This document shows positions 1 to 64,000 of a DNA stretch of 64,000 nt, piece by piece. The stretch is from NCBI GenBank assembly GCA_002011125.2, contig MTMF02000009.1, forward strand, positions 272,332 to 336,331, read 5' to 3'. The DNA comes from Candidatus Hydrothermarchaeum profundi (GTDB lineage: Archaea; Hydrothermarchaeota; Hydrothermarchaeia; Hydrothermarchaeales; Hydrothermarchaeaceae). Every line of letters starts with the position of its first letter. Position 1 is the stretch's first letter. Position numbers and translations under genes: made by a program. The notes under the pieces are model-generated. The model was not told where the DNA came from. It did no database searches and worked only from the letters and a program-made list of their open reading frames with translations.

Positions 1-236
1 TTTTGGCTTTTGGATTGATTTTCCAACTTCCTCTAGTGATATGGTTGCTATTGAAGGCCGAACTTATAACAGTGCAAGAATTAAAAGAAAAGAGAAAGCT
101 TATTTATATAGGACTTGGGGTAGGAGGGATAATTGTCGCTCCGGATCCTACGCCAATTACTCCATTATTAGTTGCTATTTCCTTAATTGTAGTTTTTGAA
201 GTCAGCTTATTCTTGGCTGATAAATTAAAAGGTTAA
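1..236 (+). CDS. tatC: Sec-independent protein translocase TatC, C-terminal part
   Basis: The gene is cut by the window start; only the last 77 or so codons are visible and the true start is upstream. TatC is the polytopic membrane subunit of the twin-arginine translocase, which recognises twin-arginine signal peptides on folded, often cofactor-bearing proteins. The fragment begins with a conserved TatC-like helix (FGLIFQLP), then a charged KEKRK loop, a PDPTPITP segment where the family has its conserved PD, and a last hydrophobic helix. It ends in LADKLKG. The assignment rests on this C-terminal pattern. Whether tatA lies upstream cannot be seen. Confidence 0.8.
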   Translation, partial: LAFGLIFQLPLVIWLLLKAELITVQELKEKRKLIYIGLGVGGIIVAPDPTPITPLLVAISLIVVFEVSLFLADKLKG

Positions 237-264
237 TATATGAGAAAATGATATTGTGTAAAAG

Positions 265-504
265 ATGCTTAAATGCCCAATATGTAAAAAGGAAACTAGG
301 TTAAAGAGAGTTATAGGTGAAGGAGGAGAGATATTAAAAGACTACATATGTGAAAATTGTTATATAGGATGGTATATCCCTGAATCAGGCGGTGCTCCAA
401 AAATAAGAGTATCTACCACTCATTCTATAGCTCAGAAACTCTCTGATGAAGAGTTCAAAAAGCTTTTAGAAAGAATTAGGAAATATGAAGAATCTCAGAA
501 ATGA
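265..504 (+). CDS. Small zinc-ribbon protein of unknown function
   Basis: A 79-residue protein with two CxxC knuckles (CPIC near residue 4 and CENC near residue 29), which should bind one zinc ion as a ribbon. The C-terminal half (SDEEFKKLLERIRKYEES) is predicted helical. No enzymatic motif is visible and I do not recognise the family. It follows tatC by 28 nt, so it may be cotranscribed with it. Its last 10 nt overlap the 3' end of the convergent thioredoxin gene. The coding frame is convincing because the cysteine pairs are regularly spaced and the protein is charged and compact; the function is unknown. Confidence 0.65.
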   Translation: MLKCPICKKETRLKRVIGEGGEILKDYICENCYIGWYIPESGGAPKIRVSTTHSIAQKLSDEEFKKLLERIRKYEESQK

Positions 505-887
505 GGCCTTAGTTTTTCCAAAAGTTGTGGCTTTGGAAGAGCTCCAACGATCTTCTCCACTACCTGGCCATTCTTGAATAGGAGGAGGGTGGGTATGCTC
601 ATTATGTTAAACAGAGTAGCGGTCTTCTTATTTTCATCCACATTGAGCTTAGCGCAGACAAGCTTGCCTCTATATTCATTAGCAAGGTCTTCTATAACTG
701 GCGCTACTATTTTACAGGGGTGACACCAGTCGGCCCAGAAGTCTACAAGGACCAACGGATATTTTTTGATTACTTCACCAAAATCAGAGTCGGTTACCTT
801 TATAACCCCTTGAGGAAAATCCTGTCCCCTGGCTTTTTTAAGCATCTCCTCCATTTTCTTTTTCTTTATCCTTTCCACTTCATCCAT
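495..887 (-). CDS. trx: Thioredoxin (WCHPC active site)
   Basis: A 130-residue thioredoxin that reduces protein disulfides in the cytoplasm. The fold is complete: a VLVDFWADW strand, the active-site C55-H56-P57-C58, a cis-proline in SIPT near residue 99, and the final FKNGQVVEKIVGA strand. The active site is CHPC rather than the usual CGPC, which normally shifts the redox potential upward. A lysine-rich extension of about 25 residues precedes the domain. ATG 887 fits an AT-rich TATA-like element (912-922) that could also drive the divergent biotin ligase gene. An internal ATG at 854 is an alternative start. Confidence 0.9.
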   Translation of the reverse strand: MDEVERIKKKKMEEMLKKARGQDFPQGVIKVTDSDFGEVIKKYPLVLVDFWADWCHPCKIVAPVIEDLANEYRGKLVCAKLNVDENKKTATLFNIMSIPTLLLFKNGQVVEKIVGALPKPQLLEKLRPHF

Positions 888-911
888 GTCTTTTATAAAC
901 CCTTAGAGGTC

Positions 912-922
912 TACATATATAA
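912..922. promoter_or_regulatory. Shared TATA-like element between thioredoxin and birA
   Basis: The AT-rich stretch (tacatatataa) between the divergent trx and birA genes is centred about 26-30 nt from trx ATG 887 and about 20 nt from birA ATG 935/938. One box could therefore position near-leaderless transcripts in both directions. The call rests on position and composition only. Confidence 0.4.
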
Positions 923-934
923 TTTGCGGTAACT

Positions 935-1660
935 ATGATGATACTTCACTTTAAAGAGGTAGATTCTACAAACGAGGTGGCTAAGAAGTTAGCAGCAATA
1001 GGTGCGCCTGAGTGGACTATAGTATCCTCGGACTCACAGACAGAAGGAAAAGGACGCCTAGGCAGAAGATGGATTTCACCCCAGGGAGGCCTGTGGATAT
1101 CCATAGTCCTTAGACCAGATATAGAAGAGTCTAGACTGCCGATAATCCCTATGGTAAGTGGTATATCGGTTGCAAAAGTATTATGTGATATGTATGGATT
1201 ACCAGCTAAGTTAAAGTGGCCGAATGATGTGCTCCTAAAAGAGAGAAAAGTATGCGGAATCCTAGCTGAAGCAGGTGAAAATGTTGAATATGTGGTTGTC
1301 GGTATTGGAATAAACGCCAATATAGATATGAACAAATTTCCTGCTCAACTTCGCAACAGTACAACTACTATCAGCACAGAACTAAAAAGAGAAGTTGACT
1401 TGAATGCATTAAAGATAGGGCTATTAGATCAGTTTAAAGAGGATTATAATAATCTCATAAGACAAGATTTCTCTATTTTAAAGGAAGAGTGGAGACACCT
1501 CTCCTCAACTCTCGGACAGAAGGTTAAAGTGATAACTCCAAAAGAGATCATAGAAGGAAATGCAATCGACATTGACGGCGAAGGAGCGCTGCTCATAGAA
1601 GTAAGTGGCCGTATCAAAAGGATTTTTTCTGGAGATTGCATTCACTTAAGTAACTTTTAA
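935..1660 (+). CDS. birA: Biotin-[acetyl-CoA-carboxylase] ligase (BirA catalytic domain)
   Basis: A 241-residue biotin protein ligase that makes biotinyl-5'-AMP and transfers biotin to a carrier-protein lysine. The adenylate-binding loop GKGRLGRRW is at residues 38-46, the KWPND motif at 94-98, and KVCGILAE follows, all diagnostic. A small C-terminal SH3-like domain (LGQKVKVITPKE...) completes the enzyme. There is no N-terminal helix-turn-helix, so this is the monofunctional type, not the E. coli repressor type. Tandem ATGs at 935 and 938 are both possible starts. bioY follows 27 nt downstream with its own TATA box, giving a biotin uptake and attachment pair. Confidence 0.92.
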   Translation: MMILHFKEVDSTNEVAKKLAAIGAPEWTIVSSDSQTEGKGRLGRRWISPQGGLWISIVLRPDIEESRLPIIPMVSGISVAKVLCDMYGLPAKLKWPNDVLLKERKVCGILAEAGENVEYVVVGIGINANIDMNKFPAQLRNSTTTISTELKREVDLNALKIGLLDQFKEDYNNLIRQDFSILKEEWRHLSSTLGQKVKVITPKEIIEGNAIDIDGEGALLIEVSGRIKRIFSGDCIHLSNF

Positions 1661-1687
1661 ATAGAAAAACTTAGATTTTGACCTTCC

Positions 1688-2506
1688 ATGGAGATCATAA
1701 CTTCGTATAGACAAGCTCGTTACAATTTCTATAGATGGAGATACGAATCAGGATTTGTGTATAAATTGGCATTAGCTTTTATGTTTGCCGGATTGACAGG
1801 TATTGGAGCTCAGATAAGGATACCCCTCCCTTTTACCCCAGTGCCAATAACTGGCCAAGTCTTTTTTGTCCTACTTAGCGGCGTAGTACTTGGAAAATAT
1901 GGCGGACTAAGTCAAGGAATTTACGCTGGGTTAGGGGGCGCTGGTATACCTTGGTTTAATGGTATGAAGGGAGGCTGGGGTGTTCTCACAGGCGTTACTG
2001 GCGGGTATATTCTAGGATTTATCCTTGCAGCAAGTCTCATAGGATGGTTTGTAGATAACTATACTAGGTCAAGGACTTTTTCTTTCCAATTATCCCTCAT
2101 GTTCTTAGGAGTAGCAGTTATATATGGACTGGGATCCTTACAATTCTCGCTTGTGTTAGGTACTGGTTTCAATGAAACTCTTACAAAAGCTGTTTTACCA
2201 TTTATTCCTGGAGATATTGCTAAAGCCGTGGGGGTAGTGCTTCTAGCAACTGCTATTCTTCCTAAAGAAAGCTACAACGGAGAAGTGGATTTTGAGTCTA
2301 CTTCCCATGATAGGCGCCGCCTCTATATGGCCGGGTTTGTTTTTAGTGGATTACTGACATGTTTCTTTTTACTTTTGTTCTGGGCTAAAATTGTGAGTTT
2401 AGGTCAAGCAAATAATTTAATAGTTTTAAAAAACAGCGCTTGGTTTTCTTTATCAGCATTAATAACAGGGCTTCTCTCTCTTCATTTTTTAAAACTCCTC
2501 AGGTAG
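1688..2506 (+). CDS. bioY: BioY biotin transporter (ECF S component) with C-terminal extension
   Basis: A 272-residue membrane protein. Residues 25-190 match BioY, the substrate-specific subunit of energy-coupling-factor biotin transporters. Visible features are the conserved loop PFTPVPITGQ, a GLGGAGIPWF segment, a GGYILGF helix, and the LPFIPGDIAKA motif near the end of the domain. Beyond the usual BioY end there are about 70 extra residues with two more predicted membrane helices (after RRRLYMAGF and before LHFLKLLR). That extension is unusual. A TATA-like box (1653-1662) lies 26-30 nt before ATG 1688, so the message is probably leaderless. No EcfA/T genes are adjacent; a shared module elsewhere or solitary BioY action is possible. 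Confidence 0.9.
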   Translation: MEIITSYRQARYNFYRWRYESGFVYKLALAFMFAGLTGIGAQIRIPLPFTPVPITGQVFFVLLSGVVLGKYGGLSQGIYAGLGGAGIPWFNGMKGGWGVLTGVTGGYILGFILAASLIGWFVDNYTRSRTFSFQLSLMFLGVAVIYGLGSLQFSLVLGTGFNETLTKAVLPFIPGDIAKAVGVVLLATAILPKESYNGEVDFESTSHDRRRLYMAGFVFSGLLTCFFLLLFWAKIVSLGQANNLIVLKNSAWFSLSALITGLLSLHFLKLLR

Positions 2507-2556
2507 ACGCTTAAATAAGAAATATCGCTTGATAAAAAACACTTAAGTAAAATTAG

Positions 2557-2715
2557 TGCGGATTCGGACGCAGCCGAAAGGTTTGGCACCGTTTGGTCCG
2601 AAGACCTTGGGTGCTTTGCCTTTCAGACAGGTGATACCTCCGGAGAGGCATTCCTGTCGCTCGTAGCGGTTTATCCGAAGACGAACCGCTGCGAATCACT
2701 ACACCCGAATCCGCA
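2557..2715 (+). ncRNA. Candidate structured RNA, four-way junction of about 159 nt (family unknown)
   Basis: A G+C-rich stretch in AT-rich intergenic DNA. A perfect 11-bp closing stem (2557-2567 with 2705-2715, ends TGCGGATTCGG/CCGAATCCGCA) encloses three hairpins. Hairpin 1 (about 2575-2625) has GAAAGG/CCTTTC, GCAC/GTGC and GGTC/GACC helices capped by a CGAA tetraloop. Hairpin 2 (about 2626-2659) has GACAGG/CCTGTC and CCTC/GAGG helices capped by CGGA. Hairpin 3 (about 2664-2692) has AGCGGTT/AACCGCT. A TATA-like box (cttaaata, 2510-2517) lies upstream and a T-rich run follows 2715. I see neither the conserved RNase P RNA blocks nor the SRP S-domain GGAAG/GAGCA elements. Strand is chosen from the upstream box and is not certain. 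Confidence 0.6.
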
Positions 2716-2804
2716 AATAGTTGTTGAATTTTATTAGTATATATTTATTGTTATTTGTAAACCTTTACTTCCTCTGAAGCATGTGGAAAAAATGGTAAGA
2801 GATT

Positions 2805-3887
2805 TTATATCCAGTCCTTAGATTCTAATTTCTGAGGCAAATACACATCTGTCATAAACGTTATTCCATGCTTGGCTAGTGCCTGGAGTTCCGCCTTTTC
2901 TCCTCTGCTTATCATGAGCTGAAGCTCTTTTCTCCATTTCTTGTTATTTTTTATCCAAGGATACTCCAGCATTTTCTGGGCTTTTTTCAAATCCCATTCA
3001 GTCATCTTCAGACGGGCTGCCTTAGGAACATTAAATTTGTCTAGGTCACTTGGGAGTAGACCCAAAAGCTTTGCACTAGGTACGGCGAGATATGCGCTTT
3101 CAAAACTTAGTGAGATGCTTCCTCTCTTATAACTTGAACATATTTGCATGCCATAGCTATCGCTGTCTGTTAGAACATAAACGGGGAGCTTTTCCTCTTT
3201 ATTTAATCTCCTTATAAGCCTCCTAGTAGCAATGTCAGGCTGTCCTTTTCCGGTGATTAAGAGACATTTATTTTTTTTATGGAAATCTTCTTCTATTAAT
3301 CGTATTAGTGCGGCATCTTTTTCCACTACTAAAATGTAATCCGCTCCGCAGTCTATGATTTCTACTTCATCTATAAATGGGCTTATTGACCAGCCGCCTC
3401 TACCAAGACTGTTACAGTTGAATGTATCGTTTCCTTCTCTTAAGGTGAGATCCCCTATGCATACGCCCTTAGCCGAGGCAACTACTCTTAGGCAGGGACG
3501 GGTGACTCCGAGCGTCACTGCGATATCTTCTATTATATTGTCACTAGTTTTTTGGTCCTTATTGAAGAGCTCTGGATCTTGGTAATAAATCTCGCGTTTA
3601 GTCAGATGTTTTTCTCTTTCAGCGCTTTCATAAAGTATGCTCATTACATAAAGCATTTGAGTAAATGCTGTCACTGTTCCGGTATTATGGAAGCTCCTCT
3701 GAGACATGCTTTCTCCAATATAAATCAAATCCTTTTTTTCATCGTAAATAAAATTGTCCGCCCCTCGGGTGGGAACATTAAAAGCCGGGTTTTTTCTGCT
3801 TCTTATGTCTCTTGCTATTCCTTTTGCTACTCGCTTTAGCTCCCTTACAAGCTCGCGTGCATCCATTTTTTCTTTTATTTTTTTCAT
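2805..3887 (-). CDS. top6A: DNA topoisomerase VI subunit A (Spo11-like)
   Basis: A 360-residue catalytic subunit of the type IIB topoisomerase, which makes two-base-staggered double-strand breaks and relaxes or decatenates DNA with subunit B. The 5Y-CAP domain carries the nucleophilic tyrosine in KREIYYQDP (Tyr101 or Tyr102). The Toprim domain shows the acidic residue in ILVVEKDAA near residue 185 and the DSDSYG metal-binding pair near 241-246. RSRKNPAFNVPTRG is also typical. The length is normal for the family. It starts one nucleotide after the top6B stop, so the two are translated from one message headed by a small RHH gene. Confidence 0.96.
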   Translation of the reverse strand: MKKIKEKMDARELVRELKRVAKGIARDIRSRKNPAFNVPTRGADNFIYDEKKDLIYIGESMSQRSFHNTGTVTAFTQMLYVMSILYESAEREKHLTKREIYYQDPELFNKDQKTSDNIIEDIAVTLGVTRPCLRVVASAKGVCIGDLTLREGNDTFNCNSLGRGGWSISPFIDEVEIIDCGADYILVVEKDAALIRLIEEDFHKKNKCLLITGKGQPDIATRRLIRRLNKEEKLPVYVLTDSDSYGMQICSSYKRGSISLSFESAYLAVPSAKLLGLLPSDLDKFNVPKAARLKMTEWDLKKAQKMLEYPWIKNNKKWRKELQLMISRGEKAELQALAKHGITFMTDVYLPQKLESKDWI

Positions 3888-3888
3888 T

Positions 3889-5778
3889 TTAACCCCCCGT
3901 TAAAGTCGCTTGCACAGCTATTGGCCTTCTCCTGCGGATTTCTTGAACCAGTGGCTTATAGATTCTCTCTTTCTTCTCACCGGTCATTTTAGATATCGAT
4001 TCCGATACTATCTCAGCATGCTTTTCTAGGAATTCCCTCGCTTTCCCTGAAAGTCTGTGTTTCTCCATCATGCTAACATGTTTCCTAAGCTTTCTACTAG
4101 CCGCCTGTAATGCCCTTTTTATTTCCTCAGCTATAACATCATCCGCCCCAATCGCCTGTTTAGCTACTCCTAGATACTTGAGCTGTGGTGATGTAACATG
4201 AACTACGAAGATAACAGGAGCGCTTGGAAGTGATCCTTTTTTTCCTAGCTTATAGAGAGACCAGTCAATTTCTCTCGCTGTTTGAGTGATGATATCGCTT
4301 CCAAACTCATATATAAGGGGAGTGCAATTAGCAATTCTTATTAATTTATCTTGGTCTCTAAGATCCGGAGAAATCTCCCCCCCATACATACCGAGAACCT
4401 GAACCTGAACTGGTCTTCCACTAGTGCTGGTCGGCTTCCTTTCCACATAAACATGTTTCTCCGGGTTATAAATCGAGACAAAGCCTCTTATTAAGGTTTT
4501 TTTAGGTATGGGCATAAGAGAATCCATTGGTGGCGAAGGAAAAGACATTGACCTCAGAGTTTCAGCGACTAGCCTAACTTTTTTTTCATCGTTTAATATC
4601 ATGTTTACAGTAGTTTTTTCTGTAAAAATCTGCTTCGGTAAAGGTTGACCATCAAGCTTGAATAACTTCTTCAGTTCATTATTGTCGAGAGACCTAATGT
4701 TATTGCTAAGTTTACCGCTTATGTAGAGTTTCGCTGCATAATCGCGATCAATATCTACGTCCCTAACCAGAGTTTTTAGATAAGCACTAATCTTTTCAGG
4801 ACTCTTTTTAAGTTCTTTAACCTTCTCACTTTGAGCTATTCTCTTGACAATGTCTCCTGCAAAGAAATTCTGTTGATCAAAATATTGAAGTATCGTAGCT
4901 CTCTCTATAAGCTCTTTTATTTTCTTATCGCCGATCCGGCAAAAGTTCTTTTTAAGAAATCCTGCTAAAGAAATACTTCTTATCCTAGACTGATATGCTA
5001 GCAGATCCTTTAATTGACCTATGTCTACCGAGTTAGGATGTGGAGGAACGGGAGCAGGTATCGGTATTCCCTCGCTTGTTCTTTTTTCATATTTAGTTAT
5101 GTTTCCATTTTCTTTTAAGATAAAAGTTATATAAGGATGGATTGCCGCCATTCTCCTAATAAACTCTATAATATTACCCCGAGCTCGGGAGTAATCCCCT
5201 AAGAGAGTTAGAGAGACTCTAGTTCCATGCTCTGGAAATTCGCCTTCATAGGGCTCTTCAACTACCTTGGTTACTTTGCCCTTACCATAGTCGTAAACAT
5301 GGCGATGGGCTATTTTTTCTGTAAAAGTTTTACTTATAATTTCCATAGGCTTACCGGTGCTTTGGCTTGCATATATAGCGGCAGCTTTCCATCCTATACC
5401 CTGCTGAGACCTACTAGCTTTATATTCGATTGTACCTGTGCCACCTGCTCGAACAATGATTTGAACCTTATTTTTCGGTATTCCTATTCCATTGTCCTGA
5501 ATACTGATTTGCAGTTCTCCCCGAGATTTATCAACTACTGAAACGCTTACCATAATTTCAGCATTATAATCGTCATTCCCAGTTGACCTCAATAATACCT
5601 CTCTAGCCTTATCAATAGCGTCTGCTGCATTTTGAACCCCCTCAACGACTGTTTGAAACGGTGCCCTAGCCTTTTGCCCGAAACCTGTATCAACTCTTTT
5701 TAAAAGTTCTTCAGCGGATTGAAGCCGGATATGGTTATGGATCTGCTCTTCTGCTTTTTTCCTTGAAATTTTTTTCAT
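3889..5778 (-). CDS. top6B: DNA topoisomerase VI subunit B (GHKL ATPase)
   Basis: A 629-residue ATP-operated clamp subunit of topoisomerase VI. Bergerat-fold motifs are visible: the N box EGVQNAADA (residues 46-54), the G1 box DNGIGIP near 97, the G2 loop QQGIGWKAAA near 124, and HGTRVSLTL near 183. A helix-two-turn-helix region and the transducer domain (GFVSIYNPEKHVYVERK and following) occupy the rest. ATG 5778 overlaps the stop of the upstream small RHH gene as ATGA, which fixes the start and implies translational coupling. Together with top6A it supplies the main chromosome decatenase of archaea that lack gyrase. Confidence 0.96.
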   Translation of the reverse strand: MKKISRKKAEEQIHNHIRLQSAEELLKRVDTGFGQKARAPFQTVVEGVQNAADAIDKAREVLLRSTGNDDYNAEIMVSVSVVDKSRGELQISIQDNGIGIPKNKVQIIVRAGGTGTIEYKASRSQQGIGWKAAAIYASQSTGKPMEIISKTFTEKIAHRHVYDYGKGKVTKVVEEPYEGEFPEHGTRVSLTLLGDYSRARGNIIEFIRRMAAIHPYITFILKENGNITKYEKRTSEGIPIPAPVPPHPNSVDIGQLKDLLAYQSRIRSISLAGFLKKNFCRIGDKKIKELIERATILQYFDQQNFFAGDIVKRIAQSEKVKELKKSPEKISAYLKTLVRDVDIDRDYAAKLYISGKLSNNIRSLDNNELKKLFKLDGQPLPKQIFTEKTTVNMILNDEKKVRLVAETLRSMSFPSPPMDSLMPIPKKTLIRGFVSIYNPEKHVYVERKPTSTSGRPVQVQVLGMYGGEISPDLRDQDKLIRIANCTPLIYEFGSDIITQTAREIDWSLYKLGKKGSLPSAPVIFVVHVTSPQLKYLGVAKQAIGADDVIAEEIKRALQAASRKLRKHVSMMEKHRLSGKAREFLEKHAEIVSESISKMTGEKKERIYKPLVQEIRRRRPIAVQATLTGG

Positions 5779-5915
5779 TTTTCCTTCCCCTTATATGAGA
5801 GATAAAAGTCGATTAAACGATTTACTAGATCGTCGTAGGTTTCTTTTTTCATCCCTATTTCTAGTAACCTATTTCTGGTTTCCTTGCGCAGTTGTATAGT
5901 GGTTATATCTTTCAT
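5775..5915 (-). CDS. Small ribbon-helix-helix (RHH) DNA-binding protein leading the top6BA operon
   Basis: A 46-codon gene read on the minus strand. The product starts MKDITTIQLRKETRNRLLE and continues with a conserved-looking KKETYDDLVNRLIDFYL helix. That is the standard RHH layout: a beta strand with alternating T-I-L residues, then two helices. Such proteins bind DNA as dimers and are common archaeal regulators or antitoxins. Its TGA overlaps the top6B ATG (ATGA). A TATA box at 5939-5950 is centred about 29 nt before ATG 5915, favouring this start over an in-frame ATG at 5936. No toxin partner is adjacent, so autoregulation of the topoisomerase operon is a reasonable inference. Confidence 0.72.
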   Translation of the reverse strand: MKDITTIQLRKETRNRLLEIGMKKETYDDLVNRLIDFYLSYKGKEK

Positions 5916-5938
5916 ATAGTTACTATAGATACTCATAG

Positions 5939-5950
5939 ATATATATAGCT
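5939..5950 (-). promoter_or_regulatory. TATA box of the RHH-top6B-top6A operon
   Basis: On the minus strand gctatatatatc is centred about 29 nt upstream of ATG 5915. This is the expected spacing for a leaderless archaeal transcript. A purine-rich BRE-like AGAA lies farther upstream. The call rests on position and composition. Confidence 0.5.
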
Positions 5951-5991
5951 TTATATTAGAAGAAATAGTTTTTCCAAGAGCATGGGAAAAA

Positions 5992-6609
5992 TTATAAGAT
6001 TCTCTCGTATTTTTCTACCTTTCTAAGAAGCTCGTCTCGCTCTTTTTCAATTCCTTGAATCCGCTCCCTCAATACGCCTAATTCGACTTCATATTTCGTA
6101 AGCTTCTTATTTTTCTCCTCCAGCTCCTCTTTCTTATCCTCAGCATATCTCCTAGTAGTACTAGATTCAACTTCAAGCTCTCTCACTCTATCTTTAAGCC
6201 TATTAATCTCAGTTTCATATTGCGATAATTTATCTTTCTTCTCCTTTAGCTCCATCACTAATGCTTCATTTTTGGCTTTTAGCCCAGCGTTCTCATTAGC
6301 CAACTCTGAGAACTTTTCTGTCTTACTCTCTAGTTCTGCCTTCAATTTCTCGATAGTTGCTTTAAGCTCGCTTATTAGCTGATTCTTTTCCTCTACCAAG
6401 GCTTCTTTTTCACTTAATTTAGTCTCGGCTCTAATCATGGCTTCTTGGATTGATGCAATTTCCTTTCTAAGAGACTCAAGCTCCCTATCTTTCTCTCTTA
6501 TCTCAGATTCTAGCTTTTCCTTACCTGCCAACTCTATTCTAAGTTTTTCTTCTGATTCTTTAAGTTGGCGTATCTGGGCCTCAAAAAACTCTTTTTCTTT
6601 CGTATGCAT
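5992..6609 (-). CDS. Coiled-coil protein of unknown function
   Basis: A 205-residue protein made almost entirely of charged heptads rich in E, K, L and R from residue 5 to the end, with no glycine- or proline-rich breaks. It should form one long parallel or antiparallel coiled coil of roughly 28 nm. There is no ATPase head, so it is not an SMC or Rad50 protein, and no signal peptide or membrane segment. A TATA-like tttaaatat lies about 27 nt upstream of ATG 6609, consistent with a leaderless message. Its gene runs toward the top6 operon but has its own promoter. A scaffold or chromosome-associated role is possible but unproven. Confidence 0.7.
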   Translation of the reverse strand: MHTKEKEFFEAQIRQLKESEEKLRIELAGKEKLESEIREKDRELESLRKEIASIQEAMIRAETKLSEKEALVEEKNQLISELKATIEKLKAELESKTEKFSELANENAGLKAKNEALVMELKEKKDKLSQYETEINRLKDRVRELEVESSTTRRYAEDKKEELEEKNKKLTKYEVELGVLRERIQGIEKERDELLRKVEKYERIL

Positions 6610-6768
6610 TAGAGAAAAAAATTTTAATTACTAATATTTAAATTCATCCTTGGTTCCGGAAAGGGCTGCCAAGCTTCCTAATTGTTTCATGGTCTTGGTA
6701 TATCATAATTATAGACATTTTTCCCAAACATGAAAATCTTTTATATTAAAATCACTAAATATCAAGCA

Positions 6769-7095
6769 ATGGTGCGTTCTCTTACAAATGTTGAAGCGAT
6801 AATTGTATCCAAAGTAACAAGCATAGGAATGACATCGGAAGAAGATGATACTCAATGGGAAGAAATTGAGATAACTGTACAGTATCGCAAGGATGGCAAG
6901 ACTATTAGTGTAGAAAGTCTTTCCTTTCTCGGATTTAAGCAGTTGATAATGGAAGCTGATAGAAAAGAGATAGCGGTTAAGTATTTGGAAAAGAGTGAAG
7001 AACCGGAAAAAGAGGATCTTAATCTGGATGTAATATCAATGGCAAGGGAACTTATAAAGGTGGAAAGAAGGCAGATAGACCCTGCTTTTGTATGA
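6769..7095 (+). CDS. Conserved-looking hypothetical protein
   Basis: I do not recognise this family. The 108-residue product starts MVRSLTNVEAIIVSKV, has two predicted beta hairpins (WEEIEITVQYRKDGKTISVES), and then an acidic helical C-terminus ending in RRQIDPAFV. There is no membrane segment and no cysteine pair. The start at 6769 is chosen over an upstream ATG at 6730 because a TATA-like box (tttatattaaaa, about 6739-6750) sits within the upstream extension, about 25 nt before 6769. It is divergent from the coiled-coil gene and is followed by the leader of the phosphoesterase gene. Confidence 0.6.
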   Translation: MVRSLTNVEAIIVSKVTSIGMTSEEDDTQWEEIEITVQYRKDGKTISVESLSFLGFKQLIMEADRKEIAVKYLEKSEEPEKEDLNLDVISMARELIKVERRQIDPAFV

Positions 7096-7176
7096 GTTCT
7101 ATCCTTTTTTAACACTTGGAAACTGAGCATTAAATAAAAAGCTACTTAATATTTTTTAACTAAGCTCCAAAAGATG

Positions 7177-7235
7177 AGGGGAAGTTAGTATTGACAGGGA
7201 ATCATTTATTAAGCACAATACTTACACCTTCCCCT
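7177..7235 (+). promoter_or_regulatory. Hairpin in the 5' leader of the phosphoesterase gene
   Basis: AGGGGAAG (7177-7184) pairs with CTTCCCCT (7228-7235). Inside, TTAGTATTG pairs imperfectly with CAATACTTA, separated by a three-base bulge on the 3' side. The apical loop is AT-rich. The hairpin ends about 20 nt before ATG 7256 and just before a Shine-Dalgarno-like GTGGAGG. It could be an mRNA control element or the terminator of the upstream gene; no known riboswitch consensus is evident. Confidence 0.4.
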
Positions 7236-7255
7236 AGATAAGTGGAGGATATAAA

Positions 7256-8374
7256 ATGAGGATAGCGCATATCTCAGATCTTCATTTTGGATTTGAATTT
7301 CTAAAAAATAAGTTTGAAAACGCAATTAAGCAGATAAACAAGCTTGAACCGGATATTACTGTTATCACAGGAGATATCGGTTTATGGGGAATCCACCACG
7401 AGATTAGAAAGGCATATGAGGCACTTTCAGACTTAGAATCCGATCTATTAATTATCCCCGGTAATCATGATGCAAGAAATGATGGAATTAAATATTTCAA
7501 TCTATATTTTGGAAAGACTAAAAGAACCGTAAAAATAGATGACATTGTTTTAATAGGAGTTGACAGCACATTACCTGATTCCGATGATGGCTATATTGGC
7601 CCAGAACAGAGGCAGTGGATTGCGAAAAGTGTCAGGCAAAACTGTATTAATATTATTGCAATGCACCATCATGTCGTTCCAGTTCCTCATACCGGTAGAA
7701 ATATGAACGTTTTAATAGATGCTGCCGAGACCGTTGAAAGCCTTACTCTGCATTGCTATGGAGGAATCGTTCTCGCTGGACACCGGCATGTACCCTACTC
7801 AACAAAGCTTTTGAGGACACATATAATTCATGCAGGTTCACTTAGCTCCTATAAAGTACTCATGCCTGATAACAATTATAATATCATTGAGATCTCAGAG
7901 GACGGAATATCCTTAAAGCTTAGATTCATAGACATCGGAGAAGTTGAAATAGGCAGATTTAAGCTAAAACCCGAGACTCCAGAGTCTCTTCGAAAATATC
8001 ACAAGCTCACGTCAGTGAAAAAGATTCTCTTTATTTCTAAGAGAAATGCCTGCCGAACAAAGATCGCCGAGGCTTTATTTAACAAGATTTCTCCAGATAA
8101 TATGTACGCAATAAGTGCTGGAACTGAACCCGCAAAGGATGTCGATCCCATCGTCTCTAAAGTCTTAATAGAAATGGGTTTTTCTGTAAGTACACCAAGA
8201 AAACTTAGAAGGGGTATGGAGGAAGTAGACTATGTAATCTCTTTTGATGAGGATGTTGATGCTGATGAACTCTGGGACATCAAGGTTCCAGTGGATAAAG
8301 AGGATTGTAAGAGAGTCGTGAAGAAAATCGAGAAAATGATTAATGAATTAGTAAGAAAAATTATCCTCTACTGA
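7256..8374 (+). CDS. Metallophosphoesterase fused to a catalytically defective LMW phosphatase-like domain
   Basis: A 372-residue two-domain protein. Residues 1-245 form a calcineurin-like metallophosphoesterase with all metal-binding motifs: SDLHFG (7-12), GDIG (39-42), GNHD (69-72), HHH near 139 and GHRH near 176. From about residue 256 the chain matches low-molecular-weight protein tyrosine phosphatase/arsenate reductase: KKILFISKRNACRTKIAEALF, then ISAGTEPAK. In that P-loop the family has V-C-X5-R-S; here the nucleophilic cysteine position is serine (IS-KRNAC-R). The C-terminal domain is therefore probably not an active phosphatase and may bind phosphotyrosine, oxyanions or a partner. An SD (GGAGG) precedes ATG 7256. 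The substrate of the N-terminal domain is unknown. Confidence 0.8.
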   Translation: MRIAHISDLHFGFEFLKNKFENAIKQINKLEPDITVITGDIGLWGIHHEIRKAYEALSDLESDLLIIPGNHDARNDGIKYFNLYFGKTKRTVKIDDIVLIGVDSTLPDSDDGYIGPEQRQWIAKSVRQNCINIIAMHHHVVPVPHTGRNMNVLIDAAETVESLTLHCYGGIVLAGHRHVPYSTKLLRTHIIHAGSLSSYKVLMPDNNYNIIEISEDGISLKLRFIDIGEVEIGRFKLKPETPESLRKYHKLTSVKKILFISKRNACRTKIAEALFNKISPDNMYAISAGTEPAKDVDPIVSKVLIEMGFSVSTPRKLRRGMEEVDYVISFDEDVDADELWDIKVPVDKEDCKRVVKKIEKMINELVRKIILY

Positions 8375-8500
8375 ATATATGCCTGCTTGAGTACGAGAGC
8401 TACCATTTAGAAAATATTAAAGCTTAAACTAAGACTATTTTTAAAATTAAAGTATATGTGCAGCAGACTAGGTATACACTCAAGTCTAAACTAGAAACTA

Positions 8501-8908
8501 TTAACTTTCTGCCCTAGCTATCTCTTCTTCCAAATCCTCAAGAGTGAAGGGCTTTACTGGTATTAAAGGGAGGATTAGAAGATCCTTCTTAACCTTAGGC
8601 GTTACCGTCCTACCTATCTTCTCCAACTCAACTATTCTAAGCTTCTCTAAGATCTTAAGGTCTCTCTCTACGGCTGTCAGATCCCTTTTTACCATCTCGG
8701 CAAGAGAACTAATAGAAGCCGGTCTCTTCTCTTTGATAGTTCTTATAATCTCCAGTCTTTTCTTAGTGAATATCTTAGTAACCTCATCCTCTGAAAGGGA
8801 GAGAAGAAGAGATTTCTCCGGCAACTCCTTAAGTCTCCTAGGGTCAGCCCAAAGGCGCTCGAAATACCGCATTATCCCTTCCCATCTTTCATCCGTCATC
8901 TTATACAT
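8501..8908 (-). CDS. Winged helix-turn-helix protein, probable antitoxin/regulator (HVO_A0114-like)
   Basis: A 135-residue DNA-binding protein. Residues 45-110 form a winged helix (KKRLEIIRTIKE, SISSLAEMVKRDLTAVERDLKIL, IVELEKIGRTVTPKV), like the archaeal HVO_A0114 family often paired with a small toxin-like gene. The N-terminal 40 residues (WEGIMRYFERLWADP) and an acidic tail could contact the partner. It begins 4 nt after the stop of the upstream 116-residue gene, so the two are an operon. A role as antitoxin and autorepressor is inferred from this arrangement and family habit. Confidence 0.7.
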   Translation of the reverse strand: MYKMTDERWEGIMRYFERLWADPRRLKELPEKSLLLSLSEDEVTKIFTKKRLEIIRTIKEKRPASISSLAEMVKRDLTAVERDLKILEKLRIVELEKIGRTVTPKVKKDLLILPLIPVKPFTLEDLEEEIARAES

Positions 8909-8912
8909 GCGC

Positions 8913-9263
8913 TCACCTCAAACTCATTCTTTCCTCGTAATATTTCCTATATCTCTCATAATTTTCTTTCACGGCATTCATGAAGAACTCAAAGGTATGC
9001 TGTAAAGAATATCCTTCAAAGGTTGGTAATGATATAGGTTCTGGGCTAATCCAAAACCTCTGCTCATGTAAGTATTCGTGGCAGGTGTCTATTCTATACA
9101 CCTGATACCAAACATTGCCAAACTTGCACCTTAAATTTATCACAAATCCGGTGATTTTTCCTTTTTCTGTAACGATTCTAACATCGATGACATCTTTATC
9201 TGTCAATGGAACCTCGAAGTCATGGATAGTCCCCATCAATATATACCTTACATTTTTTGTCAA
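8913..9263 (-). CDS. Putative toxin-like partner protein (TumE/DUF7718-like)
   Basis: A 116-residue protein, first gene of a two-gene operon with the winged-helix protein. It is a predicted beta-rich domain (VIDVRIVTEKGKITGFVINL, NVWYQVYRIDTCHEYLHEQRFW) followed by a helix (EFFMNAVKENYERYRKYYEERM). The YRIDTCHEYLHEQ block resembles the RxDxxHxxxHxH signature of TumE-type toxins, which normally sit beside an HVO_A0114-like partner. I infer a toxin-antitoxin function. The match is from memory of the family pattern, so the exact family name is tentative. Confidence 0.55.
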   Translation of the reverse strand: MTKNVRYILMGTIHDFEVPLTDKDVIDVRIVTEKGKITGFVINLRCKFGNVWYQVYRIDTCHEYLHEQRFWISPEPISLPTFEGYSLQHTFEFFMNAVKENYERYRKYYEERMSLR

Positions 9264-9522
9264 CTATTTCTAAATTAAAAATATTTAAACCTTGCTCATT
9301 GTTATGCCCACCAAAGAAACCAGGAAATTTTCTAGTTTAGATCAACAATTTAAATGATGACAAAAATTTTATTAAATTATAGCTAAACCAGGTTATTTTT
9401 AAAAATTTAACATGTAAAGTGGAGTATGGTAAATATCTGCGAAAGTCTGAACTTGAGTGCCAAACTGCATGGTTTTTTTAGAGATTAGAGATTGCTTAAA
9501 TATCATGCCCCTTCTAGTGGTT

Positions 9523-10155
9523 TTATTCTTCAGTCCAATACTCTACCCATCTTTTATAAGGATTATAATCCACCTCTCTCCGTTGCCAATTTATTTCAAT
9601 AACTTTAGTTTCTCCATTTCTAACCAAGCGTGATAATGCATTACTCGAAATTTCTACACCTCTAGGGTTTGTACCTGGTTTAGGAAGTTTAATATATTCC
9701 TCTCTCCCCATTTCCTCAAAGAGTTCTTCTTGAATTCTTAAAGGTATGTAATAAAAACCTCCCGTTGCATTCCAGATGATTTGTACAAACAAAATATCAC
9801 ATCGAGGATAATAATTCTCACGAAATTGCCGTGCCATCTCAGCATCCACCGTCCATATGAGTTTCACTCCACTAAATGAAGTCCCTGTTTTTGTTTTAAT
9901 GGAAATAGGCTGCCCATATAACATCACATCAATCTCTGGTTCAGTAATAGGCACTTCGGTCTCTACATTTTTTATACCGAATTTATGAATAAGCAAGGCA
10001 ACTATTATCTTTTCCCGAAAAGAACCTACCTCCATCCCAATTTTCCCGGCACGGGAACTTTCTAACTCTGCAAGCTGGAACAAATAAGGTAATCGCCTTC
10101 TAATTTTATCTACGAGTCTTTCATCTTGAAATATCTCTACTAAGTGACTAGACAT
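9523..10155 (-). CDS. Type II restriction endonuclease (ThaI-like)
   Basis: A 210-residue protein divergent from an HTH gene and an N4-cytosine methyltransferase. Residues 45-100 show a PD-(D/E)xK nuclease core: GSFREKIIVALLIHKFG, then EIDVMLYGQ and SIKTKTG, where D and the KTK lysines are the likely catalytic residues. The size and sequence pattern resemble ThaI, which cuts CGCG and leaves blunt ends. The recognition sequence of this enzyme is unproven. A TATA-like box (10177-10189) lies 22-34 nt upstream of ATG 10155, so the transcript is probably leaderless. Confidence 0.75.
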   Translation of the reverse strand: MSSHLVEIFQDERLVDKIRRRLPYLFQLAELESSRAGKIGMEVGSFREKIIVALLIHKFGIKNVETEVPITEPEIDVMLYGQPISIKTKTGTSFSGVKLIWTVDAEMARQFRENYYPRCDILFVQIIWNATGGFYYIPLRIQEELFEEMGREEYIKLPKPGTNPRGVEISSNALSRLVRNGETKVIEINWQRREVDYNPYKRWVEYWTEE

Positions 10156-10176
10156 TAAGTGATTGCTTTCTATGGA

Positions 10177-10208
10177 GAATTTAAAAAATTACGTAACATT
10201 TATATGAC
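10177..10208. promoter_or_regulatory. Divergent promoters of the restriction-modification locus
   Basis: Two TATA-like boxes are packed into 32 bp. On the minus strand attttttaaattc (10177-10189) serves the endonuclease gene. On the plus strand catttatatgac (10197-10208) is centred about 26 nt before ATG 10229 of the HTH gene. The close spacing would let one bound regulator affect both directions. Confidence 0.5.
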
Positions 10209-10228
10209 TATTAATTAACATTTAACTG

Positions 10229-10483
10229 ATGGATTATAATTTGCTGGGTTTCATTAAGGCCAGTAAGCATAGGGAGGATATCGTAAAAATTCTAGAGGAG
10301 GAGATACTTACTCCAACAGAAATATCAAATAGACTTAACCTGCATACTTCTCAGGTTAGTAGATATCTTTCAGAATTAGTTGGGAAGGGGGTAGTCCAAG
10401 TATTAACGCCTAATTTAAGAAAGGGAAAAGTATATTCTCTTACCGAAGAAGGTAAAAAATGTCTAAATAGTCTCAAAAGGTGA
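10229..10483 (+). CDS. Winged-helix regulator of the restriction-modification locus
   Basis: An 84-residue protein consisting only of a winged helix-turn-helix: KASKHREDIVKILEE, TPTEISNRLNLHTSQVSRYLSELVGKG (the recognition helix lies in HTSQVSRYLSEL), and the wing VQVLTPNLRKGKVYSLTEEG. The ArsR/MarR-like fold suggests dimeric DNA binding. It lies between divergent endonuclease and methyltransferase genes, and its TGA overlaps the methyltransferase GTG start. By analogy with bacterial controller (C) proteins it probably times endonuclease against methylase expression; this is inference. The start is fixed by a TATA box about 26 nt upstream. Confidence 0.8.
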   Translation: MDYNLLGFIKASKHREDIVKILEEEILTPTEISNRLNLHTSQVSRYLSELVGKGVVQVLTPNLRKGKVYSLTEEGKKCLNSLKR

Positions 10484-11388
10484 CTTTGATGAAAAGAAAG
10501 GGCACAAAAACCAGTAGATTCGGCGTGTCTAAAAGAGAGAGCCATGACTCGGCCTTATTCTATAGTAGCAGATTATATGAAGATTTCAAAATAGATGAGA
10601 AAAAACCTGAAGTCGAGAACCCGATAAGCGAGGATGTACTGGACAAGGTTTTGTGTCAGGATAGCCGAGACATGAGCAATATCCCGGATTCAAGTGTGCA
10701 TCTGATGGTTACCTCTCCTCCTTACAATGTTTCTAAGGAGTATGATAGGGATTTAACCATGGAGGAGTACGCCGAATTATTAAGGGATGTTTTCACTGAA
10801 ACATATAGGGTATTAGTTAGTGGGGGCAGGGTTTGTGTAAATATCGCCAATGTTGGTAGGCGGCCCTATATTCCTTATCATAGCTTTATCATCAACATAA
10901 TGCTGGACATCGGGTTTCTAATGAGAGGAGAGATTATCTGGAATAAAAACGCTAGCGCCGGGACTTCTACCGCATGGGGTAGTTGGAAATCGGCGTCTAA
11001 TCCTACCCTAAGAGATATTCATGAGTATATCTTGGTTTTCTCGAAGGATAAGTTCACGAGAAAAAAAGGGAAAAAAGAGAGCACGATAACACGGGAAGAG
11101 TTCCTTGAGTTTACTAAAAGTATCTGGGAATTCCCTGCGGAGTCAGCAAAAAAAGTAGGGCATCCTGCCCCATTCCCTGTGGAATTACCCTACCGGTGCA
11201 TACAGCTCTATACCTTTAAAGATGAAGTGGTCTTAGACCCCTTCTGCGGCGTGGGGACTACATGTGTTGCTGCAGTAAAAGCTAATAGGCACTTCATAGG
11301 ACTAGATAACAACCCGGAATATGTAAAAAAGGCAAATAAGAGAATAAAGAAATATTTAGCCCAGACCTCCTTACCAGCATTTCAATAA
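10480..11388 (+). CDS. Site-specific DNA methyltransferase, probable N4-cytosine type (beta class)
   Basis: A 302-residue modification enzyme. The catalytic motif IV TSPPYN is near residue 83, and TSPPY is the usual form in N4-cytosine enzymes. The AdoMet-binding motif I DPFCGVGTT is near residue 257, i.e. after motif IV, which defines the beta class. The target-recognition region lies between them. N4-methylcytosine would suit a C/G-only site such as CGCG, matching the ThaI-like endonuclease. The GTG start overlaps the HTH stop (GTGA); an ATG at 10489 is an alternative. Confidence 0.88.
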   Translation: MTLMKRKGTKTSRFGVSKRESHDSALFYSSRLYEDFKIDEKKPEVENPISEDVLDKVLCQDSRDMSNIPDSSVHLMVTSPPYNVSKEYDRDLTMEEYAELLRDVFTETYRVLVSGGRVCVNIANVGRRPYIPYHSFIINIMLDIGFLMRGEIIWNKNASAGTSTAWGSWKSASNPTLRDIHEYILVFSKDKFTRKKGKKESTITREEFLEFTKSIWEFPAESAKKVGHPAPFPVELPYRCIQLYTFKDEVVLDPFCGVGTTCVAAVKANRHFIGLDNNPEYVKKANKRIKKYLAQTSLPAFQ

Positions 11389-11539
11389 CGTCACCATAAC
11401 TTAAGAAGGAAGGGGATGCATGTTAGAAAGCCAACTATTGGCAGCCTTTTTTCGAGGCATTGCTCGTTATAGTATTAGGTGAGTTAGTAAAGGGATAAGA
11501 AGACCAAAGTTGGAAATAGACTTTCAAGAAGTTGATGGT

Positions 11540-11899
11540 TTTTAAAGCCCTACATTCATGAATTTGATGCAGACTAAAAAGCTTCAATTCTTACAGAGGA
11601 AGATGTTTGTTATCCCAAGTTAAGAGGAATACACCCAGGGGTTAAAAAATGAAGGAAAAACTCCTGCTAGGAATTGCGCCGCAAAATTAAGAATATGGCG
11701 AGGTGAAAGGCTAGAGCCTATAATAGTAATTCTAGGGTAGTTATTTACACATGATATATTACTTCAGGCTTTATCTTATACTAAAAAGAGGAGGAAAAGG
11801 ATTAAACCAATCACGATTTATCCCGGAGACGGAGAATTTCTAGATTTTTTAATTTTAGACTACGATGAACTTCAGGACCCTAATACCTTCAAAAAATAG
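11540..11899 (+). pseudogene. Decayed gene downstream of the methyltransferase
   Basis: No intact ORF exists between 11389 and the tRNA, but coding-like text survives. One frame reads ILTEEDVCYPKLRGIHPGVK up to about 11647. After a shift at the A-run near 11650 a second frame continues (CAAKLRIWRGERLEPIIVILG), meets TAG, and resumes LFTHDILLQALSY...ITIYPGDGEFLDFLILDYDE to TAG 11897-11899. At least one frameshift and one or two stops are present. I do not recognise the ancestral family. Together with the tRNA downstream this looks like the worn edge of the restriction-modification insertion. Confidence 0.45.
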
Positions 11900-11934
11900 G
11901 TAAGAATCATGCTCAAATTGAAAGATTTTAATAG

Positions 11935-12008
11935 TGCGGTGGGCGAGATTTGAACTCGCGACCATTAGATCTTCAGTCTAACGCTCTCCCAGGCTGAGCT
12001 ACCACCGC
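11935..12008 (-). tRNA. trnF: tRNA-Phe (GAA)
   Basis: On the minus strand GCGGTGG pairs with CCACCGC as acceptor stem with discriminator A. The D arm is AGCTCAGCCTGGGAGAGC. The anticodon stem TTAGA/TCTAA holds the loop CTGAAGA, so the anticodon is GAA. The T arm reads GCGAGTTCAAATCTCGC. It is 74 nt long with no intron and no encoded CCA. It lies between the restriction-modification locus and a GNAT gene, with its 3' end toward the restriction-modification genes. Confidence 0.95.
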
Positions 12009-12076
12009 ATATATCGTTTTTTCATCGGAAAAGTTTAAATAATTTTCGAGTGGTCTAGGAAAAAATCTCTTCTACT

Positions 12077-12535
12077 TCAGATATATCTTACCATTCTTAT
12101 CCATATCCCCCATTTCTCTAACTCTTTGAATCCTAACTCCTTGTAAAACTTTTTGGCCTCCTCATTTTTTTCCCCTACCCAGAGTTCACAGATCTTTCTT
12201 CCTTTTTTTCGAGAATATTCTATACATTTCTCAATTAGTTCCCGGCCAACACCTGACCGCCTATACCTAGGTAAGACTATCACTTCATGTATCTCGCCTA
12301 CTTCCACTTCTTCGAAAGGACTCTTCCAATTTGTATCGCATGCTATAAACCCTATTGGCTCGCCCTTTATAACTGCCTTATAAAAACCGTCCCTATCCCT
12401 CTTTAACAGCCAGCGGAAATAGCTTTTGATGCTCTTAGTCGTCGTGTAGGCATATTCTTCTAGTCCCTTGTAAGCTTTACGATATACTTCGATGAACTCT
12501 TTGACATCTGACTCGCTAACATTTTGGATTTCCAC
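12077..12535 (-). CDS. GNAT-family N-acetyltransferase
   Basis: A 152-residue GNAT fold that would transfer an acetyl group from acetyl-CoA to an amine or protein N-terminus. Motif A is clear: GEIHEVIVLPRYRRSGVGRELIEKC with the acetyl-CoA loop RYRRSGVG. It is followed by KICELWVGEKNEEAKKFYKELGF, the usual motif B. The N-terminal half (VIKGEPIGFIACD) supplies the central strands. Substrate is unknown. It is divergent from the M20 peptidase gene. Confidence 0.88.
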   Translation of the reverse strand: MEIQNVSESDVKEFIEVYRKAYKGLEEYAYTTTKSIKSYFRWLLKRDRDGFYKAVIKGEPIGFIACDTNWKSPFEEVEVGEIHEVIVLPRYRRSGVGRELIEKCIEYSRKKGRKICELWVGEKNEEAKKFYKELGFKELEKWGIWIRMVRYI

Positions 12536-12574
12536 AGGAGTAATTTTATATCCATATTCTTTTAAGTGTATCCT

Positions 12575-13549
12575 ATGGATTCTCTGGAGTTACTTCAAAA
12601 GCTAGTGGATATACCCTCACCTTCAGGACAAGAGGATGAACTTCTACACTTCATTTCACGCTATCTAGAAGAGAAAAATATGGACTACAAAATAGAGGGT
12701 AAAAACCTAGTAATCGACGCCCAGAGAGACATGTGGATTGTTACTCATCTAGACACCGTTCCAAAGAAGATGGATTTCTATTTTGACGGAGTATATGCCT
12801 ATGGTACTGGTGTTTGCGATGCAAAATCTTCGGTTGCTGCTATCCTAATCGCTTTAAGCGAGATAAACTCTTTAAACTTTGGAATAGCTCTGCTGTGCGA
12901 TGAAGAGGAGGGAGGAAAAGGGAGTCTAGAGTTTGCTAAGCGCTATAGGGGTAAAGCCATCGTTATGGAGCCTACTGACTTTAGGATTGCTGTCGACCAT
13001 TATGGGGGTATAGATGTTTCTGTCAATATTAAAGGAAAAGCTTCTCACGGTTCTTATCCTGAGTATGGGATTAACGCGATAGATAAAGCTATAGAAATGA
13101 CTAAGAAATTAAATGAGTTAAAGCTTCCGGGTAAGATGAGCTTTATTGAGATTAGAGGGGGAGACGGCCAGCATGTAATACCGGAAGAATGTTTCCTTAG
13201 AATAGACTTTGCATTACCTCCTAAAATTAAGGCTGAAGAGTTTTTTACGCTGGTAGAAGGAACATTGAAGGAATACGGAGACTTTAAGATAGAAGAGTTC
13301 TACGATGGGTATGAGGAGGACTCCTTTGATTTATTTGAGGAAGCTTTAAAGCGCAGTGACGTTAGTGCAGACTACGTTGAGATGCATTCTTGGACGGATG
13401 CTATAAATCTGAAGAATGCTGGATGGAATGCTATTGTGTGGGGTCCTGGAGAGCTTTACCGCTGCCATACACCATTAGAACGAGTTAAACTCCAAGAGAT
13501 AGAGAAGGCGTCTAGAGTTTTAGTCAATTTCAATGAGATCTTAAAATAG
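12575..13549 (+). CDS. M20-family metallohydrolase (ArgE/DapE/LysK-like)
   Basis: A 324-residue zinc-dependent deacylase/peptidase. Visible are DIPSPSGQE at the N-terminus, the first zinc histidine in THLDTVP near residue 61, the bridging aspartate in GTGVCDAK near 81, the general base in LLCDEEEGGKG (DEEE near 110), the MEPTD ligand near 135, and a dimerisation domain containing KGKASHGSYPEYG. The last zinc histidine is in YRCHTPLE near the end. The size and sequence suit LysW-linked lysine/ornithine hydrolases or small ArgE-type enzymes, but no lysine or arginine genes are adjacent. ATG 12575 is favoured over GTG 12566 because a TATA-like ttttatatcc lies about 27 nt upstream. Confidence 0.85.
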   Translation: MDSLELLQKLVDIPSPSGQEDELLHFISRYLEEKNMDYKIEGKNLVIDAQRDMWIVTHLDTVPKKMDFYFDGVYAYGTGVCDAKSSVAAILIALSEINSLNFGIALLCDEEEGGKGSLEFAKRYRGKAIVMEPTDFRIAVDHYGGIDVSVNIKGKASHGSYPEYGINAIDKAIEMTKKLNELKLPGKMSFIEIRGGDGQHVIPEECFLRIDFALPPKIKAEEFFTLVEGTLKEYGDFKIEEFYDGYEEDSFDLFEEALKRSDVSADYVEMHSWTDAINLKNAGWNAIVWGPGELYRCHTPLERVKLQEIEKASRVLVNFNEILK

Positions 13550-13554
13550 TTGTT

Positions 13555-14649
13555 TTATTCAAAGACTAGTATCGACGCTGACAAATTTCCGTAGAGTATA
13601 TTAAATTTCTTCTTTGGTTCAACGTCAAATAATTCAGGCCGTGCTGTGAGGACTACTGCGCGCTTCCAGAGTTTATCTCTAAAAAGATTCTGCTCGAATT
13701 TATTATATAGTCTGATTATTTTACGCTTGCTTCCAATCCGAAGCCCGAATGGAGGATTTGTTATAATATTATCATAGCTGAGCTTTACTTTAGTAGCATC
13801 ACAGGTGAAAAAGTCTAAATCCACTCCTATACGCTCAGCATTCTTCTTTGCTCCTTCAATATGCTTAGGTGAAATATCACAGCCAGAGATAGAGAGTTCC
13901 TGTTTTCTTATCTCCTCCTCAACTTTTGATGCGATATGTTTGTAATCTTCGTGCGGAAGAAACCTAAGACCCCAAAACAAAAAAGTATTCTTGCGAAAAA
14001 GGTTAGGTATTTTACATGCATATCGAGCTGCCTCAATACATATTGTTCCAGAACCGCAGAAAGGGTCGAATAGACTTTCCTTAGTGTCCCATTCCGCTAT
14101 TCTAACGAGGGAGTAAGCTATCGTTGATTTTAAAGAGGCGGGATGCTGATATACTCGGTACCCTCTCCTATGGAGACTTTCTCCGGTGGTATCTATACCC
14201 ACTAGTAATTCATTTCCTCGGGCCTCGACGATGATTACAACATCTGGAGAGTCTAAATCTACTTTAAGACGTCTGCCTTTTTCCTCTTTATATGCATCAA
14301 TTACCGCCTGACCAGCGACTCTTGCAAGATCAACTGAAGTGAAACTGTGTTTTCCTGTTCTACTGGCTCTAACTGCAAACTTCTGATCATCTGCGATATA
14401 TTCCGAGAAACTAATGCTTTTGATAGAAATATATATTTCCTTTAAATCCTCAAATATCGTCTTTAATAGGAGGATTATTACTCTGTGGAGAGAATTTGAA
14501 CAGTAATTTAGAGTAAGTATGTCCTCGGGTCTTCCGTGCATCTCGAGCCGTCCCTCACCCTTAACCTTTGCGTTTGCTCCAGTAAGCTCTCTAATCTCTT
14601 TACTTGCGATATATTCTATACCTCTCTCTGTTGTGAGGAGAAAATCCAT
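13555..14649 (-). CDS. THUMP-domain tRNA methyltransferase (Trm14-like)
   Basis: A 364-residue RNA methylase. The N-terminal NFLD/THUMP part (residues 1-160) includes the TERGIEYIASKEI start and ends near VDLDSPDVVIIVEARG. The Rossmann methyltransferase follows: LRIAEWDTKESLFDPFCGSGTICIEAA with the AdoMet-binding DPFCGSGT, and the catalytic NPPFG in NIITNPPFGLRIG. This matches the Trm14/TrmN group, which makes N2-methylguanosine at tRNA position 6. Convergent with the M20 gene with a 5-nt gap. Confidence 0.88.
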   Translation of the reverse strand: MDFLLTTERGIEYIASKEIRELTGANAKVKGEGRLEMHGRPEDILTLNYCSNSLHRVIILLLKTIFEDLKEIYISIKSISFSEYIADDQKFAVRASRTGKHSFTSVDLARVAGQAVIDAYKEEKGRRLKVDLDSPDVVIIVEARGNELLVGIDTTGESLHRRGYRVYQHPASLKSTIAYSLVRIAEWDTKESLFDPFCGSGTICIEAARYACKIPNLFRKNTFLFWGLRFLPHEDYKHIASKVEEEIRKQELSISGCDISPKHIEGAKKNAERIGVDLDFFTCDATKVKLSYDNIITNPPFGLRIGSKRKIIRLYNKFEQNLFRDKLWKRAVVLTARPELFDVEPKKKFNILYGNLSASILVFE

Positions 14650-14710
14650 TTAGCTCTACCTTAAAAAATAATTTTAGTTGAGGGTATAGATAAATAGCAT
14701 AAATGTTTTT

Positions 14711-14724
14711 TACGGGCCCGACGG
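14711..14724 (+). repeat. att-like copy of the tRNA-Lys 3' end (left end of island)
   Basis: tacgggcccgacgg is identical, in the same orientation, to 23967-23980 at the 3' end of tRNA-Lys. It continues as attgaa, where the tRNA has gatttgaa. A 14-bp GC-rich match in AT-rich DNA is very unlikely by chance. The geometry (extra copy on the 3' side of the tRNA) is that left by tRNA-targeted integration. Confidence 0.6.
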
Positions 14725-14886
14725 ATTGAATACCAGATGGGCAGAGGTCTGATGGATTAACTCTTCAAACAACGTGATTTAATGTTATTTTACCACTCTA
14801 GCACCTTAAGTTCCCTCATAGATCCTGTGAACCTTATTTTAATTCTTCTTCGGGAGTTGAGACTTTGATGTGAGCAGGTATTCTTT

Positions 14887-15270
14887 TCATTTCCTTTCTC
14901 TCACAGGTTGTCTCAATATTGTTTTCAGCCCAACAATTTCAGAGGTTATAAAGTTCGGCTGGCGAATAAGAAGTTTCCATCTCCATTCTTCAGGAGACAC
15001 TTCTGTGTATGGTTTATTAGAATTAACCCACCAGAGACCTTCAAGTTTCGCAACAATAAAATCCTTTCCTTCCTTTTTCATTATCATTTTGAGACCATAA
15101 GCGAGAGAATATAGCGCACTAACTTTGGCTTGAAATTCATCACCACCGGGAGCACCTTTTCCTTCTATTGCCAGGAATCTTCCTTCCTCAATCTCAACAA
15201 TTTCAGGTGCGGTTTTTGCTGTATAGTATGGTTTATATTCTTTTGTTAGATCAAGTTTTATTTTTGGCAT
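14887..15270 (-). pseudogene. GyrI-like small-molecule-binding protein with probable internal deletion
   Basis: A 127-residue frame. Its first 110 residues match the N-terminal half of GyrI-like proteins of about 205-215 aa: KLDLTKEYKPYYTAK, FLAIEGKGAPGGDEFQAKVSALYSLAYGLK, LEGLWWVNSN, KWKL-like WRWKLLIRQPNFITSEIV. The next residues, GLKTILRQPV, correspond to the extreme C-terminus of such proteins (usually ...KTIIRQP...). So about 85 residues of the middle and second half, the ligand-binding beta-sheet partner, appear to be missing in frame. The product is probably non-functional or has lost its pocket. It lies at the left edge of the tRNA-Lys island. Confidence 0.65.
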
Positions 15271-15293
15271 AATTTCAACTCGTATTTATGAGA

Positions 15294-15605
15294 TCAGATC
15301 CATGTTCTCCAATCTACTTTTCGACTCGGATTTCCTTTCATTCTGTTGAGGTTTTTAATGCAGTCTTTATGGTCAATCCATGTCCTCCATTTCGTGAAAT
15401 TCTCAATTTTACTGCACGGAAAATCCTTACACTCAAAACACCATTTTAATCCTTTTCCAGAAACACAACATTTGTAAATTCTACATCCTTTGTGGTTGCT
15501 GAAATGCTTGCCTGAATGACAGCCTCCACAGCTTCCATTCTTAAATTTAACACAACCTCCGCAATACAAACCGCAAGGTGCGGCTAAAGTTATATTTATT
15601 TTCAC
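15294..15605 (-). CDS. DUF3795 cysteine-rich protein
   Basis: A 103-residue protein with at least 14 cysteines: APCGLYCGGCVKF, CGGCHSGK, CRIYKCC and WCFECKDFPCSKI. This is the DUF3795 arrangement, presumed to bind zinc or iron-sulfur. The function of the family is unknown. The end DWRTWI repeats an earlier RTWIDH motif. It lies 23 nt upstream of the GyrI-like frame on the same strand, so the pair may be one transcript. The two families often appear as free-standing cassettes in methanogens and clostridia. Confidence 0.8.
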   Translation of the reverse strand: MKINITLAAPCGLYCGGCVKFKNGSCGGCHSGKHFSNHKGCRIYKCCVSGKGLKWCFECKDFPCSKIENFTKWRTWIDHKDCIKNLNRMKGNPSRKVDWRTWI

Positions 15606-15834
15606 TTTTAATCATATAGTTAGAGAGTCTTTAAAATTTTTTCTAAAGGCAGGGTTCGAAATTTCACTTACGTTTCATGGATAAGAGAAGTTGTCAAAAG
15701 TAATTCGGGAAAATTTTTGATTCCCATTTTATTTGCTACTGAGTGAGATTGCGAAGCGAAAGAAGGCCAAAGTATTGTAGAGTTCTACCCGTTAGTAAGC
15801 AATTTACGTTATATCAAAATTTTATTCTCAAATC

Positions 15835-16728
15835 CTAGTATTCAAACTCATCCCATCTTTTAAAATTTGGCATTTGATAATGTTCTGCCATCCATTTTAT
15901 TAAGAGCATTGTCAAAAGAGCAGTAAAAGGAAAAACGCTCATTCTTATCATAAATCCGGAATCGAATCCTTGAGCGGCAACTGTATGTAGTAGATTAAAT
16001 GTTGAGTTATTAATGGTATGTGCAAACCATGGTGCCCATAAGTTATTTGTTTTGAGAAATAGATAACCCCACGCCAATCCGATTATTCCTGAAGTAAGTA
16101 TGTATCCTATTGCAATTGTAACTGCCTGTAAAGCACTCATCTGACCTATCATGTAGGACTTTATTGGCCAGACAATATGCCAAAGCCCAAAGAGAAATGC
16201 CTGCAGGAAGTTTGCTTTCCAAAATGAAAGAGGCACTCTAAAATGTGTAATCATCACGCCTCTAAACAAACCTTCTTCCATAAACGAATTCATAACATTA
16301 CCAACGATCAGCCAAAGCCCAAAGAGAAATCCACCTTTAACAGCGAATTCTGGATCGAGAGAATGTCCTCTAGCAGTAATTGTAAAGGAAGGTTGCACTC
16401 CATTTATGACAAGATACATCCACTCAGCAAAGTAGCTAAAAGCAAGGGTTAGTGTTATAACTACTGCTGCTATCGATATGCTTTTGATAAAGTTGGTAGA
16501 ATGAAACCCTATGTCTCTTATCTTCCTTTTGACCAGCCAAAGATAACCAATAATAATCAAGAAACCAAGAAACTTTGAAACAGAAATTTCTCCCCATGCC
16601 TCGTCTAATCGTAGGATAAAGATTTCTATAACCCTAAGCACTAACACAATAATAAAGAGTATAAGGCTAATTTTAATAGGATGCTTTAATGAAAAATCTT
16701 GAAAAAAGGCCTTTTTTCTTGATCCCAT
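15835..16728 (-). CDS. CPBP-family intramembrane metalloprotease (CAAX/Abi type)
   Basis: A 297-residue polytopic membrane protein with about eight predicted helices. The three glutamate-histidine motifs of the CPBP family are present: EEGLFRG (EExxxR) near residue 165, FGLWH (FxxxH) near 190, and HTINNS (HxxxN) near 240. Members cleave prenylated or bacteriocin-like substrates or act in immunity functions. It heads a minus-strand gene series within the island but is separated by 107 nt from the next gene upstream. Substrate unknown. Confidence 0.85.
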   Translation of the reverse strand: MGSRKKAFFQDFSLKHPIKISLILFIIVLVLRVIEIFILRLDEAWGEISVSKFLGFLIIIGYLWLVKRKIRDIGFHSTNFIKSISIAAVVITLTLAFSYFAEWMYLVINGVQPSFTITARGHSLDPEFAVKGGFLFGLWLIVGNVMNSFMEEGLFRGVMITHFRVPLSFWKANFLQAFLFGLWHIVWPIKSYMIGQMSALQAVTIAIGYILTSGIIGLAWGYLFLKTNNLWAPWFAHTINNSTFNLLHTVAAQGFDSGFMIRMSVFPFTALLTMLLIKWMAEHYQMPNFKRWDEFEY

Positions 16729-16835
16729 ATTCTCAGCCCTTTTAAAGATGTATTAAATCATTAATCGCTACCAAGATATCAAGAGCTATTATAAGACCAG
16801 TATAAATTTTGGTTGATATCAACATTTTTTCATAG

Positions 16836-17237
16836 TTATTCCCCTCTTATAAGCTCGATAACGGTTTTGTTATATTCTTCCCTGAGCAGAAATAGTTGCA
16901 CTAACACAAACAGTAAATTTATTAAAGCAAATCCAGACCAGCAAAATGGAATTAGAAACAGGTTGAAAATGATGCATCCTGCTAAGCCAATCTTTACTAA
17001 ATTACCTTTGCTGAGAATAAGGACACCTGTAGTGATCTCAAAAACAACGACCAGCATAATCCAGGTCATCAAATGCGGCATTACAATCGAGCTCCACAAT
17101 GTTTTGTAAAGTATGATCGCAAAATCGGCAAACTCTTTATATACCTGAGGGTTAAGTAAAGCAAACTGTAGATTAATTGCAGCCCCAACTAAATAGATAA
17201 TTCCAAAAGCAGTTCTTGCTATGTCATCTATCCTCAT
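16836..17237 (-). CDS. Four-helix membrane protein of unknown function
   Basis: A 133-residue protein with four predicted membrane helices at about residues 9-27, 46-70, 80-98 and 100-117, and a charged C-terminus (REEYNKTVIELIRGE). It resembles DoxX-like small membrane proteins only in layout. The start lies 1 nt after the stop of the DUF6544 remnant, so they were one operon with the genes up to 19291. No active-site residues are recognisable. Confidence 0.6.
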   Translation of the reverse strand: MRIDDIARTAFGIIYLVGAAINLQFALLNPQVYKEFADFAIILYKTLWSSIVMPHLMTWIMLVVVFEITTGVLILSKGNLVKIGLAGCIIFNLFLIPFCWSGFALINLLFVLVQLFLLREEYNKTVIELIRGE

Positions 17238-17238
17238 C

Positions 17239-18353
17239 TTATTTTTCCCTCAGTTTGTTGTACTCCACTTCCGTGATCTCCAGCCTATACCATGTAAAAT
17301 CCTTCCCAAGCTTCCATGTCGCAGAAAGATTCACTGGAATTCTGATACCCTCGAATTCTCCATAATCTTTTGCTGTAATTACCCATCTTTCCAGAGTTGA
17401 ACCCTCTTTGCGATAGTAATAACGGTTGGCTCCAAAACTCACGAAATCTCCATTCTCGTCAAATATGAATATGCCGGAAGCTGTTATACCTCCATAGCTC
17501 GTTGTTGCTTTTGCTGCCGTTGAATTTATCTCCTCCCATCTGATATAATCACTCAAAGCAGCTGAAGGATACCAGACAATTTCGCCCAGATAACGCAACA
17601 AAGCACCCTGATCTATCTCTTTTCCTCTTGCATCAACAACTGGAATGAGAGAGAACAGTTTGATAAGCATGTGTCCTTTGCCATCGCTATATTTATCCCT
17701 TCCAGAGAGATGCAAAAATGGAACAGCCTTTACATTCGCTATCCATATAAAACCGGGCGGATCTGTTGTAATGTACTGCTCCGCATTCATGGACATCCAG
17801 TTGCCTTCAGGTTTTGTTCTCATTTCTCCTTTCTGTTCAAGATGTGCTACCTGAATCACTTCTTTTCCAACAATATTTGAGCGCTTGAGCCACTTCTGTA
17901 CGACATCGGGCACATGAGTAATCATTTCTTCAGTCACCCCTTTTTCTCCATTTTTTCAGGCAGAAGTGAGTTGAGCTCATCTTCTACCATTCTGTCAAAG
18001 CTCCAGCTTCCATATGAAAGAATGACAGCAATGATTATGATTACATTTGCAATAGTACCAAATCTCGCATCTTTCCAGTAAATAAAAATTAGGGCTTAGG
18101 AAATGACGACTGCGACAATCGCAACCATCTACCACCATTCCTTTCTCAACATATATGTTACTGCAGAAGTTATGAAAAGCAAACATCCAATCAACCAGAG
18201 TAGTCCTGCTATTTTGGCTAAACTGCCAGATAAAGAGATGAGCATTTCTCCACTCAATTGCTTTACCTGAGCTAAATTCCATTCCTTCACGAATCCAAGC
18301 AGGTGGATTAATCCATGAAAGAAAACGACAAACGAAAATATTATTCTGATCAT
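17239..18353 (-). pseudogene. DUF6544-family membrane protein, broken by two stops and a frameshift
   Basis: The reading begins at 18353 with MIRIIFSFVVFFHGLIHLLG, two helices, and ends at TAG 18131-18129 after KEWW. The same frame continues MVAIVAVVIS, meets TAA where the family has SQ, and goes on with IYWKDARFGTIANVIII to LLPEKMEKKG followed by TGA near 17936. One base inserted in that AAAAAGGGG run joins it to the next frame, VTEEMITHVPDVVQKW, which runs intact for 232 residues to 17239 with typical DUF6544 blocks. So the ancestral gene of about 370 codons now has an in-frame TAG, a TAA and one frame change. The C-terminal 232 residues could still be translated. Confidence 0.75.
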
Positions 18354-19291
18354 GGTTTATCTCCCCCCTCATAATGAATATTCCGCTCAATCCCAGATAT
18401 TGCTTCATATTCTTCTAAGTGAAACATGTAGCCTATCAGTCCACCATAAATACACGCGGATATTGTTGTCTCTACTGTGTGCGCAACTAAAACTTCTGGT
18501 GGAAAAATACCCTGAGCCATTATTATCTGAAAACCGTGATAACTGAATATTAACATCAAGCTCATCATCGCCTTTGTTCTACCTCTTATCATCAATATAA
18601 CTGGTATTGAAAATAAAACCCATAATAACCCCCTGATAAAATGATAGGGTAAAAATAATGGCATCTCTTTCATTGTTCTTACTATTTGAGCTATGAGACC
18701 TAATTGTTCTGCACTTCCGGAATAGAACAATCTTACTGCTTCAAATTGCCAGGCAACATAATATCCAAAGAGTAAATATATTGCTATGTAAAATAACGCA
18801 AAAAGTGGGGCTTTTTTCATCCAGCTTTTCATTTCAACCCTTCTCAGACTCTCCTTTACACTTATCTTCCCTGTTTCCTTTCGTTTCCCAAAAATAATAA
18901 CTGAAAGTGGAACTGCTATTGTGGTTGTAATTGCACCCCTTAGTATGATGTTCAGAATCTCTGTATTCGTCATAAATGTAAAAGCATCTCTAAAATAGAA
19001 CGTTTCTATTTGTGCCATAAAATATTCTATCCCCCAGAAACTCAAACCTAAAGCTATGATCAATTTAGTCCCATTCCATTCTGACAGTTTCACGTTTATA
19101 CTTAGAGCAATTGCTCCAAGCAGAGATGCAAGCAACATTAGTCCAAATATTTGCGCACCTATCGTTACTCTTGATGCAATCTCCAGAGATACTGGTATTA
19201 TCAAAGTTGGAACCGTGATTGCTACAACAAAAACTAAAGTGAGTATTACTATTCCTAATATATTGCTAAGTATATTTTTCATTTTGGGCAT
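18350..19291 (-). CDS. Polytopic membrane protein of unknown function
   Basis: A 313-residue protein with about eight predicted helices (first near residues 12-33, last near 280-295). A central cytoplasmic segment (GKRKETGKISVKESLRRVEMKSWMKK) splits it into two halves. No transport or protease motif is visible. Its TGA overlaps the start of the DUF6544 remnant as ATGA, and an ABC-2 permease gene lies 19 nt upstream, so it belongs to the ABC/DUF6544 operon. It may be an accessory to that transporter. Confidence 0.65.
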   Translation of the reverse strand: MPKMKNILSNILGIVILTLVFVVAITVPTLIIPVSLEIASRVTIGAQIFGLMLLASLLGAIALSINVKLSEWNGTKLIIALGLSFWGIEYFMAQIETFYFRDAFTFMTNTEILNIILRGAITTTIAVPLSVIIFGKRKETGKISVKESLRRVEMKSWMKKAPLFALFYIAIYLLFGYYVAWQFEAVRLFYSGSAEQLGLIAQIVRTMKEMPLFLPYHFIRGLLWVLFSIPVILMIRGRTKAMMSLMLIFSYHGFQIIMAQGIFPPEVLVAHTVETTISACIYGGLIGYMFHLEEYEAISGIERNIHYEGGDKP

Positions 19292-19310
19292 GTTATCATT
19301 CTAGTCACTC

Positions 19311-19997
19311 CTATGTGATTGTGGTAACTATCCTTTCTTTGCTCAAATATCTGGTTAGATAACCCGTGAGAATTACCAAAAATAATGAAATTATCATCAA
19401 TGCTACCTCGATCAACCAAGAGATGTGGCTTTTCCCTATCAAACGGAGCCCCCCAAAGAGAGCGCCGAATATCACTACGAAGATTACTGTGCCAGCTGCT
19501 CTGATCTCCCTCATACCAGCGAGCAGATAAAGAAACCCTATCAATCCGACCACTACGAGGAGGAAGAGGGGGATGGTTATCAGCATATGAAGTAAGAGAA
19601 TCGGAGAGGGCAAAACGAGAGATTTCATTAGCGTATTTGAGACCAAGACGATCAAAATCGCTGAGAAAATAGACACAGCATACGAGGGGATTGCAGCACC
19701 CAATACTTTACCAAGCCATAGCCTTTTCAGGCTAAGTGGTGTGCAGAGTAGGGTCTCTATGATTTTATCTTGCTTCTCCCTGAAGAAGATCCTTCCTGTG
19801 GATACATAAGCAAATAGAATACCTATCAGGAGAGGAATATAGAAAATAACGGTATCCATCGTTCCCGGAATTTTCCTGATACCCAGAGCAGTCATGACAG
19901 AGAAGAAGATGGGGTAACCTAGGGCAAAAAACAAGGAACTCTTGCTCTGGAGTATTTCCCGCATTTCCTTTCTCGCAATGATAAACTCCTTTTTCAC
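19311..19997 (-). CDS. ABC-2 type transporter permease
   Basis: A 228-residue membrane component with six predicted helices. The start MKKEFIIARKEMREILQSK and the following helix, then the IFFREKQDKIIETLLCTPLSLKRLWLGK coupling region, are typical of ABC-2/NatB-like permeases, with the E-x-x-L-x-x-P segment contacting the ATPase. Its start overlaps the ATPase gene by 4 nt (19994-19997), so they are translationally coupled. The substrate cannot be inferred; small peptides, lipids or ions are usual for this family. Confidence 0.85.
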   Translation of the reverse strand: MKKEFIIARKEMREILQSKSSLFFALGYPIFFSVMTALGIRKIPGTMDTVIFYIPLLIGILFAYVSTGRIFFREKQDKIIETLLCTPLSLKRLWLGKVLGAAIPSYAVSIFSAILIVLVSNTLMKSLVLPSPILLLHMLITIPLFLLVVVGLIGFLYLLAGMREIRAAGTVIFVVIFGALFGGLRLIGKSHISWLIEVALMIISLFLVILTGYLTRYLSKERIVTTIT

Positions 19998-20911
19998 CTT
20001 ATCTCCTCCTTTTGCATTATTTCCAGATAGATATCCTCTAATGATTTCCTTACCTTTTTGATCTCTTCAACTTCTATGCCATTCTCAGTTAATATTTTAA
20101 GCAAATTTGGCTGCTTCTCTTCCTTCAGAATTAAGGTTATTGTTTTATCTTTTATCTCACAACCAGAGACAAAATCAAGAGAATTGAGAACTTCAAGCAC
20201 TCTTCTACCATTCTCCTCATCACTCATTAAGATAGAAACCATAGGTTTGCTGAATCTTTTTCTAAGGCTCTCTACAGCATCGCATACCATTATCCTTCCC
20301 TTATGCAGGATCGCTATCCTATTACATATCCTCTGAACCTCATCCAGGTCGTGAGAGTTCAGGAATATTGTTTTTCTCTCCTTTGACAGCTCAAGGATGA
20401 GCTCCCTTACCATTATCTGTGCTTCCGGGTCAAGACCTGTAGAGGGTTCATCCAGAAATAAAATCTTGGGATCATGGATAATAGCCCTGGCAATCGCAAG
20501 CTTCCTACGCATCCCCTTTGAGAAGACTCCTACCTTTTCATTCCTACGCTCATAAAGTCCAACGAATTTGAGCAATTCCTCAATCCTCTCTTTACATCTT
20601 GAAACATCATAGAGTTGAGCATAATATTCTAAATTATCATAGGCAGAGAGGTCTTCGTATAAACCATCGTTCTCTAGGGCCACTCCTATACTTCTTCGCG
20701 CTTCATCGTCCTCAGCCAGATCCTTTCCCATCACAAGTACTTTGCCAGAAGTTGGATTTAGAAGACCGAGAATTATTCTCATAGTTGTGGTTTTTCCAGC
20801 TCCGTTAGGTCCTAAATAGCCGAATACCTCACCTTCCGCCACACTGAAGGTTATATTATTTAGAACTGTTCTTTTTCCAAATTTTTTCGTAAGATTTCTG
20901 ACTTCTATCAT
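19994..20911 (-). CDS. ABC transporter ATP-binding protein (ABC-2/NatA-like)
   Basis: A 305-residue ATPase. The Walker A GPNGAGKTT is near residue 36, the signature in VFSKGMRRKLAIARA near 135 (FSKGM in place of LSGGQ), and Walker B ILFLDEPSTGLDP near 155. The H-loop in NSHDLDEVQ and a C-terminal extension of about 90 residues are as in CcmA/NatA-type proteins. It drives the adjoining permease in a homodimeric complex. It is the first gene of the transporter operon; a broken PH-domain gene precedes it. Confidence 0.9.
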   Translation of the reverse strand: MIEVRNLTKKFGKRTVLNNITFSVAEGEVFGYLGPNGAGKTTTMRIILGLLNPTSGKVLVMGKDLAEDDEARRSIGVALENDGLYEDLSAYDNLEYYAQLYDVSRCKERIEELLKFVGLYERRNEKVGVFSKGMRRKLAIARAIIHDPKILFLDEPSTGLDPEAQIMVRELILELSKERKTIFLNSHDLDEVQRICNRIAILHKGRIMVCDAVESLRKRFSKPMVSILMSDEENGRRVLEVLNSLDFVSGCEIKDKTITLILKEEKQPNLLKILTENGIEVEEIKKVRKSLEDIYLEIMQKEEIR

Positions 20912-20927
20912 ATTCTCTCACCTTTAT

Positions 20928-21621
20928 TCATCCCGAAGCCAATTGCGTATAACGATTGCAGGTATGCGATGTTGCCCTAGTAGAGCAATTTGGTAAGCGT
21001 AGCGAGCCGCCTAAAGTATATCTCATCCATTTTCCTAGAGATTTCTCCAGTAGTTTTCGTATCTTAACTAATTCGCTGAGAATTTTTAGTTCTATGTCTT
21101 CCTCGTGAGTTTCTATTGCTACAGGCTTCTTACCTTTAACAAATCCCATTATCAACTCCCTTAATTCCTCAAATTGTTCCATCCCTTCTATCCTTATTTC
21201 AGCTCTGGCTTGTTGCCCAGAATAACCTGCGGTTTGAATTTTAAGAGTTGCAATTCCTAGTATCCTTGAAATAGGCCCTTGGGTTATGTCGATATTGGTT
21301 ACCCTGTTATAAGGTACGATTCCTGTTTTTTGAACCATACTCCTCTCCTCTATACAATTTCATTTTCGGTAAGCTTGTAAACCATCGTATCATAGTATTT
21401 TGGGTCCAGTATGCTATGAAAGCGAAAGTAGCCAGAATTGGTACTAAAATACCCACAGTAATCATGAATGCAATGTTGAGTGAAGCAAGAAAAAACACAG
21501 GAATATACCACGTTGAAACACCTAAGAAGATCCCCAGCATCAGATAGATGTAATAAAGCTTCTTAAATTGGGGTGCTGGCTTGAATTCTTCACCAATTTC
21601 TATTTTGAGTTTTTCTCTCAT
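20928..21621 (-). pseudogene. PH-domain (bPH2/DUF304-like) membrane protein, broken
   Basis: The first part (21621 downward) reads MREKLKIEIGEEFKPAPQF, two membrane helices and AYWTQ, then loses the family pattern near 21405. In another frame the sequence continues YYDTMVYKLTENEIV, TAG, then RRGVWFKKTGIVPYNRVTN and the remaining PH-like strands (DITQGPISRILGIATLKIQTAGYSG). So one frameshift at the CCAAAATAC run and one in-frame TAG split the gene. The last 30 or so residues of the downstream frame (GGSLRLPNCSTRATS...) look like read-through beyond the original end. Related intact proteins have two helices followed by one bPH2 domain. Confidence 0.7.
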
Positions 21622-21852
21622 GTTTATTACCTCATAATTTCTTTAAATTTAGTATATTTTACTGTTTTAATGATATTTAAGCTTTTTTCATTGATATTTT
21701 TATGAAATGTCAGTTAAAAATACTGAAATTCGTTTATACTCATTTAAAATCCCTTTTTTAAAATTTAATATTTGATTTCGATATTATGAAATCTAATTGC
21801 ATAAAAAAGCAAAGTTTATATATCGACTATCGACTAAACAAAATTTGGACAG

Positions 21853-22680
21853 ATGAAACCGCAGGAAATTATTAAACTGCTCTCGAGTGAAACAAACTTC
21901 AGGATACTCGAGCTTCTGTCAATGAGGGACAGCTACCCAAGGAAAATCGCAAGAGAGATAGGCAAAACTGAGGGAGTTGTTGTTAGGGCACTAAAATCCA
22001 TGGAAAGAGCAGGAATATTGAGAAGTTCTTGGGGTGTCCTAGATGAGAGACCTGCCAAGGTTTATACCCTTAGGCCAGGAATACTGCTCCTGATCATAGA
22101 TTTCACCTCACAGAGGTCTCATGTAATAGACGTTGACAAGAGAGATCTCAGCATTATCGAGAGGATATTAGAGAGAACTCCAGATGAGTTCTCCGACCAG
22201 GCAAATTTTTTAAGGTGGAAGAATGGAACAGTTGATGAAACAGAGCTGGCCTACTTCTCAGGAGCTGATGAAGAGGAGGTTAAAAGGTTCATCAGCTTTG
22301 TTCGTGATGCACCATGGCAGGTGTTCCTAGTGGCTTGCTACTCTAGAGTTCTGCGCTGGGAGAAGGAAGAAGATGAAAGTTTTTTGAAAAAAGCAAGACT
22401 CACTGAATTCGCCGAAAAAATGCTATCCAAGCTAATCTTAGCAGATCCAGAGGCCATGGAGTACAGGAACATGCTGAACTGGAAAAGAGGCAGGATAAAT
22501 GTTGAAGAGCTTGCAACAAAACTTGAGGTCGAAAAAGAAGAGGCCGAAAAATTCGTTGAGTATGTTTCCGAGCATCTCAGCGAGGCATATGTAAGATTCC
22601 ACGAGCTGAAAATAAGGAGATGGCTCACATCTAGGGGGACTGGATTTGAAAAAATGGATGAGTTTTTCCCTGTTAGATGA
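21853..22680 (+). CDS. ArsR-like winged-helix transcriptional regulator with C-terminal helical domain
   Basis: A 275-residue protein. Residues 5-75 are a winged helix: SETNFRILELLSMRDSYPRKIAREIGKTEGVVVRALKSMERAGIL, then the wing RPAKVYTL. Residues 95-275 are acidic and helical, including two similar segments (LRWKNGTVDETELAYFSGADEEEV and LNWKRGRINVEELATKLEVEKEEA), which suggests an internal duplication. A TATA-like gtttatatat (21815-21824) precedes ATG 21853, followed by the short direct repeat cgactatcgacta, a possible operator. It is cotranscribed with a membrane protein gene 9 nt downstream. Confidence 0.75.
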   Translation: MKPQEIIKLLSSETNFRILELLSMRDSYPRKIAREIGKTEGVVVRALKSMERAGILRSSWGVLDERPAKVYTLRPGILLLIIDFTSQRSHVIDVDKRDLSIIERILERTPDEFSDQANFLRWKNGTVDETELAYFSGADEEEVKRFISFVRDAPWQVFLVACYSRVLRWEKEEDESFLKKARLTEFAEKMLSKLILADPEAMEYRNMLNWKRGRINVEELATKLEVEKEEAEKFVEYVSEHLSEAYVRFHELKIRRWLTSRGTGFEKMDEFFPVR

Positions 22681-22689
22681 GATGAACCT

Positions 22690-23325
22690 ATGAATTTACT
22701 CGCTCTCCTTGGGATACTAACAATCCTTATCTCTCTAGTCCTCTCTGGGCTGATGCTCTACCATTATTCTAAAAAAAGACATATTACTTCCTTGATCTGG
22801 ACGGTTGCCTGGACGGTTGTTGCAGTTAGAGTCTCAATTGGAATATATCTCCCTCTCTCCATACCAACAGACATACTCCACAATGCGCTGAATGCTCTAC
22901 ATGATTTTTTATGGCTGATAGGCATTGCCATCATCCTTGAGCTAGAGCGCTTCAAGTCCATCGTTCTCCCAGCTATCTGCTATTCCCTTTATGTGCTGGC
23001 TAGCGGAGCGCTTTCAATCAAAGCAGGCTTCTTCTACTCTAACATGCTAATGCTAGGTGAGAGCACTGTAATGTTCTTCATCCTAGCATGGTTCTTTAAA
23101 AGATACCATGATAAATTCAAGCGAAAAGGCGCACGCCTTCTCTGGATCGGATACTTCACCTGGGGCTTAGACAACCTTATCTTAGGCCCACCCTACTATG
23201 CTCTAGGTCTTGAATGGGTGGGCGTATTCGGGTTCCTTATAGGATTTCTCTGCAGACTCCTGCTGTTTATAGGCTTCTTTCAGCTCATGTTCCAACCAAT
23301 AAAGCCGCACCGGGAGAGAGCTTGA
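22690..23325 (+). CDS. Seven-helix membrane protein, partner of the preceding regulator
   Basis: A 211-residue protein with about seven predicted helices filling the whole chain. The layout resembles the 7TM sensor halves of some archaeal and bacterial signalling proteins, but there is no output domain. It starts 9 nt after the regulator stop (GAGATGAACCTATG), so the two genes are probably one unit in which the membrane protein could pass a signal to the winged-helix protein. The pairing is an inference. The family is not recognised. Confidence 0.6.
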   Translation: MNLLALLGILTILISLVLSGLMLYHYSKKRHITSLIWTVAWTVVAVRVSIGIYLPLSIPTDILHNALNALHDFLWLIGIAIILELERFKSIVLPAICYSLYVLASGALSIKAGFFYSNMLMLGESTVMFFILAWFFKRYHDKFKRKGARLLWIGYFTWGLDNLILGPPYYALGLEWVGVFGFLIGFLCRLLLFIGFFQLMFQPIKPHRERA

Positions 23326-23966
23326 GATGGCGACAAATCAACTGTGACATACTCTGCTATGGAGAAAACTTATTGGAACCCCATAGAGAACCATCAATAA
23401 AAAACTTAGACAACAACGTGAAGAATAACCTTGTCCAAAAAGCCTAATAATAGGAAGTCTGCAATAATACCCTCAATCATTCGATGAATCCTATAGCTCG
23501 CTTGACTTTCTCCACGTCCTCAGAGCAATTGAGCATCTTCAAGAGCCTTGAAAGCTACTGCAAGACCTGGGCTGGATTGGTACCGTGATTGTACGATCCG
23601 CGCCTTTAACCTTGATCTCAGCCTTAATATCGTGGTGGTTGTGTTGCCGACAACAAACAGCCTTCAACGTGCTCCTGAGGTAGCTACCGGCATGCCCCTG
23701 TTTTTCGCTCCAGCTCATGAGGTCCTGAATAGATTAGAAATCTCCTTATCGCTGAAGGAGAGGAGCTCCAAGGCTCTATCTTCCAGTTTACCGTAAATCC
23801 GCCAAACCTCCTAAGACTGCCTTGGACCCTAGGACCCCTAGTAAGGTTATCAGGCCACCACCTAACACTAGAATCATTGAAGAGGGAGGCATACTTCACA
23901 GGGGATGTAATATAATCATGTTATAACTGGATATAAATGTCTTATATAGTTTCGAACCGGAAATGA
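23326..23966. other. 640-bp gene-free stretch with decayed coding text
   Basis: No intact gene is seen. On the minus strand short in-frame pieces survive in shifting frames: MPPSSMILVLGGGLITLLGV (a hydrophobic segment near 23895-23835), KLEDRALELLSFSDKEISNL (about 23790-23730), a piece reading IKAEIKVKGADRTITVPIQP (near 23625-23570), and SEDVEKVKRAIGFIE ending at about 23485. They look like remains of two or three small archaeal genes. The stretch forms the right part of the island next to tRNA-Lys. Confidence 0.4.
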
Positions 23967-23980
23967 TACGGGCCCGACGG
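23967..23980 (+). repeat. att-like site within the tRNA-Lys 3' end (right end of island)
   Basis: This is the partner of the 14-bp copy at 14711-14724, in the same orientation. It covers the 3' acceptor strand and discriminator of tRNA-Lys. The 9.2 kb between the copies holds the genes with the most damage in the window. Confidence 0.6.
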
Positions 23981-24043
23981 GATTTGAACCCGCGACTAGT
24001 TGGTTAAGAGCCAACCACTCTAGCCAGACTGAGTTACGGGCCC
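23969..24043 (-). tRNA. trnK: tRNA-Lys (CTT)
   Basis: On the minus strand GGGCCCG pairs with CGGGCCC as acceptor stem, with discriminator G as in archaeal tRNA-Lys. The D arm reads AACTCAGTCTGGCTAGAGT. The anticodon stem GTTGG/CCAAC holds the loop CTCTTAA, giving anticodon CTT. The T arm is GCGGGTTCAAATCCCGT. It is 75 nt long, with no intron and no encoded CCA. Its 3' end faces the island and seems to be an integration target. Confidence 0.95.
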
Positions 24044-24142
24044 TCTCAATGATAAAGCCTTACATAATAAAAAATTTTTGCATAGAACTGAGTAGTTATA
24101 ACCCTACTGCAGAAAATATTAGGCATTAATTAGACATCAATA

Positions 24143-24361
24143 TCAGCGGCGTGGTGGTACTTCTGGGAGTTCTATAATGGTGAACCTGTTTTCTTTTAGT
24201 TTGCACACTCGCCTTATCTCTTCATCTGACAGCTCTCTATTATGAGCCCGTTTCATATGCTCTTGAGCTATCCTAAAGAATTCGTCATCACTCATGTCCT
24301 CTGCTTCAACTTTGAACTTGCATGGAATCCCCTCGATCTTACATTCTAGCTTTTTCCCCAT
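24143..24361 (-). CDS. DUF1059 small protein
   Basis: A 72-residue protein. The family block is visible: KLECKIEGIPCKFKVEAED, then DEFFRIAQEHMKRAHNREL with the conserved H-x-x-x-x-H, and EEIRRVCK. DUF1059 proteins are widespread in archaea and of unknown function; two cysteines and the histidines could bind a metal. ATG 24361 is chosen over an upstream in-frame ATG (24394) because a strong SD (AAAGGAGGTGG) lies 7 nt before it. The gene follows the hdr operon by 63 nt on the same strand and may be read through from it. Confidence 0.8.
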   Translation of the reverse strand: MGKKLECKIEGIPCKFKVEAEDMSDDEFFRIAQEHMKRAHNRELSDEEIRRVCKLKENRFTIIELPEVPPRR

Positions 24362-24424
24362 CGTAAACCCACCTCCTTTTATTAAATTATTCATAAAAAT
24401 TATTTAAAACTATTGGACCATATT

Positions 24425-26830
24425 TTATGCCGCTTTTATCTCTGCTTTATCCTTTCTCGGACCAAGTTTTTCTAAGATATCCCTGAGTTCAATAATGGTT
24501 TTTTGGAACTTTGCCCCCTCACTCGCAGATATCCATGTCAGCTTAAATCTTTCCTGCTCGATTCCCTTGGCCTCCATTTTTTTCCTTATCATCTTTTCTC
24601 TTTTTGCCATGAATTGATTACCCGAAATATAGTGGCAGTCGCCCATATGACAGCCGGCAACTAATACCATGCCAGCACCTTTCTCAAATGCGTAGTCTAC
24701 AAATTTTTTGTCTACTCTGCCGGTGCACATCACTCTAACAACCCTTAAGTTCGGAGGATACTGCATCCTACTCACACCTGCCGTATCCGCCCCACCATAA
24801 GAACACCAGTTGCACAATATGCCTAAGATTTTTTCTCCAGGTTTTTCTTCTAATGCTGCGTCTATCTGTGAATAGATCTGCTCATCAGTGAAGTGCTTCA
24901 TTTCAATTGCATCCTTCGGGCAGTCTGCAGCGCAAGTTCCGCATCCCTTACACAACGCTTGGGTTATTTCAGCTCTTTTTACTGGCTTGCCGTCTTTCTC
25001 CCCTATTTCAACCAGCTTCCAAGCGCCATACGGACATCTTTTAACGCATATACCGCAACCTATGCATCTCTCAGGTATAGGATGAGCGATATCACCTCCC
25101 ATAGTGATCTCGCCAGCTATCATCGGTATAGCTGCCGCAGCTGCTGCGCCTCTAGCCTGAGCCACCGACATAGGTATATCCTTTGGTCCCTGACATGCTC
25201 CTGTTATGAAAATTCCATCTGTTGGAGTATCTATTGGAGCTAGCTTAGGATGCTTTTCTAGGAAGAATCCCTCGGCTGACCTAGAGATATGGAGTATCTG
25301 GGAAAGTTTACCGGCATCTTTCTTAGGAACCATGCCGGTAGAAAGTACAACTAAGTCGAACTCTGTTTCATCAACTGTACCGGCAAGCGTATTTTCCCCA
25401 ATTAGTATTAGATTCTTTGTTTTAGGGTCTTCTCGTATTTCCGCCGGTTTACCTCTTATAAACTTTATTCCCGCTTTTCTAGCCCTAGTGTAGAGTTCTT
25501 CAAAGCCCTTGCCTATTGACCTTATATCTATATAATAAATTACCACATCCTGCTCTGGATGTTTTTCTTTAAGCATAGAAGCTAGCTTTAAGGTATACGT
25601 GCAACATACGCCTCCAGAGCAATAAGAGTCATCTCCTCTATCCCTAGTACCAATACATAGGATAAATGCGATCCTCTCTGGGTCTTTCCCGTCAGAAGGC
25701 CTTATAACATGCCCCATGGTAGGCCCGCTTGCATTCATAAGCCTTTCAAGCTCTAGTGCTGTTATGACATTGGGATAATCTAAGTAGCCATAGTCGTTCT
25801 TTTCAGCCGGATCGTAGATATCGTATCCCGTGGAAACGATTACCATGCCTACGTCTAATACTTTCTCCTCTTCTGTATCGTCCCTTTTTATAGCGTTCTT
25901 TTCACACACAATCTCACAGAAACCGCAGTTAATGCAGTGCTCAATATCTATTGTCGCCTTGTTCGGTACTGCCTGAGGGAATTGTCTGTATATGGCACCT
26001 CTAGGTCCTAAGCCTTCATCAAACTCGTTAGGAACCTTAACGGGGCAAACTTCAAAACATAGCCCACAGCCATTACACTCCTCACTAACGTATCTAGGTT
26101 TCTTTACCACAGTAACTTTGAAGTTTCCCACGTACCCATCCACTTTCTTCAGCTCATGATATGTAAGCAACTCAATATTCGGGTGCTTCCCAACATCGCT
26201 CATCATTGGCCCTTCTATGCAGATAGAGCAGTCCAATGTCGGAAAGGTCTTATCTAACTGAGCCATAACCCCCCCTATGCTAGGCTCTTTTTCAACAAGA
26301 TAGACTTTAAATCCCATATCAGCCAGATCAAGAGCCGCCCTCATACCGGCAACGCCTCCTCCTAACACCAAGGCAGATCTAGTAACTGGTACCTTGAAGA
26401 GAGGGAGAGGCTCAAGTAATCTGGCCTTTGCTACTGCCATCCTAACTAGATCGATGGCTTTCTCAGTTGCCTTATCCGGCTCTCTGGTGTGTACCCATGA
26501 GCAGTGCTCCCTGATATTAGCCATTTCAAATTGATACCTGTTTAAACCCGCTTCTTCGACCGTTCTCCTAAAAGTAGGCTCGTGTAGTCTAGGAGAGCAC
26601 GAAGCTACGACAACCCGGTTTAGGTTATATCTCTTTATTTTCTCTTTGATATCCTGCTGTCCGGTATCAGAACAAGTATACTTATTAGCTTGAGAATGAA
26701 CGACGTTTGGGAAAGACTTGGCCACTTCAGCTACCTTATCGCAGTCTACTACCCCTCCAATATTTAATCCACATTTACAAACGAAGACTCCTATTCTGGG
26801 TTCTTCATTTGTCTTATTATTTTTAGCCAA
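24425..26830 (-). CDS. hdrA: HdrA fused to MvhD: FAD/iron-sulfur electron-bifurcating subunit
   Basis: An 801-residue protein. Residues 10-145 are the HdrA N-terminal domain (RIGVFVCKCGLNIGG, RVVVASCSPRLHEP). The FAD domain begins ALVLGGGVAGMRAALDLA near 165, followed by the HdrA-specific cysteines in TFPTLDCSICIEG. Two inserted clusters (CNGCGLCFEVCP, CINCGFCEIVC) and two C-terminal ones (CIGCGICVKRCP, CKGCGTCAADCP) follow. The last 135 residues are an MvhD domain (LCNWCSYGGADTAGVSRMQYPP ... GCHMGDCHY). FAD-based bifurcation couples ferredoxin to a disulfide-type acceptor and a third partner. It is the last gene of the hdrD-frhB-hdrAA-mvhD operon, 4 nt after mvhD. Confidence 0.92.
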   Translation of the reverse strand: MAKNNKTNEEPRIGVFVCKCGLNIGGVVDCDKVAEVAKSFPNVVHSQANKYTCSDTGQQDIKEKIKRYNLNRVVVASCSPRLHEPTFRRTVEEAGLNRYQFEMANIREHCSWVHTREPDKATEKAIDLVRMAVAKARLLEPLPLFKVPVTRSALVLGGGVAGMRAALDLADMGFKVYLVEKEPSIGGVMAQLDKTFPTLDCSICIEGPMMSDVGKHPNIELLTYHELKKVDGYVGNFKVTVVKKPRYVSEECNGCGLCFEVCPVKVPNEFDEGLGPRGAIYRQFPQAVPNKATIDIEHCINCGFCEIVCEKNAIKRDDTEEEKVLDVGMVIVSTGYDIYDPAEKNDYGYLDYPNVITALELERLMNASGPTMGHVIRPSDGKDPERIAFILCIGTRDRGDDSYCSGGVCCTYTLKLASMLKEKHPEQDVVIYYIDIRSIGKGFEELYTRARKAGIKFIRGKPAEIREDPKTKNLILIGENTLAGTVDETEFDLVVLSTGMVPKKDAGKLSQILHISRSAEGFFLEKHPKLAPIDTPTDGIFITGACQGPKDIPMSVAQARGAAAAAAIPMIAGEITMGGDIAHPIPERCIGCGICVKRCPYGAWKLVEIGEKDGKPVKRAEITQALCKGCGTCAADCPKDAIEMKHFTDEQIYSQIDAALEEKPGEKILGILCNWCSYGGADTAGVSRMQYPPNLRVVRVMCTGRVDKKFVDYAFEKGAGMVLVAGCHMGDCHYISGNQFMAKREKMIRKKMEAKGIEQERFKLTWISASEGAKFQKTIIELRDILEKLGPRKDKAEIKAA

Positions 26831-26834
26831 GCTA

Positions 26835-27242
26835 TTACCTCCTTACCGGATTAGGACCTAATTCTTTAAGAGTATTAGTAAACTCCTCTACCAATTTCGC
26901 AAATCTCCCACCCTCACTGGCCGAGACCCATTCCAAGCGAAAGCGCCTTGGATCTACTCCCACAGCCTCCAGAAGCTTTCTCGTCATTTCAACTTTTTTC
27001 TCTGTTTTAAGATTTCCTTCTCTATAATGACAGTCTCCCGGATGACATCCTAATACTAAAACGCCGTCTATGCCTTTCTCAAAGGCCCTGAAGGCGAATT
27101 CTGGATCGAATCTGCCCGAACACATAGTACGGACTATCCTTACTGTGGGAGGATACTGCATCCTACTCACCCCTGCTAAGTCAGCCCCTGCATATGAGCA
27201 CCAGTTGCAGGCAAACACGACAGCTTTAGGCTCGAATGTCAC
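26835..27242 (-). CDS. mvhD: MvhD-type iron-sulfur electron-transfer subunit
   Basis: A 135-residue free-standing MvhD. The [2Fe-2S] ligands are in ACNWCSYAGADLAG near residue 11, TMCSGRFD near 40 and GCHPGDCHY near 63. In methanogens MvhD passes electrons from the MvhAG hydrogenase to HdrA; here no hydrogenase genes are adjacent. It overlaps hdrAA by 4 nt (27239-27242) and is close kin to the MvhD domain fused to the downstream HdrA: both have the SRMQYPP and WISASEG/WVSASEG blocks. The locus therefore carries two MvhD units, which suggests two docking paths into the complex. Confidence 0.92.
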   Translation of the reverse strand: MTFEPKAVVFACNWCSYAGADLAGVSRMQYPPTVRIVRTMCSGRFDPEFAFRAFEKGIDGVLVLGCHPGDCHYREGNLKTEKKVEMTRKLLEAVGVDPRRFRLEWVSASEGGRFAKLVEEFTNTLKELGPNPVRR

Positions 27243-30200
27243 GATGGAACCTCCATTAATTCATCAATCATAGCAATTATCTGCGCCTTTTCAAAGTGCC
27301 GGGGATTAATAGCGCCATTTGGACAAACAGATGCGCAGGTTCCGCACCCCGCACACAATGCATCGTTTACCAGAGCTTTCGATTCTCCCTTCGAATTCTT
27401 AATCAAGGATATAGCTGAGAAGGGGCATACTTCCGTGCATCTTCCACATCCTATACACAGGTCTTCATTAACGACCGCTGTTATAGCTTCTGTTTCTATC
27501 TCGCCCTTAGATAGAAGAGCACACGCTTTTGATGCTGCCCCAGAAGCCTGAGCGATTATAGAGGAAACCTCTTTAGGACTTTGACAGTTACCGCATAGGA
27601 ATATTCCCTCTGAGCTGAACTCTAATGGTCTTAACTTCGCATGCGCCTCCATAAAGAACCCGTCTGGGCTACGGGGGACTTTTAAAGCTTTTTGAATTTC
27701 TTCTATCCCTTCAGGTGGAACTTGTGGAGTGCTCAACACTAGATAATCCACCTCTAACTCCAATTCCTTCTGTAAAAGAGCATCGTAGACCATGAGCTTA
27801 AGTTTATCTCCCGAGGTCTCCACTCTAGGAGGTCTTTCAGGGACGTATCTAACATATTGCACCCCATACTCGGCCTGGGATTTACGATAATAGTCTTCAT
27901 ATTTCCCAAAGGTCATGATGTCCCGGAAAATGATAAATATCTTACCTTCAGGGTTTCTTTTCTTAAGAATAATGGAATTCTTTACTGCCTCTATACAACA
28001 CGTCCTTGAACATGATGGATGCCCTTCAACGCGTGCACCAACGCATTGAATCATAGCCAAGTTCTTGTAGCTCAGGCCTTCTTTGAGTTTTGCTTCAAGC
28101 TCCATTTGTGTCATAACCCTCGGATTCTCGCCGTATAGGAACATGCCCTTAGGCTTCATCTCTTCACTACCTGTTGCGATGACTATTGCTCCTGCCTTAA
28201 TCTTTCTTATATCTCCATTTTCCTTTACATCGATCTCGAAATTTCCAACATAGCCATTCAATCCTGCTATAACGGAATTCAGATGCACTGTTATCATCCC
28301 GCTCTTCTCAACCTGCTCTACTAGAGAATCAACCAGTTCTTTGGCGTCTATGCCTTCCATGAATACTGTGCTCATCTCAGAAACCGAACCACCAAGCTTG
28401 GAGCTTTTTTCTACTAGGTCTACTCTGAAGCCTTGCTTGGCTATTTCTAGAGCAGCCGTCATACCCGCTATCCCTCCGCCAATGACTAAGGCCGATGGGC
28501 CTACTTCTATCTTCTTGCTCGTTTGCGGCTTAAGCAATCTAGCTCTAGCAACTGCCATCCTAACTAGATCTTTCGCCTTCTCTGTAGCTTTTTCAGGATC
28601 CTTCGCATGAACCCATGCATCGTGCTCTCTAATATTAGCCAACTCAAAGAGATATGGATTGAGCCCTGCTTCCTGGCATGTGCTCCTAAAAAGAGGCTCA
28701 TGGGTTCTCGGCGTGCAGGATGCAACGATTACCCTGTTTAGGTCGTATTTTTTAATGTCTTTTTTAATTTGGGAGCGAGTATCATCGGAGCAGGTATATA
28801 ACTTGTCAGTTGCATAAACAACGTTTGGCAGGCTCCTAGCATATTCCGCTACTGCCTTCACATCAACTACCGCTGCAATATTAAGACCGCAGTGGCAGAC
28901 ATAAACCCCTATTCTCGGCTCGCCTGATACTTCTTTTTCTGGTACTTCCTGCTTTATGGATAACTGTGTACCCCTAGACTCGACTAGGAGTCCTCCTACT
29001 TGGGCTGCTGCCCCACCCGCTTGTCCTACGGAGTCAGGAATATCCTTGGGTCCAACGCAGGCCCCAGTTATAAAAATGCCTTTTCTTGATGTATTGAATG
29101 GGGCATGTTCGTAGGTCTTGAAATAGCCGTATTCGTCTGTTTCAATCTGGAGTATTTCGGACAGTTTTTCGGAACCTGAAGAAGGCTTCAAAGCTGATGC
29201 TAATACAACCATTTCGAACTCTTCTTGCTTGGCTTCCCCTGTGAAAGTGTCATCATAGTGAATAATGAGATTCCCTGTCCTCAGGTCTTCTGTGATAGCT
29301 GATGGCCGGGACCTTATATATCTCACATTGTAAGTGTTTTTTGCTTTGTCAGCATACTCTTGGAATCCTTTTCCAAAAGCCCTTAAATCCATATAAAAGA
29401 TTGAAATGTCCAGATCAGGCGAGTGCTCTTTAGCGATTATTGCTTCTTTAGTTGAAGCCATGCAACATATCTGTGAGCAGTATGGGTAGTGCCTCACGTC
29501 TCTAGAACCTACGCACTGGATAAACGCGATTTTCTTGGGCTCTTTTCCATCAGAGGGTCTTATAACATGTCCTGCAGTAGGTCCAGAGGCGCTTAATAGC
29601 CTTTCAAACTGCAGATTTGTTATAACATTCTTATATACCCCATATCCATACTCTTCCAGTGCAGACGGGTTATAGAGATCATAGCCAGAAGACACTATTA
29701 TTGATCCAACGTTTACCTTCACTATTTCATCTTTCATATCGTAATCGATAGCGTCTGCCTCGCAAACTATCTTGCACATGCCACAGTTAATGCAGTGTTC
29801 TTTGTCAATAGTGTATATTAGCGGGGCAGCCTGAGGAAAAGGTATGTAAGCCGCTTTTCTAGAGCCAAGTCCCATATCAAACTCGTTAGGAATCACTGAA
29901 GGACATACCTCTGCACATAGACCGCAACCAGTGCACTTATCCTCCCTGATATACCTGGCCTTTCTTCTTATAGTTACTTGGAAATTGCCCTCCTCACCAT
30001 CTATTGCTTCAACCTCTGATAGAGTCATAACTTCTATGTCAGAGTGTCTGACAGTCTCCACCATTTTAGGAGCCAGCGTACACATAGCGCAGTCATTCGT
30101 TGGGAAGGTCTTATCCAGCTGCGCCATTCTGCCACCTATTGTCGGGCTCTTCTCCACTAAATAAACCTTAAACCCTGACTCTGCTAAGTCAAGGCTTGCC

Positions 30201-30253
30201 TGTATTCCAGATACGCCAGCTCCTATTACGAGTACTGACCCTATTTTATCCAT
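27239..30253 (-). CDS. hdrA: Double HdrA fusion (HdrA-HdrA), FAD/iron-sulfur protein
   Basis: A 1004-residue protein containing two HdrA modules. Module 1 (about 1-445) lacks the N-terminal HdrA domain. It starts with the FAD loop VLVIGAGVSGIQASLDLA, has the HdrA cysteines in TNDCAMCTLAPKM and the clusters CTGCGLCAEVCP and CINCGMCKIVC. Module 2 (about 455-1004) begins with the N-terminal domain RIGVYVCHCGLNIAA, then a second FAD loop (ALVIGGGIAGMTAALEIA), but its equivalent cysteine loop reads SVSEMSTVFMEGIDA with no cysteines. It ends with two ferredoxin clusters, CIGCGRCTEVCP and CAGCGTCASVCP. So module 1 keeps the proximal cluster and module 2 the others. Start is 1 nt before the frhB stop. 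Confidence 0.9.
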   Translation of the reverse strand: MDKIGSVLVIGAGVSGIQASLDLAESGFKVYLVEKSPTIGGRMAQLDKTFPTNDCAMCTLAPKMVETVRHSDIEVMTLSEVEAIDGEEGNFQVTIRRKARYIREDKCTGCGLCAEVCPSVIPNEFDMGLGSRKAAYIPFPQAAPLIYTIDKEHCINCGMCKIVCEADAIDYDMKDEIVKVNVGSIIVSSGYDLYNPSALEEYGYGVYKNVITNLQFERLLSASGPTAGHVIRPSDGKEPKKIAFIQCVGSRDVRHYPYCSQICCMASTKEAIIAKEHSPDLDISIFYMDLRAFGKGFQEYADKAKNTYNVRYIRSRPSAITEDLRTGNLIIHYDDTFTGEAKQEEFEMVVLASALKPSSGSEKLSEILQIETDEYGYFKTYEHAPFNTSRKGIFITGACVGPKDIPDSVGQAGGAAAQVGGLLVESRGTQLSIKQEVPEKEVSGEPRIGVYVCHCGLNIAAVVDVKAVAEYARSLPNVVYATDKLYTCSDDTRSQIKKDIKKYDLNRVIVASCTPRTHEPLFRSTCQEAGLNPYLFELANIREHDAWVHAKDPEKATEKAKDLVRMAVARARLLKPQTSKKIEVGPSALVIGGGIAGMTAALEIAKQGFRVDLVEKSSKLGGSVSEMSTVFMEGIDAKELVDSLVEQVEKSGMITVHLNSVIAGLNGYVGNFEIDVKENGDIRKIKAGAIVIATGSEEMKPKGMFLYGENPRVMTQMELEAKLKEGLSYKNLAMIQCVGARVEGHPSCSRTCCIEAVKNSIILKKRNPEGKIFIIFRDIMTFGKYEDYYRKSQAEYGVQYVRYVPERPPRVETSGDKLKLMVYDALLQKELELEVDYLVLSTPQVPPEGIEEIQKALKVPRSPDGFFMEAHAKLRPLEFSSEGIFLCGNCQSPKEVSSIIAQASGAASKACALLSKGEIETEAITAVVNEDLCIGCGRCTEVCPFSAISLIKNSKGESKALVNDALCAGCGTCASVCPNGAINPRHFEKAQIIAMIDELMEVPS

Positions 30254-31399
30254 TTACTTATACTCCGGGACATATTTTCCTTCTTTATTCCTACTTTCAG
30301 CTGTAGCTTCTCTTTTCTTCTTTTTTAGTGAAACATTCTTCTTAATCTGAGAAACATCTACCTCATCCTTGGTCTCGATATACCCGAGCTCCAAGGCTTT
30401 TTCTACTAGTTTCATTCCTTTTTCGCTTCTAACAATCACGGTAGACCAACCTGTCTCTGTACCAATACTGCCCGCTGTTAAATCCGAAAACTCGGCAGTA
30501 AAATCAATACATAGATTACAAGACTCAGGTACACATTCGTTAAATTTCTTCACCGATACAGAGAGCTCCTCTCCGTCTTTTTTGGTTATAATAAATTTAC
30601 CCTTAGTTATATCTGTCTTAACTATGTCTTCCAAGTTGACTCCAAACTCTCTTTCAAGAGCTTTACTTATACAGGGGTAAGGGAAGTTTTCAAAACAGAA
30701 AAGTCCAATCAAAGTTAGGTCTAAAGGCCTCTCAGACTCTTTAGTTTTCTCTACCACATCTTTTAATATAGAATGCATTGCACGTCTAGCTCCAGCTATC
30801 TGACACCCAGTTCCAACCAATGCGAGGTTACGGATTTCCCTTATCATCTTACCGAATTTCATTGCTGTAGGAGTCCGGGTATACTTGGTTCCTGAGGCGC
30901 TCATCAGCTCTTCTGGGGTTCTAGCAATTTGTGCCTCAGTCTTCCAGTTGTCCATCCTATTGGCAACGATTGCACCTCCAATTAGGCCGGATTTCAAAGC
31001 CGCTGCTAAGATAGCAGTGACAGCGCCTCCATCCTGCGCTCTTTCAAGGATTTCCTTCTTTTTGGACCTAACGGCTAGGAGCTTCTGGTAAAAACCGAGG
31101 TCTTCATCCTCTCTTACGCTACCGAAGGTATCCTGTTCTAAATCTTGTTTACTATAGGATACCATCGGACAGCAATCATAGCATGTTCCTTCGGTAGAGC
31201 ATTTCACGGCTCCTATCTCCAAATTACAATCCTTTTCAAGCTCTGGAATGCCGTCTTCGTTAATTATTATCCGCTCGCAAAAAGCAGCACAGTTGCTACA
31301 ACCAGAGCATATACCCTGGTCTATTACGGTTTTTTTCAACTCACTGAAACCCTTACTGGGCTTCATGAGAGGTATGAAGTTTTCAATCTCAACTTCCAT
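30254..31399 (-). CDS. frhB: F420-type FrhB/FpoF-like iron-sulfur flavoprotein (hdr operon)
   Basis: A 381-residue member of the coenzyme F420 hydrogenase/dehydrogenase beta-subunit family, which uses FAD and iron-sulfur clusters to oxidise F420H2 or reduce F420. Visible are the N-terminal cluster ligands ICSGCSNCAAFC and TCYDCCP, the flavin-binding region AQDGGAVTAILAAAL, ASGTKYTRTPT, LALVGTGCQIAGARRA, and the C-terminal cluster CVPESCNLCIDFTAEFSDL followed by GSIGTETGWST. The family's usual C-terminus is extended by a lysine-rich tail. It lies between hdrD (4-nt gap) and hdrAA, so it is the probable F420H2 entry point of the complex. Confidence 0.9.
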   Translation of the reverse strand: MEVEIENFIPLMKPSKGFSELKKTVIDQGICSGCSNCAAFCERIIINEDGIPELEKDCNLEIGAVKCSTEGTCYDCCPMVSYSKQDLEQDTFGSVREDEDLGFYQKLLAVRSKKKEILERAQDGGAVTAILAAALKSGLIGGAIVANRMDNWKTEAQIARTPEELMSASGTKYTRTPTAMKFGKMIREIRNLALVGTGCQIAGARRAMHSILKDVVEKTKESERPLDLTLIGLFCFENFPYPCISKALEREFGVNLEDIVKTDITKGKFIITKKDGEELSVSVKKFNECVPESCNLCIDFTAEFSDLTAGSIGTETGWSTVIVRSEKGMKLVEKALELGYIETKDEVDVSQIKKNVSLKKKKREATAESRNKEGKYVPEYK

Positions 31400-31403
31400 T
31401 TTA

Positions 31404-32522
31404 TCACCTCGATAGGGCCTTTACAAGAGCCGTAGTGAAGTCCATTATCTCTATATTATAGTCTGGCTCAGATTTATCTCTTTGCAGGCATTTTAGGTGA
31501 ATTTGGCACTTTGCACACGGTGTGATCATTATTTCTGCCCCAGTCTCCAAGGCGTCTTTCATCTTTTTTCTGCGGATCTCTTTGTTCTCATCGTCACAGT
31601 TCACCCATTGGGGTACGCCGCAGCATAGGGCATTTTCCCGGTTATTCTGCATTTCTACTATCTCATAGCCCATTTTGGATAAGAGCTCTCTAGGCTGGTC
31701 GTAGACTTCCATGAATCTGCCTAGCCTGCAGGAGTCATGGAAAGTAACTTTGGCTTTCTTGCCGTTTGGCTTTAACTTGTCAACATATTCAACAAGATAT
31801 TCCGAGATATGTTTGACATTTAACTCCGCGCCAAATTTTTCATTATAGTCAACTGCCAAGGTACGATAGCACTCAGGACAGCTAGTCACTATAGTCTTGT
31901 AATTTTGGAGATACTCTAAATTTTGCTCTGCAACCTTATTGAAGAAGTTTAACTGCCCCCTCCATAGCTGGTCATGGCCACAACATTTTTCTTTCTCAGA
32001 TACTGCGGGTCTAATTCCCGCAGCGTTAAGAAGTCTTATCGTATTATCAGCTATCCCCATTCCCTCGAAATTGACATCTTCTTTAAATATGATGTCAAAG
32101 TAAGGTATGCATCCCATAAAATACAAAACATCACTATTATCATCTATCTCAACGTCTTTTGCTAGGAACTTTTTCCTCTTTGGATTGACCTTATCGCTGG
32201 CCATAATATTATAAAAAGCAAATGTATTCGAATGGGCGACATTGCAAAATCCATCCAACCCAGTTTGCCTAGCGGACTTTACTAGTTCCACGATGCCCAC
32301 ATTCATAGGGCATTTTTCCTCGCAGAGACCGCAGGTCAAGCAGTCCCAGCTACTCCCACTATTTATCACTCTCTCGGGATGCCCTATTAGAGTATTAAAC
32401 ACCATTCTCCTAGGTAGAAAACCCGGTTTAACTCTGGCTTTAGGACATATTCCTGAACAAATAGCGCACTGATAACACCTACTGATATACTCCCCTACCA
32501 AAATAGAAGCTTTGCTTTCCAC
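31404..32522 (-). CDS. hdrD: HdrD-like (HdrC+HdrB fusion) heterodisulfide-reductase-type subunit
   Basis: A 372-residue protein. The N-terminal 100 residues carry two [4Fe-4S] motifs as in HdrC: CYQCAICSGICPKAR and CLTCGLCEEKCPMNV. The remainder has two CCG domains as in HdrB: MGCIPYFD...KCCGHDQL with CPECYRT, and DSCRLGRF...LCCGVPQWVNC with TPCAKCQIH, the ligands of the noncubane clusters that cleave CoM-S-S-CoB in methanogens. The true acceptor is unknown without mcr in view. GTG 32522 is the start, with a TATA-like box (32543-32554) about 26 nt upstream. It is first in the five-gene operon. Confidence 0.88.
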   Translation of the reverse strand: MESKASILVGEYISRCYQCAICSGICPKARVKPGFLPRRMVFNTLIGHPERVINSGSSWDCLTCGLCEEKCPMNVGIVELVKSARQTGLDGFCNVAHSNTFAFYNIMASDKVNPKRKKFLAKDVEIDDNSDVLYFMGCIPYFDIIFKEDVNFEGMGIADNTIRLLNAAGIRPAVSEKEKCCGHDQLWRGQLNFFNKVAEQNLEYLQNYKTIVTSCPECYRTLAVDYNEKFGAELNVKHISEYLVEYVDKLKPNGKKAKVTFHDSCRLGRFMEVYDQPRELLSKMGYEIVEMQNNRENALCCGVPQWVNCDDENKEIRRKKMKDALETGAEIMITPCAKCQIHLKCLQRDKSEPDYNIEIMDFTTALVKALSR

Positions 32523-32542
32523 TGTACCAGACCCAAAAAGAA

Positions 32543-32628
32543 CCTTTATAAATCACATTTAAAAGTATAGTTATAAATTCCGTCGGTAATGTACAAATCT
32601 TTTTTGGATATGAAGATTTATATAATGG
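32543..32628. promoter_or_regulatory. Divergent promoters between hdrD and frhB-cdhA
   Basis: A TATA box facing the hdr operon (cctttataaatc, 32543-32554) and one facing the frhB-cdhAB operon (gatttatataatgg, 32615-32628) lie 60 bp apart. The first would give a leaderless hdrD message. The second would start transcription near 32648, leaving a 10-nt leader with a GGTGG SD for frhB. The shared control region suggests coordinated expression. Confidence 0.5.
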
Positions 32629-32657
32629 TTAATCATTACAAATTTGGTGGATGAGCT

Positions 32658-33797
32658 ATGACATACGCTATTTCAAAAGGTGAAATAATAGAATATACCT
32701 GGCTAGGTAAAGAAGAAGGATACAAGGCCCTTGAACAAGAAGTTATCTTCAAGGATCTTTGTTGTGGATGCGGCAATTGTGAAGCTGTATGCCCTGAAAA
32801 TGTGATCAAAGTTAGCGAGTTCCCAGAACTGATCGGGAAGTGCACAAATTGCGGATACTGCCTAATGCAATGTCCTAGGAGCTTCTTTTCGAGCGAAGAA
32901 GCAGAAGAAAAACTTTTCGGGGAGATAACGGAAGACGAGCTTGGGCATATAGAAAGCAAGATTGGAGTAAGAGTGAAAGACGAGGAAATAAAGAAAGTCG
33001 TACAGGACGGCGGTTTTGTAACTGCTGCTTTGAAATACCTCCTTGAAAAGAATATCATAGATGGCGCAGTAGTTTCAGCGAAAGGAGAGGATAACCCCTG
33101 GTCTCCTATGGCAAAGCTCGTTGTTTCCCCCAGAGAATTATTAGAGAGCGCTGGTACTAGATACACAAACAGCCCTAATACTGCTGCTTTAAAAGAAGCA
33201 AAAGAGAAAGGACTAAAGAACCTCGCTATTGTTGGACTGCCATGCCAAATAGAGGCTGTGCGAAAGATCCAGAATTACCCGATAGAAGATGTGGATATCT
33301 CTGATAGAATTAAGCTGACTATATCCATTTTCTGCTCATCAAACTTCATGTATGATGGGCTGATGAATAAACTCGTTCAAGAGAAATATAGAGTTCCTTT
33401 AAAGGATATCAAAAAGATGGATATAAAGGGCAAAAACGTGTTGGTTTTCACAGAGAAAGAAGAGGTCAAAATACCTCTAAAAGAAGCATATACTGTGAAA
33501 AGGGAGCCCTGCAAAGTATGTTCTGACTTCACAGGCAGGCTGGCGGATATCTCTGCTGGGGCGGTAGGCTCTCCAGTTGGCTACACCACTGTTTTTGCAA
33601 GAACGAAATTCGCCGTTAAACTTTTAGATGACATGCTAAATTTCGGTATCTTTGAGACAATAGAACTGGAAGAAGAAAAACCGGGACTGGGAATAGCGAG
33701 AAAGCTTCAAATGAAGAAGGAAAAAGAAGCCTCTGAATATGTCAGGAAACGGATTAAAGAGGTCTTACCTCTTCCCTTTAAAGGATTGAAATTCTAG
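32658..33797 (+). CDS. frhB: F420-type FrhB-like subunit paired with CO dehydrogenase
   Basis: A 379-residue second FrhB/FpoF paralogue. N-terminal clusters: CCGCGNCEAVCP and CTNCGYCLMQCP, a complete two-cluster ferredoxin, unlike the odd C-rich segment of the other paralogue. The FAD/F420 region shows VQDGGFVTAALKYLL, SAGTRYTNSPN and AIVGLPCQIEAVRKI. The C-terminal cluster is EPCKVCSDFTGRLADISAGAVGS. It ends 14 nt before the cdhA start with an SD between, so it forms an operon with cdhA and cdhB. I infer that it connects CO dehydrogenase to F420; in methanogens CODH normally uses ferredoxin. Confidence 0.88.
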   Translation: MTYAISKGEIIEYTWLGKEEGYKALEQEVIFKDLCCGCGNCEAVCPENVIKVSEFPELIGKCTNCGYCLMQCPRSFFSSEEAEEKLFGEITEDELGHIESKIGVRVKDEEIKKVVQDGGFVTAALKYLLEKNIIDGAVVSAKGEDNPWSPMAKLVVSPRELLESAGTRYTNSPNTAALKEAKEKGLKNLAIVGLPCQIEAVRKIQNYPIEDVDISDRIKLTISIFCSSNFMYDGLMNKLVQEKYRVPLKDIKKMDIKGKNVLVFTEKEEVKIPLKEAYTVKREPCKVCSDFTGRLADISAGAVGSPVGYTTVFARTKFAVKLLDDMLNFGIFETIELEEEKPGLGIARKLQMKKEKEASEYVRKRIKEVLPLPFKGLKF

Positions 33798-33811
33798 GAG
33801 GGTGTAAGAAA

Positions 33812-36157
33812 TTGCCAGAAACAAAGAAAATAAAAATAGACAAGCTCAAAGGTAAGGGCCTTACCTTCGAGGATATGATAATAGAGTTTGGTAAAATAGA
33901 AGAAGAATGGGACGAGCCAATGGGTCCTACTCCTAAGCCAAATCTCCTCGCCTTAAGATCATGGGATAGAAAGCTTCTTGAGAGATATGAGCCTTTCTAT
34001 ACCCCAATCTGTGATATGTGTTGCCACTGTGCTTTTGGCAAATGCGATCTTAGTGGAGGGAAAAAAGGTGCATGTGGCATAACTATAAGAGCTCAGCAGG
34101 CGAGACAGATAGCCTTGGAGAGCGCCATAGGTACTGCCTGCCATGGAGCTCACGCAAGACACATGTTGGAGCATCAGATAAAAAGGAAAGGCAGAGATTA
34201 TCCAATAGACCTAGGCCTCAATGTTGCAACGGAGGCTCCTATAACTAGGACGATTGTAGGTATAAAGCCTAGAACTCTAGGAGATTTGGAGGAGGTAATG
34301 GATTACGCCGAAAAAGAATTGCAAAAAGTTCTTGCGTCTATCCATGCCGGCCAAGAGGGGGATTATATCGATTTTGAATCTAAGGCTTTGCATGTTGGAA
34401 TGATAGACAACTTGGTTAAGGAGGTAGGGGACCTAGCTCAGATTGTGGGATATGATTTCCCTAAGGGTGACCCTAATGCTCCTCTGATTGAATTCGGTGT
34501 GGGAACTATAGATCAAACTAAACCTGTGATTCTTGCCATAGGGCATAACGCTGCTCCAGGTGCTGAAATCATAGACTATTGCGAGAGACACAACCTCTCT
34601 GATAAGGTTGAGATAGCGGGCATATGCTGCTCTGCCCACGATTTAAGCCGCAAGAAGGATTCATGTAAGATAATTGGACCCTTATCTATGCAGACCCGTT
34701 TCGTGAGGTATGGTATAGCGGATGTTATCGTGCTTGACGAGCAGTGCGTTAGAACCGACTTACTTGAAGAAGCTATTAAGGTAAAAAGCCCAATAATTAC
34801 AACTAGCGAGCAAAACTGCCGAGGATTAGAAGACCGGACAGACGATAACCCGGAGAATATTGTTAGGGACTTAGTTGAGGGTAAGATTCCAGGGGTCTTT
34901 ATTCATGACCCAGCAAAGGTCGGGGAAGTAGCGGTTGAGGTGGCTTTAAAGATAGCTCCTCTGAGGAAGGATATTAAAGCTATCCCTGACACGAAAGAGC
35001 TTATAGCACAGGCATCTCGTTGCGTAGCTTGTGAAGCCTGCCAGAGAGTTTGCCCTGTGAACCTGCATATCTCCGAGGCTCTAAAAGAAGCTGAAAAAGG
35101 AAAGATAGATAAGTTGGCAGAGTTGAGAGACCTTTGTGTTGGATGCATAAGATGCGAGTCCGCTTGCCCCAAGGAGATACCAATAGTATCCCTAATGGAG
35201 AAGGCTGTAGAGAAACAGATCAAAGAAGAGAAATCTAAAATAAGAGCAGGTAGAGGACCAATCCTAGATACTGAGATTAGAAATGTGGGTCCACCTATTG
35301 TTTTTGGCGAGATCCCTGGTGTAGTTGCTTTCGCTGGGTGCTCCAATTATCCTAAGGGTGCTAAAGAGATAGGTGAAATAGCTGAGGAATTTCTGAAGAG
35401 AAGGTTCATTGTGACCTCTTCGGGATGCGCTGCCATGGCCTTGGCCCAATATAAAACAGAGGATGGTGAAACACTATATGAGAAATATCCTGGAATCTTC
35501 GACTCTGAAGGCCTCACTAACGTGGGTTCTTGTCTAGCTAATGCACATATCTTGGGCGCAGCGGTTAAGATACCGCACATATTTGCTAGGAGGAATCTCA
35601 GAGGGAACTTTGAGGAGATCGCTGACTATATCCTCAATAGGGTAGGAGCGGTTGGCGTAGTTTGGGGTACGTATTCTCAGAAGGCCCTTGCTATCGGAAC
35701 TGGGTTAAATAGGTGGGGTATACCTGTTATCCTTGGACCTCAGGGATCAAAATATAGGCGGCTCTACCTAGGTAGAAAAGATAAAGAAGAGAAGTGGGAG
35801 ATATATAACGCCAGGACAGGCGAAAGGGTAAAAGTAGATCCCACTCCAGGACATCTCACCTACGTTGTTGAAAGCAAAGAAGAGGCCATTGTCGCTATTG
35901 CTAAGCTTGTGATGAGACCTAATGACACTACTAAGGGGAGACAAATCAAGCTGGCCCACTATATCGATCTGCATAAAAGGTACATGGGAACTATGCCGGA
36001 TGACTTGCACCTTTATGTGCGAATAGAGGGAGACATACCTATGAATATGAAAGAAGAGGTCAAAGAGATATTAAAAGAGAAGGGCTGGAAAGAAAGGATA
36101 ATTCCTGATCCAACGCTTGTTGAAAGGCTTGTATGGAAAAAGGAGGCAAAGGCGTGA
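33812..36157 (+). CDS. cdhA: CO dehydrogenase/acetyl-CoA synthase alpha subunit
   Basis: A 781-residue Ni-Fe-S CO dehydrogenase of the archaeal ACDS complex, interconverting CO and CO2 for acetyl-CoA synthesis or cleavage. B/D-cluster ligands occur in CDMCCHCAFGKCDL and ACGI near residues 68-90. Two ferredoxin-type clusters are in CVACEACQRVCP and CVGCIRCESACP near 408 and 447. C-cluster residues lie in CCSAHD, SEQNCRG, AGCSNYP, SSGCAAMA and GSCLANAH. Length is standard. The start is TTG, 9 nt after the strong SD GGAGGG; no ATG is available before MIIEFGK. cdhB overlaps its stop. Confidence 0.95.
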   Translation: MPETKKIKIDKLKGKGLTFEDMIIEFGKIEEEWDEPMGPTPKPNLLALRSWDRKLLERYEPFYTPICDMCCHCAFGKCDLSGGKKGACGITIRAQQARQIALESAIGTACHGAHARHMLEHQIKRKGRDYPIDLGLNVATEAPITRTIVGIKPRTLGDLEEVMDYAEKELQKVLASIHAGQEGDYIDFESKALHVGMIDNLVKEVGDLAQIVGYDFPKGDPNAPLIEFGVGTIDQTKPVILAIGHNAAPGAEIIDYCERHNLSDKVEIAGICCSAHDLSRKKDSCKIIGPLSMQTRFVRYGIADVIVLDEQCVRTDLLEEAIKVKSPIITTSEQNCRGLEDRTDDNPENIVRDLVEGKIPGVFIHDPAKVGEVAVEVALKIAPLRKDIKAIPDTKELIAQASRCVACEACQRVCPVNLHISEALKEAEKGKIDKLAELRDLCVGCIRCESACPKEIPIVSLMEKAVEKQIKEEKSKIRAGRGPILDTEIRNVGPPIVFGEIPGVVAFAGCSNYPKGAKEIGEIAEEFLKRRFIVTSSGCAAMALAQYKTEDGETLYEKYPGIFDSEGLTNVGSCLANAHILGAAVKIPHIFARRNLRGNFEEIADYILNRVGAVGVVWGTYSQKALAIGTGLNRWGIPVILGPQGSKYRRLYLGRKDKEEKWEIYNARTGERVKVDPTPGHLTYVVESKEEAIVAIAKLVMRPNDTTKGRQIKLAHYIDLHKRYMGTMPDDLHLYVRIEGDIPMNMKEEVKEILKEKGWKERIIPDPTLVERLVWKKEAKA

Positions 36158-36669
36158 GAGTTACATCTTGGAGGATGGGACATGATCAAGGGCCTAGAAG
36201 AGCTTGGCCCATTAATCCAGATGCTGCTAGCAGGCTTATAAAAAAAGCTGAGAGGCCTGTTCTTGTAGTGGGCTCTGCTATAGAGGAAGTAGATGGGTTA
36301 ATAGATATAGCTGTGCGGGTATCTAAAACAGGGATACCTATCGCGGCGACTGGTCATTCGATAAAGTTCTTCGCAGATAAAGATGTTGATGTTGCTGAGG
36401 TAAACGTAGTAGAGATAACTAATATGCTCACTGATCCAGAATGGGAGGGTCTTGACGGTCAAGGGAAGCCTGATTTGGTGATAATTCTAGGTGTTAACCT
36501 TGATCTAACTAATCAGACTTTTTCAACGTTGAAGAATTTCACTGATATCCCCGGCCTTAACATTAGTAGGTACTATAATACTAATGCCACCTATTCTTTT
36601 CCAAACTTAGATAATGAGCTGTGGTTGGAGTACTTGAATCAGCTTTGTGAGAAGCTTGAAAGCGAGTGA
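36154..36669 (+). CDS. cdhB: CO dehydrogenase epsilon subunit
   Basis: A 171-residue epsilon subunit, which binds the alpha subunit and is thought to help electron transfer to an acceptor. The pattern is typical: RRAWPINPDAASRLIKKAERPVLVVGS, then IDIAVRVSKTGIPIAATGHS, and PDLVIILGVNLDLTNQTFSTLKNF, a Rossmann-like fold of the DHS class. GTG 36154 is chosen because it overlaps the cdhA TGA (GTGA) and follows the SD GGAGG at 36140. An in-frame ATG at 36133 would precede the SD. The beta, gamma and delta genes of the complex are not in this window. Confidence 0.92.
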   Translation: MRVTSWRMGHDQGPRRAWPINPDAASRLIKKAERPVLVVGSAIEEVDGLIDIAVRVSKTGIPIAATGHSIKFFADKDVDVAEVNVVEITNMLTDPEWEGLDGQGKPDLVIILGVNLDLTNQTFSTLKNFTDIPGLNISRYYNTNATYSFPNLDNELWLEYLNQLCEKLESE

Positions 36670-36733
36670 AACTGCTTCAATTGCACGCTGAGAACCGTAA
36701 GCCTTTCTTAGGGTAGCTTCTAAAGTAGTTTAT

Positions 36734-37774
36734 ATGATCGAGATAGACGGCTCATATGGGGAAGGTGGCGGACAGATACTTAGGACATCCCTTGCTCTGA
36801 GCTCTCTAATAAGAAAGCCTATTAAGATAACAAACATAAGGGCTAATAGACCCAAACCTGGGCTGGCAAGACAGCACTTTATAGGGATAAAAGCCCTTAA
36901 AGAGATAACTAACGCAGATGTAAAGGGGCTAGATATTGGATCGACTGAGATAGAGTTCTATCCGGATAAAATTGGATCAGGCAGGCATCGGATAGAGATA
37001 GGCACAGCCGGCAGCATTACACTAGTCTTGCAGGTTCTTTTTATACCCTGTGCTTTTGCTTCAGGAAAAGTCGTGTTAGAAATATCTGGCGGTACTGACG
37101 TAAAGTGGTCCCCACCTATCGATTATGTTAGTAAGGTGTTTTTACCTATAGCCGAGAGAATGGGGCTTCGAGCTAAGTTGGAACTGATATCGCGGGGGTA
37201 TTATCCTAAGGGAAATGGCAAGGTTAGAGTAGAAATCCATCCTGTTCATAGTTTTAAAGCGCTGAAAATCACTGAGCGAGGAGGGCTTAACTGTGTAAAA
37301 GGTGTGGCCCACTCTCTTAATCTTCCATGCCACATAGTTGAGAGGATGAGCAGGGCTGCTAAGGAAGTTCTCGAGGGATATAATTGCGATATATCTATTC
37401 AGTGTAAGAAGAACTTTTCAAGTGGGTGTGGGATAACTTTGTGGGCCGAGTATGAAAAAACCTCGCTTGGCTCTGGCTCTCTTGGCGAATTGGGAAAACC
37501 TGCGGAGGAGGTGGGTAGAGAAGCTGGTCTTGAGTTATTAAACGAGATCAGGGGTAAGAGCACGGTAGACCTTCATATGGGAGATCAAATACTACCCTAC
37601 ATGGCGCTTGCCAAGGGTACCTCTGAGATAGTTGTCAGAGAAGTGACATCGCATTTGAGGACCAACTTGTACATTATTGAAAAAATCTTAGGAAATAAAT
37701 TTAAGATAAGTGAGGTAGATGGAGAGTATCTTATAAGGACTAAGGGCCTTGGTTTTGAGAATGAGAGTCTTTAA
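36734..37774 (+). CDS. rtcA: RNA 3'-terminal phosphate cyclase
   Basis: A 346-residue RtcA, which converts RNA 3'-phosphates to 2',3'-cyclic phosphates using ATP. The N-terminal signature IDGSYGEGGGQILRTSLALS is intact, followed by RPKPGLARQH, GTAGSITLVLQ and GGTDVKWSPP. The catalytic histidine is in DLHMGDQILPYMALA near residue 275. The gene begins 65 nt after cdhB. Its last 35 nt overlap the 3' end of the convergent NOG1 gene. Confidence 0.95.
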   Translation: MIEIDGSYGEGGGQILRTSLALSSLIRKPIKITNIRANRPKPGLARQHFIGIKALKEITNADVKGLDIGSTEIEFYPDKIGSGRHRIEIGTAGSITLVLQVLFIPCAFASGKVVLEISGGTDVKWSPPIDYVSKVFLPIAERMGLRAKLELISRGYYPKGNGKVRVEIHPVHSFKALKITERGGLNCVKGVAHSLNLPCHIVERMSRAAKEVLEGYNCDISIQCKKNFSSGCGITLWAEYEKTSLGSGSLGELGKPAEEVGREAGLELLNEIRGKSTVDLHMGDQILPYMALAKGTSEIVVREVTSHLRTNLYIIEKILGNKFKISEVDGEYLIRTKGLGFENESL

Positions 37775-38735
37775 TTATTTCCTTTATTATTTCGGTTACT
37801 CCCTCTCCTGTTAAGGCAGAGCATGCCTTCGCTCCCTTTAGCTTCTTCTGTAGGTTATTTATCTCCTCGCTTGTCAGAAGATCTGCCTTGTTTAAAATCG
37901 GGATAACATGTGGGAATTCCTTTTTAATGCTGTGGTATATGTTCAACTGGGTCTTCAACTCGAAACCACAGCTTTCTGAGGGATCTAGTACAAATAACAC
38001 CTCATCTGCGAGATGCTTTAAAGCGAGGATCGCCTGCCTTTCAATAGGATTTCTATCTTCTAGAGGCCTATCCAATAAGCCAGGGGTATCTACGACTTGA
38101 TATCTCTGATGATTCGAGTGAAAATATCCGAGAAGGATTTTTTTCGTTGTGAATGGGTAACTTTCAACCTTCGGTGTAGCCGTTGTTAGAGCTCTCAGAA
38201 GAGTTGACTTCCCCACATTTGGAGCGCCTGCAATAACTATAGTAAAGGTTTCCTCGACAACAGGGAATTCATTAACGGTTTCTTTCACCTTTGCTAGAAA
38301 TTCTAAGTCTTCAGATAGCTTTTTTATCAAAGATGCAAGCCTGCCGTAGAACTCGCTGCGGGATCTATAAATAACTTCCAGCTCCTTTGCTTTGCCCAGC
38401 TTAGAGTTATAGGCTTTTTCCAGATTTTTCACTTTCTTTATTGTTTCATTGATATTTTTTACTGTGCTCTTGATCTTGTCGATTCCTATAAGGGCTTCTA
38501 TTAGCTCGTGATAAAAGGGCGGGAGATCATCCCAATTAGTTTTTAGGAGTTCACCAAGTTTTCGTTGAACTGTTTTAGAAGCCGTCATAATTTTGGTTCT
38601 TTCAGACCTTCTGATTCTGGTTCTCTTGGGCCCGCCTTTATATAATGCCCTTTTGCCTTCCTTAGCCGCTCTTCTGAACGCTAGAGCCACTAGCTCATCA
38701 GCGGTTAAAATGTGCGGTAGCTTAGGAATCTTCAT
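37740..38735 (-). CDS. NOG1-family GTPase (archaeal)
   Basis: A 331-residue TRAFAC GTPase of the NOG1/Obg group involved in large-subunit ribosome assembly. An N-terminal helical domain (TASKTVQRKLGELLKTNW, DDLPPFYHELIEALIG) is followed by G1 GAPNVGKST near residue 173, G3 DTPGLLDRP near 219, and G4 NKAD near 289. The eukaryotic C-terminal extension is absent, as usual for archaea. It starts behind an SD-like AAGGAGG. The convergent overlap with rtcA covers the last 11 codons. Confidence 0.92.
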   Translation of the reverse strand: MKIPKLPHILTADELVALAFRRAAKEGKRALYKGGPKRTRIRRSERTKIMTASKTVQRKLGELLKTNWDDLPPFYHELIEALIGIDKIKSTVKNINETIKKVKNLEKAYNSKLGKAKELEVIYRSRSEFYGRLASLIKKLSEDLEFLAKVKETVNEFPVVEETFTIVIAGAPNVGKSTLLRALTTATPKVESYPFTTKKILLGYFHSNHQRYQVVDTPGLLDRPLEDRNPIERQAILALKHLADEVLFVLDPSESCGFELKTQLNIYHSIKKEFPHVIPILNKADLLTSEEINNLQKKLKGAKACSALTGEGVTEIIKEIIKDSHSQNQGP

Positions 38736-38811
38736 ATTTAAATAGTATCCTCCTTAGCTTGTTCTTAAACTATTCTTTTTATTTTGTCAACTGGTATTCT
38801 AGTAATCCAAA

Positions 38812-38846
38812 ATTTTATATATGAATATTTGATTAATTGTTCATAT
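38812..38846 (+). promoter_or_regulatory. TATA box and CadC-type operator of the cadmium operon
   Basis: The TATA-like ttttatatatg (38813-38823) is followed by an inverted repeat, ATATGAA (38819-38825) and TTCATAT (38840-38846), which runs into ATG 38845. TGAA-N14-TTCA with AT flanks is the shape of ArsR/SmtB-family operators. A repressor bound here would cover the transcription start and the leaderless start codon. Confidence 0.55.
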
Positions 38847-39198
38847 GGACAGAGATGATGTTTGTGAAATTGAACATGTGAATGAAAAAGCTGTTCAAGA
38901 AGTAAAATCCAATATGTTTGATGACCAAACGATCTTAAAGATAGCAAATATCTCTAAAATTTTAGGTGACGCTACCAGAGTAAAAATATTATTTGCATTA
39001 TCGCAAAAAGAGTTGTGTGTTTGCGATTTAGCATCTTTGCTTGGTATGAGTCAATCCGCTATTTCTCATCAGCTGAGATTGTTAAGGAATACTAATCTAG
39101 TTAAGTTTAGAAGAGAAGGAAAAGTTGTCTATTACTCTCTTTCTGATGAACACGTAATAAAATTAATTGAAATTGGAGCTGCACATGCACAAGAATGA
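38845..39198 (+). CDS. cadC: ArsR/SmtB-family metal-sensing repressor (CadC-like)
   Basis: A 117-residue winged-helix repressor. The helix-turn-helix is in [26 protein letters not shown]. The alpha-3N metal site shows Cys58 and Cys60 (ELCVCD) and an N-terminal Cys7. The fourth ligand of staphylococcal CadC (Cys11) is His11 here. A C-terminal [15 protein letters not shown] resembles the alpha-5 zinc site of SmtB (D..H...H). Metal binding should release it from the operator overlapping its own start. It precedes a small membrane protein and a P-type ATPase. Confidence 0.9.
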
Positions 39199-39222
39199 TC
39201 TAAAGATAAGGAGGTAGAAAAA

Positions 39223-39423
39223 ATAAATACAAAAGATTGGCTTTTAGCGGGCATTGAAACTTTGGCGTGGTATGGATTTATTTACTATTCACTTTACAGT
39301 ATAAAGAACCCTGTTAATCTATTTGTTAGTGCATCAGTTTTGTTGGTTTTGGCATACATTGGAACTATTTCCTGCCCTTGGTTCAGAAGAACTGAAGCTT
39401 TCAAAAAAATGCTTAGAGAGTAG
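39223..39423 (+). CDS. Small two-helix membrane protein of the cadmium operon (ATA start)
   Basis: A 66-codon frame lying between cadC and cadA, without an ATG, GTG or TTG before its first helix. A strong SD (AAGGAGGT, 39208-39215) lies 7 nt upstream of ATA 39223, so a rare ATA start is likely. The protein begins INTKDWLLAGIETLAW, has two hydrophobic helices (GFIYYSLYSI and VSASVLLVLAYIGTI), then CPWFRRTEAFKKMLRE. The position suggests a small accessory to the metal exporter. An in-frame TTG farther down would remove the first helix. Family not recognised. Confidence 0.6.
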   Translation: MNTKDWLLAGIETLAWYGFIYYSLYSIKNPVNLFVSASVLLVLAYIGTISCPWFRRTEAFKKMLRE

Positions 39424-39451
39424 ATAACAAATCCTCTAGAGAGAATTAATA

Positions 39452-41389
39452 ATGAAAGAAACACATAACCATAAAACTGAGAAGAGTTGCTCTACTTGTC
39501 CAACTGATATTTTTGATGAAAAAGAACCTTTATGGAAACAGAAGGGTATTTTGATTATTATAATCGCTGGGATACTCTTCGGTATCGGGCTATATTTAGA
39601 GTTTTTAGCACATCAATATTTATTTGCCCAGATTTTATTTCTTGCGGTTGTGCTGATCTCCGGGCATAGCCTCATAAAAGAAGGGCTCTTTTCTGTATGG
39701 AAAAGAAGATTGGATATAAATTTTCTAATAAGCATCGCAGCTGCAGGAGCTTTTTTAATTGGTCACGGTGAAGAAGGCGCGGCGGTCATATTTCTGTTTT
39801 ATATCGCAGAATTTTTAGAAGATTATGCTACCGAACGTGCAAGAAAATCCGTCGCTTCACTTTTGAAACTTGCACCTGAAATGGCAACGATAAGGAAAAA
39901 TGCAACAGAAGTAAGAGTTCATGTGCATGAGGTCAAAGTCGGAGATATCCTTGTAGTCAAACCTGGTGATAAAATACCTTTAGATGGAATTGTAATTAAA
40001 GGGTCCTCATCAGTAAACCAGGCTCCGATCACTGGTGAAAGCATGCCTGTCCCTAAAGTAAAAGGGGACTATGTCTTTGCTGGAACTATTAATGGAGAGG
40101 GCTATCTTGAAATAAAGGTAACAAAAAAATCAGATGAAACCATACTATCAAAGATAGTCAAGATTGTGGAGGAAGCACAAAAAGAAAAATCAAAAACAGA
40201 AGCATTTATTGACAGGTTTGCTAAATATTACACTCCAAGTGTTGTAATTCTGGCTTTTCTTACCATGACTTTCCCACCTCTGGTTTTTGGCTTGGAGTTC
40301 AGTGAATGGTTTTATAGGGCACTAGTATTACTTGTGGTTTCCTGTCCCTGTGCATTGGCAATTTCAACTCCTGTTTCGATAGTTTCTGGACTGACTTCTG
40401 CTGCAAAAAACGGGGTTTTAATAAAAGGTGGAAGTTATCTTGAAGAAATCAAAAATGTCAAAGTGATTGTGTTTGATAAAACAGGGACATTAACAGAGGG
40501 GAAACCTGAGGTAATAGATGTCATCGCGTTAAATGAATATTCCGAGAAGGACGTGTTACAGATAGGGGCTTCTCTTGAATCAAGATCTACACATCCACTT
40601 GCCGAGGCTATTATAGAAAAAGCAAAAGAAGAGAATGTTAAATTAAAAGATGTTCGAGCATTTAAATCAATAGCTGGTAAGGGATTGAAAGGCAGAATTG
40701 AGGGAAAAAGATTTTATGTAGGAAGCAAGAGCTTCTTTAAGGAATTGGGTATTGAATTTCCTGATAAACTGCTTGGAGATATTGAAGAGGAGGGGAAGAC
40801 AGCAGTCTTAATAGGCAACGAAAAACATGTTATTGGAATAATTGCATTAATGGACAAGATAAGAGAGGCTTCTTATAGTCTTATAAAAGAGCTGAAGGCC
40901 AAGGGAATAACGACAATAATGCTTACTGGAGATAATGAAAAAGTTGCGAGAGTAATTGCGGAAAGACTTAAGATCGATGCATATTATGCTGAACTTCTAC
41001 CAGAGGATAAGGTGGAGGTAATTAATGAGCTGTTAAAAAAACATGAACATATAGTTATGATCGGTGACGGTGTGAATGATGCCCCTGCTCTGGCTAAGGC
41101 TCATGTTGGAATTGCCATGGGGGCTATTGGTTCTGATGTAGCAATAGAAACTTCAGATATTGCTCTGATGCACGATGATTTGACAAAGGTAAACTATCTT
41201 ATCAATTTAAGCAAGAAGACAATGTCTGTTGTAAAACAAAACGTTTTAGTCTCAATTTTAATTAAAGGTTCTTTTGCAATCTTGGCATTTCCAGGAATAA
41301 TCACTCTGTGGCTAGCTGTTGCTGTTGGTGATATGGGGTTGAGTTTGGCTGTTATATTAAATGCTTTAAGGATTGGAAGGGAAAAGTGA
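39452..41389 (+). CDS. cadA: Heavy-metal P1B-type ATPase (Cd/Zn/Pb exporter)
   Basis: A 645-residue metal pump. The N-terminus has only a short H/C-rich segment (HNHKTEKSCSTCP) in place of the usual HMA domain. The transmembrane metal site SCPCALA is near residue 298, the phosphorylation motif DKTGTLTEG near 344, the HP motif in STHPLAEA near 390 and GDGVNDAPAL near 545. The CPC site with a CadC-type regulator indicates Cd(II)/Zn(II)/Pb(II) export. It is the last gene of a three-gene operon. Confidence 0.93.
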   Translation: MKETHNHKTEKSCSTCPTDIFDEKEPLWKQKGILIIIIAGILFGIGLYLEFLAHQYLFAQILFLAVVLISGHSLIKEGLFSVWKRRLDINFLISIAAAGAFLIGHGEEGAAVIFLFYIAEFLEDYATERARKSVASLLKLAPEMATIRKNATEVRVHVHEVKVGDILVVKPGDKIPLDGIVIKGSSSVNQAPITGESMPVPKVKGDYVFAGTINGEGYLEIKVTKKSDETILSKIVKIVEEAQKEKSKTEAFIDRFAKYYTPSVVILAFLTMTFPPLVFGLEFSEWFYRALVLLVVSCPCALAISTPVSIVSGLTSAAKNGVLIKGGSYLEEIKNVKVIVFDKTGTLTEGKPEVIDVIALNEYSEKDVLQIGASLESRSTHPLAEAIIEKAKEENVKLKDVRAFKSIAGKGLKGRIEGKRFYVGSKSFFKELGIEFPDKLLGDIEEEGKTAVLIGNEKHVIGIIALMDKIREASYSLIKELKAKGITTIMLTGDNEKVARVIAERLKIDAYYAELLPEDKVEVINELLKKHEHIVMIGDGVNDAPALAKAHVGIAMGAIGSDVAIETSDIALMHDDLTKVNYLINLSKKTMSVVKQNVLVSILIKGSFAILAFPGIITLWLAVAVGDMGLSLAVILNALRIGREK

Positions 41390-41696
41390 AAGTAATTTCT
41401 CCAAAAAGTCAATGAACCTTTTTTGGAAAGTTTAGGTAGAGGTTGTCCCTTAGTCACCTTGTCTTCTATGGGCTGCTTTATGGCATCTGTTATTCCTACC
41501 CAGTCTCGTCTCCTTTTAATGATATTCTATTTATTTCGGCTTTTCACTTCTTGATTCTTAACCTGCTACTCTATAAACCTTAATTCAACAATTTTTTCTT
41601 TATACTTAACAGTAAATTAAAAAAGACTATTTACTATTTCAGAATATAATATTTCATGGATAATCATTATATATTTTGAAATGCTTATCGTTTTAT
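41390..41696. other. 307-bp stretch without a complete gene
   Basis: On the minus strand a coding-like piece reads RRRDWVGITDAIKQPIEDK and VTKGQPLPKLSKKGSL between about 41515 and 41410, without a start and running into the cadA 3' end. It may be a relic of a small gene. The TATA-like tatattttgaaa near 41664-41676 belongs to the downstream CBS gene. Confidence 0.35.
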
Positions 41697-42602
41697 ATGA
41701 AACTCACACCGGTGCAAAGAGAAGTACTTTTAGCCTTATTTGATTTATATCACAGGTCTAGAGGAGAAGCTATTAAGGGGGAGGATATAGCTCGTTTGAT
41801 AAACAGAAACCCCGGGACGATTAGGAACCAAATGCAGGCCCTAAGATCACTGGGCTTGGTAGAAGGCGTTCCGGGGCCTAAAGGAGGCTATAGGCCTACC
41901 CGTGAAGGGTATACTTCTCTGAATATGACTAAGTTTGAAAAAGAGGCGCCTGTACCGATCTGGATAAACGATACAGCATTGGAGTCACTTAGCGTGACCG
42001 AGGTAGACCTTATTAGCATTCCAGACCCTAATAGCTGTAAAGCCTACGTCCGCTGTGTTGGAGACCTGAAAAATCTTCAGGTTGGACAGAAGGTTAGGAT
42101 TGGTCCAATGCCAATTACAAAGCTCATTATGGAGGGGACTGTGATAGGCAGAGACGATATAGACAATGTACTCCTTATTGAGATAATGGAGATGATCTCG
42201 ATACCTAAAGAGAAAATTATTGACATTGCTACTAAAAATGTCACATCAATATCCCCGAAGCAGTCTGTTAGAGATGCTGCTAAGATATTATTGAAGGAGA
42301 AGATCAGAGGGGTACCTGTGTTATACAACGGCACTCCAGTAGGGATAATCTCAACAACTGATGTAGCTAGGGCTCTCGCGATGGGTATGGAGGATAGTAG
42401 TGTCAGAGAGCTGATGACCTCTAATGTTCTGACAATCCATCAGGACGCCTATCTATGGCAAGCGATAGAGAAGATGGAGAACTATAATATAAGCAGACTT
42501 ATCGTAGTAGACTCAGATGGGAAGGTTAAAGGTATTGTGACGAGGACGGACATATTGTGCAGGATCGGTAAGCTGTGCCAGGCTATTTCCTCCTTCTCCT
42601 GA
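41697..42602 (+). CDS. HTH and two-CBS-domain regulator
   Basis: A 301-residue protein. Residues 1-65 are a winged helix (KLTPVQREVLLALFDLYH, EDIARLINRNPGTIRNQMQALRSLGLV). A middle beta-rich domain of about 100 residues (APVPIWINDTALESLSV ... RIGPMPITKLIMEGTVIGRDD) precedes two CBS motifs (from about residues 180 and 240). CBS pairs bind adenosine ligands such as AMP, ATP or SAM, so this is probably an energy- or cofactor-sensing transcription factor. ATG 41697 is chosen over 41676 because a TATA-like box lies about 26 nt upstream. It overlaps hisE convergently by 20 nt. Confidence 0.82.
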   Translation: MKLTPVQREVLLALFDLYHRSRGEAIKGEDIARLINRNPGTIRNQMQALRSLGLVEGVPGPKGGYRPTREGYTSLNMTKFEKEAPVPIWINDTALESLSVTEVDLISIPDPNSCKAYVRCVGDLKNLQVGQKVRIGPMPITKLIMEGTVIGRDDIDNVLLIEIMEMISIPKEKIIDIATKNVTSISPKQSVRDAAKILLKEKIRGVPVLYNGTPVGIISTTDVARALAMGMEDSSVRELMTSNVLTIHQDAYLWQAIEKMENYNISRLIVVDSDGKVKGIVTRTDILCRIGKLCQAISSFS

Positions 42603-42861
42603 GCTCTTCATATACTTCCTCCAGCTCTATGTCTTTATAACCCAGTAGCACCAAGAGGTGAAATAGTAGGTCTGCTGTTTCAGAAACTATCTCGCTACGT
42701 GAATCTTTCTTAGAGGCTAGGATTACTTCAACTGCCTCCTCGCCGATTTTTTCTAGGATTTTATCTTCGCCTTTAGACATTAAGCTTGCGACGTAAGATA
42801 CTGGGGGAGGATTCTTTTTTCTTTCCTTTATAACCCTAAAAACTTCGTCTAGAATATTCAT
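42583..42861 (-). CDS. hisE: Phosphoribosyl-ATP pyrophosphatase
   Basis: A 92-residue MazG-like all-alpha NTP pyrophosphatase for the second step of histidine synthesis. It has YVASLMSKGEDKILEKIGEEAVEVILA with the metal-binding E-x-x-E-E, then SETADLLFHLLVLLGYKDI with the conserved E-x-x-D. The length is standard for free-standing HisE. A TATA-like atatataaaa lies about 27 nt before ATG 42861. No other his genes are adjacent. Confidence 0.93.
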   Translation of the reverse strand: MNILDEVFRVIKERKKNPPPVSYVASLMSKGEDKILEKIGEEAVEVILASKKDSRSEIVSETADLLFHLLVLLGYKDIELEEVYEELRRRRK

Positions 42862-42927
42862 CCATCTGGCTATTTAAATCCGGTTTTTATATATTTTTTC
42901 TTACTTAACCTAGCTTTTTAGTTCATA

Positions 42928-43168
42928 ATGCAGATTAAGATCAAATGGAGTAAGAAGGCTGAGCAGCATATCGCAGGCATGGGCTAACTAAGTCGCAAGT
43001 CAACCAAGCTCTCAAAGGTAGAAAATTCCTTAAAAGGACAAGGCATGATAGGTTTAGAATTCTCTGTGAATGTCATGGTAGAATCATAGCTGTGGTAAGC
43101 TCATTACAGCTAGGGATGCCGATGATAAGGAGAAAAGACTAATAGAAAAAGAGCTAAGAAGCAGGTCT
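42928..43168 (+). pseudogene. DUF4258-like toxin gene with two frameshifts
   Basis: From ATG 42928 the frame reads MQIKIKWSKKAEQHIAGMG then TAA. In a shifted frame it continues TKSQVNQALKGRKFLKRTRH, DRFRILCECHGRIIAVV, and after a second shift near 43102 ITARDADDKEKRLIEKELRS. Joined, these form a RelE/BrnT-like DUF4258 domain (FSxHAxxxM...RxLI). Indels at about 42978 and 43102 inactivate it. The frame of the last piece runs straight into the next small ORF. Confidence 0.6.
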
Positions 43169-43321
43169 ATGACTGAAAAAATAAAGAAGTTTAGGCCAAA
43201 AAAACCTGAGGATCTAATGAAGCTGAAGATAGATGAAGTAGTAGAGCTTGAGGGAGTGGAATTCGAATTCTATGAGGATAGGCCTAAGAAGAAGCTCCGG
43301 ATTGGCATGTTCGAGGTCTAA
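43169..43321 (+). CDS. Small acidic/basic protein downstream of the broken toxin (possible antitoxin)
   Basis: A 50-codon ORF starting MTEKIKKFRPKKPEDLMKLK and ending with VEFEFYEDRPKKKLRIGMFEV. No stops interrupt it, unlike the toxin-like gene before it. A predicted helix followed by a beta hairpin would suit an antitoxin tail. It may once have been the C-terminal part of the same frame or a separate antitoxin. No SD is obvious before ATG 43169. Family unknown. Confidence 0.45.
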   Translation: MTEKIKKFRPKKPEDLMKLKIDEVVELEGVEFEFYEDRPKKKLRIGMFEV

Positions 43322-43477
43322 GGATTTTTATGTACAATCATGATAAAGCTATGGTAGATTTTTCTGTCTTATATTAATACCGCCATTTGATCATGAAAAT
43401 AATCCGTATTTAAGCTTTTTTTATACAACCACTAAGAATACGTACTTAAAGATAGGGAGACAAGAAATACCTCAAAA

Positions 43478-44266
43478 TTAAGCCTTAGTTGAATCGATGA
43501 CCTCTACTATTCCCCTGTCTGCTTCCTTGGAGATTTTTATATCCTTGATTGATCTTAATCCCATGCTTTTAGCCGTTCTTTCTAGGCCGAGTTCAATGTT
43601 TTTGCTAAGAGCTATAACGAAGGCATCTATTTCATCCATCCCAAGCTCCATTGCAGCTAGTACCCTGTGATGGCCGTCTACTAGTATATTCCTATCGCCT
43701 GTTCTCACGACAACTATCGGCTCTGCTAGGCCTCTTTTCATCTCGTATTCTCTTCCTCTGAATTCCTCAGGCTGAACCTTATTTTGGGTAGGTATAAGCT
43801 CTGAGATCTTTACTTTTGTAAGCCTGACAACTGTTCTTACGGAGTAGAGGCTTTCTAGGGTTTCGCGTACTTTTCTAACTTTATCTGGTGTAACCCTCTC
43901 TATATGGGACCGTATAACATCCATGTTGGTGAAAATCCCAACAAGTTTTCTCTCTTCGTTTATTACCGGCAGCTTGGATAGGCCTTCTCTAAACATTACT
44001 CTCGCTGCGTCGGTTACATGGGTGTTGGGGTAGGTAACTATGACTTTCTTAGTCATTACATCCCTAACCTTCTTCCCCTTCCTTCGCAGAATTAAGTCCC
44101 TGCTGGTCACTATTCCTACGATGTTTCCGTTCTTAACCACCGGAAATCCATCGTGACGGCTCTTTCTCATAAGCCTTGCAACTTCTTCGAGGGTCTGGTC
44201 GGGTGCAACTGTTACAACATATTTTGACATGTAATCGCTGACTTTGCTGTCCGCTTCTTCTTCCAT
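43478..44266 (-). CDS. Two-CBS-domain protein with ParB/SerK-like C-terminal domain
   Basis: A 262-residue protein. Residues 5-130 hold two CBS motifs (VSDYMSKYVVTVAPDQTLEEVARLM..., KKVIVTYPNTHVTDAARVM...). Residues 150-230 match the ParB/sulfiredoxin fold: KISELIPTQNKVQPEEF, then EPIVVVRTGDRNILVDGHHRVLAAMELG. The VDGHHR motif is shared with the archaeal ADP-dependent serine kinase SerK and with ParB CTPases, so a nucleotide-dependent kinase or switch is possible. ATG 44266 is favoured over TTG 44281 by a TATA-like box centred about 28 nt upstream. It is divergent from the DUF504 gene. Confidence 0.78.
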   Translation of the reverse strand: MEEEADSKVSDYMSKYVVTVAPDQTLEEVARLMRKSRHDGFPVVKNGNIVGIVTSRDLILRRKGKKVRDVMTKKVIVTYPNTHVTDAARVMFREGLSKLPVINEERKLVGIFTNMDVIRSHIERVTPDKVRKVRETLESLYSVRTVVRLTKVKISELIPTQNKVQPEEFRGREYEMKRGLAEPIVVVRTGDRNILVDGHHRVLAAMELGMDEIDAFVIALSKNIELGLERTAKSMGLRSIKDIKISKEADRGIVEVIDSTKA

Positions 44267-44345
44267 ATAGCTCAACCCCAAGTAGGACTTTAATCTTATA
44301 GGTAATCCGTAACATTAAATAAACTTTCTTACACTATTCAACGCC

Positions 44346-44585
44346 ATGGCTAAAAAAGTACTTGATGAGCTAAAATGGCATCCCGAGAAGTCCCTGAGAG
44401 AAAGTGAGATAGTGTACATTCATCGCGGAGCCCCGGGAGACGTGTTGACTGTGAAAGGAGATGAGATAATAAGGCTCGAGAAATCTTTTTTCGTCATCCT
44501 TAGGTCTGGGAGAGAAACATGTATACCTTACCATAGGATTAAGGAGATAAGAGTTAAAGGGGAGAAGATTTGGGAAAAAAAATAA
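44346..44585 (+). CDS. DUF504/UPF0248 (MJ1316-type) protein
   Basis: A 79-residue protein with the block LDELKWHPEKSLRESEIVYIHRGAPGD and later IPYHRIKEIRVKGEKIWEKK, as in MJ1316-like domains, which are found alone in archaea and fused to RNA-repair or 2'-5' phosphodiesterase enzymes elsewhere. It is presumed to bind RNA. A TATA-like acattaaata lies about 27 nt before ATG 44346. The next gene overlaps its 3' end by 16 nt. Confidence 0.85.
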   Translation: MAKKVLDELKWHPEKSLRESEIVYIHRGAPGDVLTVKGDEIIRLEKSFFVILRSGRETCIPYHRIKEIRVKGEKIWEKK

Positions 44586-44770
44586 AAGAGAGTAGGATAA
44601 TTTCTATGCTCATGGAGATAGGCAGGATTGATCTGTGGACGGGCTTAGGATGGGCCTTGGGATTGGGTGTGATTTTCGCCGGCTATAAGATGTTGGGAGA
44701 ATCAGTTTTAACAGGGATAATATTTATTCTCGCTGGACTGTTTATATTACTCTACCACTATAAAGACTGA
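44570..44770 (+). CDS. Small two-helix membrane protein
   Basis: A 66-residue protein from TTG 44570 with a charged N-terminus (GKKIKESRIISMLMEIG) and two hydrophobic helices separated by KMLGES, ending LLYHYKD. It overlaps the DUF504 gene by 16 nt in another frame, so the two are likely cotranscribed. An internal ATG (44609) is an alternative start. Function unknown. Confidence 0.55.
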   Translation: MGKKIKESRIISMLMEIGRIDLWTGLGWALGLGVIFAGYKMLGESVLTGIIFILAGLFILLYHYKD

Positions 44771-44853
44771 TTTCGCCTCAAATTTTTTATTTAAAAAATA
44801 GAGTTTTTAATTAAAGTAAAGTATATATAATTCGCATGGCCTTTTTTTTAATT

Positions 44854-45597
44854 ATGAGTAAAAAGCTTATTATTTCTGGGGACCGGGTTCATGATGTTGG
44901 CTATAGGTACTTTTTAATGGAAGCTGCCTTAAATTTAGGCATTGAAAGATTTAGGGCTGAAAACAGGGTTAACAAGAAGCAGCAGGTAATTGCCTTCGTT
45001 GAAGGTGAAGAAGAGCAGCTTAATGAGTATTTTGAATTTGTTAAATATAATTTTCCTGAAGGCGCAGAGGTCGATGATGTTAGGTGGGAGGAATATTCTG
45101 GATATATTCCTCGGATCGAGTATTTTGCACTCTTTTTTAATGTCATGCAAACTAGGAAATTTATTGATATTGGTAGAAGCATCGATGGAAAAATGAGTGC
45201 CTCTTTAGGGAAACAGGACAAGATGCTAGAGAAACAAGACATGATGCTGGAAAAACAAGATAAGATGCTAGAGAAGCAGGACACTATGATAGAGAAACAA
45301 GACATGATGCTAGAGAAACAAGATAAGATGCTAGAGAAACAAGACATGATGCTAGAGAAACAAGATAAGATGCTAGAGAAGCAGGACACTATGATAGAGA
45401 AACAAGACATGATGCTAGAGAAACAAGACATGATGGTGGAAAAACAAGACGAAACAATTCGCGTTATAAAAGAGGAGGGGAGAAAGACGCGGGAAGCTTT
45501 TAAAAGCCATTTTGACAGGGATATAGCGAAAATTTATGAAGAAATTAATGAGATAAAGACAACGCTTGCTAAGGTTATTGAGAAAGTTGGAGCGTAA
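44854..45597 (+). CDS. Acylphosphatase-like domain with a long heptad-repeat coiled coil
   Basis: A 247-residue protein. The first 90 residues resemble acylphosphatase: GDRVHDVGYRYFLMEAALNLGI keeps the catalytic arginine (usual GxVQGVxYR), and AENRV keeps the asparagine. The DG loop is replaced. About 12 copies of a seven-residue unit KQDxMLE follow, then RVIKEEGRKTREAF and a final helix. The repeats form an amphipathic helix rich in Met, Lys and Glu, probably an oligomerising coiled coil. ATG 44854 is used because the TATA-like tatatataat (44821-44830) would place the transcript start after the upstream ATG 44836. Confidence 0.75.
   Translation: MSKKLIISGDRVHDVGYRYFLMEAALNLGIERFRAENRVNKKQQVIAFVEGEEEQLNEYFEFVKYNFPEGAEVDDVRWEEYSGYIPRIEYFALFFNVMQTRKFIDIGRSIDGKMSASLGKQDKMLEKQDMMLEKQDKMLEKQDTMIEKQDMMLEKQDKMLEKQDMMLEKQDKMLEKQDTMIEKQDMMLEKQDMMVEKQDETIRVIKEEGRKTREAFKSHFDRDIAKIYEEINEIKTTLAKVIEKVGA
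45211..45462 (+). repeat. In-frame 21-bp tandem repeats, about 12 units
   Basis: Units of 21 bp encode KQD(K/M/T)M(L/I/V)E. Types alternate K, M, K, T, M, K, M, K, T, M, M, so a 105-bp block of five units appears twice: a higher-order duplication. Near-identical units make replication slippage and length variation between strains likely, without loss of frame. Confidence 0.9.
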
Positions 45598-45696
45598 AAA
45601 TCTTACATCGTCTTTAGTTCTGAAATTCCGTTTAGTAGGCTTGTGAGTCATCTAAAATTTAATGGGATTAAGGACAGAAGATTGAATTGTGAGGGG

Positions 45697-46350
45697 CTAT
45701 CTCTCTATTCCTTCCCTGGTATAGCTCGCTTTTACTTTAGTTCTTATACCTCCTCTCACTTTGAAATCCATTTCTATATGCATCTCTAAGGGATCACTAA
45801 CCTCAACAAGGTCCTCAAGGATTTTGTTAACCGCGTGCTCATATGCTATGCCAACATTTCTATAGGAAAGTAAGTAGTATTTAAGGGACTTAAGCTCTAT
45901 GCATTTCTTGTTCGGGATATAGCGGATTACTAGGTTAGCAAAGTCGGGAAGCCCGGACCATGGACATAGGCTGGTGAACTCTTCAGTATCTATGAGTACT
46001 TCTATTTTTTTCCCTGGATACTGGTAGTCGAATGTCTCCAAGAAATTTTTATTAACTGCTTCAGGCGCCTGTATCTCATATGTTAACTTAAACTTCTTTG
46101 AAGCCTCTACTATTGAGAACCCTAGTTTCTTTAGCAGCTGCCTCGCCTCTCTGCTGGTGAAATCTTGAGGCTTTAGTTCTCTGCCGTTTGCATACTTATT
46201 CGCCAGCTGTATGATATACCTTGGAGGAAACTGCTCTCCGTCAACCTCTAGATGAAACTTTTTTGAGTAGCTACTTTGGGGTATTCCCTTCTTCTTTACC
46301 TCTTCTATCGCCTTTAGGATATGTTCTCTCGCTATGTTTTTCGGAATCAT
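45697..46350 (-). CDS. QueF-family enzyme with an N-terminal restriction-enzyme-like head domain
   Basis: A 217-residue two-domain protein. Residues 1-85 (IPKNIAREHILKAIEEVKKK, then FPPRYIIQLANKYANG and FTSREARQLLKKLGF) match the N-terminal head domain of McrA/ScoMcrA-like restriction proteins. Residues 95-217 are a T-fold QueF domain: EEFTSLCPWSGLPDFANL with the nucleophilic Cys and the Asp, then ELKSLKYYLLSYRN. The His-Glu pair of QueF reads Y-E-H here. In archaea QueF-like proteins amidate preQ0 on tRNA to make archaeosine, so a tRNA-binding role for the head is attractive. ATG 46350 is preferred over 46383 by homology of the first residues. Confidence 0.8.
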   Translation of the reverse strand: MIPKNIAREHILKAIEEVKKKGIPQSSYSKKFHLEVDGEQFPPRYIIQLANKYANGRELKPQDFTSREARQLLKKLGFSIVEASKKFKLTYEIQAPEAVNKNFLETFDYQYPGKKIEVLIDTEEFTSLCPWSGLPDFANLVIRYIPNKKCIELKSLKYYLLSYRNVGIAYEHAVNKILEDLVEVSDPLEMHIEMDFKVRGGIRTKVKASYTREGIER

Positions 46351-46429
46351 GACAAATTCCCGCTCTTTATTAGAGTATTTCAAGTTTTCCTTGCTAATAA
46401 GCTTACTTTAGTTAATGGTATAACACCTT

Positions 46430-46894
46430 ATGAGAACGTTAACAAGGTTTGAGGAGAGTAGTGAAAGAATGTTGAAATATTTTTCTTTAGATTCTAAGAT
46501 AAAGGGATCAATAAAACAAAAAATGAGAAAAATACTTGAAAACATACCAGAAATTCAATTTGCATATATTCATGGCTCATTTCTGAGCGATAAATTTAGA
46601 GATATCGATGTAGCTGTTTATTTTGAGGCTGCATACGACAAAAAAAAGCTTTTAAAAAAAGAACTTGAGCTTGAGGAACTTCTGAGTAGAGAACTAGGTT
46701 ACCCTGCAGATGTCAGAGCGCTTAATAGCTCCCCCCTCTCCTTTAGATTTAATGTGATAAAGTTTGGGGAGGTGGTTTTCAGTAAAAATGAGGATCTGAG
46801 AAGCGACTTTGAAGCTATGATTATTTCACGATATCATGACTTTGCCTACTTCAGGAGGCTTTACATGAAGGAGGCTCTTGGTATTGAAATATAA
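46430..46894 (+). CDS. mntA: MNT-family nucleotidyltransferase, antitoxin of a HepT/MntA pair
   Basis: A 154-residue minimal nucleotidyltransferase. The signature HGSFLSDKFRDIDVAVYF (G-S-x10-D-x-D) is intact near residues 46-62. In HepT/MntA systems this protein AMPylates the toxin's tyrosine and so neutralises it. Basic N-terminal and C-terminal helices complete it. The next gene overlaps its 3' end by 17 nt and encodes the HepT partner. Here the nucleotidyltransferase gene comes first. Confidence 0.88.
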   Translation: MRTLTRFEESSERMLKYFSLDSKIKGSIKQKMRKILENIPEIQFAYIHGSFLSDKFRDIDVAVYFEAAYDKKKLLKKELELEELLSRELGYPADVRALNSSPLSFRFNVIKFGEVVFSKNEDLRSDFEAMIISRYHDFAYFRRLYMKEALGIEI

Positions 46895-47318
46895 TCCTGA
46901 TAAAATTAGAAGAGTCTCTTCGGAGTTATTGAATGCCCTTGATAAGCTCAAAGAGCTGGCAAACCTGCCGAAGGAAGATTTTTTAAGAGACACCCACAAG
47001 GTTGCAAGTGCTAAGTATCATCTTCTTGTTGCTATTGAAGCATCTATAGACATGTGCAACCATTTAATTTCCCAAAACAGGCTGAGAACACCTGAGGATT
47101 ACGCCGATACCTTTAGGGTTATGTATGAATATGGCATGTTCTCCGAGGAATTCCTATCTAATCTACTCGCAATGGTGAGATTCAGAAACCGCCTAGTTCA
47201 CATCTACTGGGAAATCGATAACAGCCTTGTATATCAAATCCTTAAGGAGGATATCTCTGACCTAGAAGCTTTTATGAAATATTTCACCGACTTCCTTAAT
47301 AGAAGTCAGGAAAGGTGA
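46878..47318 (+). CDS. hepT: HepT-family toxin (DUF86, HEPN RNase)
   Basis: A 146-residue all-helical HEPN ribonuclease. The catalytic RX4HXY motif is present as RNRLVHIY near residue 114, with arginine, histidine and the tyrosine that MntA modifies. An acidic helix (LKEDISDLEAFMKYFTDFL) ends the protein. It starts with TTG 46878 inside the end of mntA, a coupled arrangement. The pair appears intact and thus functional, unlike a second set 250 nt downstream. Confidence 0.88.
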   Translation: MVLKYNPDKIRRVSSELLNALDKLKELANLPKEDFLRDTHKVASAKYHLLVAIEASIDMCNHLISQNRLRTPEDYADTFRVMYEYGMFSEEFLSNLLAMVRFRNRLVHIYWEIDNSLVYQILKEDISDLEAFMKYFTDFLNRSQER

Positions 47319-47453
47319 GGTCTATATAAAAAAGTCTTAGAAAGTAAGAGTTATTTTAAGACTAAAAAGTTAATCTGTAAATGCAACTTTCCAGCGCAGG
47401 GCTATAGAAATTGTTTTTTATGAAATGCATTATCTTCAAGGTGAAATGTTAGC

Positions 47454-47520
47454 ACCAGAAGTAAGCTGTTCAGAGCAGCCAAATGTGCTGATAAAACATT
47501 GGATTGAGCTTACTTCTGGT
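47454..47520. repeat. Perfect 14-bp inverted repeat (67-nt stem-loop)
   Basis: ACCAGAAGTAAGCT (47454-47467) and AGCTTACTTCTGGT (47507-47520) are exact inverse complements around a 39-nt loop that itself has AGCA/TGCT complementarity. It lies in the gap before the broken second HepT gene. It could be a mobile-element end, a small MITE-like insertion or an RNA hairpin. No partner copy was noticed elsewhere in the window. Confidence 0.65.
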
Positions 47521-47563
47521 TAAGCTTATTAATTATGAGACATCAAAATACCTAAGGAGTTCC

Positions 47564-47958
47564 ATGAAAGAAAAAAGAGTAATCAGATACAAGGACAAAA
47601 TAGATTTCATCGTAAGTAATATTGAATCCATACCAGAAAAACCAAAAGGTGACCTAGAAATAAGCGGGGTATTTTATAAGCTTCATACATCTATAGAAGC
47701 TGTAATGGATCTGGTAGCAAGGGTTTTGAAGGACATTGGAAAAAAATCGAAGACGACTACGCAAACATAGAAGTTTTAAAGGAATCTGGAATAATAACAG
47801 AGAAGCTTGCTGAAAAGTTGAGAAAGTGCAATGGGTTGAGGAACTATCTTGTTCATAGATATAACAAGGTTGATGATAAGATAGCATTAGGTTCTGTTAA
47901 TGAGGTTAAAGAGACTCTCTATGATTTTATAGAGGTTGTGGAGAGGTTTTTAAAGTGA
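47564..47958 (+). pseudogene. Second HepT-like gene, frameshifted
   Basis: From ATG 47564 the frame gives MKEKRVIRYKDKIDFIVSNI and a helical HEPN pattern up to VLKDIGKK, then hits a run of seven A (about 47741-47747). After a one-base shift the second half is clear: KIEDDYANIEVLKESGIITE and RNYLVHRYNKVDDKIAL with the RX4HXY motif, ending LYDFIEVVERFLK at TGA 47956-47958. Unless slippage or a sequencing error explains it, the toxin is inactive. Confidence 0.7.
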
Positions 47959-48351
47959 ACTTGAAAAAAATAAAAAAAAGATCTCAAATTTCTGAGGGAT
48001 TATGAGGTAATCCTCTACCGATCCTATATAACAGGGGAGTTTAGATCTGGATCAGATATTGATGTCGCAGTAATAACTAGGATTAGAGATTATGATAAAA
48101 ACATAAGGCTTTTGAAGAGTTTTATAGGGAAAACCAAACCGATCTATGACATAAGAATATTTGAGCTTCTTACGCTTAAGCTGAAGGCATCTGTGATGAG
48201 CGACTATCTAGTTATTTATGGCGATGAACTGGAGATATCAGAATATTTCTATTATTATAGAAAACTGTGGAACGACCAAAAGCACAGGATACTAGGAGGA
48301 TATTATAAAAGCTATAATGAGAAAATAGCTGCTATAAAATCTGGACGATAG
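47955..48351 (+). pseudogene. Second MNT nucleotidyltransferase, frameshifted and with a mutated GS motif
   Basis: It follows the second HepT frame with a GTGA overlap. The start (VNLKKIKKRSQ) goes out of frame within an A-rich stretch near 47985-47995. The proper frame then reads FLRDYEVILYRSYITGEF and RSGSDIDVAVITRIRDYDKN to the end at 48351 (LWNDQKHRILGGYYKSYNEK). The usual G-S of the signature is R-S here. The gene order (HepT then MNT) is opposite to the intact pair, so the two sets are not a simple recent duplication. Confidence 0.68.
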
Positions 48352-48448
48352 CCTTTTTTCTAATTGAGGACTACAATAAAAATAAGTGAAAGGTTAAGCT
48401 TAATTTATACACGTTTTCCAAAATATTTGTGATTGCATACCGGAATTA

Positions 48449-48520
48449 GGGTTAGGCTTATAATTAAGAGGCTGGAGGAGTAGAAGGGTTTGAAAAGGTT
48501 TACTGGTTCAGACGAGGAAG
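48449..48520 (+). pseudogene. Relic copy of the 50147-50518 gene
   Basis: The DNA from aggcttataattaagaggc onward aligns at roughly 80% identity with about 50366-50440. It translates, with one frame change at GAGTAGAAG, as RLIIKRLEE and EGFEKVYWFRRGR against RLITKRLEK and EGFEDVYWFRRST in the intact gene. Only the middle part survives, so this is a relic paralogue on the other side of the AAA+ ATPase gene. Confidence 0.55.
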
Positions 48521-48592
48521 GAATACTCAATGGACCCTTACCCTTGGCAATATATTACTCTATACTTTGTTAAGCAAATATAATCCATAATG

Positions 48593-48604
48593 TTTATATA
48601 TAAA
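48593..48604 (+). promoter_or_regulatory. TATA box of the AAA+ ATPase gene
   Basis: tttatatataaa is centred 26 nt before ATG 48624, the standard spacing for a leaderless start. It would exclude the upstream TTG at 48618. Confidence 0.5.
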
Positions 48605-48623
48605 TTGCTTATTTTATTTGCAT

Positions 48624-49979
48624 ATGGAAAAAGACTATATCATAAATTATCTTAAAACGAAAAACTACTGGTGGACTAAGAGAAAAGTTGAGCCAGAAGA
48701 TAAAGGAATTCTAAGGAAAGAGTATATCAAAGCAATCGAAGAGATGTTTAAGTACGAGAGGATAGTAGCACTTTCTGGATTAAGAAGGTCTGGGAAGACA
48801 ACAATATTGTTTCAAGTTATCGATGATTTAATCAAAAAGGTTGACCCAGAAAAGATCGTGTATTTTAAAATAGATGATTTGATTGAAAAAATAAATGACC
48901 TGCATGACGTAATAAAAATATATCAGGAAATTACTGGAAGGGACCCGATAAAAGAGGAAATTTTCTTTTTTATTGACGAGTTACACTTTTTGAAAAACTG
49001 GCAGATTCAGGTGAAATACTATATCGATGCCCACGCAAAAAGCAAGTTTATAGTATCTGGGTCTTCAAAAACACTCCTTTACAGGGATGCTTCTGAGAGT
49101 CTTGCAGGGCGTATAAAGTTTATAGACGTCTTCCCTTTGACATTTAAAGAGTTTTTAGAATTCAACGGCATAGAAATTAAGACTTCTATAGATTTTCTTG
49201 ATTACGAGAAAATGAAAGATTTTTACTATGATTTGATAACTCAAAAAGAACAGATATTATATTATTTTAATCGGTATATGGAAATAGGCGGTTTTCCAGA
49301 ATGGTTCAAAATTAAAAACCTTTCTTCTTGGTATAAAACCCTTGAGGATTACATTTCCTTAATACTGTTTAAAGACATCGTCAGTGTGTTTAAAATTAAA
49401 GATCCTCTACTACTCGAAAAGATGGTTAAAGAAATTGCACAGCTTTCGACAAACAGATTCAGCTATCTTGGGCTTTCCAAGAGGCTGGATGCAGATAGAG
49501 AAACTATAAAGCTTTACCTCTTCTATCTTAAAAGTTCTATGCTTATTTTTACAGCAGAAGTGTATTCAACAACCAAGAGAATGCGGGAGATGAAAGAAAA
49601 AAAAATCTATTTCTGGGAAGAGGGGCTTAGGAAAGCATTAACGCTGGATACTGTTGAAGCCAAGGCTGTGGAAAATATTGTTGCTTGGCATCTCATAAAG
49701 AAAGGGCTTGAATCTAAGACATTCTTCACTCCATTTTACTGGAAAAATAGGCATGAAGTTGATTTTGTGTTCGATGACTCAAAACACATAACGGCAGTAG
49801 AAGTGAAATACAGGTCAGAGATATCTAACAGCGACATCAAAGGCCTGCTGGAGTTTATCGGAAAATTCAATCTTGAAAAGGCCGCGGTAGTAACAAGAGA
49901 CCTAATTGAGAGAAGAGAGATTGAGGGAAAAGAGATTTTATTCATCCCTGCATGGCTGCTTTTGCTAAGCCTACGCTAA
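48624..49979 (+). CDS. AAA+ ATPase with DUF4143-type C-terminal domain
   Basis: A 451-residue protein. The AAA_14 ATPase part has Walker A LSGLRRSGKTT near residue 50, Walker B IFFFIDELHFL near 112, and a sensor KFIVSGSSKTLL near 140. The middle is helical with a winged-helix segment (SYLGLSKRLDADRETIKLYLFYL). The C-terminal DUF4143 region has WKNRHEVDFVFDD and AVEVKYRSE, a D...ExK pattern of PD-(D/E)xK nucleases. These ATPases are abundant in archaea, recurrent in mobile regions and of unknown target. Flanked by a relic and an intact copy of one small gene family. Confidence 0.85.
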   Translation: MEKDYIINYLKTKNYWWTKRKVEPEDKGILRKEYIKAIEEMFKYERIVALSGLRRSGKTTILFQVIDDLIKKVDPEKIVYFKIDDLIEKINDLHDVIKIYQEITGRDPIKEEIFFFIDELHFLKNWQIQVKYYIDAHAKSKFIVSGSSKTLLYRDASESLAGRIKFIDVFPLTFKEFLEFNGIEIKTSIDFLDYEKMKDFYYDLITQKEQILYYFNRYMEIGGFPEWFKIKNLSSWYKTLEDYISLILFKDIVSVFKIKDPLLLEKMVKEIAQLSTNRFSYLGLSKRLDADRETIKLYLFYLKSSMLIFTAEVYSTTKRMREMKEKKIYFWEEGLRKALTLDTVEAKAVENIVAWHLIKKGLESKTFFTPFYWKNRHEVDFVFDDSKHITAVEVKYRSEISNSDIKGLLEFIGKFNLEKAAVVTRDLIERREIEGKEILFIPAWLLLLSLR

Positions 49980-50146
49980 AAAGGGATGATAAAGGACGGT
50001 CTTGTACGCCTTCTACTATAAGCTCCCATTCAAATTCCGGATCTAGGGTTCGTATGGTTTTTTCGATTCTCATCGCTTTTTCTAAATGCTTTTCTTTTTT
50101 CACCGCAAAGCTTTAATATCCTATTGCTAGGATAAGGCAAATTTAG

Positions 50147-50518
50147 GTGAGGAATAAGTTGAGGTGTAGTCACAGAGACTCTGGAAAGGATTGGTTTCCA
50201 CGCTTGGATAACAAGATTTCCTCTCCTCATCCGGTATGCGGGGGATGTGGCGCCGTTAAGAACATCGGAGATAGAGGGAAGAAGCTCGGCTACTACGTTA
50301 ATACGCTTTACGAGATCAAAGAATACCTGGAGGAGAGAAAGAAAGGAAAGATAACTGAAGCCCAGGTTAGGCTCATAACCAAGAGGCTAGAGAAGGTAGA
50401 GGGATTTGAAGATGTCTACTGGTTTAGACGCTCAACGCAGAAAGACATTTTCGTAGAGGCTGTGAATAGATATACGGGACTATCTCCGAGTTTCATAGAA
50501 TCCTTCCTAGCCAGCTGA
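50147..50518 (+). CDS. Zinc-binding hypothetical protein, one of two related copies
   Basis: A 123-residue protein. The N-terminal 45 residues hold a putative zinc site (LRCSHRDSGK, HPVCGGCGAVKNIGDRG). The C-terminal part is helical and charged (LYEIKEYLEERKKGKITEAQ, VEGFEDVYWFRRSTQKDIFV, GLSPSFIESFL). I do not recognise the family. GTG 50147 is the likely start. A TATA-like tttaatatcc (50110-50119) lies about 30 nt upstream. A relic of the same gene is at 48449-48520. Confidence 0.6.
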   Translation: MRNKLRCSHRDSGKDWFPRLDNKISSPHPVCGGCGAVKNIGDRGKKLGYYVNTLYEIKEYLEERKKGKITEAQVRLITKRLEKVEGFEDVYWFRRSTQKDIFVEAVNRYTGLSPSFIESFLAS

Positions 50519-50689
50519 ATCGACCTGTATGGAGGAATGAGAAGAGGCTGGTTTGGTGTAGCTTAGGGTATCGTCGATATTAAAAACTGGAAGATTGCGG
50601 GTATATCTTAGAACTTAGCTTTATCTGGCCAAAAATCGGTATCGGTTTCTTCAGAGGTGTACGACGGCATAATAACAGCATATATTTCT

Positions 50690-50960
50690 AGTGGCTACGA
50701 AATTCAAGGGATTCAAAGCTTGATGCAGATCTGAGGTCGCTTCCTCATGAAGTTATACCTCGCACCTTGGAGATATTAGTCAAAGCGCTAGAACTATATG
50801 CAAGAAATGGAGGAAGCTGCATTATTTTGACTCTTTTCATGTTGCTACATCAATAATATTAGAGTTGCCCTTGATTACTAGCGACAGGTATATCCTGAAA
50901 AACTCTGAATCCCTAGGTTTAAAGGCAATTGCTCTGGGAAAGGTGGAAGAATTTTTGTAA
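50690..50960 (+). pseudogene. PIN-domain toxin relic
   Basis: One frame reads DLRSLPHEVIPRTLEILVKA and LELYARNGGSC, then a shift near 50820 leads to YFDSFHVATSIILEL and PLITSDRYILKNSE, ending in GKVEEFL at TAA 50958-50960. The D in YFDSFH and the TSD motif are the C-terminal acidic residues of VapC-type PIN ribonucleases. The N-terminal part with the first aspartate is not recognisable upstream (50519-50690). A broken toxin without a visible VapB. Confidence 0.6.
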
Positions 50961-51053
50961 AAAACCATGCTCCAGGGAACATAGAAAATAGTAAGAGAAG
51001 CATGCTCAAGTAGCAAAACTTTTATAGCTGCCTCGTTAAATTGCAACTCTAGC

Positions 51054-52250
51054 ATGGAAGAATATGAGGTTTCTCTTAAGGACTATATTGATGTTATTTG
51101 GAAGGAGAAAATAATCATAGCAATAATCTTAGCCTTGTCACTTGTTTCAGCACTGATTTTCTCTATCATGCAACCTAATGTGTATGAAACTCGTACTACC
51201 TTAATGATCACTCCAAGGATAGCCGAGGAGCTTGAGGGAGCCCAAGCTACTGCTACTGTGCCTAGTTTTTATATATCTCCTGAGACCTATGAGAAGCTCG
51301 CGGTTACTAATGACATACTGGTTGGGATAATTAAGGAGCTACAGCTGAAGGGGAATAGCGAGGAGTTGACCGTAGAGGCTCTAAGGAGTATGATGACGCC
51401 TAGGATAGAGATGGCTGAGAAAGGTAAAACGCTACTACCCTTGCTTACCATGAAGGTGAAAGGCACCAACCCTGAGGAGCTGAGAGATATCGCCGATGCC
51501 TGGGGGAGACTTTTCATAGAGAAGAACACTGAACTGTTATCCACTAGGACGGCTCAGTCTTACGAGTTTATCTCTGAGAGATTTGAGGAGGTCAGCAACG
51601 ATCTCAGAAAGAAGGAAGAGGAGAAAATAAAGTATATGGAGGAAAATCCCCTGAGCACTCTTCAGACCGAGCTAACTGTGGCGAAAACGACATATGAGGA
51701 GCGGCTAAGCATGCTTGACGCTAAGAGGAGGGAGCTGAACGAGAGCGCGGCAAGGCTTAAGAGCTTGGAAGAAGAGATAAAGGATGAGCCAGAGTTCCTC
51801 CAATGGAGTGCTCCATCCGCGTCTTGGATCGTTACTGCTGAGGCTCTGAAGAACCCCACCTATTTCTCATTGAAAGAAAGCATAATAGAGACCAAGGTAT
51901 TCATAGACACTACCAAGGGTGAGATCTCATATCTAGAGGAAGAGGTCCGCAAGCTCAAGTCTGAGATAGATGAAAAGGAAGCCAGAATAAACGAGATCCA
52001 AATAATCTTGGACAGGATGGATAGGGAGATTTCTTCTCTTAAGTCTGCCTACGATTTCCTCTCTGACAAGCTTTTAGAAGCAAGGATAGCTAAGGAAGAA
52101 CAGCTACAATCAATAAAGATCGTTGAAGAGCCTGTCGTGCCACAAGTCCCCACCGGGCCTTCGAAAATACTCAACATCGCTATCGCCAGTATATTAGGGT
52201 TGTTTGTCGGCATCTTTGCAGCATTTTTCAAGAATTACATGGAAGAATGA
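51054..52250 (+). CDS. Wzz-type polysaccharide chain-length determinant protein
   Basis: A 398-residue membrane protein with the Wzz layout. The start is YEVSLKDYIDVIWKEKIIIAIILA with the first membrane helix at about 18-40. A long extracellular helical part follows (ERFEEVSNDLRKKEEEKIKYMEE ... DRMDREISSLKSAYDFL). The end has the proline-rich PVVPQVPTGPSKI before a last helix at about 373-392. It regulates polymer length in polysaccharide export. It has its own TATA-like box (acttttatagc) about 28 nt before ATG 51054 and opens the surface-polysaccharide region. There is no C-terminal tyrosine kinase. Confidence 0.88.
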   Translation: MEEYEVSLKDYIDVIWKEKIIIAIILALSLVSALIFSIMQPNVYETRTTLMITPRIAEELEGAQATATVPSFYISPETYEKLAVTNDILVGIIKELQLKGNSEELTVEALRSMMTPRIEMAEKGKTLLPLLTMKVKGTNPEELRDIADAWGRLFIEKNTELLSTRTAQSYEFISERFEEVSNDLRKKEEEKIKYMEENPLSTLQTELTVAKTTYEERLSMLDAKRRELNESAARLKSLEEEIKDEPEFLQWSAPSASWIVTAEALKNPTYFSLKESIIETKVFIDTTKGEISYLEEEVRKLKSEIDEKEARINEIQIILDRMDREISSLKSAYDFLSDKLLEARIAKEEQLQSIKIVEEPVVPQVPTGPSKILNIAIASILGLFVGIFAAFFKNYMEE

Positions 52251-52546
52251 GTATTGATCTATTTTTCCTATTAGCTATATGATAATATCTCCAGTATATT
52301 TCAGTAGGAGTAGTTATAAGCATAAAGTTTTTTTACGTTTTTAAAGATCAGTTATTCATGCTCAGAAGGAGTTGAGAGTAATTGAGTGGAAGCTTAAAAT
52401 CTCTCATATCTAATACACACAAACTACAATGGCTTTATTATAGAGGAGTTATAAATTAAAAACCGTTCATAGTTCATAACGGCTTATCAATTTTATATAT
52501 TCAGGTATATAAATAAGTTATGATATTTCTAGGAGGTAGAAGAATT
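52251..52546. other. 296-bp promoter region of the epimerase genes
   Basis: AT-rich and without a convincing ORF. TATA-like tatatattcaggtatataaa (52495-52513) lies before the SD AGGAGGT at 52530-52536. Nothing else is recognised. Confidence 0.4.
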
Positions 52547-53710
52547 ATGAATATCTTATTAACAGGTATAGACGGCTATATGGGTTGGCCAACTGCTCTG
52601 AAGCTTTCCCAAGAGTTTCCAGATGAACGCATTATTGGTGTAGACAATTTTTCAAGGCGCAAGTGGGTAAAGGAATGTGGTTCTGACAGCATAATACCCA
52701 TATACAGCATGAAGGAAAGGCTTAAAGTTGCAAAGGAACATGGTTTTGAAAACATTAGTTTCATAGAGGGAGACCTTACCAAAAAGAACTTTGTTGACAA
52801 GATAATTTCAATCCACAAGCCCGAGGTTGTGTTACATTTAGCAGCGCAACCAAGTGCTCCCTACTCACAGATAAACGGTGCAAAGGCAACGTTCACCCAG
52901 AAAAATACAGTACTGAGTAATGCCAACATTATGTGGTCACTTAGAGAACATGAGCTCACAGATACGCATTTCATAGAAACGACCACTACAGGTATATATG
53001 GTGCCCCTAACATCCGCATTGGTGAAGGATTCGTGAAGGTTGTAGATGGAGATGGCAACTCTGACGTACTACCATTCCCTAATATTGCCAGCAGTTGGTA
53101 CCATGTATCACGTGGCTTTGGCGCTACCAATATGATGCTTATGAATATGCAGACCGGCATGCCGTGCACCGACGTAAGAACCAGTATCGTTTATGGTATA
53201 ACCACGGAAGAAACTACGTTAGATGAGCACTTAACCACACGGTTTGACATAGACTTCTATTTTGGCACACTGTTCAACCGTTGGTGCGCGATGATGATTA
53301 TAAACCACCCACTAACGGTTTACGGTTCTGGTAGACAGATAAAGCCCTTTATAAGCCTTGAAGACACCGCTACCTCGCTAGTTAAGATAGTCAAGAAGGG
53401 AAATAAAGGCGAGTATAAGGTTTACAATCAGCTGGTAGAGTACGTAAGAATAAAGGACATAGCAGAATGGATGAACAGCGCTGCAGAAGAACTCTTCGGT
53501 AAGGCGCCAGGGATAGAGTATATCCCAAATCCTAGGAAGGAGAAGGAGGAGAGCAAATATAGCTTTGAGAACAAGAATTTTTTAAAGGTGCTTGGTAAAC
53601 CCAAGCATACAAGCATGCGGGATGCTCTGCCGGAAGTGCTGGAAAAGCTGAAGAAGTATGAGGATAGGATTGGGGCTTATAGAGACAGGCTAATACCCAA
53701 GAAGAGGTAG
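52547..53710 (+). CDS. SQD1/Agl3-like NAD-dependent sugar-nucleotide enzyme
   Basis: A 387-residue extended short-chain dehydrogenase/reductase. The NAD loop is TGIDGYMGWPTA, followed by VDNFSRRKW. Later blocks TTTGIYGAPNIRI, ASSWYHVSRGFGATN, RTSIVYGITTEET, FNRWCAMMIINHPLTVYG match UDP-sulfoquinovose synthase (SQD1 in plants, Agl3 in Sulfolobus). The catalytic YxxxK of that family is YHVSR, with arginine for lysine, so activity or substrate may differ. ATG 52547 follows the SD AGGAGGT with an 10-nt spacer; an upstream ATG 52520 precedes the SD. First of three epimerase genes spaced 6 nt or overlapping. Confidence 0.78.
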   Translation: MNILLTGIDGYMGWPTALKLSQEFPDERIIGVDNFSRRKWVKECGSDSIIPIYSMKERLKVAKEHGFENISFIEGDLTKKNFVDKIISIHKPEVVLHLAAQPSAPYSQINGAKATFTQKNTVLSNANIMWSLREHELTDTHFIETTTTGIYGAPNIRIGEGFVKVVDGDGNSDVLPFPNIASSWYHVSRGFGATNMMLMNMQTGMPCTDVRTSIVYGITTEETTLDEHLTTRFDIDFYFGTLFNRWCAMMIINHPLTVYGSGRQIKPFISLEDTATSLVKIVKKGNKGEYKVYNQLVEYVRIKDIAEWMNSAAEELFGKAPGIEYIPNPRKEKEESKYSFENKNFLKVLGKPKHTSMRDALPEVLEKLKKYEDRIGAYRDRLIPKKR

Positions 53711-53716
53711 CTCTTA

Positions 53717-54649
53717 ATGCATGTTCTTGTCACAGGTGGCTGTGGATACATAGGCTCAGAACTTATCCCTCTTTTGCTTGAAAGAAGTTACGATGTAACA
53801 ATTCTGGACAATTTCTCTTTGAGTAGTCCTTCTGTTCTTTTTTATTTTAAAAAGAATATAAACTTTGTTTTTGGGGATATCAGGAATAAAGATGATGTGA
53901 GAAGTGCTCTGAAAGACTGTGATGCTGTGATTCATCTCGCAGCACTGACTGGAGCGGATGAATCTTTTAATGCAAAAGAGCGAACTTTTGACATTAACCT
54001 CCGTGGCACTGAAGTCCTACTGGAAGCTTCAGTAAGTGCAGAGGTGAAGAAATTTATCTTCTCCTCCTCATGCAATATTTACGGCAGACAGAATAGAGTG
54101 ATTAGTGAAAATACTAAACCAAAACCGCGGAATCCATATGCAGAGTCAAAGCATCTCGCAGAAGAGGCATGTCTTAAGTACCAGCAAAATTATGGATTGG
54201 TCACCAGCATATTGCGCTTGAGCACCTTATACGGCTACGCCCCAGGGATACGCTTCAACTTGGTAATAAACATGTTTGCTTTATATGCTCTAACGAATCA
54301 TCCGTTAACCATCTATGGAGATGGCACCAACTGGAGACCTTATATACACGTTAAAGATGCCGCTAGAGCCTTCCTTTTCGCTCTTGAAAGAAGAGATTTT
54401 GAGAATGACGTGTTTAATGTGGGCTCAAACAGGGAGAACTACAGAATTAGAGATATTGTCGCTCTTTTTAAGGATACATTTAAAAAGAACCTACAGGTTG
54501 TTTACTTAAGGGAGAGAGACCCTGGCCCAAGTTACCGTGTAGATTTCTCTAAAATTGAGAAAACCGGATTCTCCTGCAAACGGAGTGTGAAAAACGGCAT
54601 CAAAGAACTGATAGAGAAGTTTAGTAAAATAAAGGGGAAAATGAAATGA
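53717..54649 (+). CDS. NAD-dependent epimerase/dehydratase (GalE-like)
   Basis: A 310-residue extended SDR enzyme. It has the NAD loop TGGCGYIGS near residue 7, DNFSLSS, the LAALTG strand, the SSSCNIYG serine motif near 115 and the catalytic YAESK near 139. The family interconverts UDP- or dTDP-sugars; the substrate is not evident. It starts 6 nt after the SQD1-like gene and overlaps the next epimerase by 4 nt (ATGA), so all three are translated together. Confidence 0.88.
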   Translation: MHVLVTGGCGYIGSELIPLLLERSYDVTILDNFSLSSPSVLFYFKKNINFVFGDIRNKDDVRSALKDCDAVIHLAALTGADESFNAKERTFDINLRGTEVLLEASVSAEVKKFIFSSSCNIYGRQNRVISENTKPKPRNPYAESKHLAEEACLKYQQNYGLVTSILRLSTLYGYAPGIRFNLVINMFALYALTNHPLTIYGDGTNWRPYIHVKDAARAFLFALERRDFENDVFNVGSNRENYRIRDIVALFKDTFKKNLQVVYLRERDPGPSYRVDFSKIEKTGFSCKRSVKNGIKELIEKFSKIKGKMK

Positions 54650-55641
54650 GTGTAATACTCGTTACAGGTGCTGCAGGATACATAGGAGGGCATCTAATAA
54701 ACAGCTTACTGGAAGACGAGTGCTTCTCGGATTACTATATTCGCGGAATTGATAACTTTCTAGTGGGCAAACGCAGAAATTATGCGCTGATAAGGAAGTC
54801 TCCTCGCGTGAAGTTGCTGAAGATGGATTTTACTAAGGCAGAAGATGTAAAGGAGATGATAAAAGATGTAGAGATAGTTTACCACCTCGGAGCCATATCT
54901 GGCGTTGTTTTCTGCAACCACAATCCCGCAAAGGCTTCTCACATAAACGTAGAAGGAACGAGAAAATTACTCGAAGTAGCGTCAAACGCTGAATGCGAGC
55001 GGTTTATTTTTCCCTCTTCTACAGCGGTTTACGGCAATTCAAACGTGAATCCTATCACCGAAGAAGTGCCCTGCCTGCCCCAGAATATTTACGGCGCACT
55101 TAAAATTAGTGCCGAAGCTTTTTGCGATGTCTACTACTACAGCTACGGACTGGGTACTACAATACTTCGGTGGACTAACATTTATGGCAAGGGTACATAT
55201 ATGAAGTGGCGCACTGTTATTCCTGCATTTGTGCGTCGTGCTGTAAGCGGCGAGACCTTGCTGATTCACGGCTCAGGCAAACAGAAGCGTAACTTCATCC
55301 ACATCGATGATGTGGTTGACCTATATAAAGCTGTTATAGATAAACGCGCTATAGGAGAGAAGTTTAATGCTGGCGGAAAGAGCGACATTAGCATCCGCGA
55401 TCTTGCAGAGATGGTGAAGAGGATAGGTAAAGAGAGATTCGGGATTGCTGTTAAGGTGGAATATGCGCCGGCTAGAGACCTTACACCTGAACGACAGTTT
55501 AGCACATCGATAGAAAAGCTGGAAAAAGTTCTGAAATGGAAACCTGAAATAAGTCTTGAGGAAGGTGTTATGAAAGTATTTAAATCGGTGATTGAAGAAG
55601 GAGAGAATGGATTTTACGAAGGACAGAAGGAGGTAGTATAA
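54646..55641 (+). CDS. NAD-dependent epimerase/dehydratase
   Basis: A 331-residue extended SDR enzyme with TGAAGYIGG near residue 6, VEIVYHLGAISGV, the serine motif FPSSTAVYG near 126 and the catalytic YGALK near 152. It keeps GKQKRNFIHIDD, the usual nucleotide-sugar binding block. The best general description is UDP-sugar 4-epimerase or dTDP-glucose dehydratase class. Base composition matches the other two epimerases but not the AT-rich genes from 55855 on. Confidence 0.88.
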   Translation: MSVILVTGAAGYIGGHLINSLLEDECFSDYYIRGIDNFLVGKRRNYALIRKSPRVKLLKMDFTKAEDVKEMIKDVEIVYHLGAISGVVFCNHNPAKASHINVEGTRKLLEVASNAECERFIFPSSTAVYGNSNVNPITEEVPCLPQNIYGALKISAEAFCDVYYYSYGLGTTILRWTNIYGKGTYMKWRTVIPAFVRRAVSGETLLIHGSGKQKRNFIHIDDVVDLYKAVIDKRAIGEKFNAGGKSDISIRDLAEMVKRIGKERFGIAVKVEYAPARDLTPERQFSTSIEKLEKVLKWKPEISLEEGVMKVFKSVIEEGENGFYEGQKEVV

Positions 55642-55854
55642 GATAATCAATTCCTTTTATAGTCTGTTACCTAATTACCTTACATCCTCTCTTATTACTA
55701 ACTTTCGTAGAAACCAAGTAGTTTACATCATTGTAAATCCTGCCTAAATTAACAACTCTTTGTTAAAGTGATGATGAAAAGAAGAAAATTGATGTTATAA
55801 AGCGGCTAGGCACGATAAAAGGTACTCTATAAGATTTATGGAGAAAATGAGCAA

Positions 55855-57435
55855 ATGAATTTGGAAGAACATCAAAATAAGCCTGAATCAGTGAACCACG
55901 CAATATTTGAAGAATATATGGGACAACTAACAAAGAAAATAGCTAGAGGTAGTGGAATAATATTTATAGGAATGGCAATTGGTTCATTCTTAGGTTTTTT
56001 AACTAGGATAATCATAGCCAGATTTTGGGGACCGTCAGACTATGGTTTATTCAACATTGCATTTTCAACTTTAATGATTTTTCAGATAATTGCTATGGTA
56101 GGATTTAGAGCTAGTGGTGCAAGATTCGTTGCATATTATAATGCATTAAATAAAAAAGAAGAGATTAAAGGAACTTTAGTCTCTGGAATCAAAATTTTGA
56201 TACCATTGAGTATAACTTTAAGTATCCTTCTTCTGGCTTTTTCAAAAAAAATTGCGATAATTTATTCAGAACCAGAATTAACTCCACATCTACAATATTT
56301 CTCTCTAGCATTGCCAGTAATAGTACTTTTCTTTTATATTTGCGCCATATTGCGAGGATTTGGAGATATGGAATATTTAATATATAGTAGAGAATTTATT
56401 AATAAGGGGTCAACTTTCTTATTAATATTGACCTTTGTTTTTTTGAGAGTTAACATAATTTATGTCACATATTCATTTATCATGGGGTTCATATTTGGTA
56501 CAATATTAGCGATATATTATCTCTTTAAAAAACATAGCTTTTTGAAAAGAGTGAAGAGTGCTCCATTAGGAAAAAAATTATTAATTTTCTCTCTTCCACT
56601 TACCTTATCATTTTATCTAGACATATTCCGTAGAGGGTCTGACAATCTTTTAATTGGTTATTTTATGGAAAGTTCTTCAGTTGGGATCTATAATGCATCT
56701 TTTACTATTGCTCAGATGATGTTAAATTTGCTAACCCCTGTTGCAACCGTCGCATTACCTGTCATTACAGGACTTTATGCTTGTAATAGGATAGAAGAAT
56801 TAAAAGTGGTTTATTCAAATATATTGCGATGGATACTCTACATATCATTTCCATTATTTTTATTAATTTTTATATACCCTACGGACTTTATTACGGTACT
56901 GTTTGGTCAAGTTTATTCAAATGGGGCAAATGTTCTTCAAATACTTGTGGTAGGTTTCATTTCAAGTTTATTCGTAGGTCCCTTGGCTGCTCTTATTAAC
57001 TCCATAGGAAAAACAAAATTCTTTATGGCTATGAGTGGAATAAGTTCCCTAAGCAACCTTGCACTAGATTTAGTATTAATACCTCCTCTAGGAATAGTAG
57101 GTGCAGCGATAGCCACATCTATATCAGTGATATTGTTTAATATAACAGGTTTATATCTCGTATTTAGGACGTTAAAAGTGAATTTTTTTAATAAGATACA
57201 TATACTTTATCCTACTTTCATTTCTATAGCTTTACTCTTACTTCATATCTTTTCAAATAAAACAATGATATATCTGGAAGTTCCACCACTAATATTATTG
57301 CTCGGGAAGATGGTTATTCTATATACTATATCTGTATTTGTGATATTCAAGTTAATTGGTTTATCGTCTGAAGAAGAGAAATTGATGAGTAGTATAAAAG
57401 GGAAAGTAATAAGAAAAATATCTCAAGAAAAATAA
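55855..57435 (+). CDS. Polysaccharide flippase (Wzx/MATE-like)
   Basis: A 526-residue polytopic membrane protein with about 14 predicted helices, the standard size of Wzx O-antigen flippases. Features include IARGSGIIFIGMAIGSFLGFLTRIIIARFWGPSDYGLF at the start and FSLPLTLSFYLDIFRRGSDNLLIGYFM at the second half. It should move lipid-linked repeat units across the membrane. It begins a strongly AT-rich set of genes. Its stop is 2 nt from the next start. Confidence 0.88.
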   Translation: MNLEEHQNKPESVNHAIFEEYMGQLTKKIARGSGIIFIGMAIGSFLGFLTRIIIARFWGPSDYGLFNIAFSTLMIFQIIAMVGFRASGARFVAYYNALNKKEEIKGTLVSGIKILIPLSITLSILLLAFSKKIAIIYSEPELTPHLQYFSLALPVIVLFFYICAILRGFGDMEYLIYSREFINKGSTFLLILTFVFLRVNIIYVTYSFIMGFIFGTILAIYYLFKKHSFLKRVKSAPLGKKLLIFSLPLTLSFYLDIFRRGSDNLLIGYFMESSSVGIYNASFTIAQMMLNLLTPVATVALPVITGLYACNRIEELKVVYSNILRWILYISFPLFLLIFIYPTDFITVLFGQVYSNGANVLQILVVGFISSLFVGPLAALINSIGKTKFFMAMSGISSLSNLALDLVLIPPLGIVGAAIATSISVILFNITGLYLVFRTLKVNFFNKIHILYPTFISIALLLLHIFSNKTMIYLEVPPLILLLGKMVILYTISVFVIFKLIGLSSEEEKLMSSIKGKVIRKISQEK

Positions 57436-57437
57436 AA

Positions 57438-59018
57438 ATGAACGGAAAAGTTGTCATTCTGGGTCTTGATGGAGCAACATTTGATGTCATAAAACCTTTG
57501 ATAAAAGAAGGACATTTGCCCAACTTAAAATATTTACTTGACAACGGTGCCTATGGAGAACTCGAAAGTACCTTTCCACCGGTTACCGCGGCGGCTTGGA
57601 TGTCCATTGCTACCGGAAAAAATCCTGGAAAAACTGGGGTATTCACTTTTAGGAATCGGAGAGACGATGATCTTAAACTTTATCCTTTGAGTTCAAATGA
57701 CTATGTGGCTAATGGTGCACTTTGGGACTATTTATCTAAAAGCGGGTTCAAAGTTGGGATCTTAAATTATCCCGGTTTATACCCTCCGTACCCTATTAAT
57801 GGATTTATGGTTGGTGGCGTTGGAACACCGGAAAAAAATATTTGTTATCCAAAAAGTTTTGAAAAGGAACTAGATAGAGTAACAGGTGGATATGAAATTA
57901 GTATTCCCATAAATTCTCCAAAATATAAAAATAAAGAAGATAAATTTATTAAAAATATTGAGAAACTTATTGCTAAACGGAAAAAAGCTATTAATTATAT
58001 TCTAAAGAATAAAAAAATAGATATTTTAATCCTTGTCTTACCAGAATCTGATTTCATCCAACATTATTTATATAAATACTGGGATGATAATTATCCAGGT
58101 ATTGATGAAAATAAAAAGAAAAAATATAAACGTGAATTCATAAGATTATGGGATAAAATAGATGAAATTGTTGGCGATGTGGTCGAACATATCTATACAG
58201 ATGATTATTTGTTTGTGATTTCAGACCATGGATTTGGTAGACTTACTAAAGGTTTTAGGATAAACCAATGGCTAATAAATGAAGGGTATCTTAAATTAAA
58301 GAGAAATTACGGAACTAAACGGGAATCTATTTTTTACAATATTTTCAACAAACTTGAAGATAGAAAAATTAGAGGATATCTGAGGTATTTTAAGAATAAA
58401 TTTAAAAAGATTCCGTTTGTCGATTCATTTGAAAATTTTATTGACTATGAAAACAGTTTAGCTATAGCTTTCCAATATTCAGGGGTAGGCGGAATTGAAA
58501 TCTTAAATCATGACCAAAAATTAAGAGAAGAAATATCAATCAAACTTATTAATTTTGTAAATAATCACCCTTTATTGAGTAATATTGAGTTATATCGGCC
58601 GAATGACATTTATATTGGGGATAAATTGGACAATTTTCCAGATATAATATTTTTGATCGATGAATGTGAAGTAGAAATATTAGCGAATTCTTTTGGGAGT
58701 AATATTGTTATTAACGGAACAACCGGTAATCGAAGTGGAGATCACAGAAGATATGGGATATTTATAGGATTTAGCAGCAATATCAGACATATTAATATTA
58801 AAAATGCAAAAATATTTGACATTACGCCAACAATATTTTATATATTAGGTTTAAGGCCATCAAATGACATTGATGGTAGAATATTAAAAGAAATTTTCAT
58901 ATCTACTCAGTTTAATAGTAAAAATCTACCACAGGTAGTATCAGATAAAAGCAAAATGGCTTTTCGGAGAGATGATGAAGAAATAAAGAAAAAATTAAAA
59001 GATTTAGGGTATTTATGA
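57438..59018 (+). CDS. Alkaline-phosphatase-superfamily phosphodiesterase/transferase
   Basis: A 526-residue enzyme of the type I phosphodiesterase/nucleotide pyrophosphatase class. The metal site begins ILGLDGATFDVI. The nucleophilic threonine is in TFPPVTAAAWMS near residue 49. SDHGFG near 265 and SGDHRRYGIF near 430 supply the other ligands. No membrane helix is predicted, so it is cytoplasmic or surface-loosely attached. Members in glycan loci are thought to hydrolyse or transfer phosphate-linked groups. It overlaps the next gene by 4 nt. Confidence 0.8.
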   Translation: MNGKVVILGLDGATFDVIKPLIKEGHLPNLKYLLDNGAYGELESTFPPVTAAAWMSIATGKNPGKTGVFTFRNRRDDDLKLYPLSSNDYVANGALWDYLSKSGFKVGILNYPGLYPPYPINGFMVGGVGTPEKNICYPKSFEKELDRVTGGYEISIPINSPKYKNKEDKFIKNIEKLIAKRKKAINYILKNKKIDILILVLPESDFIQHYLYKYWDDNYPGIDENKKKKYKREFIRLWDKIDEIVGDVVEHIYTDDYLFVISDHGFGRLTKGFRINQWLINEGYLKLKRNYGTKRESIFYNIFNKLEDRKIRGYLRYFKNKFKKIPFVDSFENFIDYENSLAIAFQYSGVGGIEILNHDQKLREEISIKLINFVNNHPLLSNIELYRPNDIYIGDKLDNFPDIIFLIDECEVEILANSFGSNIVINGTTGNRSGDHRRYGIFIGFSSNIRHINIKNAKIFDITPTIFYILGLRPSNDIDGRILKEIFISTQFNSKNLPQVVSDKSKMAFRRDDEEIKKKLKDLGYL

Positions 59019-59701
59019 ACATAGAGAAAATAAACATTAAAAGCTTTTCTTCTAAAGAAGCATTAGAAATATACAATAGTTATAATTTGAAACAAATAGA
59101 AAAAGAAATTGTAAATAAATATTTTAATCGGAAGAACGCTAAAATATTGGATCTTGGATGTGGCACAGGCAGAACAACTGTGCCTCTTATGGAAATGGGT
59201 TATAATGTTGTTGGTGTTGATATTTCAAAGGAAATGATTAAGCAAGCCAAAAAAAAATTTCCACAAATAGATTTCAAAGTAGGAGATGCCTGTAATCTAT
59301 GTTTTGATGAGAATACTTTTGATTATGTAATTTTTTCATATAATGGGTTGGATTATATTCATCCTAAATCGAAAAGAATTAAAGCATTGAAAGAGGTCTA
59401 TAGAGTATTGAAAGACGGAGGATATTTCTATTATAGTTCTCACAATAGTTTGTGGATACCTAATTATTTGGGTGGATTTAGAATTATACTCAAAAATATT
59501 ATTGGCTTGAATTTTTTTAAAAATTACTGGAAAGTTGAAGGGAGGATAGGAGTATTATTTACTTTCCATGAAAATCCATTTAGCCAAAAAAAAACATTAG
59601 AAAAAATTGGGTTCAGAACTGTAAGAATGTTTGGTGGAGAAAAATATACCAATAAATTATGGTTTATTGAGCCATGGATCCATTATTTAGCTCAAAAATA
59701 A
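59015..59701 (+). CDS. Class I SAM-dependent methyltransferase
   Basis: A 228-residue methyltransferase with motif I ILDLGCGTGRTTVPL near residue 45, VVGVDISKEMIKQA, VGDACNLCFDENTFDYVIFSYNGLDYI and the post-motif LKEVYRVLKDGGYFYYSSHN. The size and context suggest methylation of a sugar or lipid intermediate of the polysaccharide. It overlaps the phosphodiesterase by 4 nt (ATGA). Confidence 0.88.
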   Translation: MNIEKINIKSFSSKEALEIYNSYNLKQIEKEIVNKYFNRKNAKILDLGCGTGRTTVPLMEMGYNVVGVDISKEMIKQAKKKFPQIDFKVGDACNLCFDENTFDYVIFSYNGLDYIHPKSKRIKALKEVYRVLKDGGYFYYSSHNSLWIPNYLGGFRIILKNIIGLNFFKNYWKVEGRIGVLFTFHENPFSQKKTLEKIGFRTVRMFGGEKYTNKLWFIEPWIHYLAQK

Positions 59702-60370
59702 GGTTTGGTACTCATCTTTCTTAAAATCAGGTTCTTAGTAGTACTTTCTTCTTTTAGGTTTGAAAAAGTTTTTTCCTGAAGTCTCATGATCCTTATTACG
59801 CTCACCACAATATCCATATCTTTCAATGCCCCCCTGTGTCTATGGCGTCTAAAAATCTTTCTTTGCACAAACGCACTGCTTGAGGGCATGCTCTTACGCT
59901 GTATTTTAGGGCACTTAGCAAGACATTTTATCTTATAGTGCCAGTAGTTGCTAGTAGTTCATCTTTGTCAAGGCTTTCAGCTTCTCTATAAAAGAGTAAG
60001 AAGTCATCTTCATTTTTCTTTCTCTGCACCAAGATGCCTAGAGTAAGTTGTTGTGTTTATTTTAACATTATATAAAATAAATTATATTACTCTGAGACTT
60101 TTGTAAAGCTCCTTAATCCTAAGAGGCTACTTCCTTCTGCCTACCACATCCTAGTTCAACAAGCACCTTCTGCTTCATACCAGATGGGATGTTAAAAGAT
60201 GAGTAAGTCCTACCCCGTAATCTCTTATAGTTTCACGGAGCATTTCTTTAAATACCTTCTTATCCCATTCTCCAAGGTGATAGTGGTTTGCAGGTGAAGT
60301 GGTGCAATATTTACCTTATTCCCCCACCAAGAGAAAAAACTTAAAAAAGTGAGTAGACACGGTTTTTAAA
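59702..60370. other. 670-bp stretch with relic coding pieces
   Basis: No intact gene. On the minus strand pieces read SSSAFVQRKIFRRHRHRGAL (about 59890-59830) and, in another frame, HYHLGEWDKKVFKEMLRE and YGVGLTHLLTSHL (about 60290-60185). They appear to be fragments of genes, perhaps a transposase or other insertion, that have lost their frames. The composition is less AT-rich than the neighbours, which supports a separate origin. Confidence 0.4.
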
Positions 60371-61387
60371 ATGAGCGAATTAGATGTTAAAAAAATAACA
60401 AATCTAGATGAAATAAATAAGGATGAATGGAATTCTTTCGTTGATAAAAATTCTGATAATTTTTTCATACGGTATGAATGGCTACAACATCTCAAAGAAA
60501 CTTTGAAATTAGATCCAATAATTTTTATTATAGAAAAAGATTCTAATTTACAAGGTGTATTTCCAAATTTTATCAAAAAGATAGGAAAAACTCCATTCAA
60601 TAAATTAATCTCACTACCTATAATGAGGGGAGGATTTTGCTTATCAAAGGAGTACATGATAAAATCTTTATTGTATGAAGTTAGCAAAAACATATATAAG
60701 GAGCGAATTCTTTTTCACAGAATAGATGTATGTGATTTAACTCAATTAAAATACCAAAAAATACTTTATAAATATAATTACAAGCTTGATTTAAGCGTCT
60801 GTAGATTTATAATTCACTGTAAAAATAAGACATATCAAGATATAAGTCAAAATTTTTCAAAAAATAAAATTAGAAATTTAAAAAAAGCTAGAAAACAATC
60901 TACGGCTGTTAAGGAGTATCCAATAAAAACAAAATATTTAGAAAAATTTTATGGATTATACTCTATGACTATGCAGGAAAAAAATAAAAGGCCGATTAGA
61001 TCTGAGTTTTTTATAAAATTAGACCGATTTACAAAAAAATTTGTAAAATTATTTGTAGTAGAATTAGATACTGGCGAACCAATTGCTGGGCTTTTGCATT
61101 TTATATGGAATAAAAAAATTATCTACAGTTTTGGGGGGTTTAATAGGAATTATAAAAGATTAATGCCAAATGATTTGCTACACGAATATACAATAAAATA
61201 TTGTTTAGAGAATAAACTTGAACATTATGATATGGGTGGAACAACGGCTGATTTTAGTGACACTCTGTTTAAATATAAGTCGCAGTGGGGAGGTCAAATT
61301 TATCCAATATTGAGATTTGAAAAAATTAATCCTGCGTTTTTAAACTTTTTTATAAGTATATATAAAAAAATTAAGGGATTAAGATGA
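60371..61387 (+). CDS. FemAB/GNAT-like acyl- or aminoacyltransferase
   Basis: A 338-residue protein with two GNAT-related halves, as in FemAB-like and Acetyltransf_6 proteins of capsule loci. Blocks seen are ITNLDEINKDEWNSFVDKN, FFIRYEWLQHLKETL, the central SKNKIRNLKKARKQ, and IAGLLHFIWNKKIIYSFGGF with YKRLMPNDLLHEYTIKYC. Its final region DMGGTTADFSDTLFKYKSQWGG resembles the C-terminal GNAT signature of the family. It probably decorates a sugar with an acyl or amino-acid group. It overlaps the deacetylase by 4 nt. Confidence 0.78.
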   Translation: MSELDVKKITNLDEINKDEWNSFVDKNSDNFFIRYEWLQHLKETLKLDPIIFIIEKDSNLQGVFPNFIKKIGKTPFNKLISLPIMRGGFCLSKEYMIKSLLYEVSKNIYKERILFHRIDVCDLTQLKYQKILYKYNYKLDLSVCRFIIHCKNKTYQDISQNFSKNKIRNLKKARKQSTAVKEYPIKTKYLEKFYGLYSMTMQEKNKRPIRSEFFIKLDRFTKKFVKLFVVELDTGEPIAGLLHFIWNKKIIYSFGGFNRNYKRLMPNDLLHEYTIKYCLENKLEHYDMGGTTADFSDTLFKYKSQWGGQIYPILRFEKINPAFLNFFISIYKKIKGLR

Positions 61388-62325
61388 TTTTTTTAACCGG
61401 GGATGTTCATAATATGTCGCTAAAAGCGTTAGACCAAGAATTTTTAAATATAACTGAGTTAGAGGCGGCTTTAAAATTTGCACGCATAGCATCAAAATAT
61501 AGTATTAATTTTACTTTGTTTATATCTGGTAGAGCTTTCTTAGAGGAAAGAGATACAGCAGAAAAACTTTCTTCATATAAAAATTTAGAAATAGGAGGAC
61601 ATACTTGGGATTCTTTTAGATATAGTTATTTGCATGATATATCCAATCTTCTTTTTTCCACATATTATGGTCCGAAGATATATCAGAAGTGGGACATAAA
61701 AAAAACGATTAAAATTATTGAAGATACAACAGGCGACAAAGTTCTCTCCTGGAGAACACATTCTTACAGGTCTGATAATTTAACTAAGGAAATATTATCT
61801 GACATTGGAATAAGGGTGATATCCGAAGAACACACTGTGAATGGAAAGATAAGATATAATCATGGACTAATTTATCTTCCAATCAATACTCCGGAGGACC
61901 ATACCACAATTATTCATGGATATAGAGAAAAAGAATTTGTACAGAGATTAAATTATGCAAGACATAATAATCCCTTATCTTTTTGTAAAAGATTTGGAAA
62001 TTTCACCAAATTAGAATTTCAAGCTAGTTTAAAATATGTAATAAAGAAAATTAAGAAAAAGGATACTAAAAAATACTTCTATTATAATAATTTATATAAT
62101 ATAAATGAATGGGGAGAATGGATAAAACAAATAATTAAAGATAGAATAAAAGAAGTAGGCTTTGCTACTTTGGTTATTCATCCTGTTTGTATGGAAATTG
62201 CTGATGGTATGAGAACATATGAAGATTTATGTAGATTTATATCTCAATATGATACATATAAAGCAAAGGATTTATTGATATTATTAAAAAACGAATCTTT
62301 GAAAAACGGGATATTTTTTAAATGA
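61384..62325 (+). CDS. Polysaccharide deacetylase-like protein (NodB fold)
   Basis: A 313-residue protein with a NodB-type start: FLTGDVHNMS, where the aspartate and histidine fit the metal-binding TxDxxxxH region. It continues with FTLFISGRAFLEE, LEIGGHTWDSF (the H-T-x-x motif) and SWRTHSYRSD (R-x-P-like motif with H in place of the usual G-x). It probably removes N-acetyl groups from a polysaccharide. It overlaps the FemAB-like gene in ATGA. Confidence 0.8.
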   Translation: MIFLTGDVHNMSLKALDQEFLNITELEAALKFARIASKYSINFTLFISGRAFLEERDTAEKLSSYKNLEIGGHTWDSFRYSYLHDISNLLFSTYYGPKIYQKWDIKKTIKIIEDTTGDKVLSWRTHSYRSDNLTKEILSDIGIRVISEEHTVNGKIRYNHGLIYLPINTPEDHTTIIHGYREKEFVQRLNYARHNNPLSFCKRFGNFTKLEFQASLKYVIKKIKKKDTKKYFYYNNLYNINEWGEWIKQIIKDRIKEVGFATLVIHPVCMEIADGMRTYEDLCRFISQYDTYKAKDLLILLKNESLKNGIFFK

Positions 62326-62656
62326 GTAAAATTAAAGAAGAACCCATCAAGAAAGAGTAAGAGAGTTATGATAAACTAAATTAAAATAATATAAAAAGAA
62401 TTATAAGTTAGGCATTAAGTTGCTCCATCTCTTTTAAACTCTCAGTGTGGCGCAAGCCCACTCCTGCTACTTCTGGCTATGAGTAAACCAGTTTTCTTTG
62501 ATAGTAGCTTAAACAGGAAAACATGGCCACAAGCACTGCATAATGAGTACTCCCCAACGCATGAATTTTTTATATACTGTTTCATCAACTATTAGAAAAA
62601 AGAGATTTAAAGTAGTAGCAAGGAAAGTATCGTTATTAGATTATGAGGGTTACTAA
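62326..62656. other. 331-bp gap with a relic
   Basis: No intact gene. Minus-strand text around 62560-62410 reads, in broken frames, SLCSACGHVFL and VAGVGLRHTESLKEMEQLNA ending at TAA near 62412. This looks like the C-terminus of a decayed insertion-sequence protein with a CxxCG knuckle. TATA-like tttttatatactg (62566-62578) may serve the glycosyltransferase gene. Confidence 0.4.
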
Positions 62657-63768
62657 ATGAAACCAAAAATTGGGATACTAGTAAATCCTTCTATTTCACA
62701 TGGCGAAGAACATGTTTTAGATAGCATTGGGATCATGCTTCGTAATAATTTTAAATTAGAGATAGTTGGAGGGTATGATTTGCCTAATCGGATAGAAAAA
62801 AAGTTTAAAAATTACAACTATATAATTAAATTTTCCACTTCAAGGTTCTCAATTATAAACTTATTTTTATATCCTCAGAAATTCCTTAATCTATTAATTT
62901 ATGTTATCAAAGAAAAGCCTAATATCCTTTTTCATATAGGGAGTACAGGGCCTAATGGTATTCTTATTGGCATTACTGGCAGAATATTTGGAATTCCTAC
63001 AGTAATTAGAAGTACAGGAAATACTTTTGAAATATATAAACATATAAAAAAAAAGAGTTTAAAATTAAAAACTTATATTAAAAACAATATTTTAGGATAT
63101 ATCGCAATCAAATTATCTTACAAAACCATTGTTCTTGGTCACGGTATAAAAAATGAAATAAAAAAAAAAATATTCCTGAAAATAAATTATTTGTCCTTCC
63201 ACAACCTGTAAATCAAGAAATTTTTAAACCGCCAAGAAATAAATTTAGAAGCAAAGAAAAACTTGGTTTTCCTACTGATAAAAGAATTATACTTTATATA
63301 GGGAGGATGGAGTGGGAAAAAGGTATAGACTTTTTAAGCGAAGTAATTAAACAAGTTCTCAAAGAGAATACAGATATTTATTTTGTCCTAATAGGTTCGG
63401 GGCCGTGCAAAATTAAAATTAAAAAACAGTTTAAAAACGAAAAGAATGTACGATTTGAAGGCTATGTGCCACATGAAAAAATAAATGAATATTTTAAAGC
63501 TGCAGATTTATTAATATTGACCTCACCAATAGAGGGTCTCCCAAATGTTGTTTTAGAGAGTATGGCTGTGGGGATACCAGTTATAACAAGACCATCAAGT
63601 CCAGATATAAAAATGTTAATATCGAATATTTGTGATACGCCATGGGACTTTGCTTACATGATTAAAAATAAGACTTATGTAACCGATAAACTTCCCCCAG
63701 AGTACACATGGGAAAATTTAAAGCAAAGATATATATCATTTTTCAAGGATTTACAAGGAGGTAGATGA
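62657..63768 (+). pseudogene. GT4-type glycosyltransferase split at an A-run
   Basis: The first frame (62657-63211) gives the N-terminal Rossmann half: MKPKIGILVNPSISHGEEH, FHIGSTGPNGILIGI and IPTVIRSTGNTFEIYK. It goes off after 11 consecutive A (63160-63170). The other frame picks up exactly there with NIPENKLFVLPQPVNQEIF and continues through RIILYIGRMEWEKGIDFL, YVPHEKINEYFKAAD and ILTSPIEGLPNVVLESMAVG, the usual GT-B donor-binding E-x7-E motif. A one-base deletion in the run restores a full glycosyltransferase of about 370 residues. It may be a true mutation, a sequencing error or a slippage site. Confidence 0.75.
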
Positions 63769-64000
63769 GTGTTTATTTGTCCCGTATGTAAGAATATTCT
63801 AAAGAAGGAAGTAGTTTCATATATTTGTGAAGTTTGTGAAACTAGATATCCAATTAAAGGAAATGTACCGATTCTCTTAAAAGATGAAATCCAAAAGGCA
63901 TTGATCGAGAGGGACAGAGAATTACTTAACGCTTTTGAAATTTATAATAGACCTCCAAGACTTGCATATTTGCAATGCAACAAATTAATTTCCAAAAAAA
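63769..64000 (+). CDS. Zinc-ribbon-headed methyltransferase-like protein, N-terminal part
   Basis: The gene runs off the window. GTG 63769 follows directly after the glycosyltransferase TGA and is preceded by the SD AAGGAGGT (63755-63762). The visible 77 residues start FICPVCKNILKKEVVSYICEVC, a two-CxxC ribbon, then TRYPIKGNVPILL, the Trm112-like segment that heads many class I methyltransferases in capsule loci. A methyltransferase domain is expected beyond position 64000; this is inference. Confidence 0.65.
   Translation, partial: MFICPVCKNILKKEVVSYICEVCETRYPIKGNVPILLKDEIQKALIERDRELLNAFEIYNRPPRLAYLQCNKLISKK

Follow-up and report, generated by a model that had tools for sequence, protein, structure and literature searches.

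The window, i.e., the whole 64-kb stretch of DNA analysed, contains a 159-nt non-coding region (2557–2715) located just 3′ of the gene for topoisomerase VI subunit A, on the same strand as this gene and convergent with bioY. No credible ORF was found in it, the only frame being one of 48 aa on the minus strand that starts with GTG, and its G+C content of 57% compares with 24–25% in the flanks, which agrees with the preliminary description of an ORF-free element in AT-rich surroundings. The exact 11-bp closing stem and the three hairpins reported there were also confirmed: the termini carry an exact 11-bp inverted repeat, TGCGGATTCGG/CCGAATCCGCA, with the hairpins inside. The minus-strand fold reached −86 kcal/mol (z = −8.7 vs. 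dinucleotide-preserving shuffles, n = 200). Either strand gave z of about −8.7, with 0 of 200 such shuffles being equally stable, and no other 159-nt stretch was as stable when the 64-kb window was scanned coarsely in 20-nt steps. The features of the locus, in the direction of the proposed transcription, are listed below.

2768–2788, minus strand: upstream promoter element TTCCACATGCTTCAGAGGAAG, with GGAAG at −57
2738–2747, minus strand: TATA box TAAATATATA, its centre approximately 27–28 bases 5′ of the RNA start
2557–2715, minus strand: structured non-coding RNA with a four-way junction, 159 nt, 5′ base at about 2715 and 3′ base at about 2557, assigned from fold energy, homologues, and compensatory changes
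2698–2715, minus strand: P1 closing stem, 5′ strand, 18 bp with 2557–2574
2659–2697, minus strand: P2 arm with a CUUCGG loop; the arm base is absent from the g12 genomes
2626–2658, minus strand: P3 arm with a CUCCGG loop; relatives have mostly CUUCGG or a 3-nt loop
2575–2625, minus strand: P4 arm with a CUUCGG loop and two internal loops, CAAA/CAAA and CAA/AAAC
2557–2574, minus strand: P1 closing stem, 3′ strand, partner of 2698–2715
2549–2552, minus strand: first T-run 3′ of the RNA, probable terminator; the sequence directly after the RNA is T-rich in all copies
2534–2539, minus strand: second T-run (T6), possible terminator

The RNA gene lies on the minus strand, opposite to the first proposal. 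On this strand, G–U pairs lengthen the P1 closing stem from 11 to 18 bp. The plus-strand reading was ruled out by three lines of evidence: the minus-type strand gave the better fold in all 13 homologues described below; 100 G–U cells were counted in these homologues vs. 18 A–C cells, which would be the G–U pairs of the opposite strand; and the TATA box and the T-runs are positioned correctly for minus-strand transcription. The four-way-junction RNA initially described was thus a real fold assigned to the wrong strand, and the tetraloops CGAA and CGGA have to be replaced by the arm loops UUCG, UCCG, and UUCG of the minus-strand RNA. The reading as an independent transcript stands, with the upstream TATA-like box and the downstream T-run both valid only as minus-strand signals.

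No base is left unpaired at the four-way junction of the minus-strand RNA. The junction-proximal U–G pair of P4 was kept in 10 of the 13 copies, and most of them have an A-rich internal loop 5–7 bp beyond this pair. The longest unpaired run was 4 nt in 11 of the 13 copies.

Relatives of the RNA were searched for with covariance models. The model built from the single sequence of the window (R1) retrieved four full-length matches, each from a different genome of the order, with E values from 6e-9 to 4e-14. The model based on the resulting five sequences (R2) found ten copies in nine genomes, and the model based on ten sequences (R3) found 13 copies. These were spread over 12 genomes, all of one order, among the 23 searched for the phylum Hydrothermarchaeota. 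Pairwise identity among the 13 copies ranged from 34% to 97%. In a plain DNA similarity search, only the window's own copy was clearly significant among the relatives, because the sequence diverges too fast for this approach; the same kind of search of phages and plasmids gave nothing. Each genome carried one copy with the exception of G010, in which two copies (L065:2402–2555 and L068:4477–4636), 71% identical and flanked by different gene neighbours, may represent a pair of paralogues.

No copy was detected in the 371 archaeal genomes outside the phylum (394 genomes, including the 23 of the phylum, were searched with strict filters), nor in another set of 393 archaeal genomes that overlapped largely with the first, and permissive filters applied to 38 outgroup archaea yielded zero matches at E ≤ 1. 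At the sensitivity of the searches used, the family appears to be confined to one order. Within this order, four near-complete genomes (G002, G009, G011, and G015) had no copy detectable with model R3, so the RNA either is non-essential across the order or has diverged past the reach of the model or been replaced there.

The preliminary description had raised the possibility of a new archaeal RNA family and named homologues without compensating changes in the stems as evidence against it; the homologues in 12 genomes showed massive compensatory change instead. In the alignment of the 13 sequences (A6), standard pairs occupied 90.1% of the cells and double changes were found at 54 of the 62 pairs, in 186 cells. 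In the shuffle control (n = 500), the mean was 35.5 doubly changed pairs and 64 cells, with 0 of 500 shuffles attaining the observed values, and sliding the structure along the alignment gave 9–24 doubly changed pairs and 21–36 cells. Alignment A6 leans towards the structure because it was fitted to the model. RNAalifold, run on A6 by itself, predicted 51 pairs, of which 43 showed double changes, and the individual minimum-energy folds recovered most or all consensus pairs in 12 of the 13 sequences. The only invariant pairs were the terminal G–C, C–G, and G–C of P1 (model positions 2–4, 13/13) and two hairpin-closing C–G pairs, and almost no conserved single-stranded sequence was seen across the 13 copies. 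Altogether, these comparisons support the existence of the family well, and the covariation brings its secondary structure close to being settled ahead of experiment.

The putative promoter recurs with the RNA. A TATA-like box was found at −27 to −30 in the 12 other copies by a simple score, whereas that of the window copy was placed by eye. Farther upstream, GGAA occupied one 2-nt slot (−56/−57) in 9 of the 13 copies, and in five of nine when a single g12 genome was retained; each of these counts was reached by 0 of 5000 shuffles. TTCC half-sites were present upstream in 10 of the 13 copies. The TTCC..GGAAG arrangement was also considered as a generic promoter motif and rejected: it was found seven times in the window vs. 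10.9 expected, and this lack of enrichment indicates that it is not shared by all genes. In the TTCC...GGAAG element at 2768–2788 (minus strand) and upstream of the 12 other copies, the TTCC-to-GGAA spacings were approximately 7, 16, and 25 bases. These 9-base steps suggest that a transcription factor binds paired half-sites.

A strong match to a known Rfam family had been named beforehand as the result that would speak against novelty, and none turned up. Among the 4227 covariance models of Rfam 15, only those for two tRNAs matched the whole window at gathering thresholds. At E ≤ 10, the locus gave a single chance match of 13.4 bits (gathering threshold 47), on the other strand, and the scanned loci, comprising most other copies, gave nothing over the RNA at E ≤ 1. 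The earlier exclusion of RNase P and SRP RNA was borne out, as neither archaeal RNase P RNA (RF00373) nor archaeal SRP RNA (RF01857) matched the locus at E ≤ 10. Both are likewise stand-alone structured RNAs of the same genome, the SRP RNA also with closed ends, but they are encoded at different loci (C9:1404584–1404874, 242 bits, and C9:1184100–1184415, 245 bits, respectively).

The closest likeness in the manner of discovery is to SscA and HgcC, the best-known of the archaeal ncRNAs described from G+C-rich islands in A+T-rich genomes (Klein et al. 2002, as cited in PMC4247193 and PMC3124441). They are similarly structured and G+C-rich and were found via composition and fold, but no Rfam model of either matched the locus or the scanned copies. 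SscA is located in the EF1-alpha 5′ UTR and has a P1/P2 stem structure, in contrast to the four-way junction and own promoter of the new RNA; HgcC has several copies, some within transposase genes, whereas the new RNA is usually single-copy. The family delineated with model R3 is characterized by a full-length four-way junction, its own TATA promoter, and a T-rich 3′ flank, all of which the window RNA possesses. No description of the family emerged from a small search of the literature. It is thus a new RNA family, carried by 12 genomes that all belong to a single, little-studied order of archaea and matched by no known family.

The family, strand, fold, promoter, and lineage demonstrated above led us to consider what the RNA may do. 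We think that it is probably an independently transcribed, trans-acting structural RNA, likely a protein-binding scaffold or decoy, where transcription and its exact ends, like the action in trans and the binding of a protein, are inferred. Minus-strand transcription would start at about 2715 from the TATA-box promoter with its upstream activator-like element and end in the T-rich stretch past 2557. The transcript would fold into a sealed four-way junction with near-zero free single strand and act in trans as a rigid scaffold or decoy within a ribonucleoprotein, and it would not work through base-pairing with targets. The protein might read the shape and a few sites, i.e., the invariant GCG/CGC pairs at the terminus, the junction itself, and, in P4, the A-rich internal loop. 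No protein partner of the RNA was found. More tentatively, an abundant lineage-specific RNA of this kind could be the core of a so far unrecognised ribonucleoprotein machine in Hydrothermarchaeota, with a dedicated snRNA-like promoter (an upstream element at a fixed distance from the TATA box) and recognition of the perfect-junction shape. Whatever its role, a well-supported RNA family is added to an archaeal phylum known chiefly from metagenomes, and the covariance model renders its presence, expression, and partner testable. The RNA offers a clean test case for recognition by shape, since its fold persists despite the replacement of almost every nucleotide and leaves hardly any free single strand.

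One specific form of the scaffold or decoy explanation would be a counterpart of 6S RNA whose nucleic-acid-like shape captures RNA polymerase or a transcription factor. Bacterial 6S RNA likewise keeps its structure rather than its sequence, and the strongly kept fold with little sequence conservation, the single-copy gene, and the strong-looking promoter would suit such a decoy. We regard this form as unlikely: a four-way junction replaces the long hairpin with a central bubble typical of 6S RNA, the domain of life differs, and no Rfam match was obtained, so the likeness is an analogy of working mode only. A regulatory or guide RNA acting by base-pairing (antisense sRNA, box C/D, or H/ACA) would follow the common mode of archaeal small RNAs, many of which work in this way. 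Archaeal examples are given in PMC3432209 and PMC3510493. This is still less likely for the family described here. The C box RUGAUGA, sought together with the D box CUGA, occurred in 0 of 13 copies. An H/ACA RNA would be expected to have an unpaired guide pocket and an ACA box located 3 nt from its 3′ end, but ANA was found within the last 8 nt in 0 of 13 copies. The near absence of single strands longer than 4 nt, together with loops capped as stable UNCG or 3-nt loops, makes base-pairing roles unlikely, and the single-stranded sequence is barely conserved. The least probable alternative is that of a self-cleaving ribozyme or the RNA of a mobile element or retroelement. Four-way junctions are known from the natural hairpin and twister-sister ribozymes, and the inverted-repeat ends could resemble a small transposon, but no Rfam ribozyme matched, the internal-loop sequence varies, unlike ribozyme cores, and a gene with its own promoter, present once per genome (twice in G010) and showing no within-genome spread, does not behave like a mobile element.

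The position of the RNA directly 3′ of the gene for topoisomerase VI subunit A, on its strand and pointing at bioY, would also fit a cis-acting element, either a 3′ UTR or terminator of the topoisomerase VI mRNA or an antisense regulator of bioY. We consider this very improbable in the light of the neighbourhoods of the other copies. Synteny with topoisomerase VI was rejected, as the topoisomerase VI loci of the relatives carry no copy. A general association with bioY failed likewise: biotin ligase/bioY neighbours were found in the window genome (G000), G004, and G008 and not elsewhere. The copies adjoin genes for ATP-grasp and JAB proteins in G006, the arginase family in G001, and ArgZ/LOR-SDH and a methyltransferase in five g12 genomes, and copies beside unrelated genes in other lineages retain their own TATA box and T-run. 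As the neighbours vary by lineage, bioY and topoisomerase VI are incidental. By inspection, the 3′ neighbour was convergent in 11 of the 13 copies, so the RNA is no leader there. Even with the filters off, no copy was seen at the ArgZ/LOR-SDH locus in G002, G009, or G019.

Two further observations concern the genes around these loci. None of the ten f2 genomes of this order, several of which exceed 95% completeness, yielded topoisomerase VI subunit A (2805–5778, minus strand, in the window), although most of the other families of the order have it. A gene for a JAB/JAMM-domain protein lies upstream of the RNA in G006 (L061) and upstream of the second copy in G010 (L068), an arrangement common to two genera.
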